Shown here: positions 1 to 64,000 of the stretch, in pieces
How the letters are laid out: each line of letters begins with the position of its first letter
How positions within the stretch are numbered: the first letter of the stretch is position 1
Source of the DNA: Streptomyces sp. NK08204
GTDB lineage: Bacteria > Actinomycetota > Actinomycetes > Streptomycetales > Streptomycetaceae
Length of the DNA: 64,000 nucleotides
NCBI RefSeq assembly: GCF_020400585.1
Contig: NZ_JAINVF010000017.1
Span: 62,001 to 126,000, forward strand
Reading direction: 5' to 3'
The notes under the pieces: generated by a model
What the model was told of the DNA's origin: nothing
Databases searched by the model: none
Seen by the model: the letters and a program-made list of their open reading frames with translations, nothing else
Translations under genes and position numbers: made by a program

Positions 1-317
1 TAGTTGGGGGACGTCACCTGACCGAGCAGGCATCCAGCTATCAGCACCTGGCCGATCACGATGCTGGCACGCCTGCCGATTCGGTCAGCGATGACTCCCG
101 TCGGCAACTCCGCAAGTCCGCTGACCAGGTAGATCAGAGTCTGAAGGAGGGCCACTTGCCCGGCGGAGAAGCCTCGCTGCTGAAGGAAGAGGACGAACAC
201 ACCGCGCTGGAACAGCGAGTTGGCGAGCACGGCGTATACGTAGAACGGGCGCGTGACGCTTCGTGCTGCCTCGTCGACTGCAGCCGACTCGCCAAGGGCC
301 TCCGTGGTGGCGGTCAT
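1..317 (-). CDS. MFS transporter, N-terminal part only (runs off the window)
   Basis: The ATG lies at 317-315 and the frame is open through the window edge, giving about 105 residues of the amino end of a membrane transporter. A short cytoplasmic leader is followed by a first hydrophobic segment (FYVYAVLANSLFQRGVFVLF), a second one, and then GVIADRIGRRASIVIG, which fits the motif A loop (G-x3-D-R-x-G-R-R) between TM2 and TM3 of the major facilitator superfamily. Substrate cannot be told. Codon usage is less GC-biased than in the genes to the right, and the gene sits next to a gene-poor, remnant-rich stretch, so recent acquisition is possible (inference). Confidence 0.75.
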   Translation of the reverse strand, partial: MTATTEALGESAAVDEAARSVTRPFYVYAVLANSLFQRGVFVLFLQQRGFSAGQVALLQTLIYLVSGLAELPTGVIADRIGRRASIVIGQVLIAGCLLGQVTSPN

Positions 318-1177
318 GCTGCGGGCTCCCCCTGGTGACTCCGGTGATCATTGGTGTTGGGCCTCCGCCGTCGACCGGAACCTCCAGTCCGTACTTCGCG
401 CAGGACATCGGGCCGACCCTGCGGGAACCCGTTGCCGGCGCCGCGGCCGTCCTCGGTGGAGGTGCCAAGTGCTGGAACCGGTGGCGTGCATCTCCTGGAA
501 ACGGTTGCGCACATCTTGCAGCCGGCGTGGGCGTGAGGTCAGGGAAGTCCCCGGATCCCGTCACTTGGCTCCCGGGACGACGGCCGTGGGCGGCGACTGC
601 GTCCTGTGAGGGTACCGGAGCCTGGTCGGCTCGCACGCGAGTTCTGTGGTGATCTCGCGTCCCCAGCCGACGGCCTCGAGAACGTTCGCCTCATGCGTGG
701 AGCGGTCGAGCTGCGCATCAGCTCGTGGCGACCATACGAAAGTACCGTCAGGCTGACGCGGCGGATCGAGGTGCTGGAGGCATCTGACAGTCGGCGGACA
801 CCGGTTCACGCATGCCACCCGGTCCACCCAGGACTCGAACGCCTCGCCCGCCCGCGGAGCCGTGACCAGCGCTAATCGCCGTGGCGACACGCGCCCCCGA
901 AGGCGACCCCATCACTCTCATCCAGGGGTTCATCACCATCGAGCGCACTGCAAGGTTGGGGTTCACGCTCTCAATCTGAGCCTCGGCTCTCATCGGCACT
1001 CACGCACAGTGAGCATCCGCGCCTTCGAGGTGCCAACCACCCCCGCTCAAGATGTGCCGACAAGAATTCTCCAAGCCAGCCTGACCTGCATCGCTCAGAC
1101 CGAGATGCGCCAACCAGACATCTCGGTCACATCGTCCAGCCCACCGGGAGGTGATCCGCCGGGGTCCGCGAAGGCAC
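318..1177. other. gene-poor stretch between the MFS gene and merR
   Basis: About 860 bases without a convincing intact gene. Frames on both strands have amino-acid compositions typical of shadow frames, apart from the possible TniQ fragment near 740-890. Base composition is visibly less GC-rich than in the following core genes, and the right end leads into the merR promoter. Confidence 0.5.
740..890 (-). pseudogene. possible TniQ-like N-terminal remnant
   Basis: A minus-strand frame beginning at 890 reads MSPRRLALVTAPRAGEAFES followed by WVDRVACVN. The pattern of small hydrophobic residues, P-x-x-GE-x-x-x-SW and a following helix resembles the start of TniQ family proteins of actinomycete Tn5053/Tn7-like elements. 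After about 50 residues the similarity stops and the frame continues as low-quality sequence to 561, with no zinc-finger or HTH part and no other transposition gene nearby. I read it as a decayed fragment; chance resemblance cannot be excluded. Confidence 0.3.
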
Positions 1178-1208
1178 TTGACCTGGAGTGCACTCCAGGT
1201 TTTACGGT
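1178..1208 (+). promoter_or_regulatory. MerR-type promoter with perfect palindromic operator
   Basis: TTGACC at 1178-1183 and TACGGT at 1203-1208 are separated by 19 bp, the over-long spacer characteristic of promoters twisted into activity by MerR-family regulators. The spacer contains a perfect 20-bp palindrome, ACCTGGAGTGCACTCCAGGT (1181-1200). The expected transcription start falls at or next to the ATG at 1216, so the mRNA should be leaderless. Autoregulation by the MerR protein encoded just downstream is the obvious inference. Confidence 0.85.
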
Positions 1209-1215
1209 TCTTGTC

Positions 1216-1650
1216 ATGACCAGCGGACAACCCCTCCCGCAAGGCCGTGAACCCGGGGACATCACGTTGACCATCGCCCAGGTCGCCGAGCGCACCGGCC
1301 TCACGCACGACACGCTGCGCTACTACGAGAAGGCGGGCCTGATCGAGCGGGTCGGCCGCACCACCGGCAACCAGCGGCGCTATCAGGCCGCGGACCTGGC
1401 CTGGCTGGAGTTCCTGCTGCGGCTGCGCGAGACCGGCATGTCGATCGCCGACATGCAGCGCTTCGCACAGCTGCGGGCGGCGGGGGACGCGACGGTCGCC
1501 GGCCGGCTGGCGATGCTGCGTGAGCACCGGGCCCAACTGGCCGACCGCATCCGGACGTTGCGCCGCAACGCGACCGCGCTGGACCAGAAGATCGACCACT
1601 ATGAGCGGCTGCTCCTCGACGGGCAGCCGGGAACGGACGAGCCGACATGA
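1216..1650 (+). CDS. MerR family transcriptional regulator
   Basis: 144 residues. The N-terminal winged HTH reads ITLTIAQVAERTGLTHDTLR then YYEKAGLI, the hallmark of MerR proteins, followed by the second wing (GNQRRY) and a C-terminal dimerisation coiled coil from about residue 85 to 135. The effector domain is short, with no Cys cluster for metal sensing, so it belongs with the small-molecule or electrophile-sensing members rather than the metal ones. The ATG at 1216 was chosen because the -10 box lies seven bases upstream and there is no Shine-Dalgarno, consistent with leaderless translation. It overlaps the next gene by ATGA, so the two are co-transcribed; the regulator probably controls its own operon through the palindrome in its promoter. 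Confidence 0.9.
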   Translation: MTSGQPLPQGREPGDITLTIAQVAERTGLTHDTLRYYEKAGLIERVGRTTGNQRRYQAADLAWLEFLLRLRETGMSIADMQRFAQLRAAGDATVAGRLAMLREHRAQLADRIRTLRRNATALDQKIDHYERLLLDGQPGTDEPT

Positions 1651-2084
1651 GCCGGAGCACGACCCGCGACGAGCGTTTCACCCACGGCCTGGAGGTCCTG
1701 AAGAAGGTCGACGGCGAGGCGGGGCAGCGGGTCGTGGACTCGCTCGCCGACATCAACCCCGAGCTGGGGCACCAGATCGTCGCCTGGGCGTTCGGGGAGA
1801 TCTACGACCGGCCCGGACTGGCCCCGCGCGACCGCCAGTTGGTCACCCTGGGCATGCTCACCGCGCTCGGCGGCTGCGAGGCCCAGCTGGACGTGCACGT
1901 GAACGCGGCCCTCAACGTGGGCCTCACACCGGAGCAGATCACCGAGGCGCTGCTGCACTCGGCGGTCTACTGCGGCATACCGAAGGCGCTCAACGCCACC
2001 TTCGCCGCGAAGAAGGTGTTCGCCGAGCGCGGCCTGCTGCCGCTCGGACAGCAGCCCGCACCGACCACGGCCGGCTCCGCCTGA
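1647..2084 (+). CDS. carboxymuconolactone decarboxylase family protein
   Basis: 145 residues with the CMD/AhpD-like helical core: LVTLGMLTALGGCEAQLDVH and then NVGLTPEQITEALLHSAVYC. The family comprises gamma-carboxymuconolactone decarboxylases and related proteins that often act as thiol or quinone-linked antioxidant partners. A single Cys in GGCEAQLDVH rather than the CxxC of AhpD argues for the decarboxylase-like branch. The start overlaps the MerR stop by four bases (ATGA). MerR-CMD pairs of this kind are widespread in actinomycetes; the substrate is unknown, and a role in detoxifying the MerR inducer is an inference. Confidence 0.88.
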   Translation: MSRSTTRDERFTHGLEVLKKVDGEAGQRVVDSLADINPELGHQIVAWAFGEIYDRPGLAPRDRQLVTLGMLTALGGCEAQLDVHVNAALNVGLTPEQITEALLHSAVYCGIPKALNATFAAKKVFAERGLLPLGQQPAPTTAGSA

Positions 2085-2195
2085 CCCTGGGGACGAGGCC
2101 CGTACGCTCGGCGCCAGGATGCCGTGCTGCCGTACCTGATCGTGTTCGGCTCCTTCGCCACCGCACTGGCGCTCCTCACGCTGCTCGCGCGTGCC

Positions 2196-2291
2196 GTCCG
2201 GCGCCGTGGGGCGTCCGGCGCCGTGGGGCGTCCGGCGCCGTGGGGCGTCCGGCGCCGTGGGGCGTCCGGCGCCGTGGGGCGTCCGGCGCCG
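2196..2291 (+). repeat. 17-bp tandem repeat, about 5.6 copies
   Basis: The unit GTCCGGCGCCGTGGGGC is repeated without change at 2196, 2213, 2230, 2247 and 2264, with a partial copy from 2281. Since 17 is not a multiple of three, each gain or loss of a unit changes the reading frame of the small membrane-protein gene it lies in. The identical copies indicate recent expansion. Confidence 0.97.
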
Positions 2292-2358
2292 GTCCGGGCG
2301 CGGCATACGAGGAAGCCTTCCGGGCCAACAGCCGTGCCGCGCACCAGGAGATCCGGGC

Positions 2359-2452
2359 GCAGGCGGAGCGCAGGCGGAGCGCAGGCGGAGCGCAGGCGGA
2401 GCGCAGGAGGAGCGCAGGCGGAGCGCAGGAGGAGCGCAGGAGGAGCGCAGGA
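2359..2452 (+). repeat. 11-bp tandem repeat, about 8.4 copies
   Basis: The unit GCAGGCGGAGC (variant GCAGGAGGAGC) starts at 2359 and repeats every 11 bases to about 2450. Because three units equal 33 bases, every frame reads as an 11-residue Arg/Ala/Gly-rich repeat. Like the neighbouring 17-bp array it is frame-shifting. Confidence 0.97.
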
Positions 2453-2473
2453 GTCCGGCGGAGTCCCCGGACG

Positions 2474-2500
2474 GCCCCTTCCGCAGAGCCCGGAAGGGGC
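2474..2500 (+). terminator. hairpin at the end of the small membrane-protein gene
   Basis: A perfect 10-bp inverted repeat, GCCCCTTCCG and CGGAAGGGGC, with a 7-base loop lies just before the TGA at 2503. It has no U-tract, as is usual in Streptomyces, and could terminate the merR operon. Confidence 0.45.
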
Positions 2501-2779
2501 GGTGACGGCCCGCATCCGGCCCGTTCCGACGTGCCGGACTGCCTCGCCGGACTGCTGCGCACGCCAGTCAGCACCTTCACCCGGCAGGGTGCGGCCCGGC
2601 CGGCGGCACGGGCCCTGCGGTTCCCGCGGGCGGCACACCGGGCAGGGCGGACCTGCGGTTCACCGACGGGCGGCCCTCCCGCTCGCCGGACCTGACGGCG
2701 GCCGGTGTGCCGTCGAGCACGCGTGCACGGCCGGCCTGCGGGTCGGCGGCCCGGCGAAGGACCTGGTGCCCAGCAGCGG

Positions 2780-3373
2780 TCACCTGCACGAGGGCTGAGC
2801 GAGGACGCCGTCCAGGCGGAGGTTCCAGCGGCCTGCGCGGCCCGTGACGGTGACCGCCGACAGCGGGCGTACGTCGATGTTCCAGTAGGTCGCGGGCGGC
2901 GCCTTCAGGGCGTAGACCAGGGCGGCGCGGATCACCGACGGCTCGGCCACGGCGACGATCCGCCCGCCGTCGCCCACCGGCCGCGTGCCGAGCCAGCCGC
3001 CGACGCGGGTGATGAAGGCCAGCAGCGACTCGCCGCCGTGCGGCGTGGAGCGCGGATCGGCGAGCCAGGCGTCCACCGCATCCGGCTCGCGGGCCATCGC
3101 CTCACCCAGGGTCAGCCCGCGCCAGCGGCCCATGTCACAGTCGCGCAGCGCGAGCTGGACCAGCGGGGCGTACCCCAGGGCGTCGCCGGTGGCCCGGCTG
3201 CGCGGGGTCGGTGAGCAGTAGCGCAGCTCGGCCGCCGCCAGCGGCAGCAGGACCCCGGCGGCGCGCTGCACCTCGTCCCAGCCCGCCTGGTCCAGCGGCC
3301 GGTCGTCCTCGAAGCGCTCCGCGAGCAGCGGGGAACTGCGCGCGGCGGCGACGAACGTCACCCTCAGTGGCAT
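2780..3373 (-). CDS. histidine phosphatase superfamily protein lacking catalytic residues
   Basis: 197 residues (ATG at 3373). The fold follows the phosphoglycerate mutase-like family: an N-terminal strand, ELRYCSPTPRSRATGDALG (the usual S-x-x-x-R-x-x-x-T-A segment), a HGGES turn and a late AVAEPSVIRAALVYAL segment. The N-terminal RHG catalytic signature is replaced by FVAAARSSPLLAE, and the second catalytic His, normally in a T-H-G-G-V-I-R context, is Glu-Pro here. The phosphohistidine chemistry should therefore be lost, leaving a pseudoenzyme or a protein of altered function. Related Streptomyces proteins sit with cobalt-transport genes; no such genes are seen here. Confidence 0.75.
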   Translation of the reverse strand: MPLRVTFVAAARSSPLLAERFEDDRPLDQAGWDEVQRAAGVLLPLAAAELRYCSPTPRSRATGDALGYAPLVQLALRDCDMGRWRGLTLGEAMAREPDAVDAWLADPRSTPHGGESLLAFITRVGGWLGTRPVGDGGRIVAVAEPSVIRAALVYALKAPPATYWNIDVRPLSAVTVTGRAGRWNLRLDGVLAQPSCR

Positions 3374-3464
3374 GCGGTGATGGTGAGCCCCGTGTGTCGG
3401 CAGGTCAAGAGGGGTGCCCGACAGGGCCACCTGGAAGGCGGGACGCGGGGCTACCGCCTGACGG

Positions 3465-3926
3465 TCACGCGGTGGACGGGTCCGCCGCCTGCTCGTAGCG
3501 GTGCACCATCCACTGGTCCGGCTGCTCCAGCGGGCGGAAGCCCAGCTTCTCGTACACCCCGTGCGCGTCCTCGGTGGCGAGCAGGAAGCGGCGCAGGCCA
3601 TAGGGCCGCAGGTGATCGCGGATGCAGCCCACGAACGCCGTACCGACGCCCTTGCCGCGCACCGACGGGTCGACGTACACGTCGGCGAGCCAGGCGAACA
3701 GCGCCCGGTCGGTGACCACGCGCGCGTACGCCACCTGCTCTCCCGAGGCGGTGGCGTACACGCCGAAGTTGACCGAGGAGGCCATCGCGCGCTCGTGCTT
3801 CTCGCGGGGCCGGTCGATCGCCCAGTACGCGTCGGTCGACAGCCAGCGGTGGACGCGGTCGACGTCGACGCGGTCGGTGTCGGCCGAGAACTCGTAGCCG
3901 TCGGGGAGGAGGGGTGCATCGTTCAT
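3465..3926 (-). CDS. GNAT family N-acetyltransferase
   Basis: 153 residues from the ATG at 3926. The acetyl-CoA binding motif A is clear: WLADVYVDPSVRGKGVGTAF contains the R-G-K-G-V-G pyrophosphate loop, followed by motif B, GLRRFLLATEDAHGVYEKLG with F-R-P-L. The N-terminal YWAIDRPREKHERAMASS and GVYA segment is typical of a small actinobacterial subfamily of cytoplasmic acetyltransferases of unknown acceptor. The gene stands alone, divergent from the DUF6461 gene with 57 bases between starts. Confidence 0.88.
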   Translation of the reverse strand: MNDAPLLPDGYEFSADTDRVDVDRVHRWLSTDAYWAIDRPREKHERAMASSVNFGVYATASGEQVAYARVVTDRALFAWLADVYVDPSVRGKGVGTAFVGCIRDHLRPYGLRRFLLATEDAHGVYEKLGFRPLEQPDQWMVHRYEQAADPSTA

Positions 3927-3983
3927 GGCGTGATCTTCACAGGTCTTGGGGGCGTTGTCAGTGGGGGCTGGCATGCTGCACCC

Positions 3984-4598
3984 ATGAGCGAGATCACGAC
4001 GGCCGGGGACTACCGGTGGCTCAGGGAGCGGTACGCGGATCTGATGGACGCCTACTGCGTCACCCTGGTCCAGGGGCTCACGCCCGAGCAGCTGCTCAAG
4101 GAGCTGGGGGCCGGACCGGACCAGCGGGTCACCGGGGTGGCGGGGCTGTCCGAGCCGTCGTACGACGCGTGGGACGACTACGACGGTGATGAGACGCTGG
4201 TCGGCGTCGCGGCCCTCGGCGACTGGACGCTGATGGTCGAGTACAACGGGTTCGTGGGCACCCTGGCCGACGTCATGCTGCCGGTCTCCCGGGGCCGCAC
4301 GGTGGTCTCCCACTTCCGGAACGTCAACGCGGTGGACCACTTCTACTGGTTCCGCGACGGAGCGATACGCCTGCACTTCGAGCCGCTGTTCGCCCACGAC
4401 CGTGACGGGGACGCCCCGGACTGCCTCCTCACCGAGATGCGCGAGTGCGGCTTCGACCTGAGCGATGCCGACGACCGCGACACCGACCTGCACACCGAGG
4501 CCGCGTTCGCCCTCGCCCACCGCGTCACCGGAGTGCGCCTGACCCCGGAGCTGTTCGCGTCGCTGGAGTTCACCTGCGGCCTGGTCGCGCGCTCCTAG
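3984..4598 (+). CDS. DUF6461 domain protein
   Basis: 204 residues from ATG 3984. The sequence matches the actinomycete family of unknown function that begins with Y-x-W-x-x-E-x-Y-x-x-L-x-D-A-Y-C-V-T-x-V and continues with an ALGDWTLMVEYNGFVG segment, a NVNAVDHFYWFRDG segment and an acidic linker. No signal peptide or membrane helix is seen, so it is probably cytoplasmic. Its stop codon overlaps that of the convergent mocR-type gene in the four bases CTAG (4595-4598). No function can be given. Confidence 0.8.
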   Translation: MSEITTAGDYRWLRERYADLMDAYCVTLVQGLTPEQLLKELGAGPDQRVTGVAGLSEPSYDAWDDYDGDETLVGVAALGDWTLMVEYNGFVGTLADVMLPVSRGRTVVSHFRNVNAVDHFYWFRDGAIRLHFEPLFAHDRDGDAPDCLLTEMRECGFDLSDADDRDTDLHTEAAFALAHRVTGVRLTPELFASLEFTCGLVARS

Positions 4599-6028
4599 AG
4601 CACCTCGTCGCAAGCCTGCTTCAGCCGCCGCACTCCTTCCGTGATCTCCCCGGTGCCGGCGACCGCCGCGAAGCTCAGCCGGAGGTGGGGGGCCGGGGGT
4701 TCGGCACTGAAGTACGGGCGGCCGGGGGTGACGGCGACGCCTGCGCGCAGTCCGGCGGCGGTCAGGGCGGACTCGTCCGTGCCGTCGGGCAGCCGCACCC
4801 AGAGCTGGTACCCGCCGGACGGCACGTGCGGCACGGCGAGCGCGGGCAGGTGCAGCCCGAGCGCGGCCGTCATGGCGTCCCGGCGGGCCTTCAGCTCGGC
4901 CGCCAGGGCGCGCAGATGGCGGGGCCAGGCCGTGGAGCCGACGAGTTCCAGGGCCGCCTCCTGCAGCGGCCGGGGCACGAAGAAGCTGTCCACGACCTGG
5001 ATGGCGCGCAGACGTTCCAGGACGGGTCCACGCGCGGCCAGCGCGCTCACCCGGAAGCTGGGCGAGGTCGCCTTGGTCAGCGAGCTGACGTGGACGACGA
5101 CGCCGTCCGGGTCGTCGGCGGCCAGCGGGCGGGGCAGCGGGCCGCAGTCCGCGTGGCCGAGGCGGCGTACGAAGTCGTCCTCGATGACGAAGGCGCCCGC
5201 CGCACGGGCGATGTGCAGCACCTCGGCACGCCGGCCGGGGGCGAGCACCGCGCCGGACGGGTTCTGGAACAGCGGCTGGCACACGAACACCCGGGCGCCG
5301 CTGGCCTTGAAGGCGTCCGCGAGCAGCTGCGGTCTCACACCCTCGGCGTCGACCGGCACCGGCACCGGGCGCAGGCCGGCCGCGCGGGCGAGGGCGAGCA
5401 TGCCCGGGTAGGTGGGTGACTCCACGAGCACCGGAGCGCCGGGCGGGGCGAGCGCGCGCAGGGCGGTGGCCAGCGCCGGCTGCCCGCCGGCGGCGATCAG
5501 CACCTCGGCGGCGGTGACGGCCCCGCCGATGCCGCGCGCGAACCACTCCCGCAGCTCGGGCAGCCCTTCCAGGGGCGGTCTCCCCCAGGCGCCGGGCCGC
5601 CGCCCGGCGCGGGCCAGAGCCGCCGCCAGCGCCCGCTCGGGCTGCAGGGACGGGTGCAGATAGCCGCCGCTGAACTCCAGCACGCCCGGCTGCGGCGCGG
5701 CGAGCGAGACGGTGACCCCGGAGGCGTCCACCGTGCGCGGCGCGACATCGGGGCTGCCGTCGGCGCTCAGCGCAACCTCCTGCCAGGAGGTGTCCCCGGC
5801 GGGGGCGGGCGTCTCGTGCGGCCGGGCGCGAAAGGCGCCGGCGCCGGGCCGGGTGACCACCAACCCCTCGGCGGCCAGCTGGGCGAGCGCCCGCGAGACG
5901 GTCACCGGGCTCACCCGGAACCGCTCGACCAGGGCCCGGCTCGACGGCAGCTTTCCACCAGGTGGGTAGCGGTCCAGCTCTCTTCTCAGCTGTTCCGCGA
6001 GTTCTCCCACACTGCTACGCTCATGCAT
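4595..6028 (-). CDS. MocR/GntR-type regulator with aminotransferase domain
   Basis: 477 residues. Residues 1-75 form a GntR winged HTH (GGKLPSSRALVERFRVSPVT then VSRALAQLAAEGLV). Residues about 110-470 are a fold-type I PLP aminotransferase domain, with the PLP-Lys in VSSLTKATSPSFRVSALAAR. MocR proteins use this domain as a sensor of PLP or amino compounds instead of for catalysis. The gene is divergent from an EamA exporter, and the two start codons overlap (the ATGs share the six bases ATGCAT), so both promoters and the operator must lie within the neighbouring coding ends. The likely target is the EamA gene and itself. An alternative ATG four bases in at 6024 is out of frame and was ignored. 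Confidence 0.92.
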   Translation of the reverse strand: MHERSSVGELAEQLRRELDRYPPGGKLPSSRALVERFRVSPVTVSRALAQLAAEGLVVTRPGAGAFRARPHETPAPAGDTSWQEVALSADGSPDVAPRTVDASGVTVSLAAPQPGVLEFSGGYLHPSLQPERALAAALARAGRRPGAWGRPPLEGLPELREWFARGIGGAVTAAEVLIAAGGQPALATALRALAPPGAPVLVESPTYPGMLALARAAGLRPVPVPVDAEGVRPQLLADAFKASGARVFVCQPLFQNPSGAVLAPGRRAEVLHIARAAGAFVIEDDFVRRLGHADCGPLPRPLAADDPDGVVVHVSSLTKATSPSFRVSALAARGPVLERLRAIQVVDSFFVPRPLQEAALELVGSTAWPRHLRALAAELKARRDAMTAALGLHLPALAVPHVPSGGYQLWVRLPDGTDESALTAAGLRAGVAVTPGRPYFSAEPPAPHLRLSFAAVAGTGEITEGVRRLKQACDEVL

Positions 6029-6050
6029 GAGAACACAGAGTAGCGCTACT
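6016..6050. promoter_or_regulatory. overlapping divergent leaderless promoters for mocR and eamA
   Basis: For the plus gene a TACGCT box (6016-6021) ends five bases before its ATG at 6027. For the minus gene TACTCT (complement of 6037-6042) ends eight bases before its ATG at 6028. A perfect 12-bp palindrome AGTAGCGCTACT at 6039-6050 overlaps the minus promoter and is the best candidate MocR operator. No Shine-Dalgarno is present for either gene, so both messages look leaderless and each promoter lies inside the other gene's 5' end. Confidence 0.5.
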
Positions 6051-6944
6051 ACCCCGAGTGCGATAGCGGTCGCCGCTCACCGCGAGCAGCGGGCGGCCAC
6101 CCTCGGCACCGTCCAGGCCGCCCTCGGCGTGACCGCCTTCTCCCTGACCTTCCCCTCGACCTCCTGGGCCCTGGAGAGCTTCGGCCCCTGGTCCCTGGTG
6201 GCCGTACGCAGCGTGCTCGCCGCGCTCGTGGCGGGCGGCTGTCTGCTGGCGTTCAGGGTGCGGCTGCCCGAGCGGCGTCGTCTGCCGGGTCTCGCCGTGG
6301 TCGCCGCCGGAGTGGTGCTCGGCTTCCCCCTGCTGACCACGCTCGCCCTGCAGAGATCCACCACCGCGCACGCCGCCGTCGTCGTGGGCCTGCTGCCGCT
6401 GACCACCGCGGCGTTCTCCGCCCTGCGCACGGGCCACCGTCCCTCGCGCCGGTTCTGGCTGGCGGCCGTGGCGGGCGCGGCGGCCGTGCTCGCCTTCACC
6501 GTCGGCCAGAGCGGCGGCGCGCTCACGGCCGCCGACGGTTACCTCTTCGCGGCCCTGCTGGTGTGTGCGGCCGGTTACACCGAGGGCGGCCGGCTGGCCC
6601 GGGTCATGCCGGGCTGGCAGGTGATCGGCTGGGCACTGGTGCTGTGCCTGCCGCTGACGGTGCCGGCCGCCGCGCTGGCGCTGTCGTACGAACCGGTGCG
6701 GCTGACGGCGCAGGGGGTGGCGGGCCTGCTGTGGGTGGCCGTGGGTTCCACCTTCTTGGGCCTGCTGGTCTGGTACCGGGGGATGGCAGCCATCGGCATC
6801 CCCCGTGCCAGCCAGTTGCAGTTGGCTCAGCCGCTGCTCACACTGGTGTGGTCGGCGCTGTTGCTGGGCGAGCACTTCACGGCGGCTGCTCCGCTGACCG
6901 CCGTCGCCGTGCTCGTGTGCATTGCCGTCACCCAGCGGTCGTGA
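6027..6944 (+). CDS. EamA family (drug/metabolite) transporter
   Basis: 305 residues with ten predicted membrane segments in two EamA repeats, e.g. LGVTAFSLTFPSTSWALESF at the start, GVVLGFPLLTTLALQRSTTA in the first repeat, and FLGLLVWYRGMAAIGIPRAS in the second. Members export amino acids or other small metabolites across the cytoplasmic membrane. The divergent MocR regulator suggests the substrate is an amino compound or PLP-related vitamer sensed by that protein (inference). The ATG at 6027 is the only start consistent with the preceding -10 box. Confidence 0.92.
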   Translation: MRTQSSATTPSAIAVAAHREQRAATLGTVQAALGVTAFSLTFPSTSWALESFGPWSLVAVRSVLAALVAGGCLLAFRVRLPERRRLPGLAVVAAGVVLGFPLLTTLALQRSTTAHAAVVVGLLPLTTAAFSALRTGHRPSRRFWLAAVAGAAAVLAFTVGQSGGALTAADGYLFAALLVCAAGYTEGGRLARVMPGWQVIGWALVLCLPLTVPAAALALSYEPVRLTAQGVAGLLWVAVGSTFLGLLVWYRGMAAIGIPRASQLQLAQPLLTLVWSALLLGEHFTAAAPLTAVAVLVCIAVTQRS

Positions 6945-6963
6945 GCGTGAGGAGGACCCGCAG

Positions 6964-7164
6964 ATGCGTGCAGCCAAGGGCGACAAGCTTGTCCAGCACG
7001 GCCGGGTGGTCGGGCAGCACGACCAGGTCTCGGAAGTCGTCGAGGTACTGGGGTCGGGCGGTGAACCGCCCTACCGGGTGCGCTTCCAGGACGGGCACGA
7101 GGCGATCATGTCCCCGGGTCCCGACTGCCAGGTCAAGCACAAGGACACGAGGGAGCAGCAGTAG
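6964..7164 (+). CDS. DUF1918 domain protein
   Basis: 66 residues with the complete small beta-barrel typical of DUF1918: MRAAKGDKLVQHGRVVGQHD, then the conserved R-V-R-F-x-D-G-H-E and a PGPDC ending. A good Shine-Dalgarno (GAGGAGG, 6951-6957) sets the ATG at 6964. DUF1918 proteins are short, actinomycete-specific and of unknown function. It follows eamA by 19 bases and may be co-transcribed. Its 3' end overlaps the convergent gene at 7133 by 32 bases. Confidence 0.9.
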   Translation: MRAAKGDKLVQHGRVVGQHDQVSEVVEVLGSGGEPPYRVRFQDGHEAIMSPGPDCQVKHKDTREQQ

Positions 7165-8398
7165 CTCGGCGCGGTGGCGCCGCCGGCGTGCCGTAGTGGT
7201 CGGCGACCACTCGCGCCAGCGCCCCGATCGGGTCTGCCGCGACCTCCCGGGCGGCGAAGAACACATGCCCGCGCACCTGCGGAAGGTGCGCGGCCAGGGT
7301 GAGGTGCCGGGACAGCTCGGCCGGGTCCTGCCAGGCCGGGGGTTGGCCGGCGGCGCCTGCCTTGTACAGCGCCTCCCCCAGGTAGAGGTGCGTCTTCGTG
7401 CCCTCGACGACCGACGCCCACCAGGCTGCGAGGGTCCGGTAGTCGGCGGCGGGGGAGCCGATGTGCCAGTACAGCTGCGGGACGATGTAGTCGATCCAGT
7501 GGTTGCGCACCCAGGTACGGGTGTCGGCGTACAGGTCGTCGTACGTCTGCACACCCGCGCGTGTGTCGGAGCCCCGTGAGTCGGTGGCGCCGTTGCGCCA
7601 CACTCCGAAGGGGCTGATCCCGAACCGGGTGCCGGGCCGGACCCGCCTGATGCCGGCGGCCATCTCCCGCACCAGCGCGTCGATGTTGTCGCGCCGCCAG
7701 GCGGCCCGGCTGGTGAAGGCGCCGCCGTAGGTGTCGTAGGCCTCGTCGTCGTCGAAGGTCTGCCCGGCGACCGGGTAGGGGTAGAAGTAGTCGTCGAAGT
7801 GGACGGCGTCGACCGGGTACCGGGCGACCGCGTCGAGCATCGCCCGCTGCACGAAGGCGCGGACCGCCGGCAGGCCGGGGTTGTAGTAGAGCTTTCCGGC
7901 GTAGGGCACCACCCAGTCCGGGTGCGCGCGGGCGGGGTGCGAGGCGGCGAGCCGCCCGGGGTCGGTGTGGTTCGCGATCCGGTACGGGTTGAACCAGGCG
8001 TGCAGTTCGAGACCGCGCGCGTGGGCCTCCTCCACCGCCGTGCCGAGCGGGTCCCAGCCGGGGTCCTTCCCCTGGATGCCGGTCAGGTACTGGGACCAGG
8101 GCTCGTAGGGCGAGGGCCACAGGGCGTCGGCGGTGGGCCGCACCTGGAAGATCACCGTGTTGAGGCGGCGGCGGGCCGCCTTGTCGAGGTGGGCGATCAG
8201 CTCGCCCCGCTGTGCGGCGGCCGTGAGGCCCGGCCGCGAGGGCCAGTCACGACCCGCGACGGTCGCGAGCCACACGCCCCGCATCTCGCCGGCGCCCGGT
8301 GCCCGTCCGGGCGCCGCGCTCGCCGGACGGGCTGCCGGACCCGTGGCCAGCGTCGACAGCGCCGCCAGGGCGAAGCCCCGCCGTGACATGCCTCTCAT
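7133..8398 (-). CDS. secreted glycosyl hydrolase-like (GHL10/YngK) protein
   Basis: 421 residues from the ATG at 8398, chosen for the GGGGA Shine-Dalgarno and the Tat-type signal that follows directly (SRRGFALAALSTLATGPAAR). The mature part is a TIM-barrel of the GHL10 family: EMRGVWLATVAGRDWPS, a LNTVIFQVRPTADALWPS stretch, AWFNPYRI, a VDAVHFDDYFYPYP strand with the paired Asp residues, and FGISPFGVWRN. Members are exported enzymes predicted to act on cell-wall or extracellular glycans. An alternative upstream start at 8434 has a TACGAT box just before it and more likely marks the transcript start. The C-terminus overlaps the DUF1918 gene tail by 32 bases. Confidence 0.88.
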   Translation of the reverse strand: MRGMSRRGFALAALSTLATGPAARPASAAPGRAPGAGEMRGVWLATVAGRDWPSRPGLTAAAQRGELIAHLDKAARRRLNTVIFQVRPTADALWPSPYEPWSQYLTGIQGKDPGWDPLGTAVEEAHARGLELHAWFNPYRIANHTDPGRLAASHPARAHPDWVVPYAGKLYYNPGLPAVRAFVQRAMLDAVARYPVDAVHFDDYFYPYPVAGQTFDDDEAYDTYGGAFTSRAAWRRDNIDALVREMAAGIRRVRPGTRFGISPFGVWRNGATDSRGSDTRAGVQTYDDLYADTRTWVRNHWIDYIVPQLYWHIGSPAADYRTLAAWWASVVEGTKTHLYLGEALYKAGAAGQPPAWQDPAELSRHLTLAAHLPQVRGHVFFAAREVAADPIGALARVVADHYGTPAAPPRRATAAPSCPCA

Positions 8399-8567
8399 CG
8401 CACATCCCCGTACGTTCCGGATCCGCTCCATCACGGATCGTATCGGCCCCTAGGATGCCTCCACCCCGCCGATCGATCATCAATATTTGGCGGTAACGTG
8501 CACGTTTGGAGCAGGCGCCCGACCGAGGTCCTGCCCGAGAGCCGGCAAAACCAGCGAAGGGAACGAT

Positions 8568-9428
8568 GTGACCGACATCGAGCGCGTCGGAGTCGTGGGC
8601 TGCGGCCAGATGGGCGCCGGGATCGCCGAGGTGTGCGCCCGCGCGGGACTGGATGTGAAGGTCGCCGAGACCACCGGCGAAGCCCTGGAGATCGGCCGTA
8701 CCCGGCTGTACAGCTCCCTGGCCAAGGCCGCCGAGCGTGGCAAGATCACCGAGGAGGAGCGGGATGCCACGCAGGCGCGGCTCAGCTTCACCACGGACCT
8801 CGGTGAGTTCGCCGACCGTGACCTGGTGATCGAGGCCGTGGTGGAGCGAGAGGCCGTGAAGACCGAGATCTTCCGGGTACTCGACCAGGTGGTGACCCGG
8901 CCGGACGCGATCCTGGCCTCCAACACCTCCTCCATCCCTCTGGTCAAGCTGGCGGTCTCCACCTCCCGGCCCGACCAGGTCGTGGGCATCCATTTCTTCA
9001 ACCCGGCCCCGGTGCAGAAGCTCGTCGAGCTGATCCCGGCGCTCACCACCTCCGAGGGCACCCTCAGCCGCGCCCAGGCCTTCGCCGAGAAGGTGCTCGG
9101 CAAGCACGCCATCCGGGCCCAGGACCGATCCGGGTTCGTCGTCAACGCGCTGCTCGTGCCTTATCTGCTGTCCGCGATCCGCATGTTCGAGTCGGGCATC
9201 GCGAGCCGCGAGGACATCGACAACGGCATGGAGATGGGCTGCGCCCACCCGATGGGTCCCCTGAAGCTGTCCGACCTGATCGGCCTGGACACCATCGTCT
9301 CCATCGCCAACTCGATGTACGCCGAGTACAAGGAGCCCCTGTACGCCGCTCCCCCGCTGCTCCAGCGCATGGTCGAGGCGGGCCGGCTGGGCCGCAAGAC
9401 CGGCTCCGGCTTCTACGTCTACGGCTGA
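8568..9428 (+). CDS. 3-hydroxybutyryl-CoA dehydrogenase
   Basis: 286 residues, full length for the single-function enzyme. The NAD(P)-binding Rossmann loop is VGVVGCGQMGAGIAEVCA near the amino end; the catalytic region contains HFFNPAPVQKLVELI with the active His, and the family signature DRSGFVVNALLVPYLLSAIR with E-S-G-I-A follows. It oxidises or reduces 3-hydroxyacyl-CoA, linking beta-oxidation, PHB and ethylmalonyl-CoA metabolism. The GTG at 8568 has a GAAGGGA ribosome site seven bases upstream. It is followed by a strong terminator and stands alone. Confidence 0.93.
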   Translation: MTDIERVGVVGCGQMGAGIAEVCARAGLDVKVAETTGEALEIGRTRLYSSLAKAAERGKITEEERDATQARLSFTTDLGEFADRDLVIEAVVEREAVKTEIFRVLDQVVTRPDAILASNTSSIPLVKLAVSTSRPDQVVGIHFFNPAPVQKLVELIPALTTSEGTLSRAQAFAEKVLGKHAIRAQDRSGFVVNALLVPYLLSAIRMFESGIASREDIDNGMEMGCAHPMGPLKLSDLIGLDTIVSIANSMYAEYKEPLYAAPPLLQRMVEAGRLGRKTGSGFYVYG

Positions 9429-9473
9429 TCGGCACAACCGGCCGACCGGCCGACTACGGGGAGCGACGCGGCG

Positions 9474-9505
9474 CGGGCCCGGCACCGGATGCGGTGCCGG
9501 GCCCG
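9474..9505 (+). terminator. terminator downstream of the hydroxyacyl-CoA dehydrogenase gene
   Basis: A perfect 13-bp stem (CGGGCCCGGCACC / GGTGCCGGGCCCG) with a 6-base loop begins 45 bases after the stop codon at 9428. Confidence 0.85.
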
Positions 9506-9647
9506 TCCGTTTCACACACCGTGTGCGCGGCGGGCACGCATATGCCCGTCGCACACGCTCCCCACGCGCCCACCAGGCGAGTTCACTCTTCATGCCATGG
9601 AGTGGATGCGGAAGGACCGCATCCGGCAACAGAGAGGAACGAAGACC

Positions 9648-9905
9648 GTGACCACCGAATCCGAACATCCCGTGGTCCAGGAAGAACTCGCAGAGTTACG
9701 CCGCCGCCTCGATGTGGCCTACGCCCAGGTCGAGGGAGGGCTGGCGCTGCTCAGTCACCGCACCAAGGAGACCGCCAAGGAACTGGACGAGCTGAACTCC
9801 CGCCTCTTCTCCCTGGAACACGCACGCTGGCCGCTGCCGTCGGTCGCCGCGCTGACGGCGCTGGGAGCGCTCGTCGTCACGCTCTGGCAGGTGCTGGGCC
9901 GCTAG
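9648..9905 (+). CDS. small coiled-coil protein with C-terminal membrane anchor
   Basis: 85 residues. The GTG at 9648 is preceded by an AGAGGAAC ribosome site. Residues about 10-55 form a heptad-rich helix (VVQEELAELRRRLDVAYAQV, later ETAKELDELNSRLFSLEHAR). Residues about 62-82 are a hydrophobic helix ending VVTLWQVLGR, so the protein is tail-anchored with its coiled coil in the cytoplasm. The family is not recognised. Its stop overlaps that of the convergent NUDIX gene in CTAG. Confidence 0.75.
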   Translation: MTTESEHPVVQEELAELRRRLDVAYAQVEGGLALLSHRTKETAKELDELNSRLFSLEHARWPLPSVAALTALGALVVTLWQVLGR

Positions 9906-10435
9906 TTCTCGGCGAGCCGGTGATGCAGCAGGAGTAACGCAGCCGCCATGTTGGCGGCCGGGACCTCCCCACGGGCGATCAGGTCGGGGACGAGTTTCAG
10001 GGGGACCCATTCCCGCCGGTCCGACTCGAAGTCGTCCACGGGATGCCCGACGTACTCGCCCCGGTCGGACCAGTAGATGTGGTGCCGGGCGTCGGTGAGG
10101 CCGTTGGACGGCTCCACGGTCATGAGGTGGCGCAGGGGTCCCGGCCGCCAGCCGGTCTCCTCCTCCAGTTCCCTGGCGGCGGCGCTCGCGATGTCCTCGC
10201 CGTCCTCCACGACGCCCGCGGCCAGTTCCCAGCCCCAGCTGTCGGTGATGAAGCGGTGGCGCCACAGCAGGAGGACCTCGTCCGCCTCGTTGACCACCGT
10301 GGCCACGGCCACGGGCCGCAGCCGGATCAGGAAGTGGTCGAGGTGCCGGCCGTCCGGCAGCTCGACATCTGCGAGATTGACGCTGAACCAGCGATTCTCA
10401 TACACGGTCTGTTCGTTCTGTTTCGTCCACTGCAC
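9902..10435 (-). CDS. NUDIX hydrolase (ADP-ribose pyrophosphatase-like)
   Basis: 177 residues. The NUDIX box is complete: GVVEDGEDIASAAARELEEE followed by TGW, matching G-x5-E-x7-R-E-x-x-E-E-x-G. Upstream lies the WGWELAAG strand typical of ADP-ribose or sugar-nucleotide pyrophosphatases, and an N-terminal dimerisation segment (VYENRWFSVNLADVELPDGR) supports this subgroup. It hydrolyses a nucleoside diphosphate linked to another moiety; the exact substrate is open. It is convergent with the small membrane-protein gene, sharing the CTAG stop overlap. Confidence 0.9.
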   Translation of the reverse strand: MQWTKQNEQTVYENRWFSVNLADVELPDGRHLDHFLIRLRPVAVATVVNEADEVLLLWRHRFITDSWGWELAAGVVEDGEDIASAAARELEEETGWRPGPLRHLMTVEPSNGLTDARHHIYWSDRGEYVGHPVDDFESDRREWVPLKLVPDLIARGEVPAANMAAALLLLHHRLAEN

Positions 10436-10500
10436 GGTTATGCCGCCTTCCGCCGAGTAAGGGGCAATATGGCAGCAGGGACGGTGCAGTCACAGTGCGC

Positions 10501-11841
10501 CTACAGCGGTACGCGCAGTGCGCCGTCGATGAGTTCGGCGGCTTCGGCGGTACCGGCCGAGCCGCTGCGCACCAGGTGCTCACGCACTGCGCGCAGTCTG
10601 TCGCGCAGCCGCTGGGACTCCATCCCGCGGGCCTGCTCGGCCATCTGCACGGCCGTGGCCACCGCTTCGTCGGCGTTTCCCTGGCGCAGTTCGACGGTGC
10701 TGAGCATGGCGAGCCGGTGCACCCGCCCCCGATCGTGCGCCGGGTTGTCCACCGCCGCCGCCGCATGCTCCCGGGCGGCGGCCAGCTCCCCCAGGCTGAG
10801 CAGTGCCTCGGCGACCTGGACGTTGACCAGACCGGGCTGGACGTAGCCGGTCTCGTCGGGCTCGTATCCGCGCCGGATGCGCTCCGCGGCCGTCTCGGCC
10901 CGGCGGATGCCGGACAGGGCGCTTCCGGAGTCGCCCAGGTGGGCGTACGCCTTCGCCTGCATCGCGTACAGATCGGAGGCGAGCGCCGGGGTGATGTGCT
11001 TCCCGGCGGTACGCAGCGCGGCCTCCGCGAAGGCGACGGCCTGCCGGAACTCCCGCATGAACAGGGCCTGGTTGACGAGCAGCGCGATCACGTACGCGCC
11101 GAGTCCCCGGTCCCCACTGGCCTTCGCCAGCCGCAGCGCCTGGTGGAAATAGCGCTGGGCCAGTCCGTGCGCGTCGGAGTCGTACGCGCAGATGCCCGCG
11201 ATCGCCACCAACCCACCTGTGGAGCGGTGAAGTTGGCGTCCGGTGGCGTCGGTGTAGCTGCCGCGCAGCAGCGGGGCGGCCTCGGCGTTCAGGAAGCCGA
11301 CGACGCGGGTGCGGGTCGCGATGCCGCCGGCCTTGCGGTACATCTGCTCGTAGTGGGTGCGGGCGGAGCGCAGCATCTCGATGTCGGCCGGCGTGACCCG
11401 GTGTCGGCCGCCCCGTGAGACGTCCACGTCCTCGGGCGGGTTCTCCCACTCCCACACCGGTATCACGGCCGGGGTGCCGGTGACGGCCGGGGCGCCCAGC
11501 ACATGAGGCCGCTGCTGTTCGTCGGAGCGCCACAGCGCGGTGGCCCGCTCCACGAAGCCGGACAGCGAACCGGCGTGCGGACTGCTCGGCTCGCCGGGCA
11601 CACCGAGCCCGATGTCGTCCAGGGTGACGGCCCGGTGCAGCCGGGCGGCGAGCACCTCGCAGATCAGGTCGGGCACCTGGCCGCGGGGCCGCTGGCCCTT
11701 CAACCACCGTGCCACAGCGGTGTGTTCGTACCGCAGTGCAAGTCCGCGTTTGCGGCCGGCCTGGTTGACGTGGGCGGCGAGGCCGGCGTGCGAGATCCCC
11801 GCCTCGTCAAGGATCGCGTCGAGCAGAGTGTTGGGCTGCAT
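10501..11841 (-). CDS. HTH/TPR transcriptional regulator (NsdA-like type)
   Basis: 446 residues. The amino end reads like a degenerate XRE-type DNA-binding domain (LLDAILDEAGISHAGLAAHV and ALRYEHTAVARWLKGQRPRG). The remainder is a string of helical repeats, recognisable as TPR-like in ICAYDSDAHGLAQRYFHQAL, LALRLAKASGDRGLGAYVIA-type segments and ALSLGELAAAREHAAAAVDN-type segments. Streptomyces have many such proteins, several of which (e.g. NsdA) influence differentiation or antibiotic production. The gene lies left of pheT, in the position occupied by a similar regulator in S. coelicolor. No partner gene is seen; its ligand is unknown. Confidence 0.8.
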   Translation of the reverse strand: MQPNTLLDAILDEAGISHAGLAAHVNQAGRKRGLALRYEHTAVARWLKGQRPRGQVPDLICEVLAARLHRAVTLDDIGLGVPGEPSSPHAGSLSGFVERATALWRSDEQQRPHVLGAPAVTGTPAVIPVWEWENPPEDVDVSRGGRHRVTPADIEMLRSARTHYEQMYRKAGGIATRTRVVGFLNAEAAPLLRGSYTDATGRQLHRSTGGLVAIAGICAYDSDAHGLAQRYFHQALRLAKASGDRGLGAYVIALLVNQALFMREFRQAVAFAEAALRTAGKHITPALASDLYAMQAKAYAHLGDSGSALSGIRRAETAAERIRRGYEPDETGYVQPGLVNVQVAEALLSLGELAAAREHAAAAVDNPAHDRGRVHRLAMLSTVELRQGNADEAVATAVQMAEQARGMESQRLRDRLRAVREHLVRSGSAGTAEAAELIDGALRVPL

Positions 11842-11889
11842 GGGAGGCCCCCCAATGGCGTGGTGCCAGTCAGAGTAGTCCGGGTCCGT

Positions 11890-12740
11890 TCACACGGGGT
11901 GTGAACCGAGTGCGCGCATCCGGGGCGTGTGCGCGCTGTCGCGGAGCGTGGTGGGTGGGTTGACTGGGGTGCCTCGCAAGAGGCCCGGCCGAGCCGCCGG
12001 CTCCCCCTCGAACAGCGGCGGCTCGGCCGGAGGCGACCAGGCGGTCGGGCGCCGTTCGTTGCGCGGGACAAGGAGTGCGACGTCATCGGCCGGTGTGCCG
12101 TCCGCGTGGTCCAGCAGTGCGGTGAAGACCGTGCGCAGGAGCGTCTGCTCAGTGACCGGATGACGGCGTACGGCCTCGCGCAGCACTGCCGGCAGACAGA
12201 GGAAGCGGCTCGGGCGTCTCTCGCGTCCTGCGCGCCGTCCGTGTACAGATGGGGAACTCGCCGGGCAGCAGGTGGCCGCAGGGACCGGCCGCCGGTTCCG
12301 CCGGCAGCGGAAGGGGGCCCGGGTTGTCGTTTCCGGGGCGCTGTTCGAGGGGTGTTGGGGGTGGGCCCGTTCGCGCGGGTGGCGGGCCTGGGCACGCTCC
12401 GGTCTGCGCGGTACCCGGTGGAGTCCGGGCTCGTCGTGGGCCGCCTCGCGGACGCTGCCGAGGACGGCGGCGACGGTGCGGAGCGCGTCGAGCCCGTGGC
12501 CGCGTACGTCACCGCTGCCGATCCGGCCCCCTGACGATCCGGATCCCCTGCTCGGTGGCGACCGCCTCGTCCAGGTCCCCGCCGATGCCGGGGCCGCGGG
12601 AGGGGCCGCGGCAGCACGCCCTGCGCGGCGCCCGCAGCCCTGCGGGCCGGCCGGAGTTCGCGCAGCAGTGCGGGGAGGACGTGGAACGGCAGCCCGGTGC
12701 CTACGGCGAAGAAACACGGCGGAGGTGATGATGCGCGCGC
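11890..12740 (-). pseudogene. decayed SpoIIE-type PP2C phosphatase
   Basis: Reading right to left on the minus strand, phosphatase motifs appear in order but in three frames. GIGGDLDEAVATEQGIRIV (about 12540-12600) corresponds to the metal-binding I-G-G-D-x-Y/x segment. GDVRGHGLDALRTVAAVLGS followed by VREAAHDEPGL (about 12430-12530) is the G-D-V-x-G-x-G catalytic segment. LYTDGAQDARD (about 12230-12260) is the Y-T-D-G motif, and REAVRRHPVTEQTLLRTVFT with ALLDHADGTPADDVALLV (about 12060-12190) is the C-terminal D-D-V-A-L-L motif. At least two frameshifts separate these parts, so no functional protein is made. The N-terminal sensor part is not recognisable. Confidence 0.82.
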
Positions 12741-12888
12741 CGAGCCCGTTCGCCGGGCGAGGGGCAGCCGAACGTGCAGGCGACCGCCGCGTCTGCCAGA
12801 CCGTGGCAGAACGGCTCCTCGCGCGGCGGGCGCCCGTGCCGTGAGGCGGATCATGCCTGTGGTGCCCGTGCGGGCGCTGACAGAGCAG

Positions 12889-12916
12889 TCGGACCGGCCT
12901 CGAAAGACCGGTCCGA
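12889..12916 (-). terminator. terminator downstream of pheST
   Basis: A perfect 9-bp stem, TCGGACCGG and CCGGTCCGA, with a 10-base loop lies about 180 bases beyond the pheT stop and before the phosphatase pseudogene. Confidence 0.6.
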
Positions 12917-13093
12917 TTCTGTCCACGGGGCATGACCCCGCTGGGCCGGATCACCCCGGGTTCCCACCCGAAAGAGTGAGGGTCATCTCCAGGGACGCCG
13001 GGCTCGACCCGATATGCGGCTCCGCCGCCGGGTGGGCGCGGCCGACCACGGCGAACCCGCAGCCGGCCGGCCACAGAACCCCTGGGGCTGCGC

Positions 13094-15606
13094 TCAGCCC
13101 CTCAGCACCGCACCCGTGCGCTCGCCCGCCAGGGCGACCGCCGCGTCCCGGGCCGCCGACGCCTCGTCCACCGTCAGCGTCCGGTCCCCGGCCCTGAAGC
13201 GGAGCGCATACGCCAGCGACTTCCTGCCCTCGCCCAGCTGCTCGGCGTTCTCGTAGACGTCGAACAGCCGGATGGACTCGAGGAGCTCGCCCGCGCCCTC
13301 GCGCAGCGCCGCTTCCACGTCCGCCTGCGGGACGTACTGGTCCACGACCAGGGCGACATCCTGCGTGGCGACCGGGAAGGCGGAGATGCCCGGCGCCTGC
13401 GGGACACCGTCGCCCACCGCCGCGAGGGCGTCCAGGTCCACCTCCATCGCGCAGGTGCGCTCGGGCAGGCCCAGGGCCTTGACGACGCGCGGGTGCAGTT
13501 CTCCCGCGTGGCCCACGACCTGCTCCGTGCCGTCGGCGACGACCACCAGCTCGGCACAGCGGCCGGGGTGCCACGGGCCGTACTGCCCCTTGCGCACGAC
13601 CAGCTCGGCACCGGCCTCGCGGGCGACGACACGCGCCGCCTCGACCGCGTCGGCCCAGCCGGCCGGACGGCCCTTGCCCCACCAGCCGGCCTGCTCGCGG
13701 GCGCCCGCGAGCACGACGGCCACGTGCCGCGGCTGCTCGGGCAGCGCCGCGTTCAGCTCCGCGATCTCCTCGTCGGTGGGCCGCCGGTCGACGGGCAGAT
13801 GCCCGGCGGCGCGCTGCTCCCCGACCGGCTGGAAGACCAGGCCGGTCTCGAAGAGCGCCAGGTCGTGCGAGCCCCGGCCGTCGTTGCGCCGCAGAGCGCC
13901 GAGGAGGCCCGGCAGCAGCGTCGTCCGGAGCGCGGGCTCCTCGTCGTTGAGCGGGTTGACCAGCTTCACGACGCGGCGGGCCGGGTCGTCGGCCTCCAGA
14001 CCGAGCTGGTCGAAGACCTGCTCGCCGACGAACGGGTAGTTCGGCGCCTCGACGTAGCCTGCGCCCGCCAGGGCCCGGCCGACGCGGCGGTGCAGCCGCT
14101 GCCGGTGGGTCAGGCCGCGCCCCGAGGGGAGCTTGGGCAGCGTGGAGGGGAGGTTCTCGTAGCCCTCCAGGCGGATGACCTCTTCGGCGAGGTCGTTGGC
14201 CTCGGTCAGGTCGGGCCGCCAGGACGGCACGGTGACGACCAGCTCGTCCTGTCCGTAGACGTCGCAGCCGATCTCCTGGAGGCGGCGGACGACGGACTCG
14301 CGGCCGAAGACCACGCCCGCGACCTTGTCCGGGTGGTCGGCCGGGACCGTGATCGTCTGCGGGGCGGAGGCGGCGACGATCTCGGTGACGCCGGCGTCGG
14401 CCGTGCCGCCCGCGAGGAGGACGAGCAGGTCGACGGTGCGCTGGGCCGCCGCGGCGGCGGCCTGCGGGTCGACGCCCCGCTCGAAGCGGCGGGAGGCCTC
14501 CGAGGACAGCTTGTGGCGGCGGGCCGTACGGGCGATCGAGACGGCGTCGAAGTGGGCGGCCTCGATGACCACGTCCGTCGTGGCGTTCTCCACGTCGTCG
14601 TGGTCGGCGATCTCGGTGTCGGCGCCGCCCATGACGCCGGCCAGTCCGATCGGGCCCCGCTCGTCGGTGATGACCAGGTCCTCGGCGTGCAGCTTCCGCT
14701 CGACGCCGTCGAGGGTGACGATCTTCTCGCCCTCCGCGGCGCGGCGCACGCCGATGGTGCCCTGGACCAGCTTCCGGTCGTAGGCGTGCAGGGGCTGGCC
14801 CAGCTCCATCATCACGTAGTTCGTGATGTCGACGGCGAGCGAGATCGGGCGCATGCCGACCTTCTGCAGCCGGCGCTGCAGCCAGATCGGGGAGCGCGCC
14901 TCGGGGCTCAGACCGGTGACGGTGCGGGCGGTGAAGCGGTCGCAGCCGAAGGCGTCGGAGACCTGGACCGGGTAGCCGAAGGCGTTCGGGGCCGGTACGT
15001 CGATCAGGGCCGGGTCGCGCAGCGGCAGGCCGTAGGCGATCGCGGTCTCGCGGGCCACGCCGCGGATGGACAGGCAGTCGCCGCGGTTGGCGGTGACGGC
15101 GATGTCCAGGACCTCGTCGACCAGTTCGAGCAGCTCGATGGCGTCCTTGCCGACCTCGGTCTCCGGCGGCAGCACGATGATGCCGTGGCTGCCGTCCTCG
15201 CCCATGCCCAGCTCGCCGCTGGAGCAGATCATGCCGTGCGAGACCTTGCCGTACGTCTTGCGCGCGGCGATAGCGAAGCCGCCGGGCAGCATGGCGCCCG
15301 GCAGGACCACGACGACCTTGTCGCCGACGGAGAAGTTACGGGCGCCGCAGACGATCTCCTGGGGCTCACCGGTGCCGTTGGCCTGGCCGACGTCGACGGT
15401 GCAGAAGCGGATCGGCTTCTTGAAGCCCTCCAGCTCCTCGATGGTCAGCACCTGGCCGACGACCAGCGGGCCCTTGAGGTCGGCGCCGAGCTGCTCGACG
15501 GTCTCGACCTCGAGGCCTGCCGAAATGAGCTTGGCCTGGACGTCACGGCCGGTTTCGGTCGCCGGCAGGTCGACGTACTCCCGCAGCCAAGAAAGCGGGA
15601 CCCGCA

Positions 15607-15607
<1 letters not shown>
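13094..15607 (-). CDS. pheT: phenylalanyl-tRNA synthetase beta subunit
   Basis: 837 residues, normal for bacterial PheT. Starts [20 protein letters not shown], then carries the EMAP/OB-fold tRNA-binding domain (about 40-150; [31 protein letters not shown]), the B3/4 editing domain, B5 ([20 protein letters not shown] region), the catalytic-like core and a C-terminal anticodon-binding FDX-ACB domain ([18 protein letters not shown] ... [20 protein letters not shown]). PheT pairs with PheS in the alpha2-beta2 enzyme that charges tRNA-Phe and edits mischarged Tyr. The start ATG shares one base with the pheS stop (TGATG), so translation is coupled. Confidence 0.98.
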
Positions 15608-16821
<1,214 letters not shown>

Positions 16822-16853
16822 ACGGGGTTGGGGAACGCGAATGCGCCCGTGGC

Positions 16854-18530
16854 TCACTGGGCGAGATACGCCGGTGCGCTCACGGGCAGGGTAAATCGGA
16901 ACTCGGCGCCGCCCCCGGGGGCGCGGCCGACCGTGATGAGGCCGCCGTGGGCCTCGACGATGCCCTTGACGATGTAGAGCCCGAGGCCCGTGCCTCCGCG
17001 CTTGCTGCCCCGCCAGAAGCGGGTGAAGACGCGGTTCATGGACTCCTCCGGGATGCCGGGCCCCTCGTCGCTCACCGTGACCGACGTACCGGTTTCCTCG
17101 CCCTCGCGGGGGGACGCCGAGGGCGTGACGTCAATGGTGACGGTTCCTTCGCCGTGCCGCACGGCGTTTTCGAGAAGATTGCTCAGCACCTGGTCGATCT
17201 TGTCGGGGTCGGCCCACAGGTCGGGCAGCGGCTGGTCGATGCGGAGCAGGAAGCGGTCGGCGGGCTGGCCGGCGGCGACGTACGCCTGGATGTGCCGGGA
17301 GACGGCCGCGCCGATGTCGACGGGCTGCCGGCGCACCTCGAGGCGTCCGGAGTCGATCCGGGAGATGTCGAGGAGCTCGGCGATGAGGCGGGTGACGCGG
17401 TCGGCGTCGGCATCGACGGTCTCCAGCATCAGCCGCTTCTGGTCGTCGGTGAAGCGTTCCCACTTGGCGAGGAGCGTGGCGGTGAATCCCTTGACGGAGG
17501 TCAGCGGCGAGCGCAGTTCGTGGGCGACGGTCGCGATCAGCTCGGCGTGGCTGCGTTCGGTGCGCCGACGGGCCTCGGTGTCCCTGAGCGAGACGACGAC
17601 GCGCCGCACGGGGCCCAGGGGCTCGCCGCGCACGTACCGGGCGGAGACGAGCACCTCCCGGCCGCCGGGCAGCAGCAGATTGCGCTCGGGCTGCCGCACC
17701 CGGATCGCGAGCCCCCCGTACGGGTCGGTGAGCTGCCACCAGCGCCGCCCCTCCAGGTCCTCTAAGGGCAGCACCTTCTCCAGGGGCTGCCCGAGGGCCT
17801 CCGAGGCCGGTACGGCGGTGATGCGCTGGGCGGCGGCGTTGAAGCAGACGATCCGGCCACGCTCGTCGGCGACGACGAGCCCGTCGGGCAACTGATCGGG
17901 ATCGACCCCGAACCCGACCTCTGTGCAGCCCCCGACCACGGTGCGAGCCTCCGCTTCGGTACGGCCCCCGGCCACTACTTCGGTACGGCCCCCGGCCACG
18001 GTGCGATCCTCTGCTTCGGTACGACTCCGGGGCTCGGCGCGGTCCCGGGCCTCGGTACAGCCCCCGGACCCGATGGCGTCCCCGGTCTCCGTGCGACCCC
18101 CGGACTCGATGGCGTCCCCGGTCTCCGTGCGCCCCCCGGACCCGATGGCGTCCCCGGTCTCCGTGCGCCCCCCGGACTCGACACAGCCCCTGGGCTCGGC
18201 GCGGCCCCGGACACCGGTACGCCCCCCGGGCTCGATGGCGTCCCCGGTTCCCTTGTGAGTCTTGGTCCCGGTTCGGCCCCCGGGCTCGGGGCGAGCCTCA
18301 GCCCCGGTGCCATCGCCGGCCTCGATGCGGCCCCCGGGCTCGATGGCGTCCCCGGTTCCCTTGTGAGTCTTGGTCCCGGTTCGGCCCCCGGGCTCGGGGC
18401 GAGCCTCCGCCCCGGCGCCGTCGCCGGCCTCGATGCGGCCCCCGGGCTCGGTGGCGTCGGCGGGTCGGGGCGTGGGTGTGCGGCGTGCGTCCCGGTCTTC
18501 CGGTGCAGCGCTCGTGCCGGCCACGCTCAT
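16854..18530 (-). CDS. soluble PAS-domain sensor histidine kinase with repeated N-terminus
   Basis: 558 residues. Residues 1-205 are low-complexity and repetitive, built of PGGRTE/GDAI-type units. Residues about 210-320 form a PAS domain (DGLVVADERGRIVCFNAAAQ). The dimerisation/phosphoacceptor helix contains His337 in LIATVAHELRSPLTSVKGF. The ATPase domain shows the N-box (NLLENAVRHGEG, 451-462), DEGPGIPEE (488-496) and GGTGLGLYIV (512-521). No membrane helix is visible, so it senses a cytoplasmic signal. No response regulator is adjacent; the kinase lies between the rplT cluster and pheS, as in S. coelicolor. A TAGGGT box at 18581-18576 may give it its own promoter. The repeats, not the kinase core, are what is unusual here. 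Confidence 0.92.
   Translation of the reverse strand: MSVAGTSAAPEDRDARRTPTPRPADATEPGGRIEAGDGAGAEARPEPGGRTGTKTHKGTGDAIEPGGRIEAGDGTGAEARPEPGGRTGTKTHKGTGDAIEPGGRTGVRGRAEPRGCVESGGRTETGDAIGSGGRTETGDAIESGGRTETGDAIGSGGCTEARDRAEPRSRTEAEDRTVAGGRTEVVAGGRTEAEARTVVGGCTEVGFGVDPDQLPDGLVVADERGRIVCFNAAAQRITAVPASEALGQPLEKVLPLEDLEGRRWWQLTDPYGGLAIRVRQPERNLLLPGGREVLVSARYVRGEPLGPVRRVVVSLRDTEARRRTERSHAELIATVAHELRSPLTSVKGFTATLLAKWERFTDDQKRLMLETVDADADRVTRLIAELLDISRIDSGRLEVRRQPVDIGAAVSRHIQAYVAAGQPADRFLLRIDQPLPDLWADPDKIDQVLSNLLENAVRHGEGTVTIDVTPSASPREGEETGTSVTVSDEGPGIPEESMNRVFTRFWRGSKRGGTGLGLYIVKGIVEAHGGLITVGRAPGGGAEFRFTLPVSAPAYLAQ
18072..18179 (-). repeat. 36-bp in-frame tandem repeat in the histidine kinase gene
   Basis: Three units of 36 bases start at 18072, 18108 and 18144 and encode a 12-residue repeat of the form ESGGRTETGDAI. 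Adjacent units differ by only one or two bases. Confidence 0.93.
18228..18460 (-). repeat. 108-bp in-frame tandem repeat in the histidine kinase gene
   Basis: A 108-base unit begins at 18228 and again at 18336, with a partial third copy from 18444. It encodes a 36-residue repeat beginning DAIEPGGRIEAGDG and ending HKGTG. The two full copies differ at only a few positions, so the duplication is recent, and since 108 is divisible by three it lengthens the protein without breaking it. Confidence 0.95.
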
Positions 18531-18581
18531 CCCCGTACCCCAACCTCTCAGACGGCGCAGGGCCCCGAGTCCGCCACCCTA

Positions 18582-19439
18582 CTAGCTCTCGGTGACGGCG
18601 CGGCACCCTCCGGAGGCGCGCTGTGCCCGGGCCGAGGCGTACAGACATACGGCGGCGGCCGTCGCGAGGTTCAGGCTCTCGGCCTGTCCGTGGATGGGGA
18701 CGCGTACGACGGCGTCGGCGAGCGCGCGGGTCTCCTCGGGGAGCCCCCAGGCCTCGTTGCCGAACACCCAGGCGGTCGGCCCGCCCATGCTTCCCTTGTC
18801 CAGCTCCTGGTCCAGGTCGCGGTCCCCGGCGCCGTCGGCGGCGAGGATCCGCACCCCGGCGTCCTTCAGCCCCGCCACGGCCCGCTCGACGGGCACGCCC
18901 ACGGCGACCGGCAGGTGGAACAGCGACCCCACCGAGGCGCGGACGGCCTTGGGGTTGTACAGGTCGACGGAGGCATCGGTGAGGACCACTGCCTCGGCGC
19001 CGGCGGCGTCCGCGCACCGCAGCACGGTCCCGGCGTTCCCGGGGTCCCGCACGTGCGCGAGGACGGCGACGAGCTTGGGCCGGGCGGCGAGGACGTCCTC
19101 GAACGGCGTGTCCAGGAAGCGGCACACCCCGACGAGTCCCTGCGGTGTGACGGTGGTGGAGATGTCGGCGATGACCTCTTCGGAGGCGAGGTGCACCCGG
19201 GCGCCCGCGGTGCGCGCCTCCCCGATGATGTCGGCGTACCGCTCGGCGGCCTCGACGGTGGCGAACAGTTCCACGAGCGTCGACTGCCCACCGGCCGCCC
19301 GATGCCCGGCAGCCTCCCGCACGGCCTGCGGCCCCTCCGCGAGGAACAGCCGGTCCTTGCCCCGGAAGTTCCGCTTGGCAAGGCGCCGAGCGGCACTCAC
19401 GCGTGCGGACCGGGGGGAGATCAGCTCGGGGCTGGACAT
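18582..19439 (-). CDS. SpoU/TrmH-family RNA 2'-O-methyltransferase
   Basis: 285 residues from the ATG at 19439. The N-terminal substrate-binding domain (AKRNFRGKDRLFLAEGPQAV) precedes the SPOUT knot: VAVLAHVRDPGNAGTVLRCA (motif 1), VVLTDASVDLYNPKAVRASV with GSLFHLPV (motif 2) and VFGNEAWGL ... PIHGQAESLNLATAAAVCLY (motif 3). It methylates ribose in rRNA or tRNA; the gene lies next to rplT and so probably acts on 23S rRNA, but the target base is unknown. An upstream extension to 19505 was rejected as it overlaps the rplT terminator. Confidence 0.93.
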   Translation of the reverse strand: MSSPELISPRSARVSAARRLAKRNFRGKDRLFLAEGPQAVREAAGHRAAGGQSTLVELFATVEAAERYADIIGEARTAGARVHLASEEVIADISTTVTPQGLVGVCRFLDTPFEDVLAARPKLVAVLAHVRDPGNAGTVLRCADAAGAEAVVLTDASVDLYNPKAVRASVGSLFHLPVAVGVPVERAVAGLKDAGVRILAADGAGDRDLDQELDKGSMGGPTAWVFGNEAWGLPEETRALADAVVRVPIHGQAESLNLATAAAVCLYASARAQRASGGCRAVTES

Positions 19440-19495
19440 GCTCTTCTCTTCACCTTCGGGAGAAATCTTGCCTGTCGGGGGCCGCGGCAACAGCA

Positions 19496-19525
19496 GGACC
19501 CGCAAGCCGTGAAGCCTGCGGGTCC
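19496..19525 (-). terminator. terminator of the infC-rpmI-rplT operon
   Basis: A perfect 9-bp stem (GGACCCGCA / TGCGGGTCC) with a 12-base loop lies 33 bases after the rplT stop at 19558. Confidence 0.85.
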
Positions 19526-19557
19526 TTCAGTTACGTCGGCTCAGAGCCAGCGCAGCG

Positions 19558-19941
19558 TCACGCGGCCTTCGGCGCGTTGACGTCCGCCGGCAGCGCCTTC
19601 TGCGCGACCTCGACGAGGGCGGCGAAAGCACCCGCGTCGTTGACGGCCAGCTCCGCCAGGATCTTGCGGTCGACCTCGACGTTCGCGGCCTTCAGACCCT
19701 GGATGAAGCGGTTGTAGGTGATGCCGTTGGCGCGGGCAGCGGCGTTGATGCGCTGGATCCACAGCTGACGGAAGTCGCCCTTGCGCTTCTTGCGGTCGTT
19801 GTAGTTGTAGACCAGCGAGTGGGTGACCTGCTCCTTGGCCTTGCGGTACAGGCGCGAACGCTGACCGCGGTAGCCGGAGGCCTGCTCGAGGATCGCCCGG
19901 CGCTTCTTGTGGGCGTTGACTGCCCGCTTGACGCGTGCCAC
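19558..19941 (-). CDS. rplT: 50S ribosomal protein L20
   Basis: 127 residues. [20 protein letters not shown] followed by [19 protein letters not shown] is the canonical basic N-terminus of L20, which binds 23S rRNA early in 50S assembly; the C-terminal globular part ([20 protein letters not shown]) is complete. Third gene of the infC-rpmI-rplT operon, followed by a clear terminator. Confidence 0.99.
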
Positions 19942-20047
19942 TTCTTAACTCCTTGTAGCGGGGCCGCGGTTGTCCTCACGCGGCCCGGAATCGATTGGGT
20001 CCCGGTCCTGACGTACGGCGCTCAGAGAACGTCGAGCGCCGGGTACG

Positions 20048-20242
20048 TCACTTGCCGAGAAGCTTCTTGATCTTCGCGGCGTCGCCCGGGGCCATCTCGG
20101 CGTTGCCGGTCAGGCGACGCGTCACGCGGGACGACTTGTGCTCGAGCAGGTGGCGCTTGCCGGCGCGCTCACGGAGCACCTTGCCGGAGCCGGTGACCTT
20201 GAAGCGCTTGCTGGCACCGCTGTGCGACTTGTTCTTCGGCAT
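20048..20242 (-). CDS. rpmI: 50S ribosomal protein L35
   Basis: 64 residues, starting [20 protein letters not shown] and ending with a basic tail, exactly as in other actinomycete L35. Gene 2 of the infC operon; the ATG at 20242 is preceded by GGAGAGAACGG on the coding strand. Confidence 0.99.
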
Positions 20243-20379
20243 AGCGCCGTTCTCTCCTCGTCGGTGGCGCTCCGGTGCCCGGTCACGAAAACCGGGCACT
20301 GTGGAGCGTCGCTCTTGTTTCGGTTACATCCTGGGACTCTCGTCCCGGGTCTTGCGCCCGGGGCAAGCTCACCCCGGGA

Positions 20380-21030
20380 TCACGCCTCGGCGGGCTCCTC
20401 GGCGGGCGCCTCGGCGGGGGCTTCGGCATCGGCAGCGTTCTGCGAGCGGCCGGGGTTGGCCTTCGCCTCCGCCTTGCGGGCCTCCTGCGCCTGACGGGCC
20501 TCGGCCATCGCCTCGGTCTTCTTCTTGTGCGGACCGAGGACCATGATCATGTTGCGGCCGTCCTGCTTCGGGTTCGACTCGACGAAACCGAGGTCCTGGA
20601 CGTCCTCCGCGAGGCGCTGCAGCAGCCGGTAGCCCAGCTCGGGGCGGGACTGCTCGCGGCCACGGAACATGATCGTGATCTTGACCTTGTCGCCCTGCTT
20701 GAGGAACCGGACGACGTGACCCTTCTTGGTGTCATAGTCGTGCGGGTCGATCTTCGGCCGGAGCTTCATCTCCTTGATGACCGTGTGCGCCTGGTTCTTG
20801 CGCGCCTCACGGGCCTTCATGGCCGACTCGTACTTGAACTTCCCGTAGTCCATGAGCTTGCACACGGGCGGACGGGCGTTCGCCGCGACCTCGACCAGGT
20901 CCAGGTCGTACTCCTGCGCAAGCTCCAGTGCCTTGGCCAGCGGGACGATGCCCACCTGCTCGCCACTGGGACCGACAAGTCGCACCTCGGGAACGCGAAT
21001 CCGGTCGTTGATGCGGGGCTCGGCGCTGAT
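20380..21030 (-). CDS. infC: translation initiation factor IF-3, probably starting at ATC
   Basis: 216 residues if translated from the ATC at 21030-21028, four bases after a perfect GAGGAGG. The N-domain begins [20 protein letters not shown], and the C-domain contains [20 protein letters not shown] and [16 protein letters not shown]; a charged Ala/Glu/Pro tail follows, as in other Streptomyces IF-3. No ATG or GTG lies in frame near the ribosome site; the frame is open further up but with implausible composition. IF-3 binds the 30S subunit and rejects non-canonical start codons, so a rare start on its own gene gives autoregulation, known for E. coli infC (AUU). The operon continues with rpmI and rplT. 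Confidence 0.95.
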
Positions 21031-21418
21031 GGATCCTCCTCGGTAGCACCACGCGACGGTCTGGCGGACAGCCGCGTAACGTCTGTGTTCGTTAGACCTA
21101 ACCGCGCCGAAGCAGAAAAAATGCCCCGGACGATCACAGGCGGGGCTCCTCGAACTACCGGAACACCGCCGCGATGCCGCGGGGCGCACTTTCGGACGGA
21201 TCCCCGCCATCAAGGGCGGCAGAACCGTCTGACCGGTGACCCGCCGCCCCGGAGGGTGGTCGGGTGGGAGTTCGAAAGCCTCCACTTGTGGGCCGGTAAC
21301 GCTCACCGCGAGGTACGCGTCTCCGGCCGGTCGTCACACAAGGTTAGCAGCTCCGGGCAGGAAGGGCTAACCGAGGCCAACTGGGGCCGGAGACCCGTCG
21401 CGGCCTATCGTGTGGGAC
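21031..21418. promoter_or_regulatory. divergent promoter region between infC and the DUF1844 gene
   Basis: No gene is seen in these 388 bases. Towards infC there is a GTTAG/CTAAC inverted repeat (21091-21102) and a T-rich stretch likely to contain the operon promoter. Towards the DUF1844 gene, TATCGT at 21406-21411 ends seven bases before the ATG, which fits a leaderless start. Confidence 0.45.
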
Positions 21419-21790
21419 ATGAGTGAGACCCCTCCTGAGCACCCCGGCCCCGAGAACCCCGACTTCGACGCGATGACCCGGGACATCGCCGAGGTCCCCG
21501 CCGTCGAGGTGATCGTGACGGTCGCCGTCAACCTGATGAGTGCCGCCGCGGTGAAGCTCGGGCTGAGCGAGGAGGGCGAGAAGTTCAAGGACCTGGACGA
21601 GGCCCGCAAGCTGATCTCCGCGCTCGCCGGTCTGCTGGACGCGAGCGCGACCGAGGTCAGCTCCTTCCACGCGGCGCCGCTGCGCGACGGCCTGAAGTCG
21701 CTGCAGCTGGCGTTCCGCGAGGCATCGGTCGTCCCGGACGAGCCGGGCCAGGGACCGGGCGAGAAGTACACCGGCCCGGTCTACAGCTGA
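21419..21790 (+). CDS. DUF1844 domain protein
   Basis: 123 residues. The conserved core reads AVEVIVTVAVNLMSAAAVKL followed by KDLDEARKLISALAGLLDAS, matching DUF1844, a short helical family found beside infC in actinomycetes. The function is unknown. The ATG at 21419 follows a -10 box at seven bases and has no Shine-Dalgarno, pointing to a leaderless mRNA. The very end, PGEKYTGPVYS, lies in a 22-bp tandem duplication that includes the stop codon. Confidence 0.9.
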   Translation: MSETPPEHPGPENPDFDAMTRDIAEVPAVEVIVTVAVNLMSAAAVKLGLSEEGEKFKDLDEARKLISALAGLLDASATEVSSFHAAPLRDGLKSLQLAFREASVVPDEPGQGPGEKYTGPVYS

Positions 21791-21818
21791 CCCGTTCCCG
21801 GTCTACAGCTGACCCGTT
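21775..21818 (+). repeat. 22-bp tandem duplication across the DUF1844 stop codon
   Basis: Two identical 22-base units lie at 21775-21796 and 21797-21818; each contains the last codons and TGA of the DUF1844 gene. Confidence 0.95.
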
Positions 21819-21821
21819 CCT

Positions 21822-22565
21822 TCACATCTGTTCCTTCACGTACAGGGGCTCGCCCGCAGGCGTGGTCCCGGCCGGCAGCAGTGCCAGGTCGAGGCCACGC
21901 ACGAGGCGGGCCCTCAGCGTCTCGTCGGCGGCGAGCCGCTCGGCCACCGCGCGGGCGGTCTCGGCGGGCGGGGCGGCCGGGTCGAGGACGAGAGCGAGGG
22001 TGCCGTCGGCCTGTCCGGGCCCGAGGTGGGCGCGCAGCACGGCGGGCTCGGACGCCACGGCCGCACGGACGGCCTCGACGACGGCCGGGTCGGCGAGCGG
22101 GTCGGTGCTGACGCGGCCCTCGGCCAGGGCGAGCATCGCCGGGCCGGTCAGCTCGAAGGGCACGGGTCCGGCCAGGTCCAGTACGACCGTGTCCGCCTTC
22201 TCGTGCGCGGCGGCCTGCAGCGCCTGGTGGAGGGGTACGGCGACCGGGCGGGCCCCGGGGTCCCAGCGGGCGAGGGAGTCGGTGGAGGTGAAGGCGGGCA
22301 GGGCGGTGCGCCCTCCGGCCTTCAGGGTGGGTACGGCCATCTCGCTGGTCTTCTCGCGGCGCAGCCCGTTCTCGTCCTCCTCCACCTCGCCGAGCACGGC
22401 GACGACGGGGACGAGCAGGCGGGTGCCCTTGAGCGCCTCCAGCACGGGCCCGACGGCGCTGCGGTCCTCCGCCCAGGCGGCGAGCGCGGCGCTCAGCCTC
22501 GGGTCGGCGGAGCCGTCGTCGTCGGAGAAGCCGGGGTCGGGAATGTTCTTGTTCGCCACGGTCAC
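21822..22565 (-). CDS. SseB family protein
   Basis: 247 residues from a GTG at 22565. The N-terminal SseB domain is visible as LSAALAAWAEDRSAVGPVLE, a TRLLVPVVAVLGE strand, SEMAVPTLKAGGRTALPAFT and WDPGARPVAVPL. The name comes from enhanced serine sensitivity in E. coli; the molecular role is not established. The C-terminal half is an Ala-rich helical segment common to the Streptomyces members. TATAGG lies directly upstream of the start, so the message is probably leaderless. The gene is convergent with the DUF1844 gene. Confidence 0.88.
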   Translation of the reverse strand: MTVANKNIPDPGFSDDDGSADPRLSAALAAWAEDRSAVGPVLEALKGTRLLVPVVAVLGEVEEDENGLRREKTSEMAVPTLKAGGRTALPAFTSTDSLARWDPGARPVAVPLHQALQAAAHEKADTVVLDLAGPVPFELTGPAMLALAEGRVSTDPLADPAVVEAVRAAVASEPAVLRAHLGPGQADGTLALVLDPAAPPAETARAVAERLAADETLRARLVRGLDLALLPAGTTPAGEPLYVKEQM

Positions 22566-22742
22566 CGAGCCTATAGGGGGAGGATTCCGGGCCCGTACGG
22601 GGCCGGGCCCCTGGCGTCGCCGTCGCCCTCGCTCCCAGGAATCCCAGCCTTCCCCGACGCGGGTCTCACGGCAGGGAAACTCCTGGTGGAGGCGGCTTCC
22701 GGGGTCGTGGTTCCCCTGCCCGTCTCTTCGCCGGGCCGGGCG

Positions 22743-23951
22743 TCAGGGAGTTTCCCTGCGTCCCCGCCAGAGGATCACCCCCGCCACTACGAGGACGGCC
22801 CCCATGCTGCCCGCCAGGGGACCGGCCCAGTCGGAGGCGCTGGTGGTGGCCTCGGGGGTGTCCGGGCCGGGGCCGAAGTACCTCTTGCCGTACGACGCCG
22901 GGCGCAGGCCATGCGGCTTCAGGCGGTCGGCTGCTCTGAGCGCCGCCGCCGGGTCGATCATGCCGAAGCCCCGGGAGTCGTCCCGGCCGCCGACGGGGGC
23001 GTCGCGGGCGGTGTCCTCCAGGAGCTTCTTGACCTGGGCCGGGCCGAGGCCGGGATGGGCCGCCTTGATCAGGGCCACCGCGCCGGAGACGAAGGCGGAG
23101 GCGGCGCTCGTGCCCCAGCCTGCGTAGTACCTGTGGTCGGGGTCGGCGATCACGACGTCGACGCCCGGCGCGCTGACCGTGGCGTACCAGCGGCGGGTGG
23201 AGAAGGAGGCCCGGGTGCCGTACCGGTCGACGGCGGTGGCCGCGATGACGCCGGGGTAGGCGGCCGGGTAGGACACGTGGTCGCCTTTGTCGCCGCCGTT
23301 GCCCGCGGAGGCCACGACGACCACGCCCTTGTCCAGGGCGTACTGCACCGCCTCGTCCTCGCTGGGCTCCGGGTGCGCGGAGGCGGAGTCGTCGCCGAGG
23401 GAGAGGTTGATGACGTCGACGCCGTGGTCGGCGGCCCAGCGGATGCCGTCGGCGAGGGCGTTGCCCCGGGTGGTGCGGGCCTTGGCGCGGGCCGGGTCGC
23501 TGTCCTCCAGGATGACCCGCACGGGCAGGATCCTCGCCTCGGGCGCGACGCCCATGACGCCGTCGGCGTCGCCGGGTCCATGGCCGTGTCCCGCGATGAT
23601 GCCGGCCATGGCGGTGCCGTGCCGGGCCCAGGTGCGGTCGCCGGGGCCCGAGCCGAAGCCGATCATGTCCTTGGCGGGCAGGACGTTGCCGACCAGGTCG
23701 GGGTGGTCGGCCTCGACTCCGGTGTCCAGGACGGCGACGGTGACGCCCCGGCCCCTGGTGGTCTGCCAGGCCTCGTGGAGGTGGAGGGCGGTCAGGCCCC
23801 ACTGCTGGGCGCGGATGCCGTCGGCGTGGGCGACGGCGGACGGCAGCAGGGCGAGCGAACCGGCGAGCAGGACGCTCACCGCCGCTCCGGTCGCGCGCAC
23901 GCGGCGGTAGCCTGCCGGCCGGCTCGTCGATCCCCTCGTCGATCCCCTCAT
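22743..23951 (-). CDS. mycosin-like S8 serine protease, membrane-anchored
   Basis: 402 residues from the ATG at 23951, overlapping the upstream stop by ATGA. A signal peptide (about 18-44, ending SAVAHA) is followed by the subtilisin catalytic triad: Asp76 in VAVLDTGVEADHPDL, His111 in RHGTAMAGIIAG and Ser282 in GWGTSAASAFVSGA. A single C-terminal membrane helix near 375-397 ends in a basic tail. This architecture is that of the mycosins associated with type VII secretion, with the protease domain outside the cell. No EccC, WXG100 or other type VII gene is in the window; the only partner is the membrane protein encoded immediately upstream. Confidence 0.93.
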   Translation of the reverse strand: MRGSTRGSTSRPAGYRRVRATGAAVSVLLAGSLALLPSAVAHADGIRAQQWGLTALHLHEAWQTTRGRGVTVAVLDTGVEADHPDLVGNVLPAKDMIGFGSGPGDRTWARHGTAMAGIIAGHGHGPGDADGVMGVAPEARILPVRVILEDSDPARAKARTTRGNALADGIRWAADHGVDVINLSLGDDSASAHPEPSEDEAVQYALDKGVVVVASAGNGGDKGDHVSYPAAYPGVIAATAVDRYGTRASFSTRRWYATVSAPGVDVVIADPDHRYYAGWGTSAASAFVSGAVALIKAAHPGLGPAQVKKLLEDTARDAPVGGRDDSRGFGMIDPAAALRAADRLKPHGLRPASYGKRYFGPGPDTPEATTSASDWAGPLAGSMGAVLVVAGVILWRGRRETP

Positions 23952-25606
23952 GAGGGCTGCTCCGTGGCCGTGCTGACGGTCTGGCGCAGGCGTCGCTGGA
24001 TGCGGTCGGCCAGGCCCTGGGCCTCGTTGCCGAGGCCGGACTGGGCGGCCGGCGTGGTGGCGCCGGAGCGGACGGCGTCCGCGGCGGGCTGGGGCGAGTC
24101 GACCTTGCGGCCGTCGGCCCAGCCGGACACGGCGTAGGCGACGACGGGGGCGTCGGTCAGGACGGAGACGGTCCAGGAGGCGCGCTGCCGGTCGCCGAAA
24201 CCGGCCGCGGCGGTGCCCTCGGCCGCGTACGGGCGGGGCATCAGGTCGGCGCGGCGGTCCAGGTGCTCGTCGCGGAAGCGGGCGGCGAGCGCGGACATGG
24301 CGGCGGGGTCGGCCTTGGTGAACATCAGGCCGACGGTGGTGACGTAGCTCTGGGTGGAGTCGGCGTAGGTGGCGCGCAGCAGCCGACGGCAGCCGACGGG
24401 GGCGAGGGCCTTGCGCAGCAGCGGGTCGAAGGCGTGGGCGCAGCCGCTGTCGGGGGCGACGGCGATCCGTGTCCAGGTGCGGTCGGCACCGCCGGGTCCG
24501 GCGCCGGTGCCCTGGACGGTGGGCGGGAACAGCTGGTCGACGGGCACGCTGTGCCACAGCGTGCCGGCGGCGCTGAACCCCTTGCCGGTACCGCCGTCCT
24601 CGCCGCCTCCGGTGAGCCAACTCCCGGTCACGGCACCGCCGACGAGACCGAGCCCGAGCACGAGACAGGCCGCGGCAGCGACGGTACGGGTCCGTACGCG
24701 CCCGCGCGGCCCGCGCGTGTCCGGCTCCGCGAACGACACGACGGGCCGGGCCGCCGCGGCGGCGCTCCAGGACAGGGCGGGGCCCGGCGTGCCGGTGGCG
24801 GCAGTCCGGGGAGCGCCGGGGTGGGCCGGGGCCGACGGACCCCAGCCGGGGGCCGCGCCGGGCACCCGGGGGGCGCCGGTGCCGGAACCGGCGGTGCCGG
24901 GCCCTGCGGTGGCGGGTCCCGGGGTTGCTGCGGGAGCGGCGGGGCGGGCCGGGGGCGCTGGAGCGGACGGTGTGCCGGCATCGTCGGTCGGCCCGGGTAC
25001 CGAGGGCACGGGGCGCAGCCGGGTCGTCGTCTCCGACGGGGTTTCCTGTGCGGCCGTGGGGCGGCTGGGCTCCGGTCCCGGGCGGTGGGGCAGGCGCGGA
25101 GAGGACGTCGTACCGGCGGGGCCCGCCGGGAGCGGCGGCATGTCGGGAAAGCGGGCCGAGGCAGGTGGCGGGGGCGGGCTGACGGGGGCACCGGCCTCGG
25201 GCACGGCGGACGGCCCCGAGGGCCGCGCAGCGCGCGGGGCGAAGACGGACGGCTCCTCGTCGGGACCGGGCGCGGCATCCAGGGCGCGACCGGTATCGAG
25301 GGCGTGGTCGAGGCGGGCGCCGGGCTCGGCAAGCGGCAGGGCGGGAGCAGGAACGCCCGGACGAACGGCAGGGCCCGAGCCGGTACCGGGGGCCGCCGAG
25401 GGCCCGGACGGAGTCGGCGCGCCGGGACGGGCGGCGGGGTCGAGGGCGGCTTCGCCCGGGGTGAAGGCCGGCCCCGCCTCGGTGCCGTCGCCCGTTCCCT
25501 GGGGAGCCGGGGGCGCGGGCGGTGCCGACGCGGTGGCGGGGGTGTTGCCCGGGGGTGGAGCCGATGGGCGAGGCGGGACCGGGGCGCGGCGCGCTTCCGT
25601 GCTCAT
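23948..25606 (-). CDS. Pro/Ala-rich membrane protein coupled to the mycosin
   Basis: 552 residues from the ATG at 25606. Residues 1-310 are Pro/Ala/Gly-rich and probably disordered in the cytoplasm. One membrane helix (TVAAAACLVLGLGLVGGAVT) follows a basic stretch, and the remaining about 215 residues are extracytoplasmic, with two or three Cys (SGCAHAFDP ... VGCRRLL) that may form a disulphide. The topology, with a disordered cytoplasmic part and an exported domain, recurs in Streptomyces next to mycosin genes. The four-base overlap with the protease gene indicates co-translation. Function is unknown. Confidence 0.75.
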   Translation of the reverse strand: MSTEARRAPVPPRPSAPPPGNTPATASAPPAPPAPQGTGDGTEAGPAFTPGEAALDPAARPGAPTPSGPSAAPGTGSGPAVRPGVPAPALPLAEPGARLDHALDTGRALDAAPGPDEEPSVFAPRAARPSGPSAVPEAGAPVSPPPPPASARFPDMPPLPAGPAGTTSSPRLPHRPGPEPSRPTAAQETPSETTTRLRPVPSVPGPTDDAGTPSAPAPPARPAAPAATPGPATAGPGTAGSGTGAPRVPGAAPGWGPSAPAHPGAPRTAATGTPGPALSWSAAAAARPVVSFAEPDTRGPRGRVRTRTVAAAACLVLGLGLVGGAVTGSWLTGGGEDGGTGKGFSAAGTLWHSVPVDQLFPPTVQGTGAGPGGADRTWTRIAVAPDSGCAHAFDPLLRKALAPVGCRRLLRATYADSTQSYVTTVGLMFTKADPAAMSALAARFRDEHLDRRADLMPRPYAAEGTAAAGFGDRQRASWTVSVLTDAPVVAYAVSGWADGRKVDSPQPAADAVRSGATTPAAQSGLGNEAQGLADRIQRRLRQTVSTATEQPS

Positions 25607-25902
25607 GCACCCCCCGTTTCCTCGTGCCCGGGCCGTTTCCCTCGTACGCGGGCCGTCCTGCAGCTCGGCCGTGCCCGGTGCGCAGAGTCCGTCCCGGGCA
25701 CGCATACCCGTACGGCCGAACGCGCATCCGGGTTCACCGCACCCGCATGCCGGTCCGGGTGATGCGGTGGGACGCCTTCCGCCGTACGTGCGCGTCACTC
25801 TACGGGTTGTCGGGCGGGTCCAGGGAACCAGTCCGCAGCCCCGGGGCATCTGCCCGGAACGTCCCTCTACCCTGCGGTAATCGGGTCTGGCACCCTTCGT
25901 TC
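25607..25902. promoter_or_regulatory. divergent intergenic region
   Basis: No gene is seen. It must contain the promoter for the mycosin operon and that of the PLP aldolase gene; TAATCG near 25878 is a weak -10 candidate for the latter. Confidence 0.35.
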
Positions 25903-27105
25903 ATGACTGCGCGCGCCGCCGACCGGGCCCGTTACGACCGGGCCACCGCCCATCTCGACGCCCCTGTCGCGATCGTCGATCTGGAGGCTTTCGACGCGAA
26001 CGCTGCCGATCTGGTCCGCCGGGCCGCCGGCAAGCCCGTCCGGGTCGCCAGCAAGTCGGTGCGCTGCCGGGCCCTGCTGGAGCGCGTCCTGGCGAGGGAC
26101 GGGTTCCGGGGGATCATGTCGTTCACGCTGGCCGAGTCGCTGTGGCTCGCGCGGTCCGGCTTCGACGACATCCTGCTGGCCTATCCGTCGGCGGACCGCT
26201 CGCGGTTCGCGGAGCTGGCCGCCGACCCCAAGCTCGCCGCCGCGGTCACCGTGATGGTGGACGACATCGCCCAGCTGGACCTCATCGACGCCGCCCGTGA
26301 CGGCGGACGCGAAGTGGTGCGGGTCTGCCTGGAGCTGGACACCTCGCTGAAGCTGCTCGGCGGCCGGGTGCGGGTGGGGGCGCGCCGTTCGCCGCTGCAT
26401 TCGCCCGCTCAACTGGCCGAGCTGGCAGGGGCGGTGGCCCGGCGGCCGGGGTTCCGGCTGGTGGGGATCATGGCGTACGAGGGGCACATCGCGGGGGTCG
26501 GGGACGCGATCGCGGGCCGTCCGTTCCGCTCGCGCGCCATCCGGCTGATGCAGGCCGCCGCGCGTCGGGAGCTGGCCGGGCGGCGGGCCACGGTGGTACG
26601 GGCGGTGCGGGCCGTCGTCCCGGACCTGGAATTCGTCAACGGCGGCGGCACGGGCAGCGTGCAGCACACCGCGGCGGAGGACGCGGTCACCGAGATCGCG
26701 GCCGGTTCCGGGCTGTACGTCCCGCGGCTCTTCGACAACTACACGGCCTTCCGTGGCCGTCCGGCCGCGCTGTTCGCCCAGCCCGTCGTACGGCGGCCCG
26801 GCGTCGGTGTCGTCACCGTGCTCGGCGGCGGCTATCCGGCCTCCGGCGCCGCCGGCCCGGACCGGCTGCCGGTGCCGTACCTTCCGGAGGGGCTCGCCTA
26901 CGACCCCCAGGAGGGCCCCGGGGAGGTGCAGACCCCGCTGCTCGGCTCGCCCGCCGACGATCTGCTCGTCGGTGACAAGGTGTGGTTCCGGCACGCCAAG
27001 GCGGGCGAGCTGTGCGAGCGGTTCGATGTGCTGCATCTCGTCGAGGGGGACACGGTCTCGGCGACCGTGCCCACCTACCGGGGCGAGGGGCGGACCTTCC
27101 TGTGA
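25903..27105 (+). CDS. PLP-dependent amino acid deaminase/aldolase (D-threonine aldolase-like)
   Basis: 400 residues. The N-terminal alanine-racemase-type barrel binds PLP through the Lys in VRVASKSVRCRALLERVL; the C-terminal beta domain carries VTVLGGGYPASGAAGPDRLP and a putative metal site around VRRPGVGVV and KVWFRHAKAGELCERFDVLH. The family cleaves or deaminates D-beta-hydroxy amino acids such as D-threonine or D-serine. There is no Shine-Dalgarno upstream of the ATG at 25903, so the message may be leaderless. Exact substrate unknown. Confidence 0.85.
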   Translation: MTARAADRARYDRATAHLDAPVAIVDLEAFDANAADLVRRAAGKPVRVASKSVRCRALLERVLARDGFRGIMSFTLAESLWLARSGFDDILLAYPSADRSRFAELAADPKLAAAVTVMVDDIAQLDLIDAARDGGREVVRVCLELDTSLKLLGGRVRVGARRSPLHSPAQLAELAGAVARRPGFRLVGIMAYEGHIAGVGDAIAGRPFRSRAIRLMQAAARRELAGRRATVVRAVRAVVPDLEFVNGGGTGSVQHTAAEDAVTEIAAGSGLYVPRLFDNYTAFRGRPAALFAQPVVRRPGVGVVTVLGGGYPASGAAGPDRLPVPYLPEGLAYDPQEGPGEVQTPLLGSPADDLLVGDKVWFRHAKAGELCERFDVLHLVEGDTVSATVPTYRGEGRTFL

Positions 27106-27114
27106 CGCGCCCCT

Positions 27115-27897
27115 CTACAGCGGCGTGACGTACGCCCCGGAGATTCCGCCGTCCACCAGGAAGTCGGTGGCGTTGACGAAGGAGGAGTCGTCGCTGGCGA
27201 GGAACGCGACGGCGGCGGCGATCTCCTCGGCCTCGGCGAACCGGCCCAGCGGGATGTGGACGAGGCGGCGGGCGGCCCGCTCGGGGTCCTTGGCGAACAG
27301 CTCTTGCAGGAGAGGGGTGTTGACCGGGCCCGGGCACAGGGCGTTGACCCGGATGCCCTCGCGGGCGAACTGCACGCCCAGCTCGCGGGACATGGCGAGG
27401 ACGCCGCCCTTGGAGGCCGTGTAGGAGATCTGGGACGTCGCCGCGCCCATCCGCGCCACGAAGGACGCCGTGTTGATGATGGAGCCCTTGCCCTGGCGGC
27501 GCATGTAGGGGATGGCGGCCTTGCAGCACAGGTAGACGGAGGTGAGGTTGACCTCCTGGACGCGCTTCCAGGCCTCCAGGCCGGTCTCCAGGATGGAGTC
27601 GTCGTCGGGCGGGGAGATGCCGGCGTTGTTGAAGGCGACGTCGACGCTGCCGTAGGTGTCGTACGCCGCCTCGAACAGCGCCTCGACCTGCTCCGGGTCG
27701 GTGACGTCGACCTTCACGAACAGCCCGCCGACCTCGTCGGCGACGGCCTTGCCGCGGATCTCGTCCACGTCCGCGCAGACCACGTGGGCGCCCTCGGCGG
27801 CGAGCCGGCGGGCGGTGGCGAGTCCGATGCCGCTGCCGGCTCCGGTGACGACGGCGGTACGGCCGACCAGGCGGCGGCAGACAGGGGTTTCGGTCAC
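27115..27897 (-). CDS. short-chain dehydrogenase/reductase (FabG-like)
   Basis: 260 residues. The NAD(P) motif is VVTGAGSGIGLATARRL, the structural NNAG motif is present, and the catalytic residues are Ser-Tyr-Lys with YTASKGG. An Asp after strand 2 (VVCADVDE) favours NAD over NADP, so oxidation of an alcohol is the likely direction. The GTG start overlaps the aldehyde dehydrogenase stop (GTGA), so it is the last gene of the glnA4-aldehyde dehydrogenase-SDR operon. It could oxidise the alcohol group of a gamma-glutamylated amino alcohol (inference from context). Confidence 0.9.
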   Translation of the reverse strand: MTETPVCRRLVGRTAVVTGAGSGIGLATARRLAAEGAHVVCADVDEIRGKAVADEVGGLFVKVDVTDPEQVEALFEAAYDTYGSVDVAFNNAGISPPDDDSILETGLEAWKRVQEVNLTSVYLCCKAAIPYMRRQGKGSIINTASFVARMGAATSQISYTASKGGVLAMSRELGVQFAREGIRVNALCPGPVNTPLLQELFAKDPERAARRLVHIPLGRFAEAEEIAAAVAFLASDDSSFVNATDFLVDGGISGAYVTPL

Positions 27898-29267
27898 TGT
27901 GCGGTGCCCTCCGTGCTGATGAAGACGTTCTTGGTCTCGGTGAAGGCGGTCAGGGCGTCGGGGCCGAGTTCACGGCCGAGGCCGGACTGCTTGAAGCCGC
28001 CGAACGGGGTCCAGTAGCGCACGCTGGAATGGGAGTTGACGGACAGGTTGCCCGCGCGGACGGCCTGGGACACGCGCAGGGCGCGGCCGATGTCCCGGGT
28101 CCAGACGGAGCCGGACAGGCCGTACGGGGTGTCGTTGGCGAGGCGGATCGCGTCCTGCTCGTCGGTGAAGGGCAGCAGGACCGCGACCGGGCCGAAGATC
28201 TCCTCACGGGCCGCGGCGCTGTCCGGCCGCTCTCCCGTCAGGACGGTCGGCGGGAACCAGAAGCCGGGTCCGTCGGGGGCTCTGCCGCGCAGCGCGGGGG
28301 CGTCCTCGGGGACGTAGGACCGTACGCGGTCCAGCTGCTGAGCGGAGATCAGCGGTCCCATCTGGGTCTTCTCGTCGGCCGGGTCGCCCACGACCACGGC
28401 GGCCAGTGCGTCGGCGAGGAAGGCGCGGGCCTCCTCGAACACGGTCTCCTGGACGAGGACACGGGTGCGGGCGCAGCAGTCCTGGCCGGAGTTGTCCAGG
28501 AAGGAGAAGGGGTCGAGGGCGGCCTTGAGGTCGGCGTCGGCGAAGACGACGTTGGGGCTCTTGCCGCCGAGCTCGAGGGTGACGGGCTTGACGAGGCGGG
28601 CGCAGCGCTCCATGACCTCGCGGCCGGTGCGGGTGGATCCGGTGAACACGATCTTGGCGACGCCGGGGTGGTCCACCAGGGCACGGCCCGCGGTGTGGCC
28701 GTGGCCGGGGAGAACCTGGAACAGGTCCTGCGGCAGATCCGCCTCCAGCGCGAGTTCGGCCAGGCGGAGCGCGGTCAGCGGGGTGGTCTCGGCGGGCTTG
28801 AGGACGACGGCGTTGCCCGCGGCCAGTGCCGGGAAGGAGCCCCAGGCGGCGATGGGCATCGGGAAGTTCCAGGGGGCGATCACACCGACGACCCCGAGGG
28901 GTTCTTCGAAGGTGATGTCCCAGCCGCCGGGCACCGGAATCTGCTTGCCGAGCAGGCGTTCGGCGCCGCCGGCCGCGTACAGCAGCAGGTCGCGGGCGTT
29001 GCCGGCCTCCCAGCGGGCGTTGCCGACGGTGTGGCCGGCCTCGCGGACCTCCAGCCGGGCCAGCTCCTCGAGGTGACCGTCGACGGTGTCGGCGAAGCGG
29101 CGCAGCAGCCGGGCGCGGTCGGCCGGCGGCAGGGCGGCCCACCGGGTCTGGGCACGCGCGGCCGCTACGACGGCGGCGTCGACGTCCTCCGCCGTTGCGG
29201 CGGGGACGGTGGCGACGACCTCTTCCGTGGCGGGGTTGAGGACCTTCAGCTCGTGCGGGTCGGACAC
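27894..29267 (-). CDS. NAD(P)-dependent aldehyde dehydrogenase
   Basis: 457 residues from the GTG at 29267, selected for the GAAAGG ribosome site; the frame stays open to 29342 through 15-bp repeats. Classical motifs are visible: PWNFPMPIAAWGSFPALAAG, NAVVLKPAETTPLTAL, the catalytic Glu in TLELGGKSPNVVFADADL, and the nucleophilic Cys in DNSGQDCCARTRVLV. It oxidises an aldehyde to an acid. The gene follows glnA4 and is coupled to the SDR gene by GTGA, as expected for a pathway that oxidises a gamma-glutamylated amine in two steps. Confidence 0.95.
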   Translation of the reverse strand: MSDPHELKVLNPATEEVVATVPAATAEDVDAAVVAAARAQTRWAALPPADRARLLRRFADTVDGHLEELARLEVREAGHTVGNARWEAGNARDLLLYAAGGAERLLGKQIPVPGGWDITFEEPLGVVGVIAPWNFPMPIAAWGSFPALAAGNAVVLKPAETTPLTALRLAELALEADLPQDLFQVLPGHGHTAGRALVDHPGVAKIVFTGSTRTGREVMERCARLVKPVTLELGGKSPNVVFADADLKAALDPFSFLDNSGQDCCARTRVLVQETVFEEARAFLADALAAVVVGDPADEKTQMGPLISAQQLDRVRSYVPEDAPALRGRAPDGPGFWFPPTVLTGERPDSAAAREEIFGPVAVLLPFTDEQDAIRLANDTPYGLSGSVWTRDIGRALRVSQAVRAGNLSVNSHSSVRYWTPFGGFKQSGLGRELGPDALTAFTETKNVFISTEGTAQ

Positions 29268-29292
29268 GTGGTGACCTTTCACAGACGTTCGC

Positions 29293-29352
29293 CTCGCAGG
29301 CGTTCGGCTCACAGGCGTTCGGCTCACAGGCGTTCGGCTCACAGGCGTTCGA
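29293..29352 (-). repeat. 15-bp tandem repeat across the glnA4 stop codon
   Basis: Four 15-base units begin at 29293, 29308, 29323 and 29338. On the coding strand each contains the final Glu-Arg-Leu codons and TGA of glnA4, so the true stop is in the unit at 29338 and the remaining copies lie in the spacer before the aldehyde dehydrogenase start. Confidence 0.95.
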
Positions 29353-30709
29353 AGGAGCGGCGCAGCTCCCAGTCGGTGACCGCGGCGTCGAAGGCGTCCA
29401 GTTCGACGCGCGCCATGTTGCGGTAGTGCGCGACGACCTCGTCGCCGAACGCGGCCTTGGCCAGGGGGCTGTTCTCCCAGAGTTCGGCGGCCTCGCGGAG
29501 GGTGGTCGGGACGTGTTCGAAGTCCGCGGTGTAGGCGTTGCCGGGGCAGGGCGCGGGGAGTTCGAGCCGCTGCTCGATGCCGTACAGCCCGGCCGCGACC
29601 AGCCCGGCGACGGCCAGGTGCGGGTTGACGTCACCGCCGGGGAGGCGGTTCTCGAAGCGCAAGGAGGGACCGTGGCCGACGACGCGCAGCGCGCAGGTGC
29701 GGTTGTCGTGGCCCCAGGCGACGGCGGTGGGGGCGAAGGAGCCGGGCTGGAACCGCTTGTAGGAGTTGATGTTGGGGGCGTAGAGGAGGGAGAAGTCGCG
29801 CAGGGCGGCGAGTTGTCCGGCGAGGAAGTGCCGCATGACCTCGGACATGCCCCCGGGGTCGCCCGGGGAGCCGGCCATGACGTTGGTGCCGTCGGCGTCG
29901 GCGAGCGAGAGGTGGATGTGGCAGGAGTTGCCCTCGCGCTCGTTGTACTTGGCCATGAAGGTGATGGAGACGCCCTCCTGGGCGGCGATCTCCTTGGCGC
30001 CGGTCTTGTACAGGGCGTGCTGGTCGCAGGTGACGAGGGCCTCGTCGTAGCGGAAGGCGATCTCGTGCTGGCCCGGGTTGCACTCGCCCTTGGCCGACTC
30101 GACGGTGAGGCCGGCGCCGGTCATGTCGTTGCGCAGGCGGCGCAGCAGGGGCTCGATGCGGCCGGTGCCGAGGACGGAGTAGTCGACGTTGTACTGGTTG
30201 GCCGGGGTGAGGCCGCGGTAGCCCGCGTTCCAGGCCTGTTCGTAGGTGTCCTTGAAGACGATGAACTCCAGCTCGGTGCCCACCTGGGCGGTGTAGCCGA
30301 GTGCGGCGAGCCGGTCGAGCTGGCGGCGCAGGATCTGGCGGGGGGCGGCGGCGACCGGGGAGCCGTCGTTCCAGACGAGGTCGGCGACGAGGAGGGCGGT
30401 GCCCGGGTGCCAGGGGATGCGGCGCAGGGTGGACAGGTCGGGGCGCATGGCGAAGTCGCCGTAGCCGCGGTCCCAGGAGGACATCTCGTAGCCGTCGACC
30501 GTGTTCATCTCGGTGTCGACGGCGAGCAGGTAGGCGCAGCCCTCGGTGCCGTGGTGCAGGACCTCGTCGAGGAAGAAGCGGGCGGCGAACCGCTTGCCCT
30601 GGAGCCGCCCCTGCATGTCGGGGAAGGCCAGGACGACCGTGTCGATCTCACCGCTCGCGACGAGGGCGTGCAGTTCCTCGGCACTCAGCGGGGGTGTGCG
30701 GTCTGCCAC
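29339..30709 (-). CDS. glnA4: glutamine synthetase-like gamma-glutamylamine ligase (GlnA4-type)
   Basis: 456 residues from the GTG at 30709, which has AAGGAGG upstream. It carries the glutamine synthetase beta-grasp and catalytic domains: MQGRLQGKRFAARFFLDEVL, the metal-binding ESAKGECNPGQHEIAF, YNEREGNSCHIHLSL and NPHLAVAGLVAAGLYGI. The adenylylation Tyr segment of true GlnA is not evident. Position and neighbours match SCO1613 of S. coelicolor, described as GlnA4, a gamma-glutamylethanolamide synthetase. It joins glutamate to an amine using ATP. Downstream oxidising genes fit a catabolic role. The FadR-type regulator is divergently transcribed. Confidence 0.9.
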   Translation of the reverse strand: MADRTPPLSAEELHALVASGEIDTVVLAFPDMQGRLQGKRFAARFFLDEVLHHGTEGCAYLLAVDTEMNTVDGYEMSSWDRGYGDFAMRPDLSTLRRIPWHPGTALLVADLVWNDGSPVAAAPRQILRRQLDRLAALGYTAQVGTELEFIVFKDTYEQAWNAGYRGLTPANQYNVDYSVLGTGRIEPLLRRLRNDMTGAGLTVESAKGECNPGQHEIAFRYDEALVTCDQHALYKTGAKEIAAQEGVSITFMAKYNEREGNSCHIHLSLADADGTNVMAGSPGDPGGMSEVMRHFLAGQLAALRDFSLLYAPNINSYKRFQPGSFAPTAVAWGHDNRTCALRVVGHGPSLRFENRLPGGDVNPHLAVAGLVAAGLYGIEQRLELPAPCPGNAYTADFEHVPTTLREAAELWENSPLAKAAFGDEVVAHYRNMARVELDAFDAAVTDWELRRSFERL

Positions 30710-30805
30710 GGGAGAGCCTCCTTCGGCGTCTGCGGCACTTTCTCGGCCGGACCGGGAGCCATAAGGTATTGCCGAGAACCATTGCTTGGGAAGGGATGCG
30801 GCCGC
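30710..30805. promoter_or_regulatory. divergent promoter region of glnA4 and fadR-type gene
   Basis: These 96 bases separate two starts. CATAAGGTAT (about 30760-30769) reads as a -10 box both ways (TAAGGT forward, TACCTT in reverse), so the two promoters overlap. The adjoining GGT...ACC spaced sequence between 30765 and 30780 is a possible operator for the FadR-type protein, but the match is weak. Confidence 0.4.
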
Positions 30806-31543
30806 ATGTCGCGGGACAGGGGTGCGCGGGAGGTGGACGGCCGGCTCGCTCCGGTACTGCGTCCGGTGCGGGCGGGCAACGGCTTCGAGGAGGCGCTGGA
30901 GCAGATCCTGCAGGTTGTACGGCTCGGCCTGGTGCCGGGCGGCGGGCGGCTGCCGGCCGAGCGGGAACTGGCGGACCGGCTCGGGATCAGCCGGGTCACG
31001 CTGCGCGAGGTGCTGAAGGTGCTCCAGGACCAGGGGCTGGTGGAGTCGCGGCGCGGGCGCTACGGCGGAACGTTTGTGCTGCCGCGGGTGGACGCGGGCG
31101 GCGAGGACGAGTTGCGGCGGCGGGTCGCCGAGGTCGACATCGAGGACGTGCTGCGCTTCCGGGAGGTGCTGGAAGTGGGCGCTGCCGGGCTGTGCGCGGC
31201 GCACGGGCTGACCGATGAGCAGGCACGGCGGCTGCGTGAGGCGCTGGCCCGCACGCACGACGCACCCCTCGCCGACTACCGGCGCCTGGACACGCTGCTG
31301 CATCTGACGCTGGCCGAGCTGTGCGGGTCACCGTCGCTGACCGCGCAGTACGCGGCGGTCCGGGCCACGGTGAACGACCTGCTCGACTGCATCCCGCTGC
31401 TGGTGCGCAACCTGGAGCACTCGCAGCGCCAGCACAGCGCGCTGGTGGAGGCGGTGCTGGACGGGGACCCGGACGGAGCGCGGGAGATGATGCGCGAGCA
31501 CTGCGCGGGCACGGCGGCACTGCTGCGGGGCTTCCTGACGTGA
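30806..31543 (+). CDS. FadR/GntR family transcriptional regulator
   Basis: 245 residues. The winged HTH is clear (GGGRLPAERELADRLGISRV then TLREVLKVLQDQGLVESRRG), and the C-terminal all-helical FCD domain is present, with the metal/carboxylate ligand pattern D ... H ... H in RLDTLLHLTLAEL and NLEHSQRQHSALVEAVLDGD. The ATG at 30806 has a GGGAAGGG ribosome site. It is divergent from glnA4 and upstream of the gamma-glutamyl hydrolase gene, and likely regulates both in response to a carboxylic acid effector (inference). Confidence 0.92.
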   Translation: MSRDRGAREVDGRLAPVLRPVRAGNGFEEALEQILQVVRLGLVPGGGRLPAERELADRLGISRVTLREVLKVLQDQGLVESRRGRYGGTFVLPRVDAGGEDELRRRVAEVDIEDVLRFREVLEVGAAGLCAAHGLTDEQARRLREALARTHDAPLADYRRLDTLLHLTLAELCGSPSLTAQYAAVRATVNDLLDCIPLLVRNLEHSQRQHSALVEAVLDGDPDGAREMMREHCAGTAALLRGFLT

Positions 31544-31593
31544 GCCACCTCTGCAAAGGTATGTCTCCACACCATTGAGGACGGGAGGCGCGG

Positions 31594-32403
31594 GTGACCG
31601 TACGACCGCTGATCGGGGTCAGCACCTATCTGGAGGCCCGCGCGCGCTGGGGCGTGTGGGAACTGGACGCGGCGCTGCTGCCGGCCGGGTACCCGCGGCT
31701 GGTGCAGCGGGCCGGGGGGCTGGCCGCGCTGCTGCCGCCGGACGCGCCGGAGCGGGCCGCTGCCGTGGTGGCGCGGCTGGACGGGCTCGTGGTCGCGGGC
31801 GGGCCGGACGTGGAACCGGTGCGCTACGGCGCCGAGCGCGAGCCCCGCACGGGCCCGCCGGCGCGGGAGCGGGACGCCTGGGAACTGGCCCTGATCGAGG
31901 CCGCGCTGGCCGCGGGTGTGCCGCTGCTGGGGATCTGCCGCGGCATGCAGCTGCTCAACGTGGCCCTCGGCGGGACGCTCGTGCAGCACATCGACGGGCA
32001 CGCGGAGCGGCCCGGGGTCTTCGGCCTGCACCCGGTCAAGCCGGTGCCGGGGAGCCTGTACGCCGGGATCGTGCCGCAGGAGACTGCCGTGCCCACCTAT
32101 CACCACCAGGCGGTGGAGCGGCTCGGCGCGGGGCTGGTGCCGTCCGCTCACGCCGAGGACGGGACCGTGGAGGCGATCGAACTGCCGTCGGCCGAGGGGT
32201 GGGTGCTCGGGGTCCAGTGGCATCCGGAGATGGGCGAGGACGTACGGGTGATGCGGGCGCTGGTGGAGGCGGCTGCCGGACCGGGTGCGCTCAGCCCCGC
32301 GTCAGCGACAGCAGCTCCCGCGCCGGCCCCGTGGGGCGGTGCCCCGTCGGCCACACGGCCCGCAGGTCCCGGCGCAGGGCCACCCCGTCCACCGGGATGC
32401 TGA
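31594..32403 (+). CDS. gamma-glutamyl-gamma-aminobutyrate hydrolase-like (peptidase C26)
   Basis: 269 residues. The glutamine-amidotransferase-like triad is present: the nucleophile in GVPLLGICRGMQLLNVALGG, and His/Glu in VQWHPEMGED. The N-terminus PLIGVSTYLEARARWGVWEL is typical of PuuD-type enzymes that free glutamate from gamma-glutamylated acids. The GTG at 31594 follows a GGGAGG ribosome site and 50 bases after the fadR-type gene. The last about 38 residues are low-complexity Pro/Ala/Gly and overlap the end of the convergent LysR gene by 113 bases, so the original stop was probably lost and the tail is an extension. Confidence 0.9.
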   Translation: MTVRPLIGVSTYLEARARWGVWELDAALLPAGYPRLVQRAGGLAALLPPDAPERAAAVVARLDGLVVAGGPDVEPVRYGAEREPRTGPPARERDAWELALIEAALAAGVPLLGICRGMQLLNVALGGTLVQHIDGHAERPGVFGLHPVKPVPGSLYAGIVPQETAVPTYHHQAVERLGAGLVPSAHAEDGTVEAIELPSAEGWVLGVQWHPEMGEDVRVMRALVEAAAGPGALSPASATAAPAPAPWGGAPSATRPAGPGAGPPRPPGC

Positions 32404-33214
32404 CCAGCCGCCGCATCGCCAGTTCCTCCCCGACCGCCAGTTCGCTCAGCACCGAGGGGCCCGCGCCGCTGACCGCCGACGCCTTCACGGCCGTGGTCGA
32501 GGACAGCTCGATCAGCGGGCGGGCGAGGCCCCCCAGGGCGGCGTCCAGGACCTGACGGGTGCCCGAACCGCGCTCGCGCAGGATCAGAGGCGTGGCCGCC
32601 AGCTCCTGGGCCGTCAGCGGGCGCCTGCGGCGGGCCCACGGGTGGCCGGGGGCGGTGACGACGATCAGGCGGTCGTGGGCGATGACGGTGGAGTCCAGGC
32701 CGGTGGGGACCGTGAGGCCCTCCACGAAGCCCAGGTCCGCCTCGTCCTGGAGCAGCAGCTCCGCAACCTTCGCCGAGTTGCCCGCGAGCAGCGACACCGC
32801 CGTGTCCGGGCGTCCGGCACGCAGCGCCAGCAGCCAGCCGGGCAGCAGGTACTCGGCGATGGTCATACTGGCCGCCACCCGCAGCCGCGAGTCCCGCCGG
32901 TCCCGCAGGGCCTGCGCCCCCGCGTCGAACGCCTCCGCCGCCTCCACGACCCGGCGGGCCCAGTCGGTCACCAGGGCGCCGGCGTCCGTGAGCCGCGAGC
33001 CGCGCGGGGACCGGTCGACCAGGGCCACGCCCAACTGCCGTTCCATGGAGCGGATGCGGCTGCTGGCGGCGGGCTGGGTGATGCCGACCTCCCGTGCCGC
33101 CGCGCCGAGACTGCCCAGCCGCGCCACCGCCAGCAACAGCTCCAGCGCGGCCAGGTCGGGCACCCGGTGCGCCAGTGATCCCGCTGCCGATCGCTGTCCG
33201 TCCACCTCGCTCAT
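32291..33214 (-). CDS. LysR family transcriptional regulator
   Basis: 307 residues. The HTH reads LLAVARLGSLGAAAREVGIT and then QPAASSRIRSMERQLG; the effector domain (about 100-300) is a two-lobed periplasmic-binding fold, with LRVAASMTIAEYLLPGWLLA and LIVVTAPGHPWARRRRPLTA. It is divergent from the TDT transporter gene with 59 bases between, and very likely controls it. The 3' end overlaps the C26 hydrolase gene. Confidence 0.92.
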   Translation of the reverse strand: MSEVDGQRSAAGSLAHRVPDLAALELLLAVARLGSLGAAAREVGITQPAASSRIRSMERQLGVALVDRSPRGSRLTDAGALVTDWARRVVEAAEAFDAGAQALRDRRDSRLRVAASMTIAEYLLPGWLLALRAGRPDTAVSLLAGNSAKVAELLLQDEADLGFVEGLTVPTGLDSTVIAHDRLIVVTAPGHPWARRRRPLTAQELAATPLILRERGSGTRQVLDAALGGLARPLIELSSTTAVKASAVSGAGPSVLSELAVGEELAMRRLVSIPVDGVALRRDLRAVWPTGHRPTGPARELLSLTRG

Positions 33215-33273
33215 AAGACCAGCTTATGCCCTCATAGGCACGAAGTCCCTGGTCAGGGGCGGATGACGGCGGA

Positions 33274-34452
33274 ATGGTGGCATCCATGGTCACCGCAGCC
33301 CCGTCCCCTGCAGTCCCCCACGGCGTCCGCGCCGCCCGCGTCCGGCACCTCGGCCCCAACTGGTACGCCTCCGTGATGGGCACCGCCGCCGTCGGCACGG
33401 CCGGTGCCGCGCTCCCCGTGTCCGACGGCGTTCCGCGCGGCCTGTTCACGGCGTTCTGGGCGCTGTCGTTCCTGCTGCTCGTGACCCTGGTGGCCGCGCG
33501 CGCCCGGCACTGGGCCCACCACCGCGACCAGGCCCGAGACCACCTCCTCGATCCGGCCATGGCCCCGTTCTACGGCTGTGTGTCCATGGCGCTGCTGGTG
33601 GTGGGCGCCGGCGCCCTCACGCTCGGGCGGGACTGGATCGGCCAGTGGGCGGCCGTCGCCGTCGACACCGTGCTGTTCACGGCCGGTACGGCCGTGGGGC
33701 TCGCCGCGGCCGTCGTCGGGCCGTACCTGATGGCCGTGCACCACCGGGTCGAGGCCGCGCAGGCCACGCCGGTGTGGCTGCTGCCACTGGTCCCGCCCAT
33801 GGTGTCGGCCGCGTGCGGCCCGCTGCTCGTGCCGCACCTGCCGCCCGGCCAGGCACGGGAGACGCTGCTGCTGGCCTGCCTCGCCCTGTTCGGGCTGAGC
33901 CTGCTGGCAGCGCTGCTGATGCTGCCGCTGGTCTTCGCGCGGCTGCTCACCGCAGGCCCGCTGCCCCTCACGCTCACTCCGACGCTCTTCCTGGTGCTCG
34001 GACCGCTCGGGCAGTCCGCCACCGCCGTCGGCCTGATCGCGGACGCCGCCCACGGGGTCGTACCGGCCGCCTACGAGCGCGGGCTCGGCGTCCTCGCCGT
34101 GCTGTACGGGGTGCCCGTGACGGGCTTCGCGCTGCTCTGGCTGGCGTTCTCGAGCGCGCACGTGGTGCGGGCCCGGCGGCAGGGCATGGGGTTCGCGATG
34201 ACCTGGTGGGCGTTCACTTTCCCGCTGGGCACATGTGTCACCGGCACCGCGGCCCTCGCCCGGCACACCCGGCTGGCCTGCTACGACGCGCTGGCCGTCG
34301 GGCTGTACGCGCTACTGGTCGTGGCGTGGGGAGCGGCGGCCCGGGGCACGGTCCGCGGGCTGCTCAGCGGTGCGCTGCTCGCAGGGCCTCGGCCAGCACC
34401 CGCGGCGCCTCGGCCAGGCTCGGACCGTACCAGGTCAGGTGCCGTCCGCTGA
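33274..34452 (+). CDS. TDT family (TehA/SLAC1-like) transporter
   Basis: 392 residues with ten predicted membrane helices. The conserved N-terminal HLGPNWYASVMGTAAVGTAG marks the tellurite-resistance/dicarboxylate transporter family, which includes C4-dicarboxylate exporters and anion channels. An alternative ATG at 33286 would drop four residues. The last about 30 residues (AGPRPAPAAPRPGSDRTRSG) overlap the 3' end of the convergent BtuF-like gene by 89 bases. The neighbouring LysR gene is probably the regulator. Confidence 0.88.
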   Translation: MVASMVTAAPSPAVPHGVRAARVRHLGPNWYASVMGTAAVGTAGAALPVSDGVPRGLFTAFWALSFLLLVTLVAARARHWAHHRDQARDHLLDPAMAPFYGCVSMALLVVGAGALTLGRDWIGQWAAVAVDTVLFTAGTAVGLAAAVVGPYLMAVHHRVEAAQATPVWLLPLVPPMVSAACGPLLVPHLPPGQARETLLLACLALFGLSLLAALLMLPLVFARLLTAGPLPLTLTPTLFLVLGPLGQSATAVGLIADAAHGVVPAAYERGLGVLAVLYGVPVTGFALLWLAFSSAHVVRARRQGMGFAMTWWAFTFPLGTCVTGTAALARHTRLACYDALAVGLYALLVVAWGAAARGTVRGLLSGALLAGPRPAPAAPRPGSDRTRSGAVR

Positions 34453-35083
34453 CCAGTGCGCAGCTCAGTCCGGGGAACGCCTCCGGGCCGTCGCCGGCGG
34501 TGAAGCGGTACGGCTCGTCCGGGAGGACGACGACGTCCGGCGCCGCCGCCCGCAGCTCGGCCAAGGGGATGCGGGGATAGCGGTCGGGATGGCCGGCGTA
34601 CAGGTGGTGCACGCCCAGCCGGGCCAGCATGTCACCGGCGAAGGTGTCCCGGCCGAGCACCATCCAGGGGCGTCGCCACACCGGTACGACCGCCGTGCGC
34701 CGCTCGGCGGGTGCCGGGAGCGCGGACCACACCGCCGCCGCCTCGTCCAGCCAGCGGGGCCGCCCCGGCGCCCCGCACGCGGTCAGTACCCGCTCCAGTT
34801 CGGCGAAGGCCTGCGGCACCTCGCGCACCTCGGTGACCAGCACCGTCAGGCCCGCCGCCCGAAGGGCGTCGAGGTCGGGGCCGCGGTTCTCCTCCTCGTT
34901 GGCGATCACCAGATCGGGCCCGAGCGAGACGATCCGCTGCACGTCCGGGTTCTTCGTGCCGCCGATCCGGGTGACGGCGAGGCCTGCGGGACGGGTGCAC
35001 CAGTCCGTGGCGCCGACGAGCACCCCGGGCAGCGACACGGCGACCGCCTCCGTCAGTGACGGGACGAGGGAGACGACCCGCAC
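34364..35083 (-). CDS. BtuF-like helical-backbone metal receptor protein
   Basis: 239 residues. The sequence starts VRVVSLVPSLTEAVAVSLPG, followed by GVLVGATDWCTRP and LGPDLVIANEEENRGPDLDA, the pattern of class III (cobalamin/siderophore) binding proteins with a single linking helix. There is no signal peptide or lipobox, so it is probably cytoplasmic, as are a number of Streptomyces cobalamin-binding homologues. The GTG start shares one base with the stop of the XRE-cupin gene (TAGTG), so the two are translationally coupled. Ligand unknown. Confidence 0.82.
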   Translation of the reverse strand: MRVVSLVPSLTEAVAVSLPGVLVGATDWCTRPAGLAVTRIGGTKNPDVQRIVSLGPDLVIANEEENRGPDLDALRAAGLTVLVTEVREVPQAFAELERVLTACGAPGRPRWLDEAAAVWSALPAPAERRTAVVPVWRRPWMVLGRDTFAGDMLARLGVHHLYAGHPDRYPRIPLAELRAAAPDVVVLPDEPYRFTAGDGPEAFPGLSCALVSGRHLTWYGPSLAEAPRVLAEALRAAHR

Positions 35084-35655
35084 TAGCGGGACCGGTCCTG
35101 GACGGCCTCGATGTGCTCGGCGACCGCGACCACGATCACCCGGGTGTCCGGGACCGTGGCGCGCCAGCGGTGGCGGACCCCACCGGTGAGGTAGAGGGTG
35201 TCCCCGCGACCGAGGCGGTAGGCACGACCCTCGGCCTCGATCTCCACCGCGCCGTCCGCGACGTACATCAGCTCGTCGTTGCGGTGCTGGAACTCGCGGC
35301 CCGCGTCGTGGTCGCCGGTGAACTCGGAGGCGTGCAGCTGATGGTGGCCGCGGACCAGGGAGCGGGTGCGCGCGGCGAAGTCGCCCTCGGCGGTGGGCTC
35401 GGCGCGCACGACGTCCACGGTGGCCGCGGGGTCGGCGGCGGCGAGGAGCTCCACCGCGGTGGTACGCAGGGCGTCGGCCACCTTCTCCAGGGACGTACGG
35501 CTGGGGCGGGCCCGGTCGTTCTCGACCTGGCTGAGGAACGGCACGGACAGTCCGCTGCGCTCGGCCACCACGGCGAGGGTCAGTTCCAGCGCACGACGGC
35601 GCCGCCGGACGGCCGCGCCCACCCGTACGGGCTGCTGCTCTTTGTGGTCGCCCAT
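35083..35655 (-). CDS. XRE-cupin transcriptional regulator
   Basis: 190 residues. An N-terminal XRE HTH (LTLAVVAERSGLSVPFLSQV then ENDRARPSRTSLEKVADAL) is joined to a C-terminal cupin (ELMYVADGAVEIEAEGRAYR and LGRGDTLYLTGGVRHRWRAT). The ATG at 35655 is preceded by a GAGGGAGGGAG run. Cupin-bearing XRE regulators sense small molecules. The gene is co-transcribed with the BtuF-like gene. Confidence 0.9.
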   Translation of the reverse strand: MGDHKEQQPVRVGAAVRRRRRALELTLAVVAERSGLSVPFLSQVENDRARPSRTSLEKVADALRTTAVELLAAADPAATVDVVRAEPTAEGDFAARTRSLVRGHHQLHASEFTGDHDAGREFQHRNDELMYVADGAVEIEAEGRAYRLGRGDTLYLTGGVRHRWRATVPDTRVIVVAVAEHIEAVQDRSR

Positions 35656-35736
35656 CGCTCCGGCTCCCTCCCTCACTCCTCGTGCCGCCGTCCGGGTGCC
35701 CTTCGCCGGGCACGCCTCTTCCTGTGACTTGTCTGC

Positions 35737-35777
35737 ACCCTACGCATGTTCGTCAAACCGTTACAGGCGCCTGTCAC
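35737..35777 (-). promoter_or_regulatory. promoter and palindrome upstream of the XRE-cupin gene
   Basis: A TAGGGT -10 box (complement of 35737-35742) faces the XRE-cupin gene. A perfect palindrome ACAGGCGCCTGT lies at 35763-35774, where the -35 region should be, extended by flanking GT/AC. It is a good operator candidate, perhaps for autoregulation. Confidence 0.5.
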
Positions 35778-36011
35778 ATCCCTGTCATGCCCAGGGAGCG
35801 AAACGCTCACGATTCACGCCACCGCACCGGCGGTCCGGGCGGAGGGGATGCCCCCTGGTTCAAGGCGCGGGCGGGTGTCCGTGTTCCCGCCGGGCACCAC
35901 CGGGACTCTCTGCGGTTGGCCGGATCCGTGCCGTAGGCGCCCGGTCCTGGCGTCTTCCCGGGCCACCGGGTCACAGGGGTCGGGGAGCGGCCGTTACGGC
36001 ATGATGCGACC
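35778..36011. other. intergenic region before the exonuclease gene
   Basis: No convincing gene is seen. CATGAT just upstream of the GTG at 36012 may be a -10 box for a leaderless exonuclease transcript. Confidence 0.4.
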
Positions 36012-36932
36012 GTGACCGGACGACTCATGCTTCTCGACACCGCCTCGTTGTACTTCCGCGCCTACTTCGGCGTCCCCGACTCCGTGCGGGCACCGGACGG
36101 CTCGCCGGTGAACGCCGTGCGCGGACTGCTGGACTTCATCGACCGGCTGGTGCGGGACCACCGGCCGGCGCGGCTGGTGGCCTGCATGGACGCCGACTGG
36201 CGACCGCAGTGGCGGGTGGACCTCGTCCCCACCTACAAGGCGCACCGGGTCGCCGTGGCGCACGAGGGCGCGCCGGACGAGGAGCAGGTGCCGGACCCGC
36301 TCGTGCCACAGGTGCCGGTCATCGAGGCTGTGCTGGACGCGATCGGCATCGCGCGGGTCGGCGTCGCGGGGTACGAGGCGGACGACGTGATCGGCACGTT
36401 CACGGCGCGCGCCGACGGACCGGTCGACATCGTCACCGGCGACCGCGACCTGTACCAGCTGGTCGACGACGAGCGGGACATCCGCGTGCTGTACCCGCTG
36501 AAGGGGGTCGGCACGCTCCAGCTGACCGACGAGGCGGTTCTGCGCGCGAAGTATGGGGTGGCCGGGCGGGGGTACGCGGATCTGGCGCTGCTGCGCGGGG
36601 ACCCGAGCGACGGGTTGCCCGGCGTGTCCGGGATCGGCGAGAAGACGGCCGCCAAGCTGCTCGCCGAGTTCGGCGATCTGGCCGGGATCATGGCGGCGGT
36701 GGACGATCCGCAGGCCAGGCTCACACCCTCGCAGCGCAAGCGGCTGACGGAGGCACGGCCGTATGTGGCGATCGCGCCGAAGGTGGTGCGGGTGGCCGAC
36801 GACGTGCCGCTGCCGGACGTCGACACCCTGCTGCCGCGCGTCCCGCGCGACCCGGCCGCGCTTGAGGCGCTGGCCGCGCGCTGGGGGCTCGGCGGTTCGC
36901 TGCAGCGGCTGCTGACCACGCTCGGAGAGTAG
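36012..36932 (+). CDS. stand-alone 5'-3' exonuclease (Pol I N-domain-like)
   Basis: 306 residues, the size of the exonuclease domain alone with no polymerase attached. Metal-binding aspartates occur in MLLDTASLYFRAYFG, the ACMDADWRPQWRV segment, GYEADDVIGTFTA and IVTGDRDLYQLVDDERDI. The helix-hairpin-helix is SDGLPGVSGIGEKTAAKLLA. It removes RNA primers or flaps during replication and repair; Streptomyces keep such a paralogue in addition to full-length PolA. The GTG at 36012 was chosen because TACGGCATGATG lies directly upstream and no ribosome site is present. Confidence 0.92.
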   Translation: MTGRLMLLDTASLYFRAYFGVPDSVRAPDGSPVNAVRGLLDFIDRLVRDHRPARLVACMDADWRPQWRVDLVPTYKAHRVAVAHEGAPDEEQVPDPLVPQVPVIEAVLDAIGIARVGVAGYEADDVIGTFTARADGPVDIVTGDRDLYQLVDDERDIRVLYPLKGVGTLQLTDEAVLRAKYGVAGRGYADLALLRGDPSDGLPGVSGIGEKTAAKLLAEFGDLAGIMAAVDDPQARLTPSQRKRLTEARPYVAIAPKVVRVADDVPLPDVDTLLPRVPRDPAALEALAARWGLGGSLQRLLTTLGE

Positions 36933-37010
36933 AGGACGCACCGGAAAACTCCCGGCGGAAAGCGCAGCCTGACGCCGCGGCGAAGCTCCGCGAAGAAGCG
37001 GGATGATAAC

Positions 37011-37024
37011 TTAGGTTAACCTAA
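37011..37024 (+). promoter_or_regulatory. iron box (DmdR1/DtxR-type operator)
   Basis: TTAGGTTAACCTAA is a perfect palindrome in the core of the actinomycete iron box (TTAGGTTAG-CTAACCTAA type). It overlaps a GATAAC -10-like element and lies 22 bases before the start of the siderophore-interacting protein gene. Repression under high iron by a DtxR-family protein is expected. Confidence 0.9.
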
Positions 37025-37046
37025 CCAATGCTGCAGGAGGCCCGCG

Positions 37047-37892
37047 ATGGCAGTGCGTCCGGAACGAAAGCCGCGTAAGACCTATACCGCCCAGGTGGTG
37101 CGTACCGAGCGGCTGACTCCGCACATGCAGCGCGTGGTGCTCGGCGGTGACGGTCTTCGCGGTTTCGCCGCGGACACCTGCACCGACCACTACGTGAAGC
37201 TGCTGTTCGGTCCCGCCGGGGTGACCTACCCCGAGCCCTTCGACCTGGAGCGGATCCGCGCCGAGTTCCCGCGCGAGCAGTGGCCGGTGACACGGACGTA
37301 CACCGTGCGGGCCTGGGACCCCGAACACCTCGAGCTGACCCTGGACTTCGTCGTCCACGGCGACGAGGGCCTGGCCGGGCCGTGGTCCCTGCGGGCCCGG
37401 CCCGGCGAGCCGGTGCGCTTCACGGGCCCCGGGGGCGCCTACGCGCCCGACCCGGCCGCCGACTGGCATCTGCTGGCCGGCGACGAGAGCGCGCTGCCGG
37501 CGATCGCCCGCGCCCTGGAGAGGCTGCCCGAGGGCGCCCGGGTGCACGCCCTGGTGGAGGTGTCCGGGCCCGAGGAGGAGCAGCGGGTCGACTCCGGCGT
37601 GGAGATCGTCTGGGTGCACCGCGGGGACCGGCCGGTCGGCGAGGCGTTGCTGGAGGCCGTCCGGGCGCTCGAGTTCCCCGGGGGCCGGCCGCAGGTGTTC
37701 GTGCACGGCGAGGCGGGCTTCGTGAAGGAACTGCGCCGCATGCTGCGGGTCGAGCTGCGGATCCCGCGCGAGGACCTGTCCATCTCCGGCTACTGGCGGC
37801 TCGGCCACAACGAGGACGGCTGGCAGGCCTCCAAGCGCGAGTGGAACGCCCGCATCGAGGCCGAACAGGAGGGGACCGCGGCAGCCGCGTGA
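37047..37892 (+). CDS. siderophore-interacting protein (NAD(P)H ferric reductase)
   Basis: 281 residues. The FAD-binding R-x-Y-T-V-R motif is in VTRTYTVRAWDPEHLELTLD; the FVVHGDEGLAGPWSLRARPG and DWHLLAGDESALPAIARALE segments are hallmarks of the SIP/ViuB family, and the C-terminal GYWRLGHNEDGWQASKREWN is conserved. It reduces ferric siderophores inside the cell to release Fe(II). CAGGAGG lies before the ATG at 37047. The iron box upstream ties expression to iron starvation. No siderophore cluster is nearby. Confidence 0.95.
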   Translation: MAVRPERKPRKTYTAQVVRTERLTPHMQRVVLGGDGLRGFAADTCTDHYVKLLFGPAGVTYPEPFDLERIRAEFPREQWPVTRTYTVRAWDPEHLELTLDFVVHGDEGLAGPWSLRARPGEPVRFTGPGGAYAPDPAADWHLLAGDESALPAIARALERLPEGARVHALVEVSGPEEEQRVDSGVEIVWVHRGDRPVGEALLEAVRALEFPGGRPQVFVHGEAGFVKELRRMLRVELRIPREDLSISGYWRLGHNEDGWQASKREWNARIEAEQEGTAAAA

Positions 37893-37921
37893 CCTGACGC
37901 CGCCCCGTACCCTTGACCCCG

Positions 37922-38875
37922 ATGAGACGCCGTACGCCGCCCCCGCCCGCCCCACTCCCCCAGCGGAGCGGTGTCGACCCGGTACGGGTGCGGCTGCCGT
38001 ACGACGGCAGGTGGGCCACGGTGCGGCAGCATCTGGTGGAGCGGCTGACGGGGGCCGGGGCCGGGGCCGTCGAGGCACTGTTCGCCCAGGGGCTGGTCGT
38101 GGGCGCCGACGGCCGGGCGGTGGCGGCGGACGCACCGTACGAGCCGGGGATGTTCGTGTGGTTCCACCGCGAGCTGCCCCCGGAGGTGCCGGTGCCGTTC
38201 CCGGTGGAGGTGGTCTACCGGGACGCGCACATCGTCGTGGCCGACAAGCCGCACTTCCTTGCCACCACCCCGCGCGGCAGCCATGTCGCCGAGACCGCGC
38301 TGGCCCGGCTGCGGCACGATCTGGGCCTTCCGACGCTGACCGCCGCGCACCGCCTGGACCGGCTCACCGCCGGGCTCGTGCTGTTCACGGTGCGGCCCGA
38401 GGAGCGCGGCGCGTACCAGACGCTGTTCCGGGACCGGCAGGTCCGCAAGGAGTACGAGGCCGTCGCGCCGTACGACCCCTCGCTCGTCCTGCCCCGGACC
38501 GTGCGCAGCCGCATCGTGAAGGAGCGCGGGGTGCTGACCGCGCGGGAGGTCGCGGGTGAGCCGAACGCGGTGACCACCATCCGACTGGCGGAGTTCCGGG
38601 ACGGGTTGGGCCGCTACCGGCTGGTGCCGCAGACCGGGCAGACCCACCAGCTGCGGGTGCATCTGAACGCGCTCGGCGTGCCCATCCTCGGCGATCCGCT
38701 GTACCCGGAGGTGACCAGACCCGTGCCGGCCGGCGACTTCCGGCGTCCGCTGCAACTGCTCGCTCGGAGACTGGAGTTCACCGACCCGGTCACGGGGGTG
38801 GAGCATGCCTTCGTCAGCGGGCGCACGCTCCGGGCGTGGTCCTCGTACACCGAGTGGGCCGGGCGGCAGCCGTAG
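37922..38875 (+). CDS. RluA family pseudouridine synthase
   Basis: 317 residues. The catalytic motif HRLDRLTAGLVLFTV holds the active Asp; YRLVPQTGQTHQLRVHLNAL and GVPILGDPLYP complete the RluA signatures. An N-terminal S4-like segment (TVRQHLVERLTGAGAGAVEA) may contact RNA. The ATG at 37922 follows TACCCT by eight bases, without a Shine-Dalgarno, suggesting a leaderless message; a TTG nine bases upstream is less likely. It isomerises uridine in rRNA or tRNA; target unknown. Confidence 0.92.
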   Translation: MRRRTPPPPAPLPQRSGVDPVRVRLPYDGRWATVRQHLVERLTGAGAGAVEALFAQGLVVGADGRAVAADAPYEPGMFVWFHRELPPEVPVPFPVEVVYRDAHIVVADKPHFLATTPRGSHVAETALARLRHDLGLPTLTAAHRLDRLTAGLVLFTVRPEERGAYQTLFRDRQVRKEYEAVAPYDPSLVLPRTVRSRIVKERGVLTAREVAGEPNAVTTIRLAEFRDGLGRYRLVPQTGQTHQLRVHLNALGVPILGDPLYPEVTRPVPAGDFRRPLQLLARRLEFTDPVTGVEHAFVSGRTLRAWSSYTEWAGRQP

Positions 38876-38886
38876 GACCACGTCCG

Positions 38887-40398
38887 TCACTCCCCGCGCC
38901 ACCAGTGCAGCAGGCGCTGCCACGGGCCGATGCGGCGGGACGGCTCCGCGGGGACGGGCACGGACACGGGCACGGACTCCGACTCCGACTCCGCGGGCAG
39001 GGGGGCGGGTTCCGGCCGCGGCGGGGCGGCCGGAACCGGTGCGGGACGCTGGGTGCCGATCTGCCAGGGGGTCCGCTGCGCCGGGACCGGGACGGGGCTG
39101 GGCGAGAGCGTCACGTCCTGTTGCGGCTTCGGCTCGAAGCACACCGGGAGCGCGACAAGGTGCCGCGAGGCGATGGAGGACCGCCAGCGCAGGTCCTCCT
39201 CGGGACAGTCGAGCCGGACGTCCGGCAGCCGCATGAGCAGCGCGTCGACGCCGACGTCGGCGATGGCGCGGCCGATGTCCTGGCCGGGGCACTCGTGCGG
39301 GCCGCCGCCGAAGGCCAGGTGCGCGCGGTTGCCCTTCATGTGCGCGGACAGGTCGGGCCGCACCCGTGGGTCGACATTGCCGGGAGCGGGCGCGAACAGC
39401 AGCCCGTCCCCCCTGCGGATGCGCCAGCCGCCCAGTTCCGTGTCCTGCTTGGCGAAGTAGCCGAGGACCGTGCTGAACGGCGGCTCGTCCCACAGGGACT
39501 GCTCGATCGCCTCCGGTACGGTCATCTGGCCGCCGCTGAGCCGGGCGCGGAAGCCCGGCTCGGTGAGGACCATGCGCAGCGCGTTGGCGAGGAGGTTCGC
39601 GGTGGCCTCGTAGGCGGCGAAGAGCACGAGCCGCAGGTGCTCCCTGATCTCGTCGTCGGTGAGCGTCACCGGGTGCATGACGAGACGGCTGGTGAAGTCG
39701 TCCCCCGGCCGGGCCCGGCGGCGGATGGTGAGCCGGCTCAGCGCGTCCATCACATAGGCATGGCTCTGGATGGCGGTCTCGGTGCCCTTCAGCGCGTCGC
39801 GGGCGGCCTGCACCATCCGGTCGTTGTACTCCTCGGGCATGCCGAGCACCTCGCACAGCACCGCCATCGGCAGATGCTCGGCGAACTGGGAGACCAGGTC
39901 GGCCCGTCCCCGCTCGCAGAAGCCGTTGACCAGCTCCTGGGTGTAGCGGCCGATGTCACGGCGGACGCTGCGGTGGTCGATGGTCGACATGGCGCCGGTG
40001 ACCGCCGCGCGCAGCCTCTGGTGCTCGTCTCCCTCGGCGTGCGAACAGATGGGCTGCCAGGCGATGTGCGGCATGAGCGGGTGGTCGGGCTTGACCATGC
40101 CCTCCCGCAGCGGCGACCAGATGCGGCTGTCGCGGGTGTACTGCGAGGGGCTGCGTACCAGGTGCAGGTTCTCGGCGTGCCCGAGGACCACCCACATCGG
40201 TACGTCGTCATGGAGCAGTACGGGTGCCACGGGGCCGTACTGCTCGCGCAGCCGCTCGTAGAGGTCGCCGAGATCGTCCGCGTCGAGGCCGTAGAGCCGG
40301 TGCAGTCCCCCGGGGCCGGGTCCGTGCGCCGGACAGGTGGAGAGCGGGGCCGGCGAGGGGTCGTGCGTGCCGGTCGGAGATGAGGGTTCAGGCGTCAC
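38887..40398 (-). CDS. cvnE9: conservon cytochrome P450 (CYP157-type, EXXR-less)
   Basis: 503 residues. The heme ligand is Cys370 in LAFGGGPHECPGQDIGRAIA, and the I-helix reads VLFAAYEATANLLANAL. The K-helix, where nearly all P450s have E-x-x-R, reads EQSLW (299-303), the substitution described for the Streptomyces CYP157 family. A Pro-rich linker (about 420-485) and a C-terminal amphipathic RIGPWQRLLHWWRGE follow the P450 core. Position matches rarE, last gene of the S. coelicolor cvn9/rar conservon. Its role is regulatory or in a GPCR-like membrane complex; substrate unknown. It follows cvnD9 by 51 bases. Confidence 0.9.
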   Translation of the reverse strand: MTPEPSSPTGTHDPSPAPLSTCPAHGPGPGGLHRLYGLDADDLGDLYERLREQYGPVAPVLLHDDVPMWVVLGHAENLHLVRSPSQYTRDSRIWSPLREGMVKPDHPLMPHIAWQPICSHAEGDEHQRLRAAVTGAMSTIDHRSVRRDIGRYTQELVNGFCERGRADLVSQFAEHLPMAVLCEVLGMPEEYNDRMVQAARDALKGTETAIQSHAYVMDALSRLTIRRRARPGDDFTSRLVMHPVTLTDDEIREHLRLVLFAAYEATANLLANALRMVLTEPGFRARLSGGQMTVPEAIEQSLWDEPPFSTVLGYFAKQDTELGGWRIRRGDGLLFAPAPGNVDPRVRPDLSAHMKGNRAHLAFGGGPHECPGQDIGRAIADVGVDALLMRLPDVRLDCPEEDLRWRSSIASRHLVALPVCFEPKPQQDVTLSPSPVPVPAQRTPWQIGTQRPAPVPAAPPRPEPAPLPAESESESVPVSVPVPAEPSRRIGPWQRLLHWWRGE

Positions 40399-40449
40399 AG
40401 TGGTCGCTCCGGGACGGAAAGGACGTGCGGTGGGTCGGTGGGCTGCGGG

Positions 40450-41070
40450 TCAGACGAGGGCGCCGCTCACGGCGAGCGAGTGCAGGAAGCGCATCAGGGT
40501 CATCAGCACGTCCTTGCTCGAGACCCGGCGGCGCGCGTCGCACTCGACGATCGGGATCTCCGGGGCGAGGTCCAGCGCGGTGCGCAGTTCCTCGACGGGG
40601 TGACGGGGCGCGTCCGGGAAGGCGTTGACGGCGACGACGAAGGGCACGCCGCGTTCCTCCAGGCGTCCCATGACGTCGAAGCTGACCTCCAGGCGCCGGG
40701 TGTCCACCAGGACCACCGCGCCGAGCGCCCCTTCGAACAGGCCGTTCCACAGGAACCAGAAGCGTTCCTGGCCGGGGGTGCCGAAGAGGTAGAGCACCAG
40801 CTCGTCGGTGATGCTGATGCGGCCGAAGTCCATGGCGACGGTGGTGGCCGTCTTGGACTCGGAGCCGTAGTCGTCGTCGACGCCGATGCCGGCCTGGGTC
40901 ATGGTCTCCTCGGTGGTCAGCGGTCTGATCTCGCTGACGGAACCGACCATGGTGGTCTTGCCGACGCCGAAGCCGCCCACGATCACGATCTTCACCGCGG
41001 CCTGGGCCGAGTGCGGGAGATGGTCCTCGGTGCGCGGGCCGGGGATCGTCTCAGAGCCTTTGGAGTCCAT
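40450..41070 (-). CDS. cvnD9: conservon small GTPase CvnD/RarD
   Basis: 206 residues. The Walker A is GGFGVGKTTM (near residue 32-40), and the G3-like segment LFGTPGQERFWFLW lacks the usual leading Asp. NAF and ECDARRR correspond to weak G4/G5 motifs. Conservon GTPases resemble MglA-type Ras-like proteins and associate with the CvnA-B-C complex at the membrane. It overlaps cvnC9 by 20 bases. In S. coelicolor, loss of the equivalent rarABCD genes causes premature development. Confidence 0.95.
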   Translation of the reverse strand: MDSKGSETIPGPRTEDHLPHSAQAAVKIVIVGGFGVGKTTMVGSVSEIRPLTTEETMTQAGIGVDDDYGSESKTATTVAMDFGRISITDELVLYLFGTPGQERFWFLWNGLFEGALGAVVLVDTRRLEVSFDVMGRLEERGVPFVVAVNAFPDAPRHPVEELRTALDLAPEIPIVECDARRRVSSKDVLMTLMRFLHSLAVSGALV

Positions 41071-41467
41071 GCATCACCGCTTCGAGGAGTGAACGGTCAG
41101 GGAGCGCCTGGCGGACGATCGGGGCGCGCGCCTGCACCAGCCCGGCCGTGATCAGCTCGGTGATCAGTACGGTCATCGTGCTGAACGGCAGATTGAGGTA
41201 GGCCGAGAGTTCGGCCACGGACAGGGGGGCGTGGCAGAGCCGGAGCAGCGCGGCCTGCTCGGGGGTGGCGGACGGTGGCGGCGCGGAACGCGCCACGATC
41301 AAGGTCACCAGGTCGAGTTCGGCGCGTGGGCCGTCGGCGGCTCCGGTGATGATGAACAGCCGTTCTGGGTTCTTGGTCCGGCCCTCGCCGCCCGACTGTC
41401 CGGCAGGCGGGGGCGGCGGAGGCGGCAGGGGCTCGGGGTGGCGCCGTCTGCGTCGCGGAGGAGTCAT
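41051..41467 (-). CDS. cvnC9: conservon DUF742 protein CvnC
   Basis: 138 residues. A basic, Pro-rich N-terminus is followed by the DUF742 winged-helix-like domain: NPERLFIITGAADGPRAELD, LSVAELSAYLNLPFSTMTVL and ITELITAGLVQARAP. CvnC is thought to link the sensor kinase and the GTPase. The start at 41467 overlaps cvnB9 by four bases and its end overlaps cvnD9 by 20. Confidence 0.94.
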   Translation of the reverse strand: MTPPRRRRRHPEPLPPPPPPPAGQSGGEGRTKNPERLFIITGAADGPRAELDLVTLIVARSAPPPSATPEQAALLRLCHAPLSVAELSAYLNLPFSTMTVLITELITAGLVQARAPIVRQALPDRSLLEAVMHGLQRL

Positions 41468-41868
41468 ACGGTCTGCCCGTTGTGCCGGGGCGGACTGGTG
41501 AGGTGGGCGCCGATCCGGACGACGAGGTCACGCATCATGCCGCTCATCCGGCCTGGTTCGCAGGTGACGTCGGCGAGCACGGCGAGGTAGGCGTTGTCGC
41601 CGGCGTTCATGAGGTAGAAGTAGCCGCCCTCGATCTCGATGACGACGAGCTTCATGTCGCCGGCGCCCTTGATCTCCTGGATGATGGCGGCGGCGAGGCT
41701 CTGGACACCCGCGCAGGCGGCGGCCACCCGGTCCGCGGCGTCCGGCTCGCCGCCGTAGCGGGCGATGCGCAGTCCGTCGGCGGAGAGGACCACGATCATC
41801 TGGATGCCCGGTACGCCGTCGTTGAGCTGCTTGAGCATCCAGTCGAAGTTGCCTTGCTGCTGGATCAC
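41464..41868 (-). CDS. cvnB9: conservon roadblock/LC7 protein CvnB
   Basis: 134 residues from the GTG at 41868, which overlaps the cvnA9 stop as GTGA. It has the roadblock fold (NFDWMLKQLNDGVPGIQMIV then VLSADGLRIARYGG, AAAIIQEIKGAGDMKLVVIE), as in MglB-type GTPase-activating partners. It probably regulates the CvnD9 GTPase. Confidence 0.95.
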   Translation of the reverse strand: MIQQQGNFDWMLKQLNDGVPGIQMIVVLSADGLRIARYGGEPDAADRVAAACAGVQSLAAAIIQEIKGAGDMKLVVIEIEGGYFYLMNAGDNAYLAVLADVTCEPGRMSGMMRDLVVRIGAHLTSPPRHNGQTV

Positions 41869-43535
41869 TTGAGGTCCCCCTCGTCGTCGGCGCCGGAGGC
41901 GGCTTCGTCGGCGGTGTCCGAATCGTTGAGCAGATGCGTGTACTTGGTGGGGTTCAGCGTGAAGTCGGTCAGTTCGCTCGCGGTGGCGTTCTCGGGCATG
42001 CCCTTGCGCAGGCCGTTCCAGAAGTCCTCCACCCACATGCCCGGCGGCCGGTCCCGCAGCTTCTGGATCTCGGGGTCGATCTCGGGCTCGGGCTCCGGTT
42101 CGGGTCTGGCCTGCGACCAGACGGTCGGCCGGCCCTCACGTTCGGCGCGCTCGATGACGGCCTGTTCGGCGAGCCGCTGGCTGAGCGGGGTCTTCACCCG
42201 GCTGCGGCGCTGCGGCAGGCCGTTCGCCGTCCACTCGGTGACCTGCGGGACGTCGTCCTCCATGGAGATCCCGGCGGGAATCTTGGGACTGGTGGGGCGC
42301 CGCTTCTTCGGCGGGCGCTTGGGGCCTTCCACGGCGCCGAGTTCGGGCATGGGGGTGCCGGTGGCGCCGATGCCGTGGGCGACGCCGACACCGGGCTCGG
42401 TCGTCGTCATGACGCGCGGCACGACGAGGATGGCGCGGACACCGCCGTAGGCGGAGGCGCGCAGCGAGACCTCCATGTCGAACTGCTTGCACAGACGGCC
42501 GACGACGGCGAGGCCGAGGCGCGGCTGTTCGCCCAGGTTGTGCGCGTCGTCACCCGTCTTGGCGTCCTCGATCATCTGCTCGATGCGGGCGCGGGACTCC
42601 TCGCCGAGGCTGACGCCGGCGTCCTCGATCTCGATGACGACGCCGGTCTGCACCTCGGCCGCGGTGACGTGCACCTTGGTCGACGGGGGCGAGTAGCGGG
42701 TGGCGTTGTCGAGGAGTTCGGCCGCGGCGTGGATGACCGGCTCGACGGAGGTGCCCTTGATGTTGATGGTGACGATGGACTTCAGCTCGATGCGGCGGTA
42801 CTCGAGGATCCGCGACATGGCTCCGCGCAGCACGCTGTACAGGGAGACGGGCAGGGGCCACTGGCGGCCGGGGCGCCCGCCGCCGAGCACGGCGATGGAG
42901 TCGGCGAGACGGCCGATCATCGCACTGCCGTGGTCGAGCCGAAGCAGGTCGTCGAAGACCTCGGGGTTGCGGCCGTGGTCCTCCTCCATCTCCCGCAGTT
43001 CGTTGGCCTGTTGGTTGACGATCGCCTGGACGCGGCGGGCGATGCTCACGAAGGAGCGCTCCATGGCGTCACGGATCGAGATCTGCTGGTCGACGCCGCG
43101 CAGCGCGATGCGCACCAACTCGCGGTAGGACTCGGGGAGGTGACGCAGCTCGGGGTCGGCGTCGTAGACCTTGCGCATCACTTCTCTGAGCGGTTCACCG
43201 GCGCGCAGCCGGAGCACTCCGGTGGGCAGGACCTGGCTGCCGAGGCGGACGATCTCCGCGTCGTGGGCGGCGAGCCGGTGCTCCAGGTGCGCGGTGTGCC
43301 GGGCGTGCTCGGCCTGCGCCGCCCGCAGCTTCCGGCCGCGGCGTACGACCTCCGTGCCCGTGGCGAGGACCAGCAGCACCGCCGCGGCCCCGAAGCCGCC
43401 GGCGGCGGTCCGGGCGTGGGCCGGGACCATGGCCACGGCGGCTGCGGTCGCCGCCGTGAGCGCTATGGCGGGCAGCAACAGCACGCGCGCATAGGGACGT
43501 TCACGGCCACCGGGAGGCTTCTGAACACTCACCAT
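41865..43535 (-). CDS. cvnA9: conservon sensor histidine kinase-like protein CvnA
   Basis: 556 residues from the ATG at 43535. Two membrane helices lie near residues 18-40 and 46-63 (VLLLPAIALTAATAAAVAMV, GGFGAAAVLLVLATGTEVV), followed by a coiled coil and a kinase core with the HATPase N-box (AAAELLDNATRYSPP), G1 (IEDAGVSLGEE) and a G2-like RLGLAVVGRLCKQF. A standard H-box is not obvious; DDLLRLDHGSAMIGRLADSI is the corresponding helix. The C-terminal 180 residues are linker-like with conserved RPPGMWVEDFWNGLRKG. First gene of cvn9. Confidence 0.94.
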   Translation of the reverse strand: MVSVQKPPGGRERPYARVLLLPAIALTAATAAAVAMVPAHARTAAGGFGAAAVLLVLATGTEVVRRGRKLRAAQAEHARHTAHLEHRLAAHDAEIVRLGSQVLPTGVLRLRAGEPLREVMRKVYDADPELRHLPESYRELVRIALRGVDQQISIRDAMERSFVSIARRVQAIVNQQANELREMEEDHGRNPEVFDDLLRLDHGSAMIGRLADSIAVLGGGRPGRQWPLPVSLYSVLRGAMSRILEYRRIELKSIVTINIKGTSVEPVIHAAAELLDNATRYSPPSTKVHVTAAEVQTGVVIEIEDAGVSLGEESRARIEQMIEDAKTGDDAHNLGEQPRLGLAVVGRLCKQFDMEVSLRASAYGGVRAILVVPRVMTTTEPGVGVAHGIGATGTPMPELGAVEGPKRPPKKRRPTSPKIPAGISMEDDVPQVTEWTANGLPQRRSRVKTPLSQRLAEQAVIERAEREGRPTVWSQARPEPEPEPEIDPEIQKLRDRPPGMWVEDFWNGLRKGMPENATASELTDFTLNPTKYTHLLNDSDTADEAASGADDEGDLK

Positions 43536-43805
43536 GGATGCCTTCTGAGACGAATCGGCTGGGTGTCGGGGGAGCTCGTGGGGGGAAGGTTCACGCAACA
43601 CGCAGGATTTTCCGCATGTTTGGGAACAGGCGCTCGAATTCATCTCAACTCGGTGCGCCGCGGGCGAGCCTAGTCCGACCGGATCAACCTCGTGTCATAT
43701 TCCGCAAGCATCTGAAATCCCCCTCACAACGGGGGTACGCTCAGGCCCATTTGCACGCTCAGCACCCCCACACACACGTTCGGTGACGGCGCCGAGGCAT
43801 ACGAA
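43536..43805. other. intergenic region upstream of cvnA9
   Basis: No gene is seen. The stretch is noticeably AT-richer than its surroundings and should hold the cvn9 promoter; TAGGCT on the minus strand near 43670 is a -10 candidate. Confidence 0.4.
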
Positions 43806-43841
43806 AGGGCCCGGACCGTCTCGGAGGACCGTCCGGGCCCT
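43806..43841 (-). terminator. terminator downstream of the helicase gene
   Basis: A perfect 11-bp stem (AGGGCCCGGAC / GTCCGGGCCCT) with a 14-base loop starts 39 bases beyond the helicase stop. Confidence 0.85.
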
Positions 43842-43879
43842 GACCCTGGCAGCGGGGCCGCCGCCGGGGCGGTGTCGGT

Positions 43880-46687
43880 TCAGCCCACCGACGAGTAGGC
43901 CACCACGCCGCGCAGCAGCGCGTCGACCGCCTTGCGGGCGCTCTTCGCGACCGTCGAGCCCTCGGCCGGCGCGGCGGCGGAGATCTGCCCGAGGACGTCG
44001 ATGACCTGCTTGCACCAGCGTACGAAGTCACCGGCCGGCATCTCCGCCTCGCGCAGCACCTCGTCGAGTCCCTTGCCGGAGGCCCACATGTACGCGGCCC
44101 AGGCGAAGCCGAGGTCGGGCTCACGCTGGCCCACGCCCTCGGTCTGGTTGATCCGGAACTCCTCCTCCAGCGCGTCGAGTCGGCCCCAGATGCGGACCAT
44201 CTCGCCCAGTGCGGCCTTCGCCTTGCCCGAGGGCAGTTTGGGCGCCATCGCATCGTCACCGACCCGCGCCTCGTACACCAGCGCCGAGACACAGGCGGCG
44301 AGTTCGGCGGGATCGAGACCCTCCCACACCCGCTCACGCAGGCATTCGCTGGCCAGCAGGTCGAGTTCGCCGTAGAGCCGGGCGAGCCGCCTGCCGTGCT
44401 CGGTGACCTCGTCACCGCGCAGGTAGTCCAGCTCGGTCAGCAGCGCCACGATCCGGTCGAAGGTACGGGCGATGGTGTTCGTCCGGCCCTCGATACGGCG
44501 CTCCAGCTGCGAGGTGTCACGCAGCAGCCGGTGGTAGCGCTCGGCCCAGCGGGCATGGTCCTCGCGCTCGTCGCAGCCGTGGCAGGGGTGCGCTCGCAGG
44601 GCGGTCCGCAGCCGGGCGATCTCGCGGTCGTCGGCGGCCTGCGAACGCCTCTTGCGGGCCCGCTCCGGCGGGATGTGCCCGGCCTTGGTGCGCAGCGCCG
44701 AGGCGAGGTCCCGGCGCGACTGCGGGGAGCGCGGGTTGAAGGACTTCGGGATCCGCATCCGGTCCAGCGGCTCGACCGGCACCGGGAAGTCCATCGACGC
44801 CAGCCGCTTGACCTGCCGTTCGGCGGTGAGCACCAGCGGGCGCGGCCCGTCGTGCGGGTCGTAGCCGCGGTGGCCGTTGGAGCGGCCGGCGGGCAGGCCC
44901 GGATCCAGGACCAGGGCCAGGCCCGCGTACTTGCCCGTCGGCACGTGGATGACGTCGCCCGGCCTCAGCTTCTCCAGCGCGACGGCGGCCTCGGCCCGGC
45001 GCTGGCTGGCGCCCTGCCGGGCCAGCTCGGTCTCCCGGTCCTTCAGCTCGCGGCGCAGTCGCGCGTACTCCTCGAAGTCGCCGAGGTGGCAGGTCATGGA
45101 CGCCTTGTAGCCGGCCAGACCCTCCTCGTTGCGCTGCACCTGCCGGGAGATACCGACGACCGACTTGTCGGCCTGGAACTGTGCGAAGGAGGTCTCCAGC
45201 AGTTCGCGCGAGCGGTGCCGCCCGAACTGCTCGACCAGGTTGACCGCCATGTTGTACGACGGCTTGAAGCTGGAGCGCAGCGGGTAGGTGCGCGTGCCCG
45301 CGAGCCCGGCCAGGTGCTCCGGGCTCATGCCGCGCTGCCACAGCACGACCGCGTGGCCCTCGATGTCGATGCCGCGCCGGCCGGCCCGGCCGGTGAGCTG
45401 CGTGTACTCGCCGGGGGTGATGTCGGCGTGCTGCTCGCCGTTCCACTTGACCAGCTTCTCCAGCACCACCGAGCGGGCGGGCATGTTGATGCCCAGCGCG
45501 AGCGTCTCGGTCGCGAACACGGCCTTGACCAGGCCGCGCACGAACAGCTCCTCGACGACCTCCTTGAAGGTCGGCAGCATGCCCGCGTGGTGGGCGGCGA
45601 TACCGCGCTCCAGGCCCTCCAGCCACTCGTAGTAGCCGAGGACGTGCAGGTCCTCCGACGGGATGGCGGCCGTGCGCTCCTCGACCAGGTCACGGACCTT
45701 CTCCCGCGCCTCCTCGTCGTTGAGTCTGAGGCCCGCGTACAGGCACTGCTGGACGGCGGCCTCGCAGGCGGCGCGGCTGAAGATGAAGGTGATCGCCGGC
45801 AGCAGCCCCTCGGAGTCGAGCCGCTCGATGACCTCCGGCCGGCCCGGTGTCCACACGCGCGAGCGCTGTCTGCGCTCCCGCTCCCGGTCGGCCTCGCGCA
45901 TGGCCCGGCCGCGCCGCCGGTCCTGGTAGGACGGCCTGGTGGCCTCCATCCGGGCCAGGCGGACGAGGTCGGGGTTGACGGCCTTCTTGTGGCCCTCGCC
46001 CTCCTCGAACAGGTCGTACATCCGGCGCCCGGCGAGCACGTGCTGGAACAGCGGGACCGGCCGGTGCTCGGCGACGATCACCTCGGTGTCGCCGCGGACG
46101 GTGTCCAGCCAGTCACCGAACTCCTCGGCGTTGGACACGGTCGCCGACAGCGACACCAGGGTCACCGACTCGGGCAGGTGGATGATCACCTCCTCCCAGA
46201 CCGCGCCGCGGAAGCGGTCGGAGAGGTAGTGCACCTCGTCCATGACCACGTAGCCGAGGCCGAGCAGGGTCTGTGAGCCCGCGTACAGCATGTTGCGCAG
46301 GACCTCGGTGGTCATCACGACCACCGGGGCGTCCGGGTTCACACTGTTGTCGCCGGTGAGCAGGCCGACCATGCCCGTGCCGTAGCGGCGGCACAGGTCG
46401 GAGTACTTCTGGTTCGACAGCGCCTTGATGGGTGTCGTGTAGAAGCACTTCCTGCCCTGCATCAGGGCGAGGTGGACGGCGAACTCGCCCACGATCGTCT
46501 TGCCCGAGCCGGTGGGCGCGGCCACCAGCACGCCCTTCCCCGCCTCGAGTGCCTGGCAGGCCTCGATCTGGAAGGGGTCGAGGCCGAAGTCGTACATCTC
46601 GCGGAAGGACGCGAGCGCGGTGGCCTGCTCGGCTGCCCGCCTACGGGCTGCCGCGTACCGCTCGGCCGGTGAGAGGTCCTCTGTCAT
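43880..46687 (-). CDS. Ski2/HelY-like DEAD/DEAH-box RNA helicase
   Basis: 935 residues from the ATG at 46687. Domain 1 has Walker A (VLVAAPTGSGKTIVGEFAVH), the DEVH box (YVVMDEVHYLSDRFRG) and the SAT motif (TLVSLSATVSNAEEFGDW). Domain 2 has FATETLALGINMPARSVVLE and TGRAGRRGID (motif VI). A long C-terminal helical region similar to Ski2/Mtr4 helicases follows. It is a predicted 3'-5' RNA helicase for RNA turnover. It stands downstream of tatC with terminators on both sides. Confidence 0.94.
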   Translation of the reverse strand: MTEDLSPAERYAAARRRAAEQATALASFREMYDFGLDPFQIEACQALEAGKGVLVAAPTGSGKTIVGEFAVHLALMQGRKCFYTTPIKALSNQKYSDLCRRYGTGMVGLLTGDNSVNPDAPVVVMTTEVLRNMLYAGSQTLLGLGYVVMDEVHYLSDRFRGAVWEEVIIHLPESVTLVSLSATVSNAEEFGDWLDTVRGDTEVIVAEHRPVPLFQHVLAGRRMYDLFEEGEGHKKAVNPDLVRLARMEATRPSYQDRRRGRAMREADRERERRQRSRVWTPGRPEVIERLDSEGLLPAITFIFSRAACEAAVQQCLYAGLRLNDEEAREKVRDLVEERTAAIPSEDLHVLGYYEWLEGLERGIAAHHAGMLPTFKEVVEELFVRGLVKAVFATETLALGINMPARSVVLEKLVKWNGEQHADITPGEYTQLTGRAGRRGIDIEGHAVVLWQRGMSPEHLAGLAGTRTYPLRSSFKPSYNMAVNLVEQFGRHRSRELLETSFAQFQADKSVVGISRQVQRNEEGLAGYKASMTCHLGDFEEYARLRRELKDRETELARQGASQRRAEAAVALEKLRPGDVIHVPTGKYAGLALVLDPGLPAGRSNGHRGYDPHDGPRPLVLTAERQVKRLASMDFPVPVEPLDRMRIPKSFNPRSPQSRRDLASALRTKAGHIPPERARKRRSQAADDREIARLRTALRAHPCHGCDEREDHARWAERYHRLLRDTSQLERRIEGRTNTIARTFDRIVALLTELDYLRGDEVTEHGRRLARLYGELDLLASECLRERVWEGLDPAELAACVSALVYEARVGDDAMAPKLPSGKAKAALGEMVRIWGRLDALEEEFRINQTEGVGQREPDLGFAWAAYMWASGKGLDEVLREAEMPAGDFVRWCKQVIDVLGQISAAAPAEGSTVAKSARKAVDALLRGVVAYSSVG

Positions 46688-46771
46688 CGTGCTTTCGAGC
46701 GTACCGGGCCGCACTGACAACAGGACGATCATTATCCGGATGGTGGGCGGGCAGCACGGGCCGCAACGACA

Positions 46772-46813
46772 GATGCTCCCGTCCCCGGTCTTCGTCCCGG
46801 GGACGGGAGCATC
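46772..46813 (-). terminator. terminator downstream of tatC
   Basis: A perfect 15-bp stem (GATGCTCCCGTCCCC / GGGGACGGGAGCATC) with a 12-base loop begins 25 bases after the tatC stop at 46839. Confidence 0.92.
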
Positions 46814-46838
46814 ACACTGCGCTTCGGTGCGGTGCGGG

Positions 46839-47783
46839 TCAGGTGATGTCGTCGTAGCCGTTGACGCGGTCGGCGCCCGCCTGCTCGGGCAGCGTGCGAC
46901 TGGCCGAGACGGCCTCGATCTCGCCGATGTCCTCGGGCGTGAGGTCCAGCTCCGAGGCCTCGTCGTCGGCGGGGCCCTTCGCAGCGCGACGGTCCCGACG
47001 CTGGTCGTTGATGAGCGCGATGGCCACGGCGATGAAGTAGAGCGCCCAGATCGGCGCCGCCAACGCCAGCATCGTCATCGGGTCCGGGCTGGGCGTGGCC
47101 ACAGCCGCGAAGGCGGTGATGCCGACGACCATGCCGCGCCACCAGCCCAGCATGCGCCGCCCGGACAGCACGCCGGTGAGGTTGAGCATGACCAGCAGCA
47201 ACGGCATCTCGAAAGCGAGACCGAAGACGACGATCATGCGGGTGACCAGGTCCAGCAGATCGTCCAGCGGCAGCAGGTTCTCGGCGCCGCTCGGCGTGAG
47301 GTCGATCATCACCCGCGCTGTGGTGGGCAGCACGTGGAACGCGAGGTAGCCGCCGCCGAGGAAGAGCGGGAAGCCGAAAGCGACGAAGGCGTAGGCGTAC
47401 TTCTTCTCGTTGCGGTGCAGGCCCGGCGCGACGAACGCCCACAGCTGGTAGAGCCAGACCGGCGAGGCGAGCACGACACCGGCCATCAGGGCGACCTTCA
47501 GGGCCAGGGTGAACGGCGCCAGCAGGCCGCTGACGGTGATGTGCGCACAGTGGACGTTCTTGGCCTTGGCCAGCTCACCGAAGGACTGGTGGCAGCCGAT
47601 CTCGTCGAGCACCGGCTCGGTGATGAAGTTGACGATGTCTCTGTAGAAGAACGCCGCCACGATCGTGACGACCAGGATCGCCAGGACACCCTTCGCGAGC
47701 CGGTTGCGCAGCTCACGCAAGTGATCCGCGAGTGGCATACGCCCCTCGGGATCTCTCTCCTTGTTGCGGGCAGACTTGAGCAA
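46839..47783 (-). CDS. tatC: twin-arginine translocase subunit TatC
   Basis: 314 residues from a TTG at 47783 with a GAGGATG ribosome site and an in-frame TGA just upstream. PLADHLRELRNRLAKGVLAI is the conserved N-terminal amphipathic segment; six membrane helices follow, with FAFEMPLLLV-type TM4 (VVFGLAFEMPLLLVMLNLTG) and ITAFAAVATPSPDPMTMLAL in TM5. TatC recognises twin-Arg signal peptides. The ATG at 47738 is an alternative start. The hydrophilic tail is longer than in E. coli, as normal for actinomycetes. 48 bases separate it from tatA. Confidence 0.97.
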   Translation of the reverse strand: MLKSARNKERDPEGRMPLADHLRELRNRLAKGVLAILVVTIVAAFFYRDIVNFITEPVLDEIGCHQSFGELAKAKNVHCAHITVSGLLAPFTLALKVALMAGVVLASPVWLYQLWAFVAPGLHRNEKKYAYAFVAFGFPLFLGGGYLAFHVLPTTARVMIDLTPSGAENLLPLDDLLDLVTRMIVVFGLAFEMPLLLVMLNLTGVLSGRRMLGWWRGMVVGITAFAAVATPSPDPMTMLALAAPIWALYFIAVAIALINDQRRDRRAAKGPADDEASELDLTPEDIGEIEAVSASRTLPEQAGADRVNGYDDIT

Positions 47784-47831
47784 CCCACATCCTCATCTCG
47801 TGCAGCGGACCGGATGCCCCCGGCCCTCGCG

Positions 47832-48116
47832 TCAGCGCTGGGTCGTGTCCGTCGGCTCGTTGACCGGGCGGGAGCTGGTCACGTCACCGGGGGCGGCCTG
47901 GATGGTGCGCTGAGCGGGAGCAGGATCCTCGGCGGACTGGGCGGTGGTGGCGGACTGCTTGCCGTCCTCCTTCATCGCCTTCGCCTCGCTCTTCAGGATG
48001 CGCGCGGACTTGCCGAGCGAGCGCGCCATGTCCGGAAGCTTCTTGGAGCCGAACACGAGGAGGATCACCAGAACGAGGAGCAGCAGGTGCCACGGCTCAA
48101 GTCCGTTGCGGAACAT
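47832..48116 (-). CDS. tatA: twin-arginine translocase subunit TatA
   Basis: 94 residues. A single N-terminal helix ([20 protein letters not shown]) is followed by the [20 protein letters not shown] amphipathic helix, which defines TatA, and a disordered polar tail. It forms the protein-conducting oligomer with TatC. The signal of the GHL10 protein at 7133-8398 looks like a possible client. Confidence 0.97.
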
Positions 48117-48352
48117 AAATCTTCACCTTCTCACCGAGGCGGGCATGTCCGACGGGTCGGACACTTGTCCGGACGTCATGCTGGCTGCGATCGTAACGCC
48201 TGAGGGTGAATGCGGGACAATCCCCGGGCGTACTCCTGCTCCGCGGACCGCGCCTCGCTCACCGGGCCGCGATCAGCAGCGTACCTGGCCCCACTGGCAA
48301 GGTGACAGGGCGAAGTGACCCAAAGCGCACGGCCGAGGCGAGTAGGGGCGAG

Positions 48353-48547
48353 TCACAGGGAGTCGACGGCCCGGGCCGCGCTCACCGCGGCCCGCTCCAG
48401 ATCCTCGGCCGCCTTGCCGATACGGCTCGCGGAGGCCGCGACCTGCTGCCCGAGGCGCCGCGCCTCCAGGAACACCCGGACGGCGAACACCCCCAGGACG
48501 GCGAGACCCAGGAAACCCACGGCAACCGCGAACATCGGCCAGAACAT
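48353..48547 (-). CDS. small membrane protein
   Basis: 64 residues. An N-terminal membrane helix (MFWPMFAVAVGFLGLAVLGV) leads into a basic, Ala-rich helix (LEARRLGQQVAASASRIGKA AED type), probably cytoplasmic. It lies between the zinc-ribbon gene and tatA, in the same order as in other Streptomyces. Function is unknown. Confidence 0.75.
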   Translation of the reverse strand: MFWPMFAVAVGFLGLAVLGVFAVRVFLEARRLGQQVAASASRIGKAAEDLERAAVSAARAVDSL

Positions 48548-48567
48548 GACGACGAGACTAGACCGTC

Positions 48568-48861
48568 CTACACCGTGGAGTGCAGCCGCAGGGTCCGGAC
48601 CCCGCCGCCGGTGAGCAGCTCCACGATCCGCTCCCCGGCGGGCTTGCGCACCGAGGCGCCGCACTCGGGGCAGGTGAAGGAGTAGAACGTCGTCCGGCTC
48701 GTCGCACCGATGGCCAGACGCAGCGCGCTCGCGGCGAGTTCGAAGCGGCCCCGGCAGTCCGGGCAGCCCGCCCTGAACACCACGGGGACCACCCTCCTCA
48801 TCCCGGCGAAGGCCGCCGCCACCGTCATCTGACCCGCACCGGACACCGGAGACTCGCTCAA
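48568..48861 (-). CDS. zinc-ribbon (FmdB-like) small protein
   Basis: 97 residues. Two C-x-x-C pairs (Cys33/Cys36 in AGCPDCRG; Cys64/Cys67 in FTCPECGAS) form a zinc ribbon. The TTG at 48861 overlaps the pafC stop (TTGA), which supports translational coupling with pafBC; an ATG 33 bases downstream is the alternative. Its role is unknown, but coupling to pafC suggests a link with the DNA-damage regulator or a nucleic-acid binding role. Confidence 0.8.
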   Translation of the reverse strand: MSESPVSGAGQMTVAAAFAGMRRVVPVVFRAGCPDCRGRFELAASALRLAIGATSRTTFYSFTCPECGASVRKPAGERIVELLTGGGVRTLRLHSTV

Positions 48862-49916
48862 CGCCCTCGCTCCTGACTGTCGTGAACCCTGCCGTCCCGC
48901 CCGCCCGCGCCGGGCATTCCGTGCGCCGCCGCCATCGGCATGTCGTACGCCGCCAGCGCCTCGCGGGCCGCCCGGCGGGCACTGTCGGCCAGCTCGGGAG
49001 GCGAGACGATGCGCCCGTCACCGCCCAGCCGCAGCGCGAGCCGTCTCAGCGAAGCCGGATCGGGGGTGCGCAAGGTGATACGCAACCCGCCGTCGGGAAG
49101 CTCATCGGCACTGTCGTGCGGGTAGTACTCGGCGACCCAGCGGCCACCGGGCCCCACCTCGACCACCACCTCCGGGTCCTCGGCGGCCGGCTGCACCAGC
49201 CCCTCCGACAGGTCCCGCGGCTCGATCTCGGGCGGCGCGGACGGCTCGTCCAGAATCCTGATCTCGGCGACCCGGTCCAGCCGGAACGTACGCCGCGCCT
49301 CGGAGCGGCGGCACCACGCCTCCACATACGTGTGCCCGACACTGACCAGGCGGATCGGGTCGATCTCGCGCTCGGTCAGCTCGTCCCGCGCGGGCGAGTA
49401 GTACCGGATCCACAGCCGGCGCCGCTCGGAGATCGCCCGGTCGACATCGGCGAAGACACCGCCCTCCGACTCGAACGTCACCGACAGCCGGGAACTGGCG
49501 CCGGCCGCCTCACCGGCCGCGGTCTCCACCTTGGCCGTCGCCCGCAGCAGCGCCTGCCGGTCGCCCTCCCGGAGCCCCGGCAGGGTCGACACCGCGCGGG
49601 CGGCCACCAGCAGGGCCGTGGCCTCGTCGGCGGCCAGCCGCAGCGGCTCGGCCGCGTCCTCGCCGAGCGCGGCCGGGTTGTGCCACCAGATGCACTCACC
49701 GTCGGTGTCGATGTCCAGCAGGTCGCCGCCCCGGAAACTGGTGCCGCACATGGGCAGCAGATCCAGGTCGGAGACCAGTTCGTCCTCGGTGATGCCGAAG
49801 GCGCGCGCCACGTCCGCGATCCGGGCGCCGGGCCGCTCCCGCAGATACGTCACCAGGGACAGCATCCGCCGGGTCTGGTCGATGGCGTTCACGGGCCTCG
49901 CCGGTTTGCCTGCCAT
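48858..49916 (-). CDS. pafC: WYL-domain transcription factor PafC
   Basis: 352 residues. An N-terminal HTH (AIDQTRRMLSLVTYLRERPG, IADVARAFGITEDELVSDLD) is followed by a WYL domain (ERRRLWIRYYSPARDELTER, HTYVEAWCRRSEARRTFRLD) and a C-terminal WCX extension. With PafB it forms the heterodimer that in mycobacteria activates LexA-independent DNA-damage genes. The ATG at 49916 lies 19 bases after pafB. Confidence 0.94.
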   Translation of the reverse strand: MAGKPARPVNAIDQTRRMLSLVTYLRERPGARIADVARAFGITEDELVSDLDLLPMCGTSFRGGDLLDIDTDGECIWWHNPAALGEDAAEPLRLAADEATALLVAARAVSTLPGLREGDRQALLRATAKVETAAGEAAGASSRLSVTFESEGGVFADVDRAISERRRLWIRYYSPARDELTEREIDPIRLVSVGHTYVEAWCRRSEARRTFRLDRVAEIRILDEPSAPPEIEPRDLSEGLVQPAAEDPEVVVEVGPGGRWVAEYYPHDSADELPDGGLRITLRTPDPASLRRLALRLGGDGRIVSPPELADSARRAAREALAAYDMPMAAAHGMPGAGGRDGRVHDSQERGR

Positions 49917-49935
49917 GATCCTTCTCCGCTCCCCC

Positions 49936-50937
49936 TCAGCCCTTGGCCACGGCACGCAGCCGGTCCACCACGTCGGCCCGCAGCTCGGCCGGCTCCAGGA
50001 CCACCACGTCCGGCCCGAACTCCACCAGCCAGGCGTCCAGACCGTGCCCGTACGGGATTTCCAACTCGTCCCAGCCGTCGCTCAGTTCGCGGACCCGGGT
50101 GGCTTTCGCCCGAAGGGGGTACCCCGCGCCGGAACGCAGCCGGATCAGCGCCGAACGGTCGGCTATCTCCCCCGCCCAGCCCGCAACCGTCTCGCGCACG
50201 GTGACGACGTCCGGCACGGGCACGGTGAAGCCGGTGCCCCGGGAGCGCACCCTGCCGGTGATCCGGGAGAGCCGGAAGACCCGCTCGGCACCCCGGTCCC
50301 GGTCCCAGCCCGCCAGGTACCAGTGGCCGCGCCAGCACTCCAGCGCCCACGGCTCCACCTGCCGGGTCTCGGGGTGCGCGGCGGTGGCCTTGCGGTAGTC
50401 GAAGACGACCGGCCGGCGGTCACGGCAGGCCAGCATCAGCGGCTCGAAAGCGGCCTCGTGCACCGGAATGTGCGGCTCCAGCGCACCGTGCGCCTCGTAG
50501 GGGTCGACATCCTCGGGCAGTCCCGCGGCGCGCAGCTTCTGCAGAGCACCACTGGCGGCACCCGCGAGCCGGGCCTGCTGCCACACCTTCGCGGCGAGCC
50601 CGAGGGCGGCGGCCTCCTCGGCGTCCAGTGTGATCGGCGGAAGGCGGTTGCTGTCCCGGCGGGCCAGGTAGCCGATCTCGCCGTCGATGTTCTCGACGGT
50701 CTCGATCACCAGACCCAGCTCGCGCAGGTCGTCCTTGTCCCGCTCGAACATCCGGTTGAAGGAGTCGTCGGAACCGGCCGCACCCTTGTCCGGCCTGGAG
50801 AGCACACCGCGCTCCGGCCTGGACGCCTCGCGGTACGCCTCGATGGAATCACGCAGCTCGCGCTTGCTGAGCGGGCGCCGCGTCCCCAGCAGACACAGCG
50901 CCAGGTTCATCAGCCGCTCGGCCTTGGCAATGGCCAT
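49936..50937 (-). CDS. pafB: WYL-domain transcription factor PafB
   Basis: 333 residues. HTH at 1-60 (AERLMNLALCLLGTRRPLSK RELRD-type), WYL domain around 140-215 with the diagnostic GHWYLAGWDRDRGAERVFRL, and a C-terminal WCX domain. It heads the pafB-pafC-zinc ribbon operon. Mycobacterial PafBC links pupylation genes with recA-independent DNA repair regulation; here pafBC and pafA are separated by two FKBP genes, and not in one operon as in mycobacteria. Confidence 0.95.
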   Translation of the reverse strand: MAIAKAERLMNLALCLLGTRRPLSKRELRDSIEAYREASRPERGVLSRPDKGAAGSDDSFNRMFERDKDDLRELGLVIETVENIDGEIGYLARRDSNRLPPITLDAEEAAALGLAAKVWQQARLAGAASGALQKLRAAGLPEDVDPYEAHGALEPHIPVHEAAFEPLMLACRDRRPVVFDYRKATAAHPETRQVEPWALECWRGHWYLAGWDRDRGAERVFRLSRITGRVRSRGTGFTVPVPDVVTVRETVAGWAGEIADRSALIRLRSGAGYPLRAKATRVRELSDGWDELEIPYGHGLDAWLVEFGPDVVVLEPAELRADVVDRLRAVAKG

Positions 50938-51030
50938 CGACGCCCTTCGCCTTCCCTATGGTGCTTCCGACCGATGACCGTACCGCTCCGAAGTGTCCAG
51001 GCAAAAGCCGACCAGGAAAGGCAGCAAAGG

Positions 51031-51063
51031 GGAGGGGCCCGTGCGGACAGCACGGACCCCTCC
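51031..51063 (-). terminator. terminator downstream of the cytoplasmic FKBP gene
   Basis: A 14-bp stem with one G-T type mismatch (GGAGGGGCCCGTGC / GCACGGACCCCTCC) and a 5-base loop lies just after the stop at 51078. Confidence 0.85.
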
Positions 51064-51077
51064 TCGACCGGAACCGG

Positions 51078-51458
51078 TCAGCGCTTGGCAACGCCCATGA
51101 GGTCGCAGACGAAGATCAGCGTCTCGCCCGGGGCGATCCGGCCACCGGCGCCACGGTCGCCGTACGCCAGGTGCGCAGGGATGGTCAGCTGGCGACGGCC
51201 GCCGACCTTCATGCCCTGTACGCCCTGGTCCCAGCCCTTGATGACCTGGCCGACGCCGAGCTGGAAGTCCAGCGGCGTCCCCCGGTTCCAGGACGCGTCG
51301 AACTCCTCACCGGTGGAGAAGGCGACACCCACGTAGTGGACCTTCACGAAGTCGCCGGCCTTGGCCTCCTCGCCGTCACCCTCCCAGATCTCCTTGATCT
51401 CGAGGTCCGCCGGGGGCTCGCCGCCCGGGAAGTCGATCTCGGGCTTCTCGATGTTCAC
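51078..51458 (-). CDS. cytoplasmic FKBP-type peptidyl-prolyl isomerase
   Basis: 126 residues. The FKBP core is complete: VKVHYVGVAFSTGEEFDASW with the active Tyr/Asp, FQLGVGQVIKGWDQGVQGMK with the conserved VIxGW, and AYGDRGAGGRIAPGETLIFV. It catalyses cis-trans isomerisation of Xaa-Pro bonds. No signal peptide. GTG start at 51458 with GGAG upstream. It follows the FKBP lipoprotein gene by 89 bases. Confidence 0.96.
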   Translation of the reverse strand: MNIEKPEIDFPGGEPPADLEIKEIWEGDGEEAKAGDFVKVHYVGVAFSTGEEFDASWNRGTPLDFQLGVGQVIKGWDQGVQGMKVGGRRQLTIPAHLAYGDRGAGGRIAPGETLIFVCDLMGVAKR

Positions 51459-51547
51459 GTCACTTGCTCCTGCATGTGTACGACACGAAACAAGAACAGT
51501 CTTTCATCCCCGCGGCCCCCTCGGCCGCCAGCGGCCCGCCACGCGCC

Positions 51548-52552
51548 CTACATCGCAGCGAGGATGTCCACCGTGTACACGAGCGTCGAACCCTTCTTGA
51601 CCACACCACCGCCCGGCGGGGTGTCCCCGTAGCCCAGGTCCGGCGGTACGACCACCAGGACCCGGCTGCCCACCTTCTTGCCCGTCAGCCCCTCGGCCAG
51701 CCCCTTGACGACCTGCTGCATCCGCGCGATCGAGATCTGGCTGAGCCGGCCCGAACCGTACGTCCGCTGGAACGTCTTGCCGCCGTCCCACACCAGGCCC
51801 TGGAACTGACACAGGACCGCCTGCTCGGCCGTGACCTCGGGGCCGTCGCCCTCCAGGACGTACGTCGACACGAGCTTCTTCGGCGGCGCCGTCCTCGGCA
51901 CGGTGACCTTGGGCACCATACCGTCGGTGTTGGTGGCGACCGTCGGCAGCGCCGGGTCACTCTGCGCGACGGGCTTGCCCTTCACGGAACTCTTCGAGTC
52001 GTAGACCTCGAGCAGGTCGACGACGAAGACCAGCGTGTCGTCGCCCTTGATGCCCGCCTTCGGGTAGCCCGACGGGCCGTACCCCAGATTCGGCGGAACG
52101 GCGATCTCGATGCGGCTGCCCACCTTCTTGCCCGCCAGCGCGTACCGCCAGCCGTCGATGAGGCTGCCCTGGGCGAGCTGCATCACCAGGGGCTGCTTGC
52201 GGTCGTAGGAGTTGTCGAAGACCTTGCCGGTGTCCCAGATCTGGCCGAGATAGTCCGCCCGGATGAAGTAGTTCTCCCCGACCGTACGCCCACTGCCCGC
52301 GATCACCGTCTTCACCGCCAGGTTCTTCGACGGCTCACCCGGTCCTTTCGCCACGACCGGCTTCTCACCGAACTTCGTGCCCGCCGTGATCGCCGGCAGC
52401 GGCGCGTCCACGGTCTTCGGCGGAGGCGCGGCGGACACCGAGCCCGACGGCGACACGCCGGCCTTGCTGGAGTCGGACTTGCCGTCACCGCATCCGGCGA
52501 GCGTGACCAGTCCTGCGGGTACGGCGGCGAGGAGGAGCGAACGTCGGCGCAC
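51548..52552 (-). CDS. lipoprotein with two FKBP domains
   Basis: 334 residues from the GTG at 52552 (GAGG upstream). The signal RRRSLLLAAVPAGLVTLAGC ends in a lipobox (LAGC), so the protein is tethered to the outer face of the membrane. Domain 1 (about 80-195) keeps VFDNSY and LAQGSLIDGWRYALAGKKVG. Domain 2 (about 230-334) has TFQRTY in place of the catalytic Asp segment and QQVVKGLAEGLTGKKVGSRV, so its isomerase activity may be reduced. It probably assists folding of exported proteins. Confidence 0.93.
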   Translation of the reverse strand: MRRRSLLLAAVPAGLVTLAGCGDGKSDSSKAGVSPSGSVSAAPPPKTVDAPLPAITAGTKFGEKPVVAKGPGEPSKNLAVKTVIAGSGRTVGENYFIRADYLGQIWDTGKVFDNSYDRKQPLVMQLAQGSLIDGWRYALAGKKVGSRIEIAVPPNLGYGPSGYPKAGIKGDDTLVFVVDLLEVYDSKSSVKGKPVAQSDPALPTVATNTDGMVPKVTVPRTAPPKKLVSTYVLEGDGPEVTAEQAVLCQFQGLVWDGGKTFQRTYGSGRLSQISIARMQQVVKGLAEGLTGKKVGSRVLVVVPPDLGYGDTPPGGGVVKKGSTLVYTVDILAAM

Positions 52553-52606
52553 GGAGAAGCCTCGTAATCGGTCGATCTTGCGGAATCGGGTGCGCGCAAC
52601 TCTACG

Positions 52607-52653
52607 ACGCCACACGGGCGCCGTACGAGAAACGTACGGCGCCCGTGTGGCGT
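52607..52653. terminator. very strong bidirectional hairpin between pafA and the FKBP lipoprotein gene
   Basis: Two perfectly complementary 21-base arms (52607-52627 and 52633-52653) flank a 5-base AGAAA loop. It lies 44 bases after the pafA stop and 55 bases before the start of the lipoprotein gene, so it most likely ends the pafA transcript; the next gene needs a promoter between it and its start. Confidence 0.88.
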
Positions 52654-52696
52654 TGCCGCAAAACCACGGCGAAACGCTTGACGCACAAGCCCTTCG

Positions 52697-54058
52697 CTAC
52701 ATTCCGGCGATCAGCTTCTCCACCCGGTCGTCCACCGAACGGAACGGGTCCTTGCACAACACGGTGCGCTGCGCCTGGTCATTGAGCTTCAGGTGCACCC
52801 AGTCGACCGTGAAGTCCCTGCGCTGTTCCTGCGCCCTGCGGATGAAGTCACCGCGCAGCCGGGCCCGAGTGGTCTGCGGAGGAACCGACTTGCCTTCGAA
52901 GATCTTCAAGTCGTTGCAGATGCGGGCGGCTTGCCCCTTCTTCTCCAACAGGTAGTACAGGCCACGACGGCGATGGATGTCGTGGTAGGCGAGGTCTATC
53001 TGAGCGACCCGCGGATGCGACATGGTCATGTTGTGCTTGGCCCGGTACCGCTCGATGAGTTTGTACTTCATGACCCAGTCGATCTCGGTCTCGATCCGGT
53101 CCAGCTCCTCGGTCTCGATCGCCTCGAGCGTACGCCCCCACAGCTCCAGGACCTGCGCGACCGTGCCCGTGCGGATGCCACGCCGGTCGCAGAAGTCCAC
53201 CGCCTTGTCGAAGTACTCCCGCTGCACCTCCAGCGCCGACGCCTCCCGGCCGCTGGCCAGCCGCACCTTGCGCCGGCCCGTGATGTCGTGACTGACCTCG
53301 CGGATCGCCCGGATCGGGTTCTCCAGAGTGAGGTCGCGCATCACCGTGCCCGCCTCGATCATGCGCAGCACCAGGTCGGTCGCACCCACCTTGAGCAGCA
53401 TCGTCGTCTCGGACATGTTCGAGTCGCCCACGATGACGTGCAGCCGGCGGTAGCGCTCGGCGTCCGCGTGCGGCTCGTCGCGGGTGTTGATGATGGGGCG
53501 GGACCGGGTCGTCGCCGAGGAGACGCCCTCCCAGATGTGCTCCGCGCGCTGGCTGACGCAGTAGACCGCGCCGCGCGGCGTCTGCAGGACCTTGCCCGCA
53601 CCGCACAGCAGCTGCCTCGTCACCAGGAACGGGATGAGAATGTCCGCGAGCCGGGAGAACTCCCCGTGCCGGGCCACCAGATAGTTCTCGTGGCAGCCGT
53701 AGGAGTTGCCCGCCGAATCGGTGTTGTTCTTGAAGAGGTAGACGTCGCCCGCGATTCCCTCCTCGTGCAGGCGTCGTTCCGCGTCCACCAGGAGTCCTTC
53801 GAGAATGCGCTCGCCGGCCTTGTCGTGGGTGACCAGTTCGATCACGTTGTCACATTCGGGTGTCGCGTATTCCGGATGTGACCCCACGTCGAGATAGAGC
53901 CGGGCGCCGTTTCGCAGAAACACATTGCTGCTGCGGCCCCATGACACGACACGGCGGAAGAGGTACCGCGCCACCTCGTCAGGAGACAGGCGCCGCTGTC
54001 CCCTGAACGTGCACGTGACGCCGTACTCGTTCTCCAGCCCGAAAATGCGGCGGTCCAT
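52697..54058 (-). CDS. pafA: Pup-protein ligase PafA
   Basis: 453 residues. The glutamine-synthetase-like fold begins [19 protein letters not shown] with the catalytic Glu; [40 protein letters not shown] and [20 protein letters not shown] line the ATP and Pup-binding groove. PafA activates the C-terminal Glu of Pup and joins it to Lys side chains. A TAATGT box six bases before the ATG at 54058 indicates a leaderless message whose promoter lies in the end of the MFS gene. Confidence 0.98.
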
Positions 54059-54067
54059 GAGGGAACA

Positions 54068-55327
54068 TTACGCCCGATCCCCGGAGCTGAAACGGGGTTC
54101 GACAACACGATTTGGATCATTTTCCGGTGAAGCCGCAACGACCCCGCCCCGCACGGGAGCTGCGAGGACCCCTCCGGTGGCCAGCAGGACCAGCAAAGAC
54201 ACCGCCCCCGCCGCGCCCGGCACCGCGAAACCCCACAGCGCCCCGCCCTCCTCGACCACCGGCCCTGCCAGACCCGTCCCCGTCGACGCACCCACCGTGA
54301 AGGTCGTCACAAGCCAGGAGAAGGCCTCGGTGACCGTCCCGCTCGGCGCATGCCGGTCGACGATGATGAACGCACAGGCGATCGTCGGCGCCAGAAACAG
54401 CCCGGAGACCGCGCTCAGCCCCACCATCACCACCGCGCCCGGCATCAGCATCAGCGGCAGGTAACACACCGCCAGAAGGGCCACCAGCACCCGCAGTCGC
54501 CGCTCCGGCGCACCGGCCCACTGCCGCGCCCCGTAGACGGTGCCGCCCACCAGCGCCCCGAGGCCCAGCCCCGCCATCAGCCAGCCGTACACCGCGTCAC
54601 CGCCGTGCGCGTCGGCGTACGGCACCGAGGCAACCGCGATCGAGCCGAGCGCGATGCCGATGAACAGGAAGGCGCCGAGCAGGACCAGCAGGCCCGGCGA
54701 GCGCAGCGCGCCCAGCCAGTGCGCCTCACGGGGCGCCGAACGCCACGCGCGCGAGGGCGGCGAGACGACCACCGAGAGCGCGCCCAGCACGCCCAGGGCG
54801 TTCAGCACGAGCAGCGCCGCCCGCTCCGACCACAACGACACGCACAGGGTCACCAGCAACGGCCCGAGAGTGAACATGACTTCCTGCGCGATCGCGTCCA
54901 TGGCGTACGCGGTGTGCACCTGCTCCTCGCGGCGCAGCACCGAGGGCCACAGGGCACGCAGACCGCCCTCCAGCGGCGGCGTGAACAGACCGGCCGCCCC
55001 CACGGCGAGGCAGGCGAGCAGGAGCCGGTCGGTGCCGGAGAAGGCGAAGACGGCCATGGACAGGGCCGACAGCAGGGCCGCCGGCAGCTGCACCCGGGGC
55101 TGGCCGTACAGGTCGACCAGCCGGCCCAGCGCCGGCTGCCCCACGGCGTTGCAGATGCCGTACACGGCCGCCAGAGCGCCCGCGAGGCTGTACGTGCCGC
55201 CCTCGGCGCGCACGAACAGCACCAGGGTGATCGAGGCCGTCGCGTTGGGCAGCCGGCCCACCAGGGTGCCCGTGAGCAGCCGGAACGCGTGTCTCGACCG
55301 GAGGATCTCCAGGTATCCCGTGGCCAT
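54068..55327 (-). CDS. MFS transporter
   Basis: 419 residues, 12 predicted membrane helices. It starts LEILRSRHAFRLLTGTLVGR and shows a motif A-like LGRLVDLYGQPRVQ between TM2 and TM3. The family is one of small-molecule exporters. It is divergent from a LacI-type gene with 128 bases between, and precedes pafA by nine bases. This MFS/LacI pair is inserted between pafA and the proteasome genes, as in S. coelicolor. Substrate unknown. Confidence 0.9.
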   Translation of the reverse strand: MATGYLEILRSRHAFRLLTGTLVGRLPNATASITLVLFVRAEGGTYSLAGALAAVYGICNAVGQPALGRLVDLYGQPRVQLPAALLSALSMAVFAFSGTDRLLLACLAVGAAGLFTPPLEGGLRALWPSVLRREEQVHTAYAMDAIAQEVMFTLGPLLVTLCVSLWSERAALLVLNALGVLGALSVVVSPPSRAWRSAPREAHWLGALRSPGLLVLLGAFLFIGIALGSIAVASVPYADAHGGDAVYGWLMAGLGLGALVGGTVYGARQWAGAPERRLRVLVALLAVCYLPLMLMPGAVVMVGLSAVSGLFLAPTIACAFIIVDRHAPSGTVTEAFSWLVTTFTVGASTGTGLAGPVVEEGGALWGFAVPGAAGAVSLLVLLATGGVLAAPVRGGVVAASPENDPNRVVEPRFSSGDRA

Positions 55328-55455
55328 GTCCTGCCCCTCACAGCTCGCCCGGGGCGCCTCTACGCCCTACGTGTTACGTATAACTACCTCGCTCATACGT
55401 ACCATGTGCGCTGTTCACACGTCCAGGCGAACGACTTCAAGGGGAGCGCACCGCG
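55328..55455. promoter_or_regulatory. divergent promoter region of MFS and LacI genes
   Basis: The segment is AT-richer and contains related motifs GTTACGTATAAC (55372-55383) and CATACGTACCATG, the first nearly palindromic. These are candidate operators for the LacI-type protein. Confidence 0.45.
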
Positions 55456-56472
55456 GTGGCACACAGCAGCACGCGCCCGACCAGCCGTGACGTCGCCCAG
55501 GCGGCCGGAGTCTCACAGGCGGCCGTCTCGCTCGTCCTGGGCGACAAATGGCGTGGCCGGGTCTCCGAGACCACCGCCGAACGGGTGCGGGAGGCCGCGC
55601 GCGACCTCGGCTACCGCCCCAACCTCGCCGCCCGCAACCTGCGCCTGGGCCGCACCCGCACGGTCCTGCTCGTCGTACCGGCCCTGACCACGGAGTTCTT
55701 CGCCGGCGTCTACACCGGCGCCGCCCGCGTCGCCGCTGAGCACGGCTTCGGCGTGGTGCTCTACCCCTCCCCCGAAGGCATCGGCCCCGCCCGCGACCCG
55801 TTCGCCTCCGCACAGACCGCCCTCGACGGCGTCATCGCCTCTTCCATGGCCGCCGACGCCCTCACCGCCATCCGCGGCGACCAGCTCCCCCTCGTCATGC
55901 TCGACAGCGACCCCGAGGGCAGCCTCGGCGCGGCCACGGTCAACCTGGACATCGCCGACGGCGTCCGCCAGGTCACCGAACACCTGCTCGGCCTCGGCCA
56001 CCGCCGCGTCCTGCACCTGGCCGCCGACGTCCCCTCCTGGACCTTCGAGGTACGCGCCCGCGAACTGGCCGCCCGCATGGCCGTCGTACCGGGCACCGAG
56101 ATCCGCATCGCCCGCGCCCCCATCTCCATCGAAGGCGCCCGGACGGCCACCGAGAGCGCACTCACCACCCCCGGCCCCCGGCCCACGGCGATCGTCTGCG
56201 ACGACGACAAACTCGCCGCCGGCGCCTACAAGGCCCTGCGCCGCCTCGGCCTGCGCGTCCCCGACGACGTCTCCGTCACCGGCCTCGACGACCTCGCCCT
56301 GGCCACCGCCATCGACCCCGAACTCACGACCGTGCGCCTGGACGCCGAGCTCTTCGGCGAACGCGGCATGCACGCCCTCATGGCCGTCCTGGAGGGCCGC
56401 GAGCCGCACGGCGGCGACATCCCGGTGGAACTCGTCGTACGCGGCTCCACGGCACCGCCGCGCACCCTCTGA
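55456..56472 (+). CDS. LacI family transcriptional regulator
   Basis: 338 residues. The HTH is TSRDVAQAAGVSQAAVSLVL, followed by the hinge helix (RPNLAARNLRLGRTRTVLLV) and a periplasmic-binding-type ligand domain (DGVIASSMAADALTAI, PTAIVCDDDKLAAGAYKALR, VSVTGLDDLALATAIDPELT). The ligand is probably a sugar or nucleoside; the divergent MFS gene is the likely target. GTG start with AAGGGGAG upstream. Confidence 0.93.
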   Translation: MAHSSTRPTSRDVAQAAGVSQAAVSLVLGDKWRGRVSETTAERVREAARDLGYRPNLAARNLRLGRTRTVLLVVPALTTEFFAGVYTGAARVAAEHGFGVVLYPSPEGIGPARDPFASAQTALDGVIASSMAADALTAIRGDQLPLVMLDSDPEGSLGAATVNLDIADGVRQVTEHLLGLGHRRVLHLAADVPSWTFEVRARELAARMAVVPGTEIRIARAPISIEGARTATESALTTPGPRPTAIVCDDDKLAAGAYKALRRLGLRVPDDVSVTGLDDLALATAIDPELTTVRLDAELFGERGMHALMAVLEGREPHGGDIPVELVVRGSTAPPRTL

Positions 56473-56479
56473 ACGTGAC

Positions 56480-56510
56480 GGGCCCCGGCCGGAAGCACCG
56501 ACCGGGGCCC
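56480..56510. terminator. bidirectional terminator between lacI and prcA
   Basis: A 13-bp stem with one mismatch (GGGCCCCGGCCGG / CCGACCGGGGCCC) and a 5-base loop lies between the convergent stops at 56472 and 56531. Confidence 0.88.
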
Positions 56511-56530
56511 ACCACAGCGGAAGGGGGGGA

Positions 56531-57286
56531 CTACTCCTCCCCGGACTCCGCCTCCGACTCAGAGGACTCCGCCTCGCTCGCCGCGCCCTCCGCCTCCAGC
56601 AGGCGCGCCAGCTCACGGCCGACGATGCGCTTGAACTTGCGCTTCTGCGGACGTGTACGGTCCAGGACCGCGACCTCCAGACGCTCGGCCGGAATCTCCC
56701 GCTGCGAACCGTTCGACTCGCGGGACAGGGCCTGCACCGCCAGCTTCAGCGCCTCGGCCAGACTCATCCCGTCCTGATGACGCTGGTCCAGGTAGTTGCT
56801 GATCAGCTCCGCATTGCCGCCGACCGCGACCGAACCGTGCTCGTCCACGATCGAACCGTCGTGCGGCAGCCGGTAGATCTGGTCACCCTCCGGGGTCTCC
56901 CCCACCTCGGCGACCACCAGCTCCACCTCGTACGGCTTCTCCGCCGCCGACGAGAAGATCGTTCCCAGCGTCTGCGCGTACACGTTCGCCAGGCCACGCG
57001 CGGTCACATCGTCGCGGTCGTACGTGTACCCGCGAAGATCGGCGTACCGCACACCGCCGATCCGCAGATTCTCGTACTCGTTGTACTTCCCGGCCGCCGC
57101 GAAACCGATCCGGTCATAGATCTCGCTGAACTTGTGCAGCGCACGGGACGGGTTCTCACCGACGAACACAATGCCGTCGGCATACTGCAGCACGACCAGA
57201 CTGCGGCCTCGGGCGATGCCCTTACGGGCGTACTCCGCCCGGTCGGCCATGGCCTGCTGGGGTGAGACATAGAACGGCGTCGACAC
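56531..57286 (-). CDS. prcA: 20S proteasome alpha subunit
   Basis: 251 residues. [20 protein letters not shown] followed by [20 protein letters not shown] is the gate-forming N-terminus and first strand of PrcA; the rest follows the alpha-subunit fold. The C-terminal about 20 residues are an acidic Ser/Glu tail. Alpha rings cap the proteolytic core and dock the ARC ATPase. It follows prcB by 62 bases. Confidence 0.98.
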
Positions 57287-57348
57287 CGGTTATCCGTCCC
57301 TTTCTGTGATGGTCACTGGATCACCTTCGACAAGAACCGGGCCCGCGC

Positions 57349-58194
57349 TCAGAGCAGGGCGGCCTTCGGACCGTCCGGCTCCTCCAGACGCCGCTGGAGC
57401 ACCGCGCGTGAGAGCCCGGAGGACTCCTCCTCCGTCAGCCGGCGGAAACCGTCGTCGGTGATCACCGTGATGATCGGGTAGATCCGGCGGGCGACATCGG
57501 GACCACCGGTCGCCGAGTCGTCGTCAGCCGCGTCGTACAGCGCCTGGACCACCAGGGTCGTGGCCTGCTCCTCGGTCAGGTCGTCACGGAACAGCTTCTT
57601 CATCGCACCGCGGGCGAAGATCGAGCCCGAGCCCGTCGCCGCGAAGTTCTGCTCCTCGGACCGGCCGCCCGTGACGTCGTAGGAGAAGATCCGCCCCTTG
57701 TCCCGGTCCAGGTCGTACCCGGCGAACAGCGGGACCACGGCCAGACCCTGCATCGCCATGCCGAGGTTGGAACGGATCATCGTCGACAGCCGGTTCGCCT
57801 TGCCCTCCAGCGACAGCTGAGCACCTTCGACCTTCTCGAAGTGCTCCAGCTCCAGCTGGAAGAGCTTCACCATCTCCACGGCGAGACCGGCGGTGCCGGC
57901 GATACCGACGGCCGAGTACTCGTCCGCCGGGAACACCTTCTCGATGTCCCGCTGGGCGATCACATTGCCCATGGTCGCCCGACGGTCACCGGCGAGCACC
58001 ACGCCCCCGGGGAACGTGACGGCCACGATGGTCGTCCCGTGCGGCGCCTCGATCACCCCCTGCGTGGGCGGAAGCTGCCGGTTGCCGGGCAGCAGCTCGG
58101 GCTGGTGCTCGGACAGGAAGTCCATGAACGAGGCGGACCCAGGCGTCAGGAAGGCAGCTGGTAGACGCCCGGTGCTACGAGTGTTGGCTTCCAC
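57349..58194 (-). CDS. prcB: 20S proteasome beta subunit
   Basis: 281 residues from the GTG at 58194 (GGAAA upstream). A 53-residue propeptide ([18 protein letters not shown] ... QGVIEAPHG) precedes the catalytic Thr54 in [20 protein letters not shown]; the mature subunit has the Asp/Lys partners ([19 protein letters not shown]). It is the proteolytic subunit. Its start lies 49 bases inside the 3' end of the HNH endonuclease gene. Confidence 0.98.
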
Positions 58195-58763
58195 AGGTTT
58201 CCTTCCAGATAGGCAGCTGCCCGGCGTACGGCGTCGGGGTCGTCTCCCCATTTGCCGATGGCCGAGTTGCAGTTGAAGCACAGTACGCCACGGACCCTAC
58301 CCGTCGTGTGGCAGTGATCCACATGCACAGCGGGGGCGTCCAGGCAGATCGCACAGAGTCCACGCTGAGCGGCGACCATGGCGTCACGTTCGGCTTCGGT
58401 CAGGCCGTGGTTGCGTTTCAGGTGATTCGCTCGCCCCTCGGCCGCGCGACATGCCTTGCAGCGCGTTGAGAGTCCGTCCGAAGCGGACGCATTGCGGTGC
58501 CACTCGCTCCACGGCCTGATCTCGCCGCTCCTCAGACAGAGCTTGTGCCCGTAGGGCACGTCGGCCCTCGGACGCACCTTCCGCCCCAGGCTCTCCTGAC
58601 GCCTCCGGTGACAGTCCGACGCGCAATCCCTGCAGTGCTGCTGCAGGCCATCGAGATGGGACCGCCTGCGGTGGAAGGCTGCGCGCGGCTTGTTCTCACC
58701 ACACCGCGCACAGCGTTTCAGACCCTCTTCACTTGCCAACTCGAGCGCCCCCACCGCCTTCAA
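58146..58763 (-). CDS. endonuclease VII-like HNH protein within the proteasome operon
   Basis: 205 residues if the TTG at 58763 is used; the start is uncertain. Two zinc-ribbon-like repeats come first, [20 protein letters not shown] and later [20 protein letters not shown] (the second has Ser for one Cys) each closed by a C-x-x-C. The HNH/endonuclease VII core is [20 protein letters not shown] followed by [16 protein letters not shown]. Phage T4 endonuclease VII resolves branched DNA. The gene begins eight bases after pup and overlaps prcB by 49 bases, so it must be co-transcribed with the proteasome. Function in this setting is unknown. Confidence 0.9.
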
Positions 58764-58771
58764 TTCGAAGG

Positions 58772-58990
58772 CTACTCGCCGCCCTTTTGAACGAAACTAC
58801 GAACGAAGTCCTCGGCGTTCTCCTCCAAGACGTCATCGATCTCGTCCAGTACCGAGTCCACGTCATCGCTCAGCTTCTCGTGTCGCTCCTTGAGGTCTTC
58901 CGAGGCCTGCGCGTCCTGCGCCTGCTCCTCGATCTCCTCGGTGGAACGCGTGGCCTTCTGCTGGCCGCCGCCGGTGTCCTTGGTCGCCAT
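58772..58990 (-). CDS. pup: prokaryotic ubiquitin-like protein Pup
   Basis: 72 residues. MATKDTGGGQQKATRSTEEI, a central helix (QASEDLKERHEKLSDDVDSV) that ARC binds, and the C-terminal EDFVRSFVQKGGE. The last residue is Glu, so PafA can use it directly without deamidation by Dop. The protein is intrinsically disordered until bound. The promoter is a TAGGGT box about 45 bases upstream. Confidence 0.98.
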   Translation of the reverse strand: MATKDTGGGQQKATRSTEEIEEQAQDAQASEDLKERHEKLSDDVDSVLDEIDDVLEENAEDFVRSFVQKGGE

Positions 58991-59034
58991 AACCCTCACC
59001 CCGCTCAGTTCGCCTGCCGATCGGTGATGATCAG

Positions 59035-59040
59035 ACCCTA
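59035..59040 (-). promoter_or_regulatory. -10 box of the pup operon
   Basis: TGTAGGGTCTGATC on the minus strand contains TAGGGT (complement of 59035-59040), giving a leader of about 37 bases with a GAGGGTT ribosome site before pup. Confidence 0.5.
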
Positions 59041-59161
59041 CAAGCCGGGTCCGACATCGGCCCCGCAGTTTCTCCAACATACGGGGCCTGCTTCGATGAT
59101 TCCCGGGCGGCGGGATTTCCACCCTGTCCGCCCGGGGTGGTGCACGGGCCCGCGAGCGCGC

Positions 59162-60673
59162 TCAGCTGCCGGACAGGACCCTGACCAGGTCTTCCGCGGT
59201 GCGGCAGCGGTCCAGCAGCTCCTTGACGTGATTTCGCGTTCCGCGTAGCGGTTCCAGGGTTGGGACGCGCTGGAGGGAGTCCCGGCCCGGGAGGTCGAAG
59301 ATCACGGAGTCCCAGCTCGCCGCCGCCACATCGTCCGCGTACTGCTCAAGGCAGCGCCCGCGGAAGTACGCGCGCGTGTCCTCCGGCGGCTTCGTACGGG
59401 CTCGATCGACCTCGGACTCGTCCAGGAGCCGCTTGATGCGTCCGCGGGCCGCCAGGCGGTTGTAGAGGCCCTTCTCGGCGCGTACATCGGCGTACTGGAG
59501 GTCGACGAGGTGGAGCCGGGCGGCGTCCCAGTCGAGGCCGTCGCGGCGGCGGTAGCCCTCCATGAGTTCGCGCTTGGCGACCCAGTCGAGTTCGCCTGCG
59601 AGGCTCATCGGGTCGTTCTCGAGCCGGTTGAGAGTGTCCTCCCAGCGGGAGAGGACATCCTTGGTCTGTTCGTCGGCGTCGGCCCCGAAGCGCTCCTCCA
59701 CGTACTTGCGGGACAGTTCGAAGTACTCCATCTGGAGTTGGACGGCGGTGAGCGTGCGACCACTGCGGAGAGTGATCAGCCGCTTCAGGCCGGGGTCGTG
59801 GGAGACCTGGTGGAGGGTGCGTACGGGCTGGTCCACGGCGAGGTCGACGGCGATGAAGCCGTCTTCGATCATGGACAGCACCAGGGCTGTCGTGCCGAGT
59901 TTCAGGTACGTGGAGATCTCGGAGAGGTTCGCGTCGCCGATGATCACGTGCAGGCGGCGGTACTTCTCCGCGTCCGCGTGCGGCTCGTCGCGGGTGTTGA
60001 TGATGGGCCGCTTCAGGGTCGTCTCCAGGCCGACCTCGACCTCGAAGTAGTCGGCGCGCTGGCTGATCTGGAAGCCGTGTTCGTGGCCGTCCTGGCCGAT
60101 GCCGACACGGCCGGCGCCGGCGAAGACCTGGCGGGAGACGAAGAACGGGGTGAGGTGGCGCACGATGTCCGAGAAGGGGGTCTCCCGCTTCATCAGGTAG
60201 TTCTCGTGCGTGCCGTAGGAGGCGCCCTTGTTGTCGGTGTTGTTCTTGTAGAGGTGGATGGGCTGGGCTCCGGGGAGCTGGGCCGCCCGCTCCGCGGCCT
60301 CCGCCATGATGCGTTCGCCGGCCTTGTCCCAGAGGACGGCGTCGCGCGGATTGGTGACCTCGGGGGCGCTGTACTCCGGGTGGGCGTGGTCGACGTACAG
60401 TCGCGCACCGTTGGTGAGGATCACGTTGGCCAGGCCGATGTCCTCGTCGGTGAGCTGGCTGGCGTCGGCGGCCTCGCGGGCGAGGTCGAAGCCTCGCGCG
60501 TCCCGCAGCGGGTTCTCCTCCTCGAAGTCCCAGCGGGCCCGGCGGGCCCGGTGCATCGCCGCCGCGTAGGCGTTGACGATCTGGGACGAGGTGAGCATGG
60601 CATTGGCGTTGGGGTGGCCGGGGACGGAGATGCCGTACTCCGTCTCGATGCCCATTACTCGCCGTACGGTCAT
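59162..60673 (-). CDS. dop: Pup deamidase/depupylase Dop
   Basis: 503 residues from the ATG at 60673. It starts [20 protein letters not shown], a fold shared with PafA, and keeps [40 protein letters not shown] and [20 protein letters not shown]. Dop removes Pup from conjugates and, where Pup ends in Gln, deamidates it. With a Glu-ending Pup here only the depupylase role should be needed. It precedes pup by 171 bases, with its own terminator-free spacer. Confidence 0.98.
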
Positions 60674-60860
60674 GCGGCCCTCCTTGCCCGGCGGCACCCT
60701 CGGTCGTGGGCGCCGCTGACGTACCGCTGGCGCTCCGGTGCGTGTGCGGTGCCCGTCCCCGCACTGCGCGACTCGGCGGTAGGACAGAGCCTAGAACGCC
60801 TTTGCGCTGGTGGGGAGATCATTTGCGTCATTGCCTGCTCCGGTCGTGGGCGGAAAAGCA

Positions 60861-60897
60861 GCGGCTGCGGGTGCCCGTGGTGGGCACCCGCAGCCGC
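60861..60897 (-). terminator. terminator downstream of arc
   Basis: A perfect 16-bp stem (GCGGCTGCGGGTGCCC / GGGCACCCGCAGCCGC) with a 5-base loop lies 7 bases after the arc stop at 60905, separating arc from dop. Confidence 0.92.
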
Positions 60898-60904
60898 CCC
60901 GCCG

Positions 60905-62671
60905 TCAGAGGTACTGGCCGGTATTCGCCACCGTGTCGATGGAGCGTCCGGTGTCGGCGCCCTGCTTTCCGGTGATGAGGGTGCGGATGTAGACGATCCG
61001 TTCGCCCTTCTTTCCGGAGATGCGGGCCCAGTCGTCCGGGTTGGTGGTGTTGGGGAGGTCCTCGTTCTCCTTGAACTCGTCCACGCAGGCCTGGAGGAGG
61101 TGGGAGACGCGCAGGCCCTTCTGGTTCTTCTCCAGGAAGTCCTTGATCGCCATCTTCTTGGCGCGGCCCACGATGTTCTCGATCATGGCGCCGGAGTTGA
61201 AGTCCTTGAAGTAGAGGACTTCCTTGTCACCGTTGGCATAGGTGACTTCCAGGAAGCGGTTCTCCTCGGATTCGGCGTACATCTGCTCGACCGCCGTCTG
61301 GATCATGCTCTGGACGGTCGTGGCCTTGTCGCCGCCGTGCTCACCGAGGTCGTCCGCGTGGAGCGGGAGGCGCTCGGTCAGGTACTTGCCGAAGATGTCC
61401 TTGGCGGCCTCGGCGTCGGGACGCTCGATCTTGATCTTCACGTCGAGGCGGCCGGGACGCAGGATGGCGGGGTCGATCATGTCCTCGCGGTTGGAGGCGC
61501 CGATGACGACCACGTTCTCCAGGCCTTCGACACCGTCGATCTCGGCGAGCAGCTGGGGGACGATGGTGTTCTCCACGTCGGAGCTGACGCCGGAGCCGCG
61601 GGTGCGGAAGAGGGATTCCATCTCGTCGAAGAAGACGATGACGGGAGTGCCCTCGCTGGCCTTCTCACGCGCACGCTGGAAGACGAGGCGGATCTGCCGC
61701 TCGGTCTCGCCGACGTACTTGTTGAGCAGTTCCGGGCCCTTGATGTTGAGGAAGAAGCTCTTGCCGGCGGCCTGGCCGGTGACTTCGGCGACCTTCTTGG
61801 CGAGCGAGTTCGCGACAGCCTTGGCGATGAGCGTCTTTCCGCAGCCGGGAGGGCCGTAGAGCAGGACGCCCTTGGGCGGGCGCAGCTCGTGCTCCTTGAA
61901 GAGGTCCGGGTAGAGGTACGGCAGCTCGACCGCGTCGCGGATGGCCTCGATCTGGTTGGTGAGGCCGCCGATCTGCTCGTAGCCGATGTCGGGGACCTCT
62001 TCGAGGACGAGCTCCTCGACCTCGCTCTTGGGCACGACCTCGTAGACGTAGCCGGAACGGGGTTCGAGCAGGAGGGCGTCGCCGGCGCGGATGGTGGCGT
62101 CCAGCAGCGGCTCGGCGAGCCGCACCACCCGTTCCTCGTCGGTGTGCCCGAGCACCAGGGCGCGTTCGCCGTCCTCGAGGATCTCCTTGAGGGTGACGAT
62201 GTCTCCGACGCGCTCGAACTCCATGGCGTCGACCACGTTGAGGGCTTCGTTGAGCATGACCTCCTGGCCGCGCCGGAGGTCGTCGAGGTCGATGCTCGGG
62301 CTGACGTTCACCCGGAGTTTGCGGCCGCCTGTGAAGATGTCGGCGGTGCCGTCCTCGTTGGCCTGCAGGAAGACGCCGAAGCCGGCCGGCGGCTGGGCGA
62401 GACGGTCGACCTCCTCCTTGAGGGCCACGATCTGGTCGCGGGCCTCGCGGAGCGTGTTGGCCAGGCGTTCGTTCTGGGCGGAGACGCCGGCCAGGTTGGT
62501 CTGCAGCTCGACGATCCGCTCTTCGAGAATCCTCGTGTGCCGCGGAGAGTCGGCGAGCTTGCGTCGCAGGACGGCGATCTCCTGCTCAAGGTAGGCGATC
62601 TGCCCGGCCGGGTCGTCGGACCCTCGTCCCGGGCGGATGCCGCGGTTCATGTCGTCGTCGTGGGCTGCCAC
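60905..62671 (-). CDS. arc: proteasome-associated AAA ATPase ARC/Mpa
   Basis: 588 residues from the GTG at 62671, with GGAGGAGG upstream. The N-terminal coiled coil (about 25-85; [20 protein letters not shown]) binds Pup; two OB folds follow; the AAA domain carries [20 protein letters not shown] (Walker A), [20 protein letters not shown] (Walker B) and the sensor NRED. The C-terminal GQYL is the docking tail that opens the PrcA gate. A TAGGGT box at 62715-62710 is a likely promoter. Confidence 0.98.
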
Positions 62672-62709
62672 GGTCCTCACCTCCTCCAAGGGGAGCTGGA
62701 CGCTTCCAG

Positions 62710-62715
62710 ACCCTA
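62710..62715 (-). promoter_or_regulatory. -10 box upstream of arc
   Basis: GGTAGGGTCTGG on the minus strand contains TAGGGT (complement of 62710-62715) about 40 bases before the arc start, leaving a leader of about 30 bases. Confidence 0.5.
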
Positions 62716-63252
62716 CCTGGGTGGGTGTCGATTGAAACCCCTAGATCACAATGACTGTCAAGGTGTGTCGTCGGTCACCCGGTGCGCTCCCTCCCGCACG
62801 GAGGGGATACCCACTCAACGTGATTCAGAAGCGGGTTGTTCCGTGTCCAGAGTGGTCAATACCCGTCAGGACTGGCCGGAGTTGTCCGTTCCAAGCTGGT
62901 TGGCCCGTACGCGGGCAGCCCGCAGGGCGCTCGCACGGTCATCACGCAGAGCGACGGTTCGGGCGGGCGATGTCACGGCGGGTGCGGCGTGAAGTGATCG
63001 CCCTGCGGCTGGTGCCCCCTTCTGGCCGGGCGTCGGGTGTGCCCTGCCGGCCGGACGCCGGTGTGTCTGCCGGTCGGGCGCTGGTACCCCGGCGGGCGTG
63101 GGCGGAAACCCGTGGGACCGGGACATGTGGCCGGATGTGGTCGATCACGGCGGGGCGAACGGCGAGGGTAGGGTCTGGGTGTTCGACAACCGCTGGAGCG
63201 GACCCGGCCGGCGATCGCGCCGGGGGCGCCCGGTGAACCTACGGCAGGAGAG
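62716..63252. other. intergenic region between arc and the ferredoxin gene
   Basis: No convincing gene is seen in these 537 bases. The right part holds GGTAGGGTCTGGG at 63167-63179, with TAGGGT at 63169-63174, a likely -10 box for the ferredoxin gene, leaving a leader of about 70 bases. Confidence 0.45.
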
Positions 63253-63555
63253 ATGACCGTGCAGCAGGAGGCCCTGGGCGGGGAGGCGCTGGAGGTCTGG
63301 ATCGACCAGGACCTGTGTACCGGCGACGGGATCTGCGTCCAGTACGCGCCCGAGGTGTTCGAGCTGGACATCGACGGGCTGGCCTATGTGAAGGGCGCGG
63401 ACGACGAACTGCTGCAGGCCGTGGGTGCGACGACGCCGGTGCCGCTGCCGCTGCTCGCGGACGTGGTGGACTCGGCGAAGGAGTGTCCCGGCGAGTGCAT
63501 CCACGTGCGCCGGGTCTCGGACGGGGTCGAGGTGTACGGGCCCGACGCGGGGTGA
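63253..63555 (+). CDS. 3Fe-4S type ferredoxin
   Basis: 100 residues. VWIDQDLCTGDGICVQYAPE has the C-x5-C pattern of single-cluster ferredoxins in actinomycetes, and DSAKECPGECIHVR supplies the remaining Cys ligand(s). Such ferredoxins pass electrons to P450s or other oxygenases; no P450 is nearby and the conservon P450 lies 23 kb away. The AGGAGAG ribosome site fixes the ATG at 63253. Confidence 0.92.
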   Translation: MTVQQEALGGEALEVWIDQDLCTGDGICVQYAPEVFELDIDGLAYVKGADDELLQAVGATTPVPLPLLADVVDSAKECPGECIHVRRVSDGVEVYGPDAG

Positions 63556-63577
63556 GCCCCGGCCGGGTCCGGGCGGG

Positions 63578-64000
63578 TCAGACGCTGTGGGCCGCGTCGG
63601 GCGTGGAGCGGATGAAGGCGCTGCCGTTCCACCGCCATGTCGTCGCGGTCTTCACGTCGGGGCAGCAACTGGGCACGGCGTCCGACGAGTAGCCGAGCAG
63701 GGTGGCCGATACGGTGCGCGCGCGCAGCGCGAAGTCGGTGACGGTGAGCCGGTCCTTGGGGTCGACGAGGGTGGCGACGACGCGGGCCTTGCGGCCGTCG
63801 GTGCCCCGGGTGAGGACGTAGACGCCATCGGGCGGGGTGCCCATGGCGGCGTCGCAGTGCACGACGGCGACGGTTTCCGGTCTGCCGTCGCCGTCGAGGT
63901 CTCCACCGGCCTGCTTGACCACCACGGCCTTGACCGGTCCGCAGTTCAGCGGGAAGGCGACGCCTTTGGCACTGGGCGGGGCGACGGCCGCGGGGGCGGA
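63578..64000 (-). CDS. secreted protein, C-terminal part only (runs off the window)
   Basis: The frame is open from the window edge at 64000 to the stop at 63578, giving about 140 residues. The sequence after an Ala/Pro-rich linker reads VVVKQAGGDLDGDGRPETVA, resembling FG-GAP/VCBS-type or calcium-binding repeats, followed by VVATLVDPKDRLTVTDFALR and a double Cys (VPSCCPDVKTATTWRWNG). The N-terminus, probably with a signal peptide or lipobox, is outside the window. Function is unknown. Confidence 0.7.
   Translation of the reverse strand, partial: SAPAAVAPPSAKGVAFPLNCGPVKAVVVKQAGGDLDGDGRPETVAVVHCDAAMGTPPDGVYVLTRGTDGRKARVVATLVDPKDRLTVTDFALRARTVSATLLGYSSDAVPSCCPDVKTATTWRWNGSAFIRSTPDAAHSV

Follow-up and report, generated by a model that had tools for sequence, protein, structure and literature searches.

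Two frame-shifting tandem arrays in a small membrane-protein gene of Streptomyces, with decay better supported than phase variation

Introduction

Repeat-driven phase variation in Streptomyces is represented by pglX of Streptomyces coelicolor, in which an 8/7-G tract undergoes measured reversible switching, as described in the available part of that report (PMC4365076). Frame shifts of mixed kinds scattered among homologues characterize the GeneTack pseudogenes, and the accessible text of the same study gives two pointers to phase variation, namely a tandem repeat close to the frame shift and a cluster with at least five frame-shifted genes, and further asks for a function that had already been linked to phase variation (PMC3711429). 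Apart from pglX, the literature, judged by titles and the beginnings of abstracts, yielded no case of switching by tandem repeats in Streptomyces; no literature on DUF6314 was found.

The window analysed here is a 64,000-nucleotide stretch of a Streptomyces genome, in which a small gene for a putative membrane protein is interrupted by two tandem arrays. The locus resembles pglX in that the length of a repeat inside the gene decides the reading frame. It differs from pglX, as far as the available text on the latter goes, in its long-unit arrays, its lost start codon and its dead partner gene, and in being known from sequence alone. Like the GeneTack pseudogenes, as the accessible text presents them, its family carries mixed kinds of frame shift scattered among homologues, but the shifts in the window arise by tandem expansion rather than by single-base indels.

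Results

Arrays and reading frames

Tandem Repeats Finder (TRF) found in the window a 17-bp array of 5.7 copies with 100% match (score 194) and an 11-bp array of 8.6 copies with 96% match (score 169), copy numbers that may be misassembled given that the genome of the window (G000) is a draft in 112 contigs. The arrays are 65 bp apart, and they are evidently those which an earlier note on this DNA had described with 5.6 and 8.4 copies. The 17-bp copies are all identical, the 11-bp array is built from two unit types, and the two have the highest TRF scores in the window among periods not divisible by three. The features of the locus are collected in Table 1.

Table 1. Features of the disrupted locus, in window positions.
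Feature	Position	Strand	Basis
TACGCT, predicted -10 box (TAnnnT) of a leaderless gene	2103-2108	+	Comparison of homologue upstream stretches; consensus in the available parts of PMC4895711 and PMC3160421
Lost predicted leaderless start; reads CAGG where homologues have ATG	2115-2118	+	Homologue upstream stretches
Gene piece 1, membrane helix; earliest remaining in-frame start GTG 2124	2124-2194	+	Profile positions 2-38, E 2e-11; list of open reading frames
17-bp tandem array, 5.7 identical copies, 68-bp frame shift	2195-2291	+	TRF
Gene piece 2, AYEEAFRANSRAAHQEIR, in another frame than piece 1	2292-2356	+	Translation; profile match
11-bp tandem array, 8.6 copies, 77-bp frame shift	2357-2451	+	TRF
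Gene piece 3, SPDGPFRRARKGR and stop (2503-2505), in a third frame	2452-2505	+	Open reading frames; ending PDGPFRR as in L123
DUF6314 remnant overlapping the small gene, about 146 bp missing, frame-shifting gaps	2503-2798	+	DNA alignment

The translations place the helix, AYEEAFRANSRAAHQ and SPDGPFRRARKGR in three different frames, as had been noticed before. Relative to a homologue-like state, the 17-bp array has four extra units (68 bp) and the 11-bp array seven (77 bp); both excesses are 2 mod 3, so that one unit fewer in each array restores a single frame, in agreement with the earlier arithmetic. The product of 117 residues expected from that arithmetic is not what the homologues suggest. 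Removal of four 17-bp units and seven 11-bp units gives 78 codons and a stop in frame, and the joined pieces align with eight intact homologues. A profile built from five homologues (A1) matches the two halves of the gene in two frames with E values of about 2e-11 each, so the likeness to a split gene is not due to chance; the match of piece 1 runs into the 17-bp array. The span first proposed, 2124-2505, is indeed disrupted, but it does not delimit the lesion, since the start codon and the neighbouring gene downstream (to 2798) are hit as well.

The small membrane-protein family

Leads to homologues came from a flank search over 392 genomes and a search with the 29-residue helix over 199. In the homologues, the helix, an RRRG linker, AYEEAFRATSHAAHHEIRAQAER and SPDGP share a single reading frame of about 80 codons. 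The alignment of orthologues suggested in the earlier note thus reveals a continuous frame through all three segments, and a real gene has been disrupted by the arrays. The five-homologue profile has matches in 81 of the 392 genomes, that of the window included; fragments are counted here, as is at least one match that is evidently false (G194). Matches that begin at model position 1 and reach position 70 or beyond define 67 distinct full-length homologues.

The nearest named homologue among the matches listed is L123 of Streptomyces griseoluteus, with 67% identity in the best segment, which in the joined window pieces spans residues 2-71; the contig scan that named it covered at least 18 loci and possibly left out records very near the window. 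The window and L123 have in common the order of the segments, the ending PDGPFRR and a location beside DUF6314 and histidine phosphatase genes. The window copy, however, has no ATG and is split by the two arrays, whereas L123 is intact and array-free.

No family scored above threshold in Pfam, NCBIfam or PADLOC for the small proteins queried, with a sub-threshold PPE match for L051. The family is one of uncharacterised Streptomyces small membrane proteins for which no Pfam or NCBIfam family was found. An AlphaFold2 model of L123, made with 20 homologues (mean pLDDT 76, pTM 0.38), has two helices, at residues 4-31 and 34-63, separated by a break at the glycine linker, and a loose tail, and the product is presumably a membrane-anchored helical protein. 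In this model the 17-bp array maps to the linker break and the 11-bp array to the end of the second helix.

Start codon

A TAnnnT hexamer lies 6-8 nt 5′ of the ATG in 56 of the 67 distinct full-length homologues, at a spacing of 6 or 7 in 55 of them, and the other 11 have none at spacings 4-9; among shuffled upstream stretches, 0.6% have the hexamer at spacings 5-7. This arrangement is that of leaderless actinobacterial genes in the available parts of PMC4895711 and PMC3160421, and the start of the family is predicted to be leaderless. Over L042-L140 the leaderless-type promoter 5′ of the family ATG is strikingly conserved.

In the window the hexamer is kept and the ATG is not. The one ATG left, at 2119, does not lie in the reading frame; the earliest in-frame start is GTG 2124, 15 nt past the hexamer. 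Since AUG starts 76.4% of leaderless mRNAs, according to the accessible text of PMC4895711, a start at GTG is possible, and GTG 2124 could be a working start.

The downstream DUF6314 partner

Downstream of the small gene at homologous loci lies a DUF6314 gene, whose start codon overlaps the stop codon of the small gene (as GTGA in L123, for example); a convergent histidine phosphatase gene comes next. The GTGA junction is retained in the window. Its DUF6314 remnant, recognised by DNA alignment only, has 298 bp (2501-2798), compared with 441-444 bp in four intact genes. A 51-bp deletion recurs in all four pairwise alignments, and the other gaps shift place with the alignment partner. At the curated cut-off, the PF19834 (DUF6314) profile has no match in the draft G000 and one in each of the four comparators; the 14 control genomes searched likewise gave no match, which leaves the four comparators as the working control.

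In the second half of the gene, the third-position share of differences is 0.36 in total (0.25-0.46 per pair) between the window and 11 intact genes, against 0.58 in total for the 55 pairs of intact genes, whose range (0.36-0.74) overlaps that of the window. From these comparisons, the window DUF6314 is a truncated and apparently neutrally drifting remnant.

The small gene itself does not follow this pattern. In its 237 bp outside the extra units, the third-position share is 0.43-0.53 relative to eight intact homologues, without sign of relaxed codon constraint, the intact pairs giving 0.36-0.54; the same 237 bp contain no stop and no further frame shift. With the codon pattern still constrained, either the arrays expanded recently or the gene is still used.

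Uniqueness of the arrays

The two arrays are absent from the 93 other homologous gene regions, where the best TRF score is 76, as against 194 and 169 in the window; among the 94 regions in all are fragments and one or more false matches. A sequence of two 17-bp units, searched with at most two mismatches, occurs in one of 392 Streptomyces genomes, that of the window, in a sample of one genome per species outside which near sister species may lie. All five of its occurrences there fall within the array. Tandem pairs of the 17-bp or the 11-bp unit were found at 4 of 173 loci, all four from the genome of the window. A dispersed repeat element was considered and rejected, the two-unit 17-bp sequence being confined to its array in its own genome and the 11-bp unit having been checked in the 173 loci.

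Presence and breakage at other loci

Among the 29 phosphatase loci that match best (L008-L036), 3 have the membrane gene. DUF6314 lies in one frame at 27 of the 29, is split at L034 and is cut by the sequence end at L035, whose genome (G196) lacks any match to the family. L010, which has the closest CMD neighbour (96%), is without the membrane gene, and apparently only the tail of the gene is left at L012. Beside DUF6314 and the phosphatase, the membrane gene is intact at eight distinct loci (L042, L045, L046, L051, L057, L091, L123 and L132) and broken at three (the window, L072 and L073), a tally in which L133 is taken as a repeat of L057 and a copy in G183, cut by a contig end, is left out. 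At L123 the DUF6314 and phosphatase genes adjoining the intact small gene are intact too. Copies elsewhere are broken at L074, L075 and L077, and the genome of L074 also has an intact copy, L087.

Five family members are thus frame-shifted (the window, L072, L073, L074 and L077). Of the broken copies, L072 has its lesion at a run of 7 G, L073, L074 and L077 carry small indels, and L075 has an insertion of roughly 230 bp. Programmed frame shifting, suggested by members split near the same linker, was rejected, as the lesions differ in kind. Presence at 3 of 29 loci and breakage of other types support the small gene being dispensable, as judged from these genomes.

Two of the broken copies have features of their own. 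In L072 (G369:C1:2138900-2141400, minus strand) the frame is lost at about 1296-1321, near the 7-G run in the linker, while the ATG is present, both halves match the family and the adjoining DUF6314 is intact; the frame loss could reflect a G-tract switch like that of pglX, a mutation of recent origin or, in this one-contig genome, a homopolymer error. In L075 (G389:C39:1705600-1708300, minus strand 1238-1473) the insertion that interrupts the homologue may be a small mobile element.

Discussion

These observations raise the question of whether the arrays switch a gene on and off or mark the death of one. Both possibilities had been put forward in the earlier note, and of the two, decay by repeat expansion is the better supported, whereas phase variation is unlikely with the arrays absent from the 93 other regions, the ATG lost and DUF6314 decayed. 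We favour decay on the ground that the arrays are unique, the ATG is gone and the DUF6314 partner seems to have decayed neutrally. It is very probable that the locus represents the ordinary decay of a small membrane gene and its overlapping DUF6314 gene, in the course of which the start was lost and the arrays grew. The inactivating lesions are independent of one another and comprise the lost ATG, the two frame-shifting arrays and the truncated overlapping partner.

The arrays grew from two short direct repeats that the homologues do not show. The seeds may have been a 12-bp repeat 17 bp apart and GCGCAGG present twice, 11 bp apart, with expansion through replication slippage or unequal exchange. 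Such expansions would have persisted because, with DUF6314 lost, the pair had become superfluous. The codon pattern of the small gene and the identity of the 17-bp copies suggest that DUF6314 was lost first and that the arrays are recent.

If this were a contingency locus, slippage in the two arrays would toggle the membrane protein, and the sequenced genome would hold its OFF state. Units of 17 and 11 bp do break the frame, one fewer in each restores it, and two arrays in one gene, each a single unit from in-frame, look switch-like too; yet two independent arrays would leave about 1 in 9 copy-number combinations in frame, which makes a poor switch. The remaining coding sequence looks constrained, but the predicted leaderless ATG is lost and the overlapping DUF6314 appears to be a dead remnant. 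Phase variation is known in Streptomyces from the pglX G-tract (available part of PMC4365076), and five members of the present family are frame-shifted, L072 at a 7-G run; against this, the arrays are missing from the 93 other regions and the two-unit 17-bp sequence from the other 391 genomes. In terms of the pointers in the accessible text of PMC3711429, the five members might amount to a cluster of the size named there, whereas arrays occur in the window alone and the family has no assigned function that could have been tied to phase variation. A contingency locus is accordingly improbable, and equally improbable is a two-array form in which the 17-bp and the 11-bp units each switch, independently of the other, a small membrane protein translated from GTG 2124.

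An assembly or sequencing artefact, with true copy numbers that differ and a gene that is intact, is very unlikely: the arrays are GC-rich and repetitive and the draft is fragmented, but both arrays would need to be wrong together, and the lost ATG and the DUF6314 remnant are independent of them. Arrays of 97 and 95 bp are, moreover, shorter than ordinary reads. The 224-codon frame that is open from GTG 2124 to 2798 might be taken for a new functional gene, in which the helix is fused to an arginine/proline-rich tail. We regard this as extremely unlikely, for the 224-residue frame has no Pfam match at E values up to 1, no like tail occurs in the homologues compared, and all three forward frames are open across the arrays, as easily happens at 78% GC.

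On the favoured reading of ordinary decay, the locus would be an unusually clear snapshot of the death of a dispensable gene pair, with the partner gutted and the small gene shifted by fresh tandem growth while its codons still look normal. Frame-breaking repeats in high-GC genomes should be checked against orthologues, start codons and neighbours before they are labelled contingency loci. The unnamed family with its conserved leaderless-type start may prove more useful than the repeat.

The window holds further arrays. Those of at least 2.5 copies that were examined in evident genes, a set that excludes the 15-bp array at 24877, have periods divisible by three; from their translations, we take the genes to be histidine-kinase-like (16854-18530, minus strand), an IF-3-like tail (20383-20427) and an aldehyde-dehydrogenase-like start (29279-29351). 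Between evident genes lies a 23-bp array (63017-63085). Part of the N-terminal region of the presumed histidine-kinase-like protein is GGRTE-rich and is encoded by long nested repeats at 18042-18458 with periods of 18, 36, 54, 72 and 108 bp. Five 15-bp repeats at 29279-29351 encode the SRTPV-like repeats that open the presumed aldehyde-dehydrogenase-like frame, the true start of which may lie downstream of them. Finally, positions 340-1200, which lie between a cut transporter-like frame and the MerR gene, have a lower GC content (0.62-0.70), show no evident gene and are possibly another decayed stretch.
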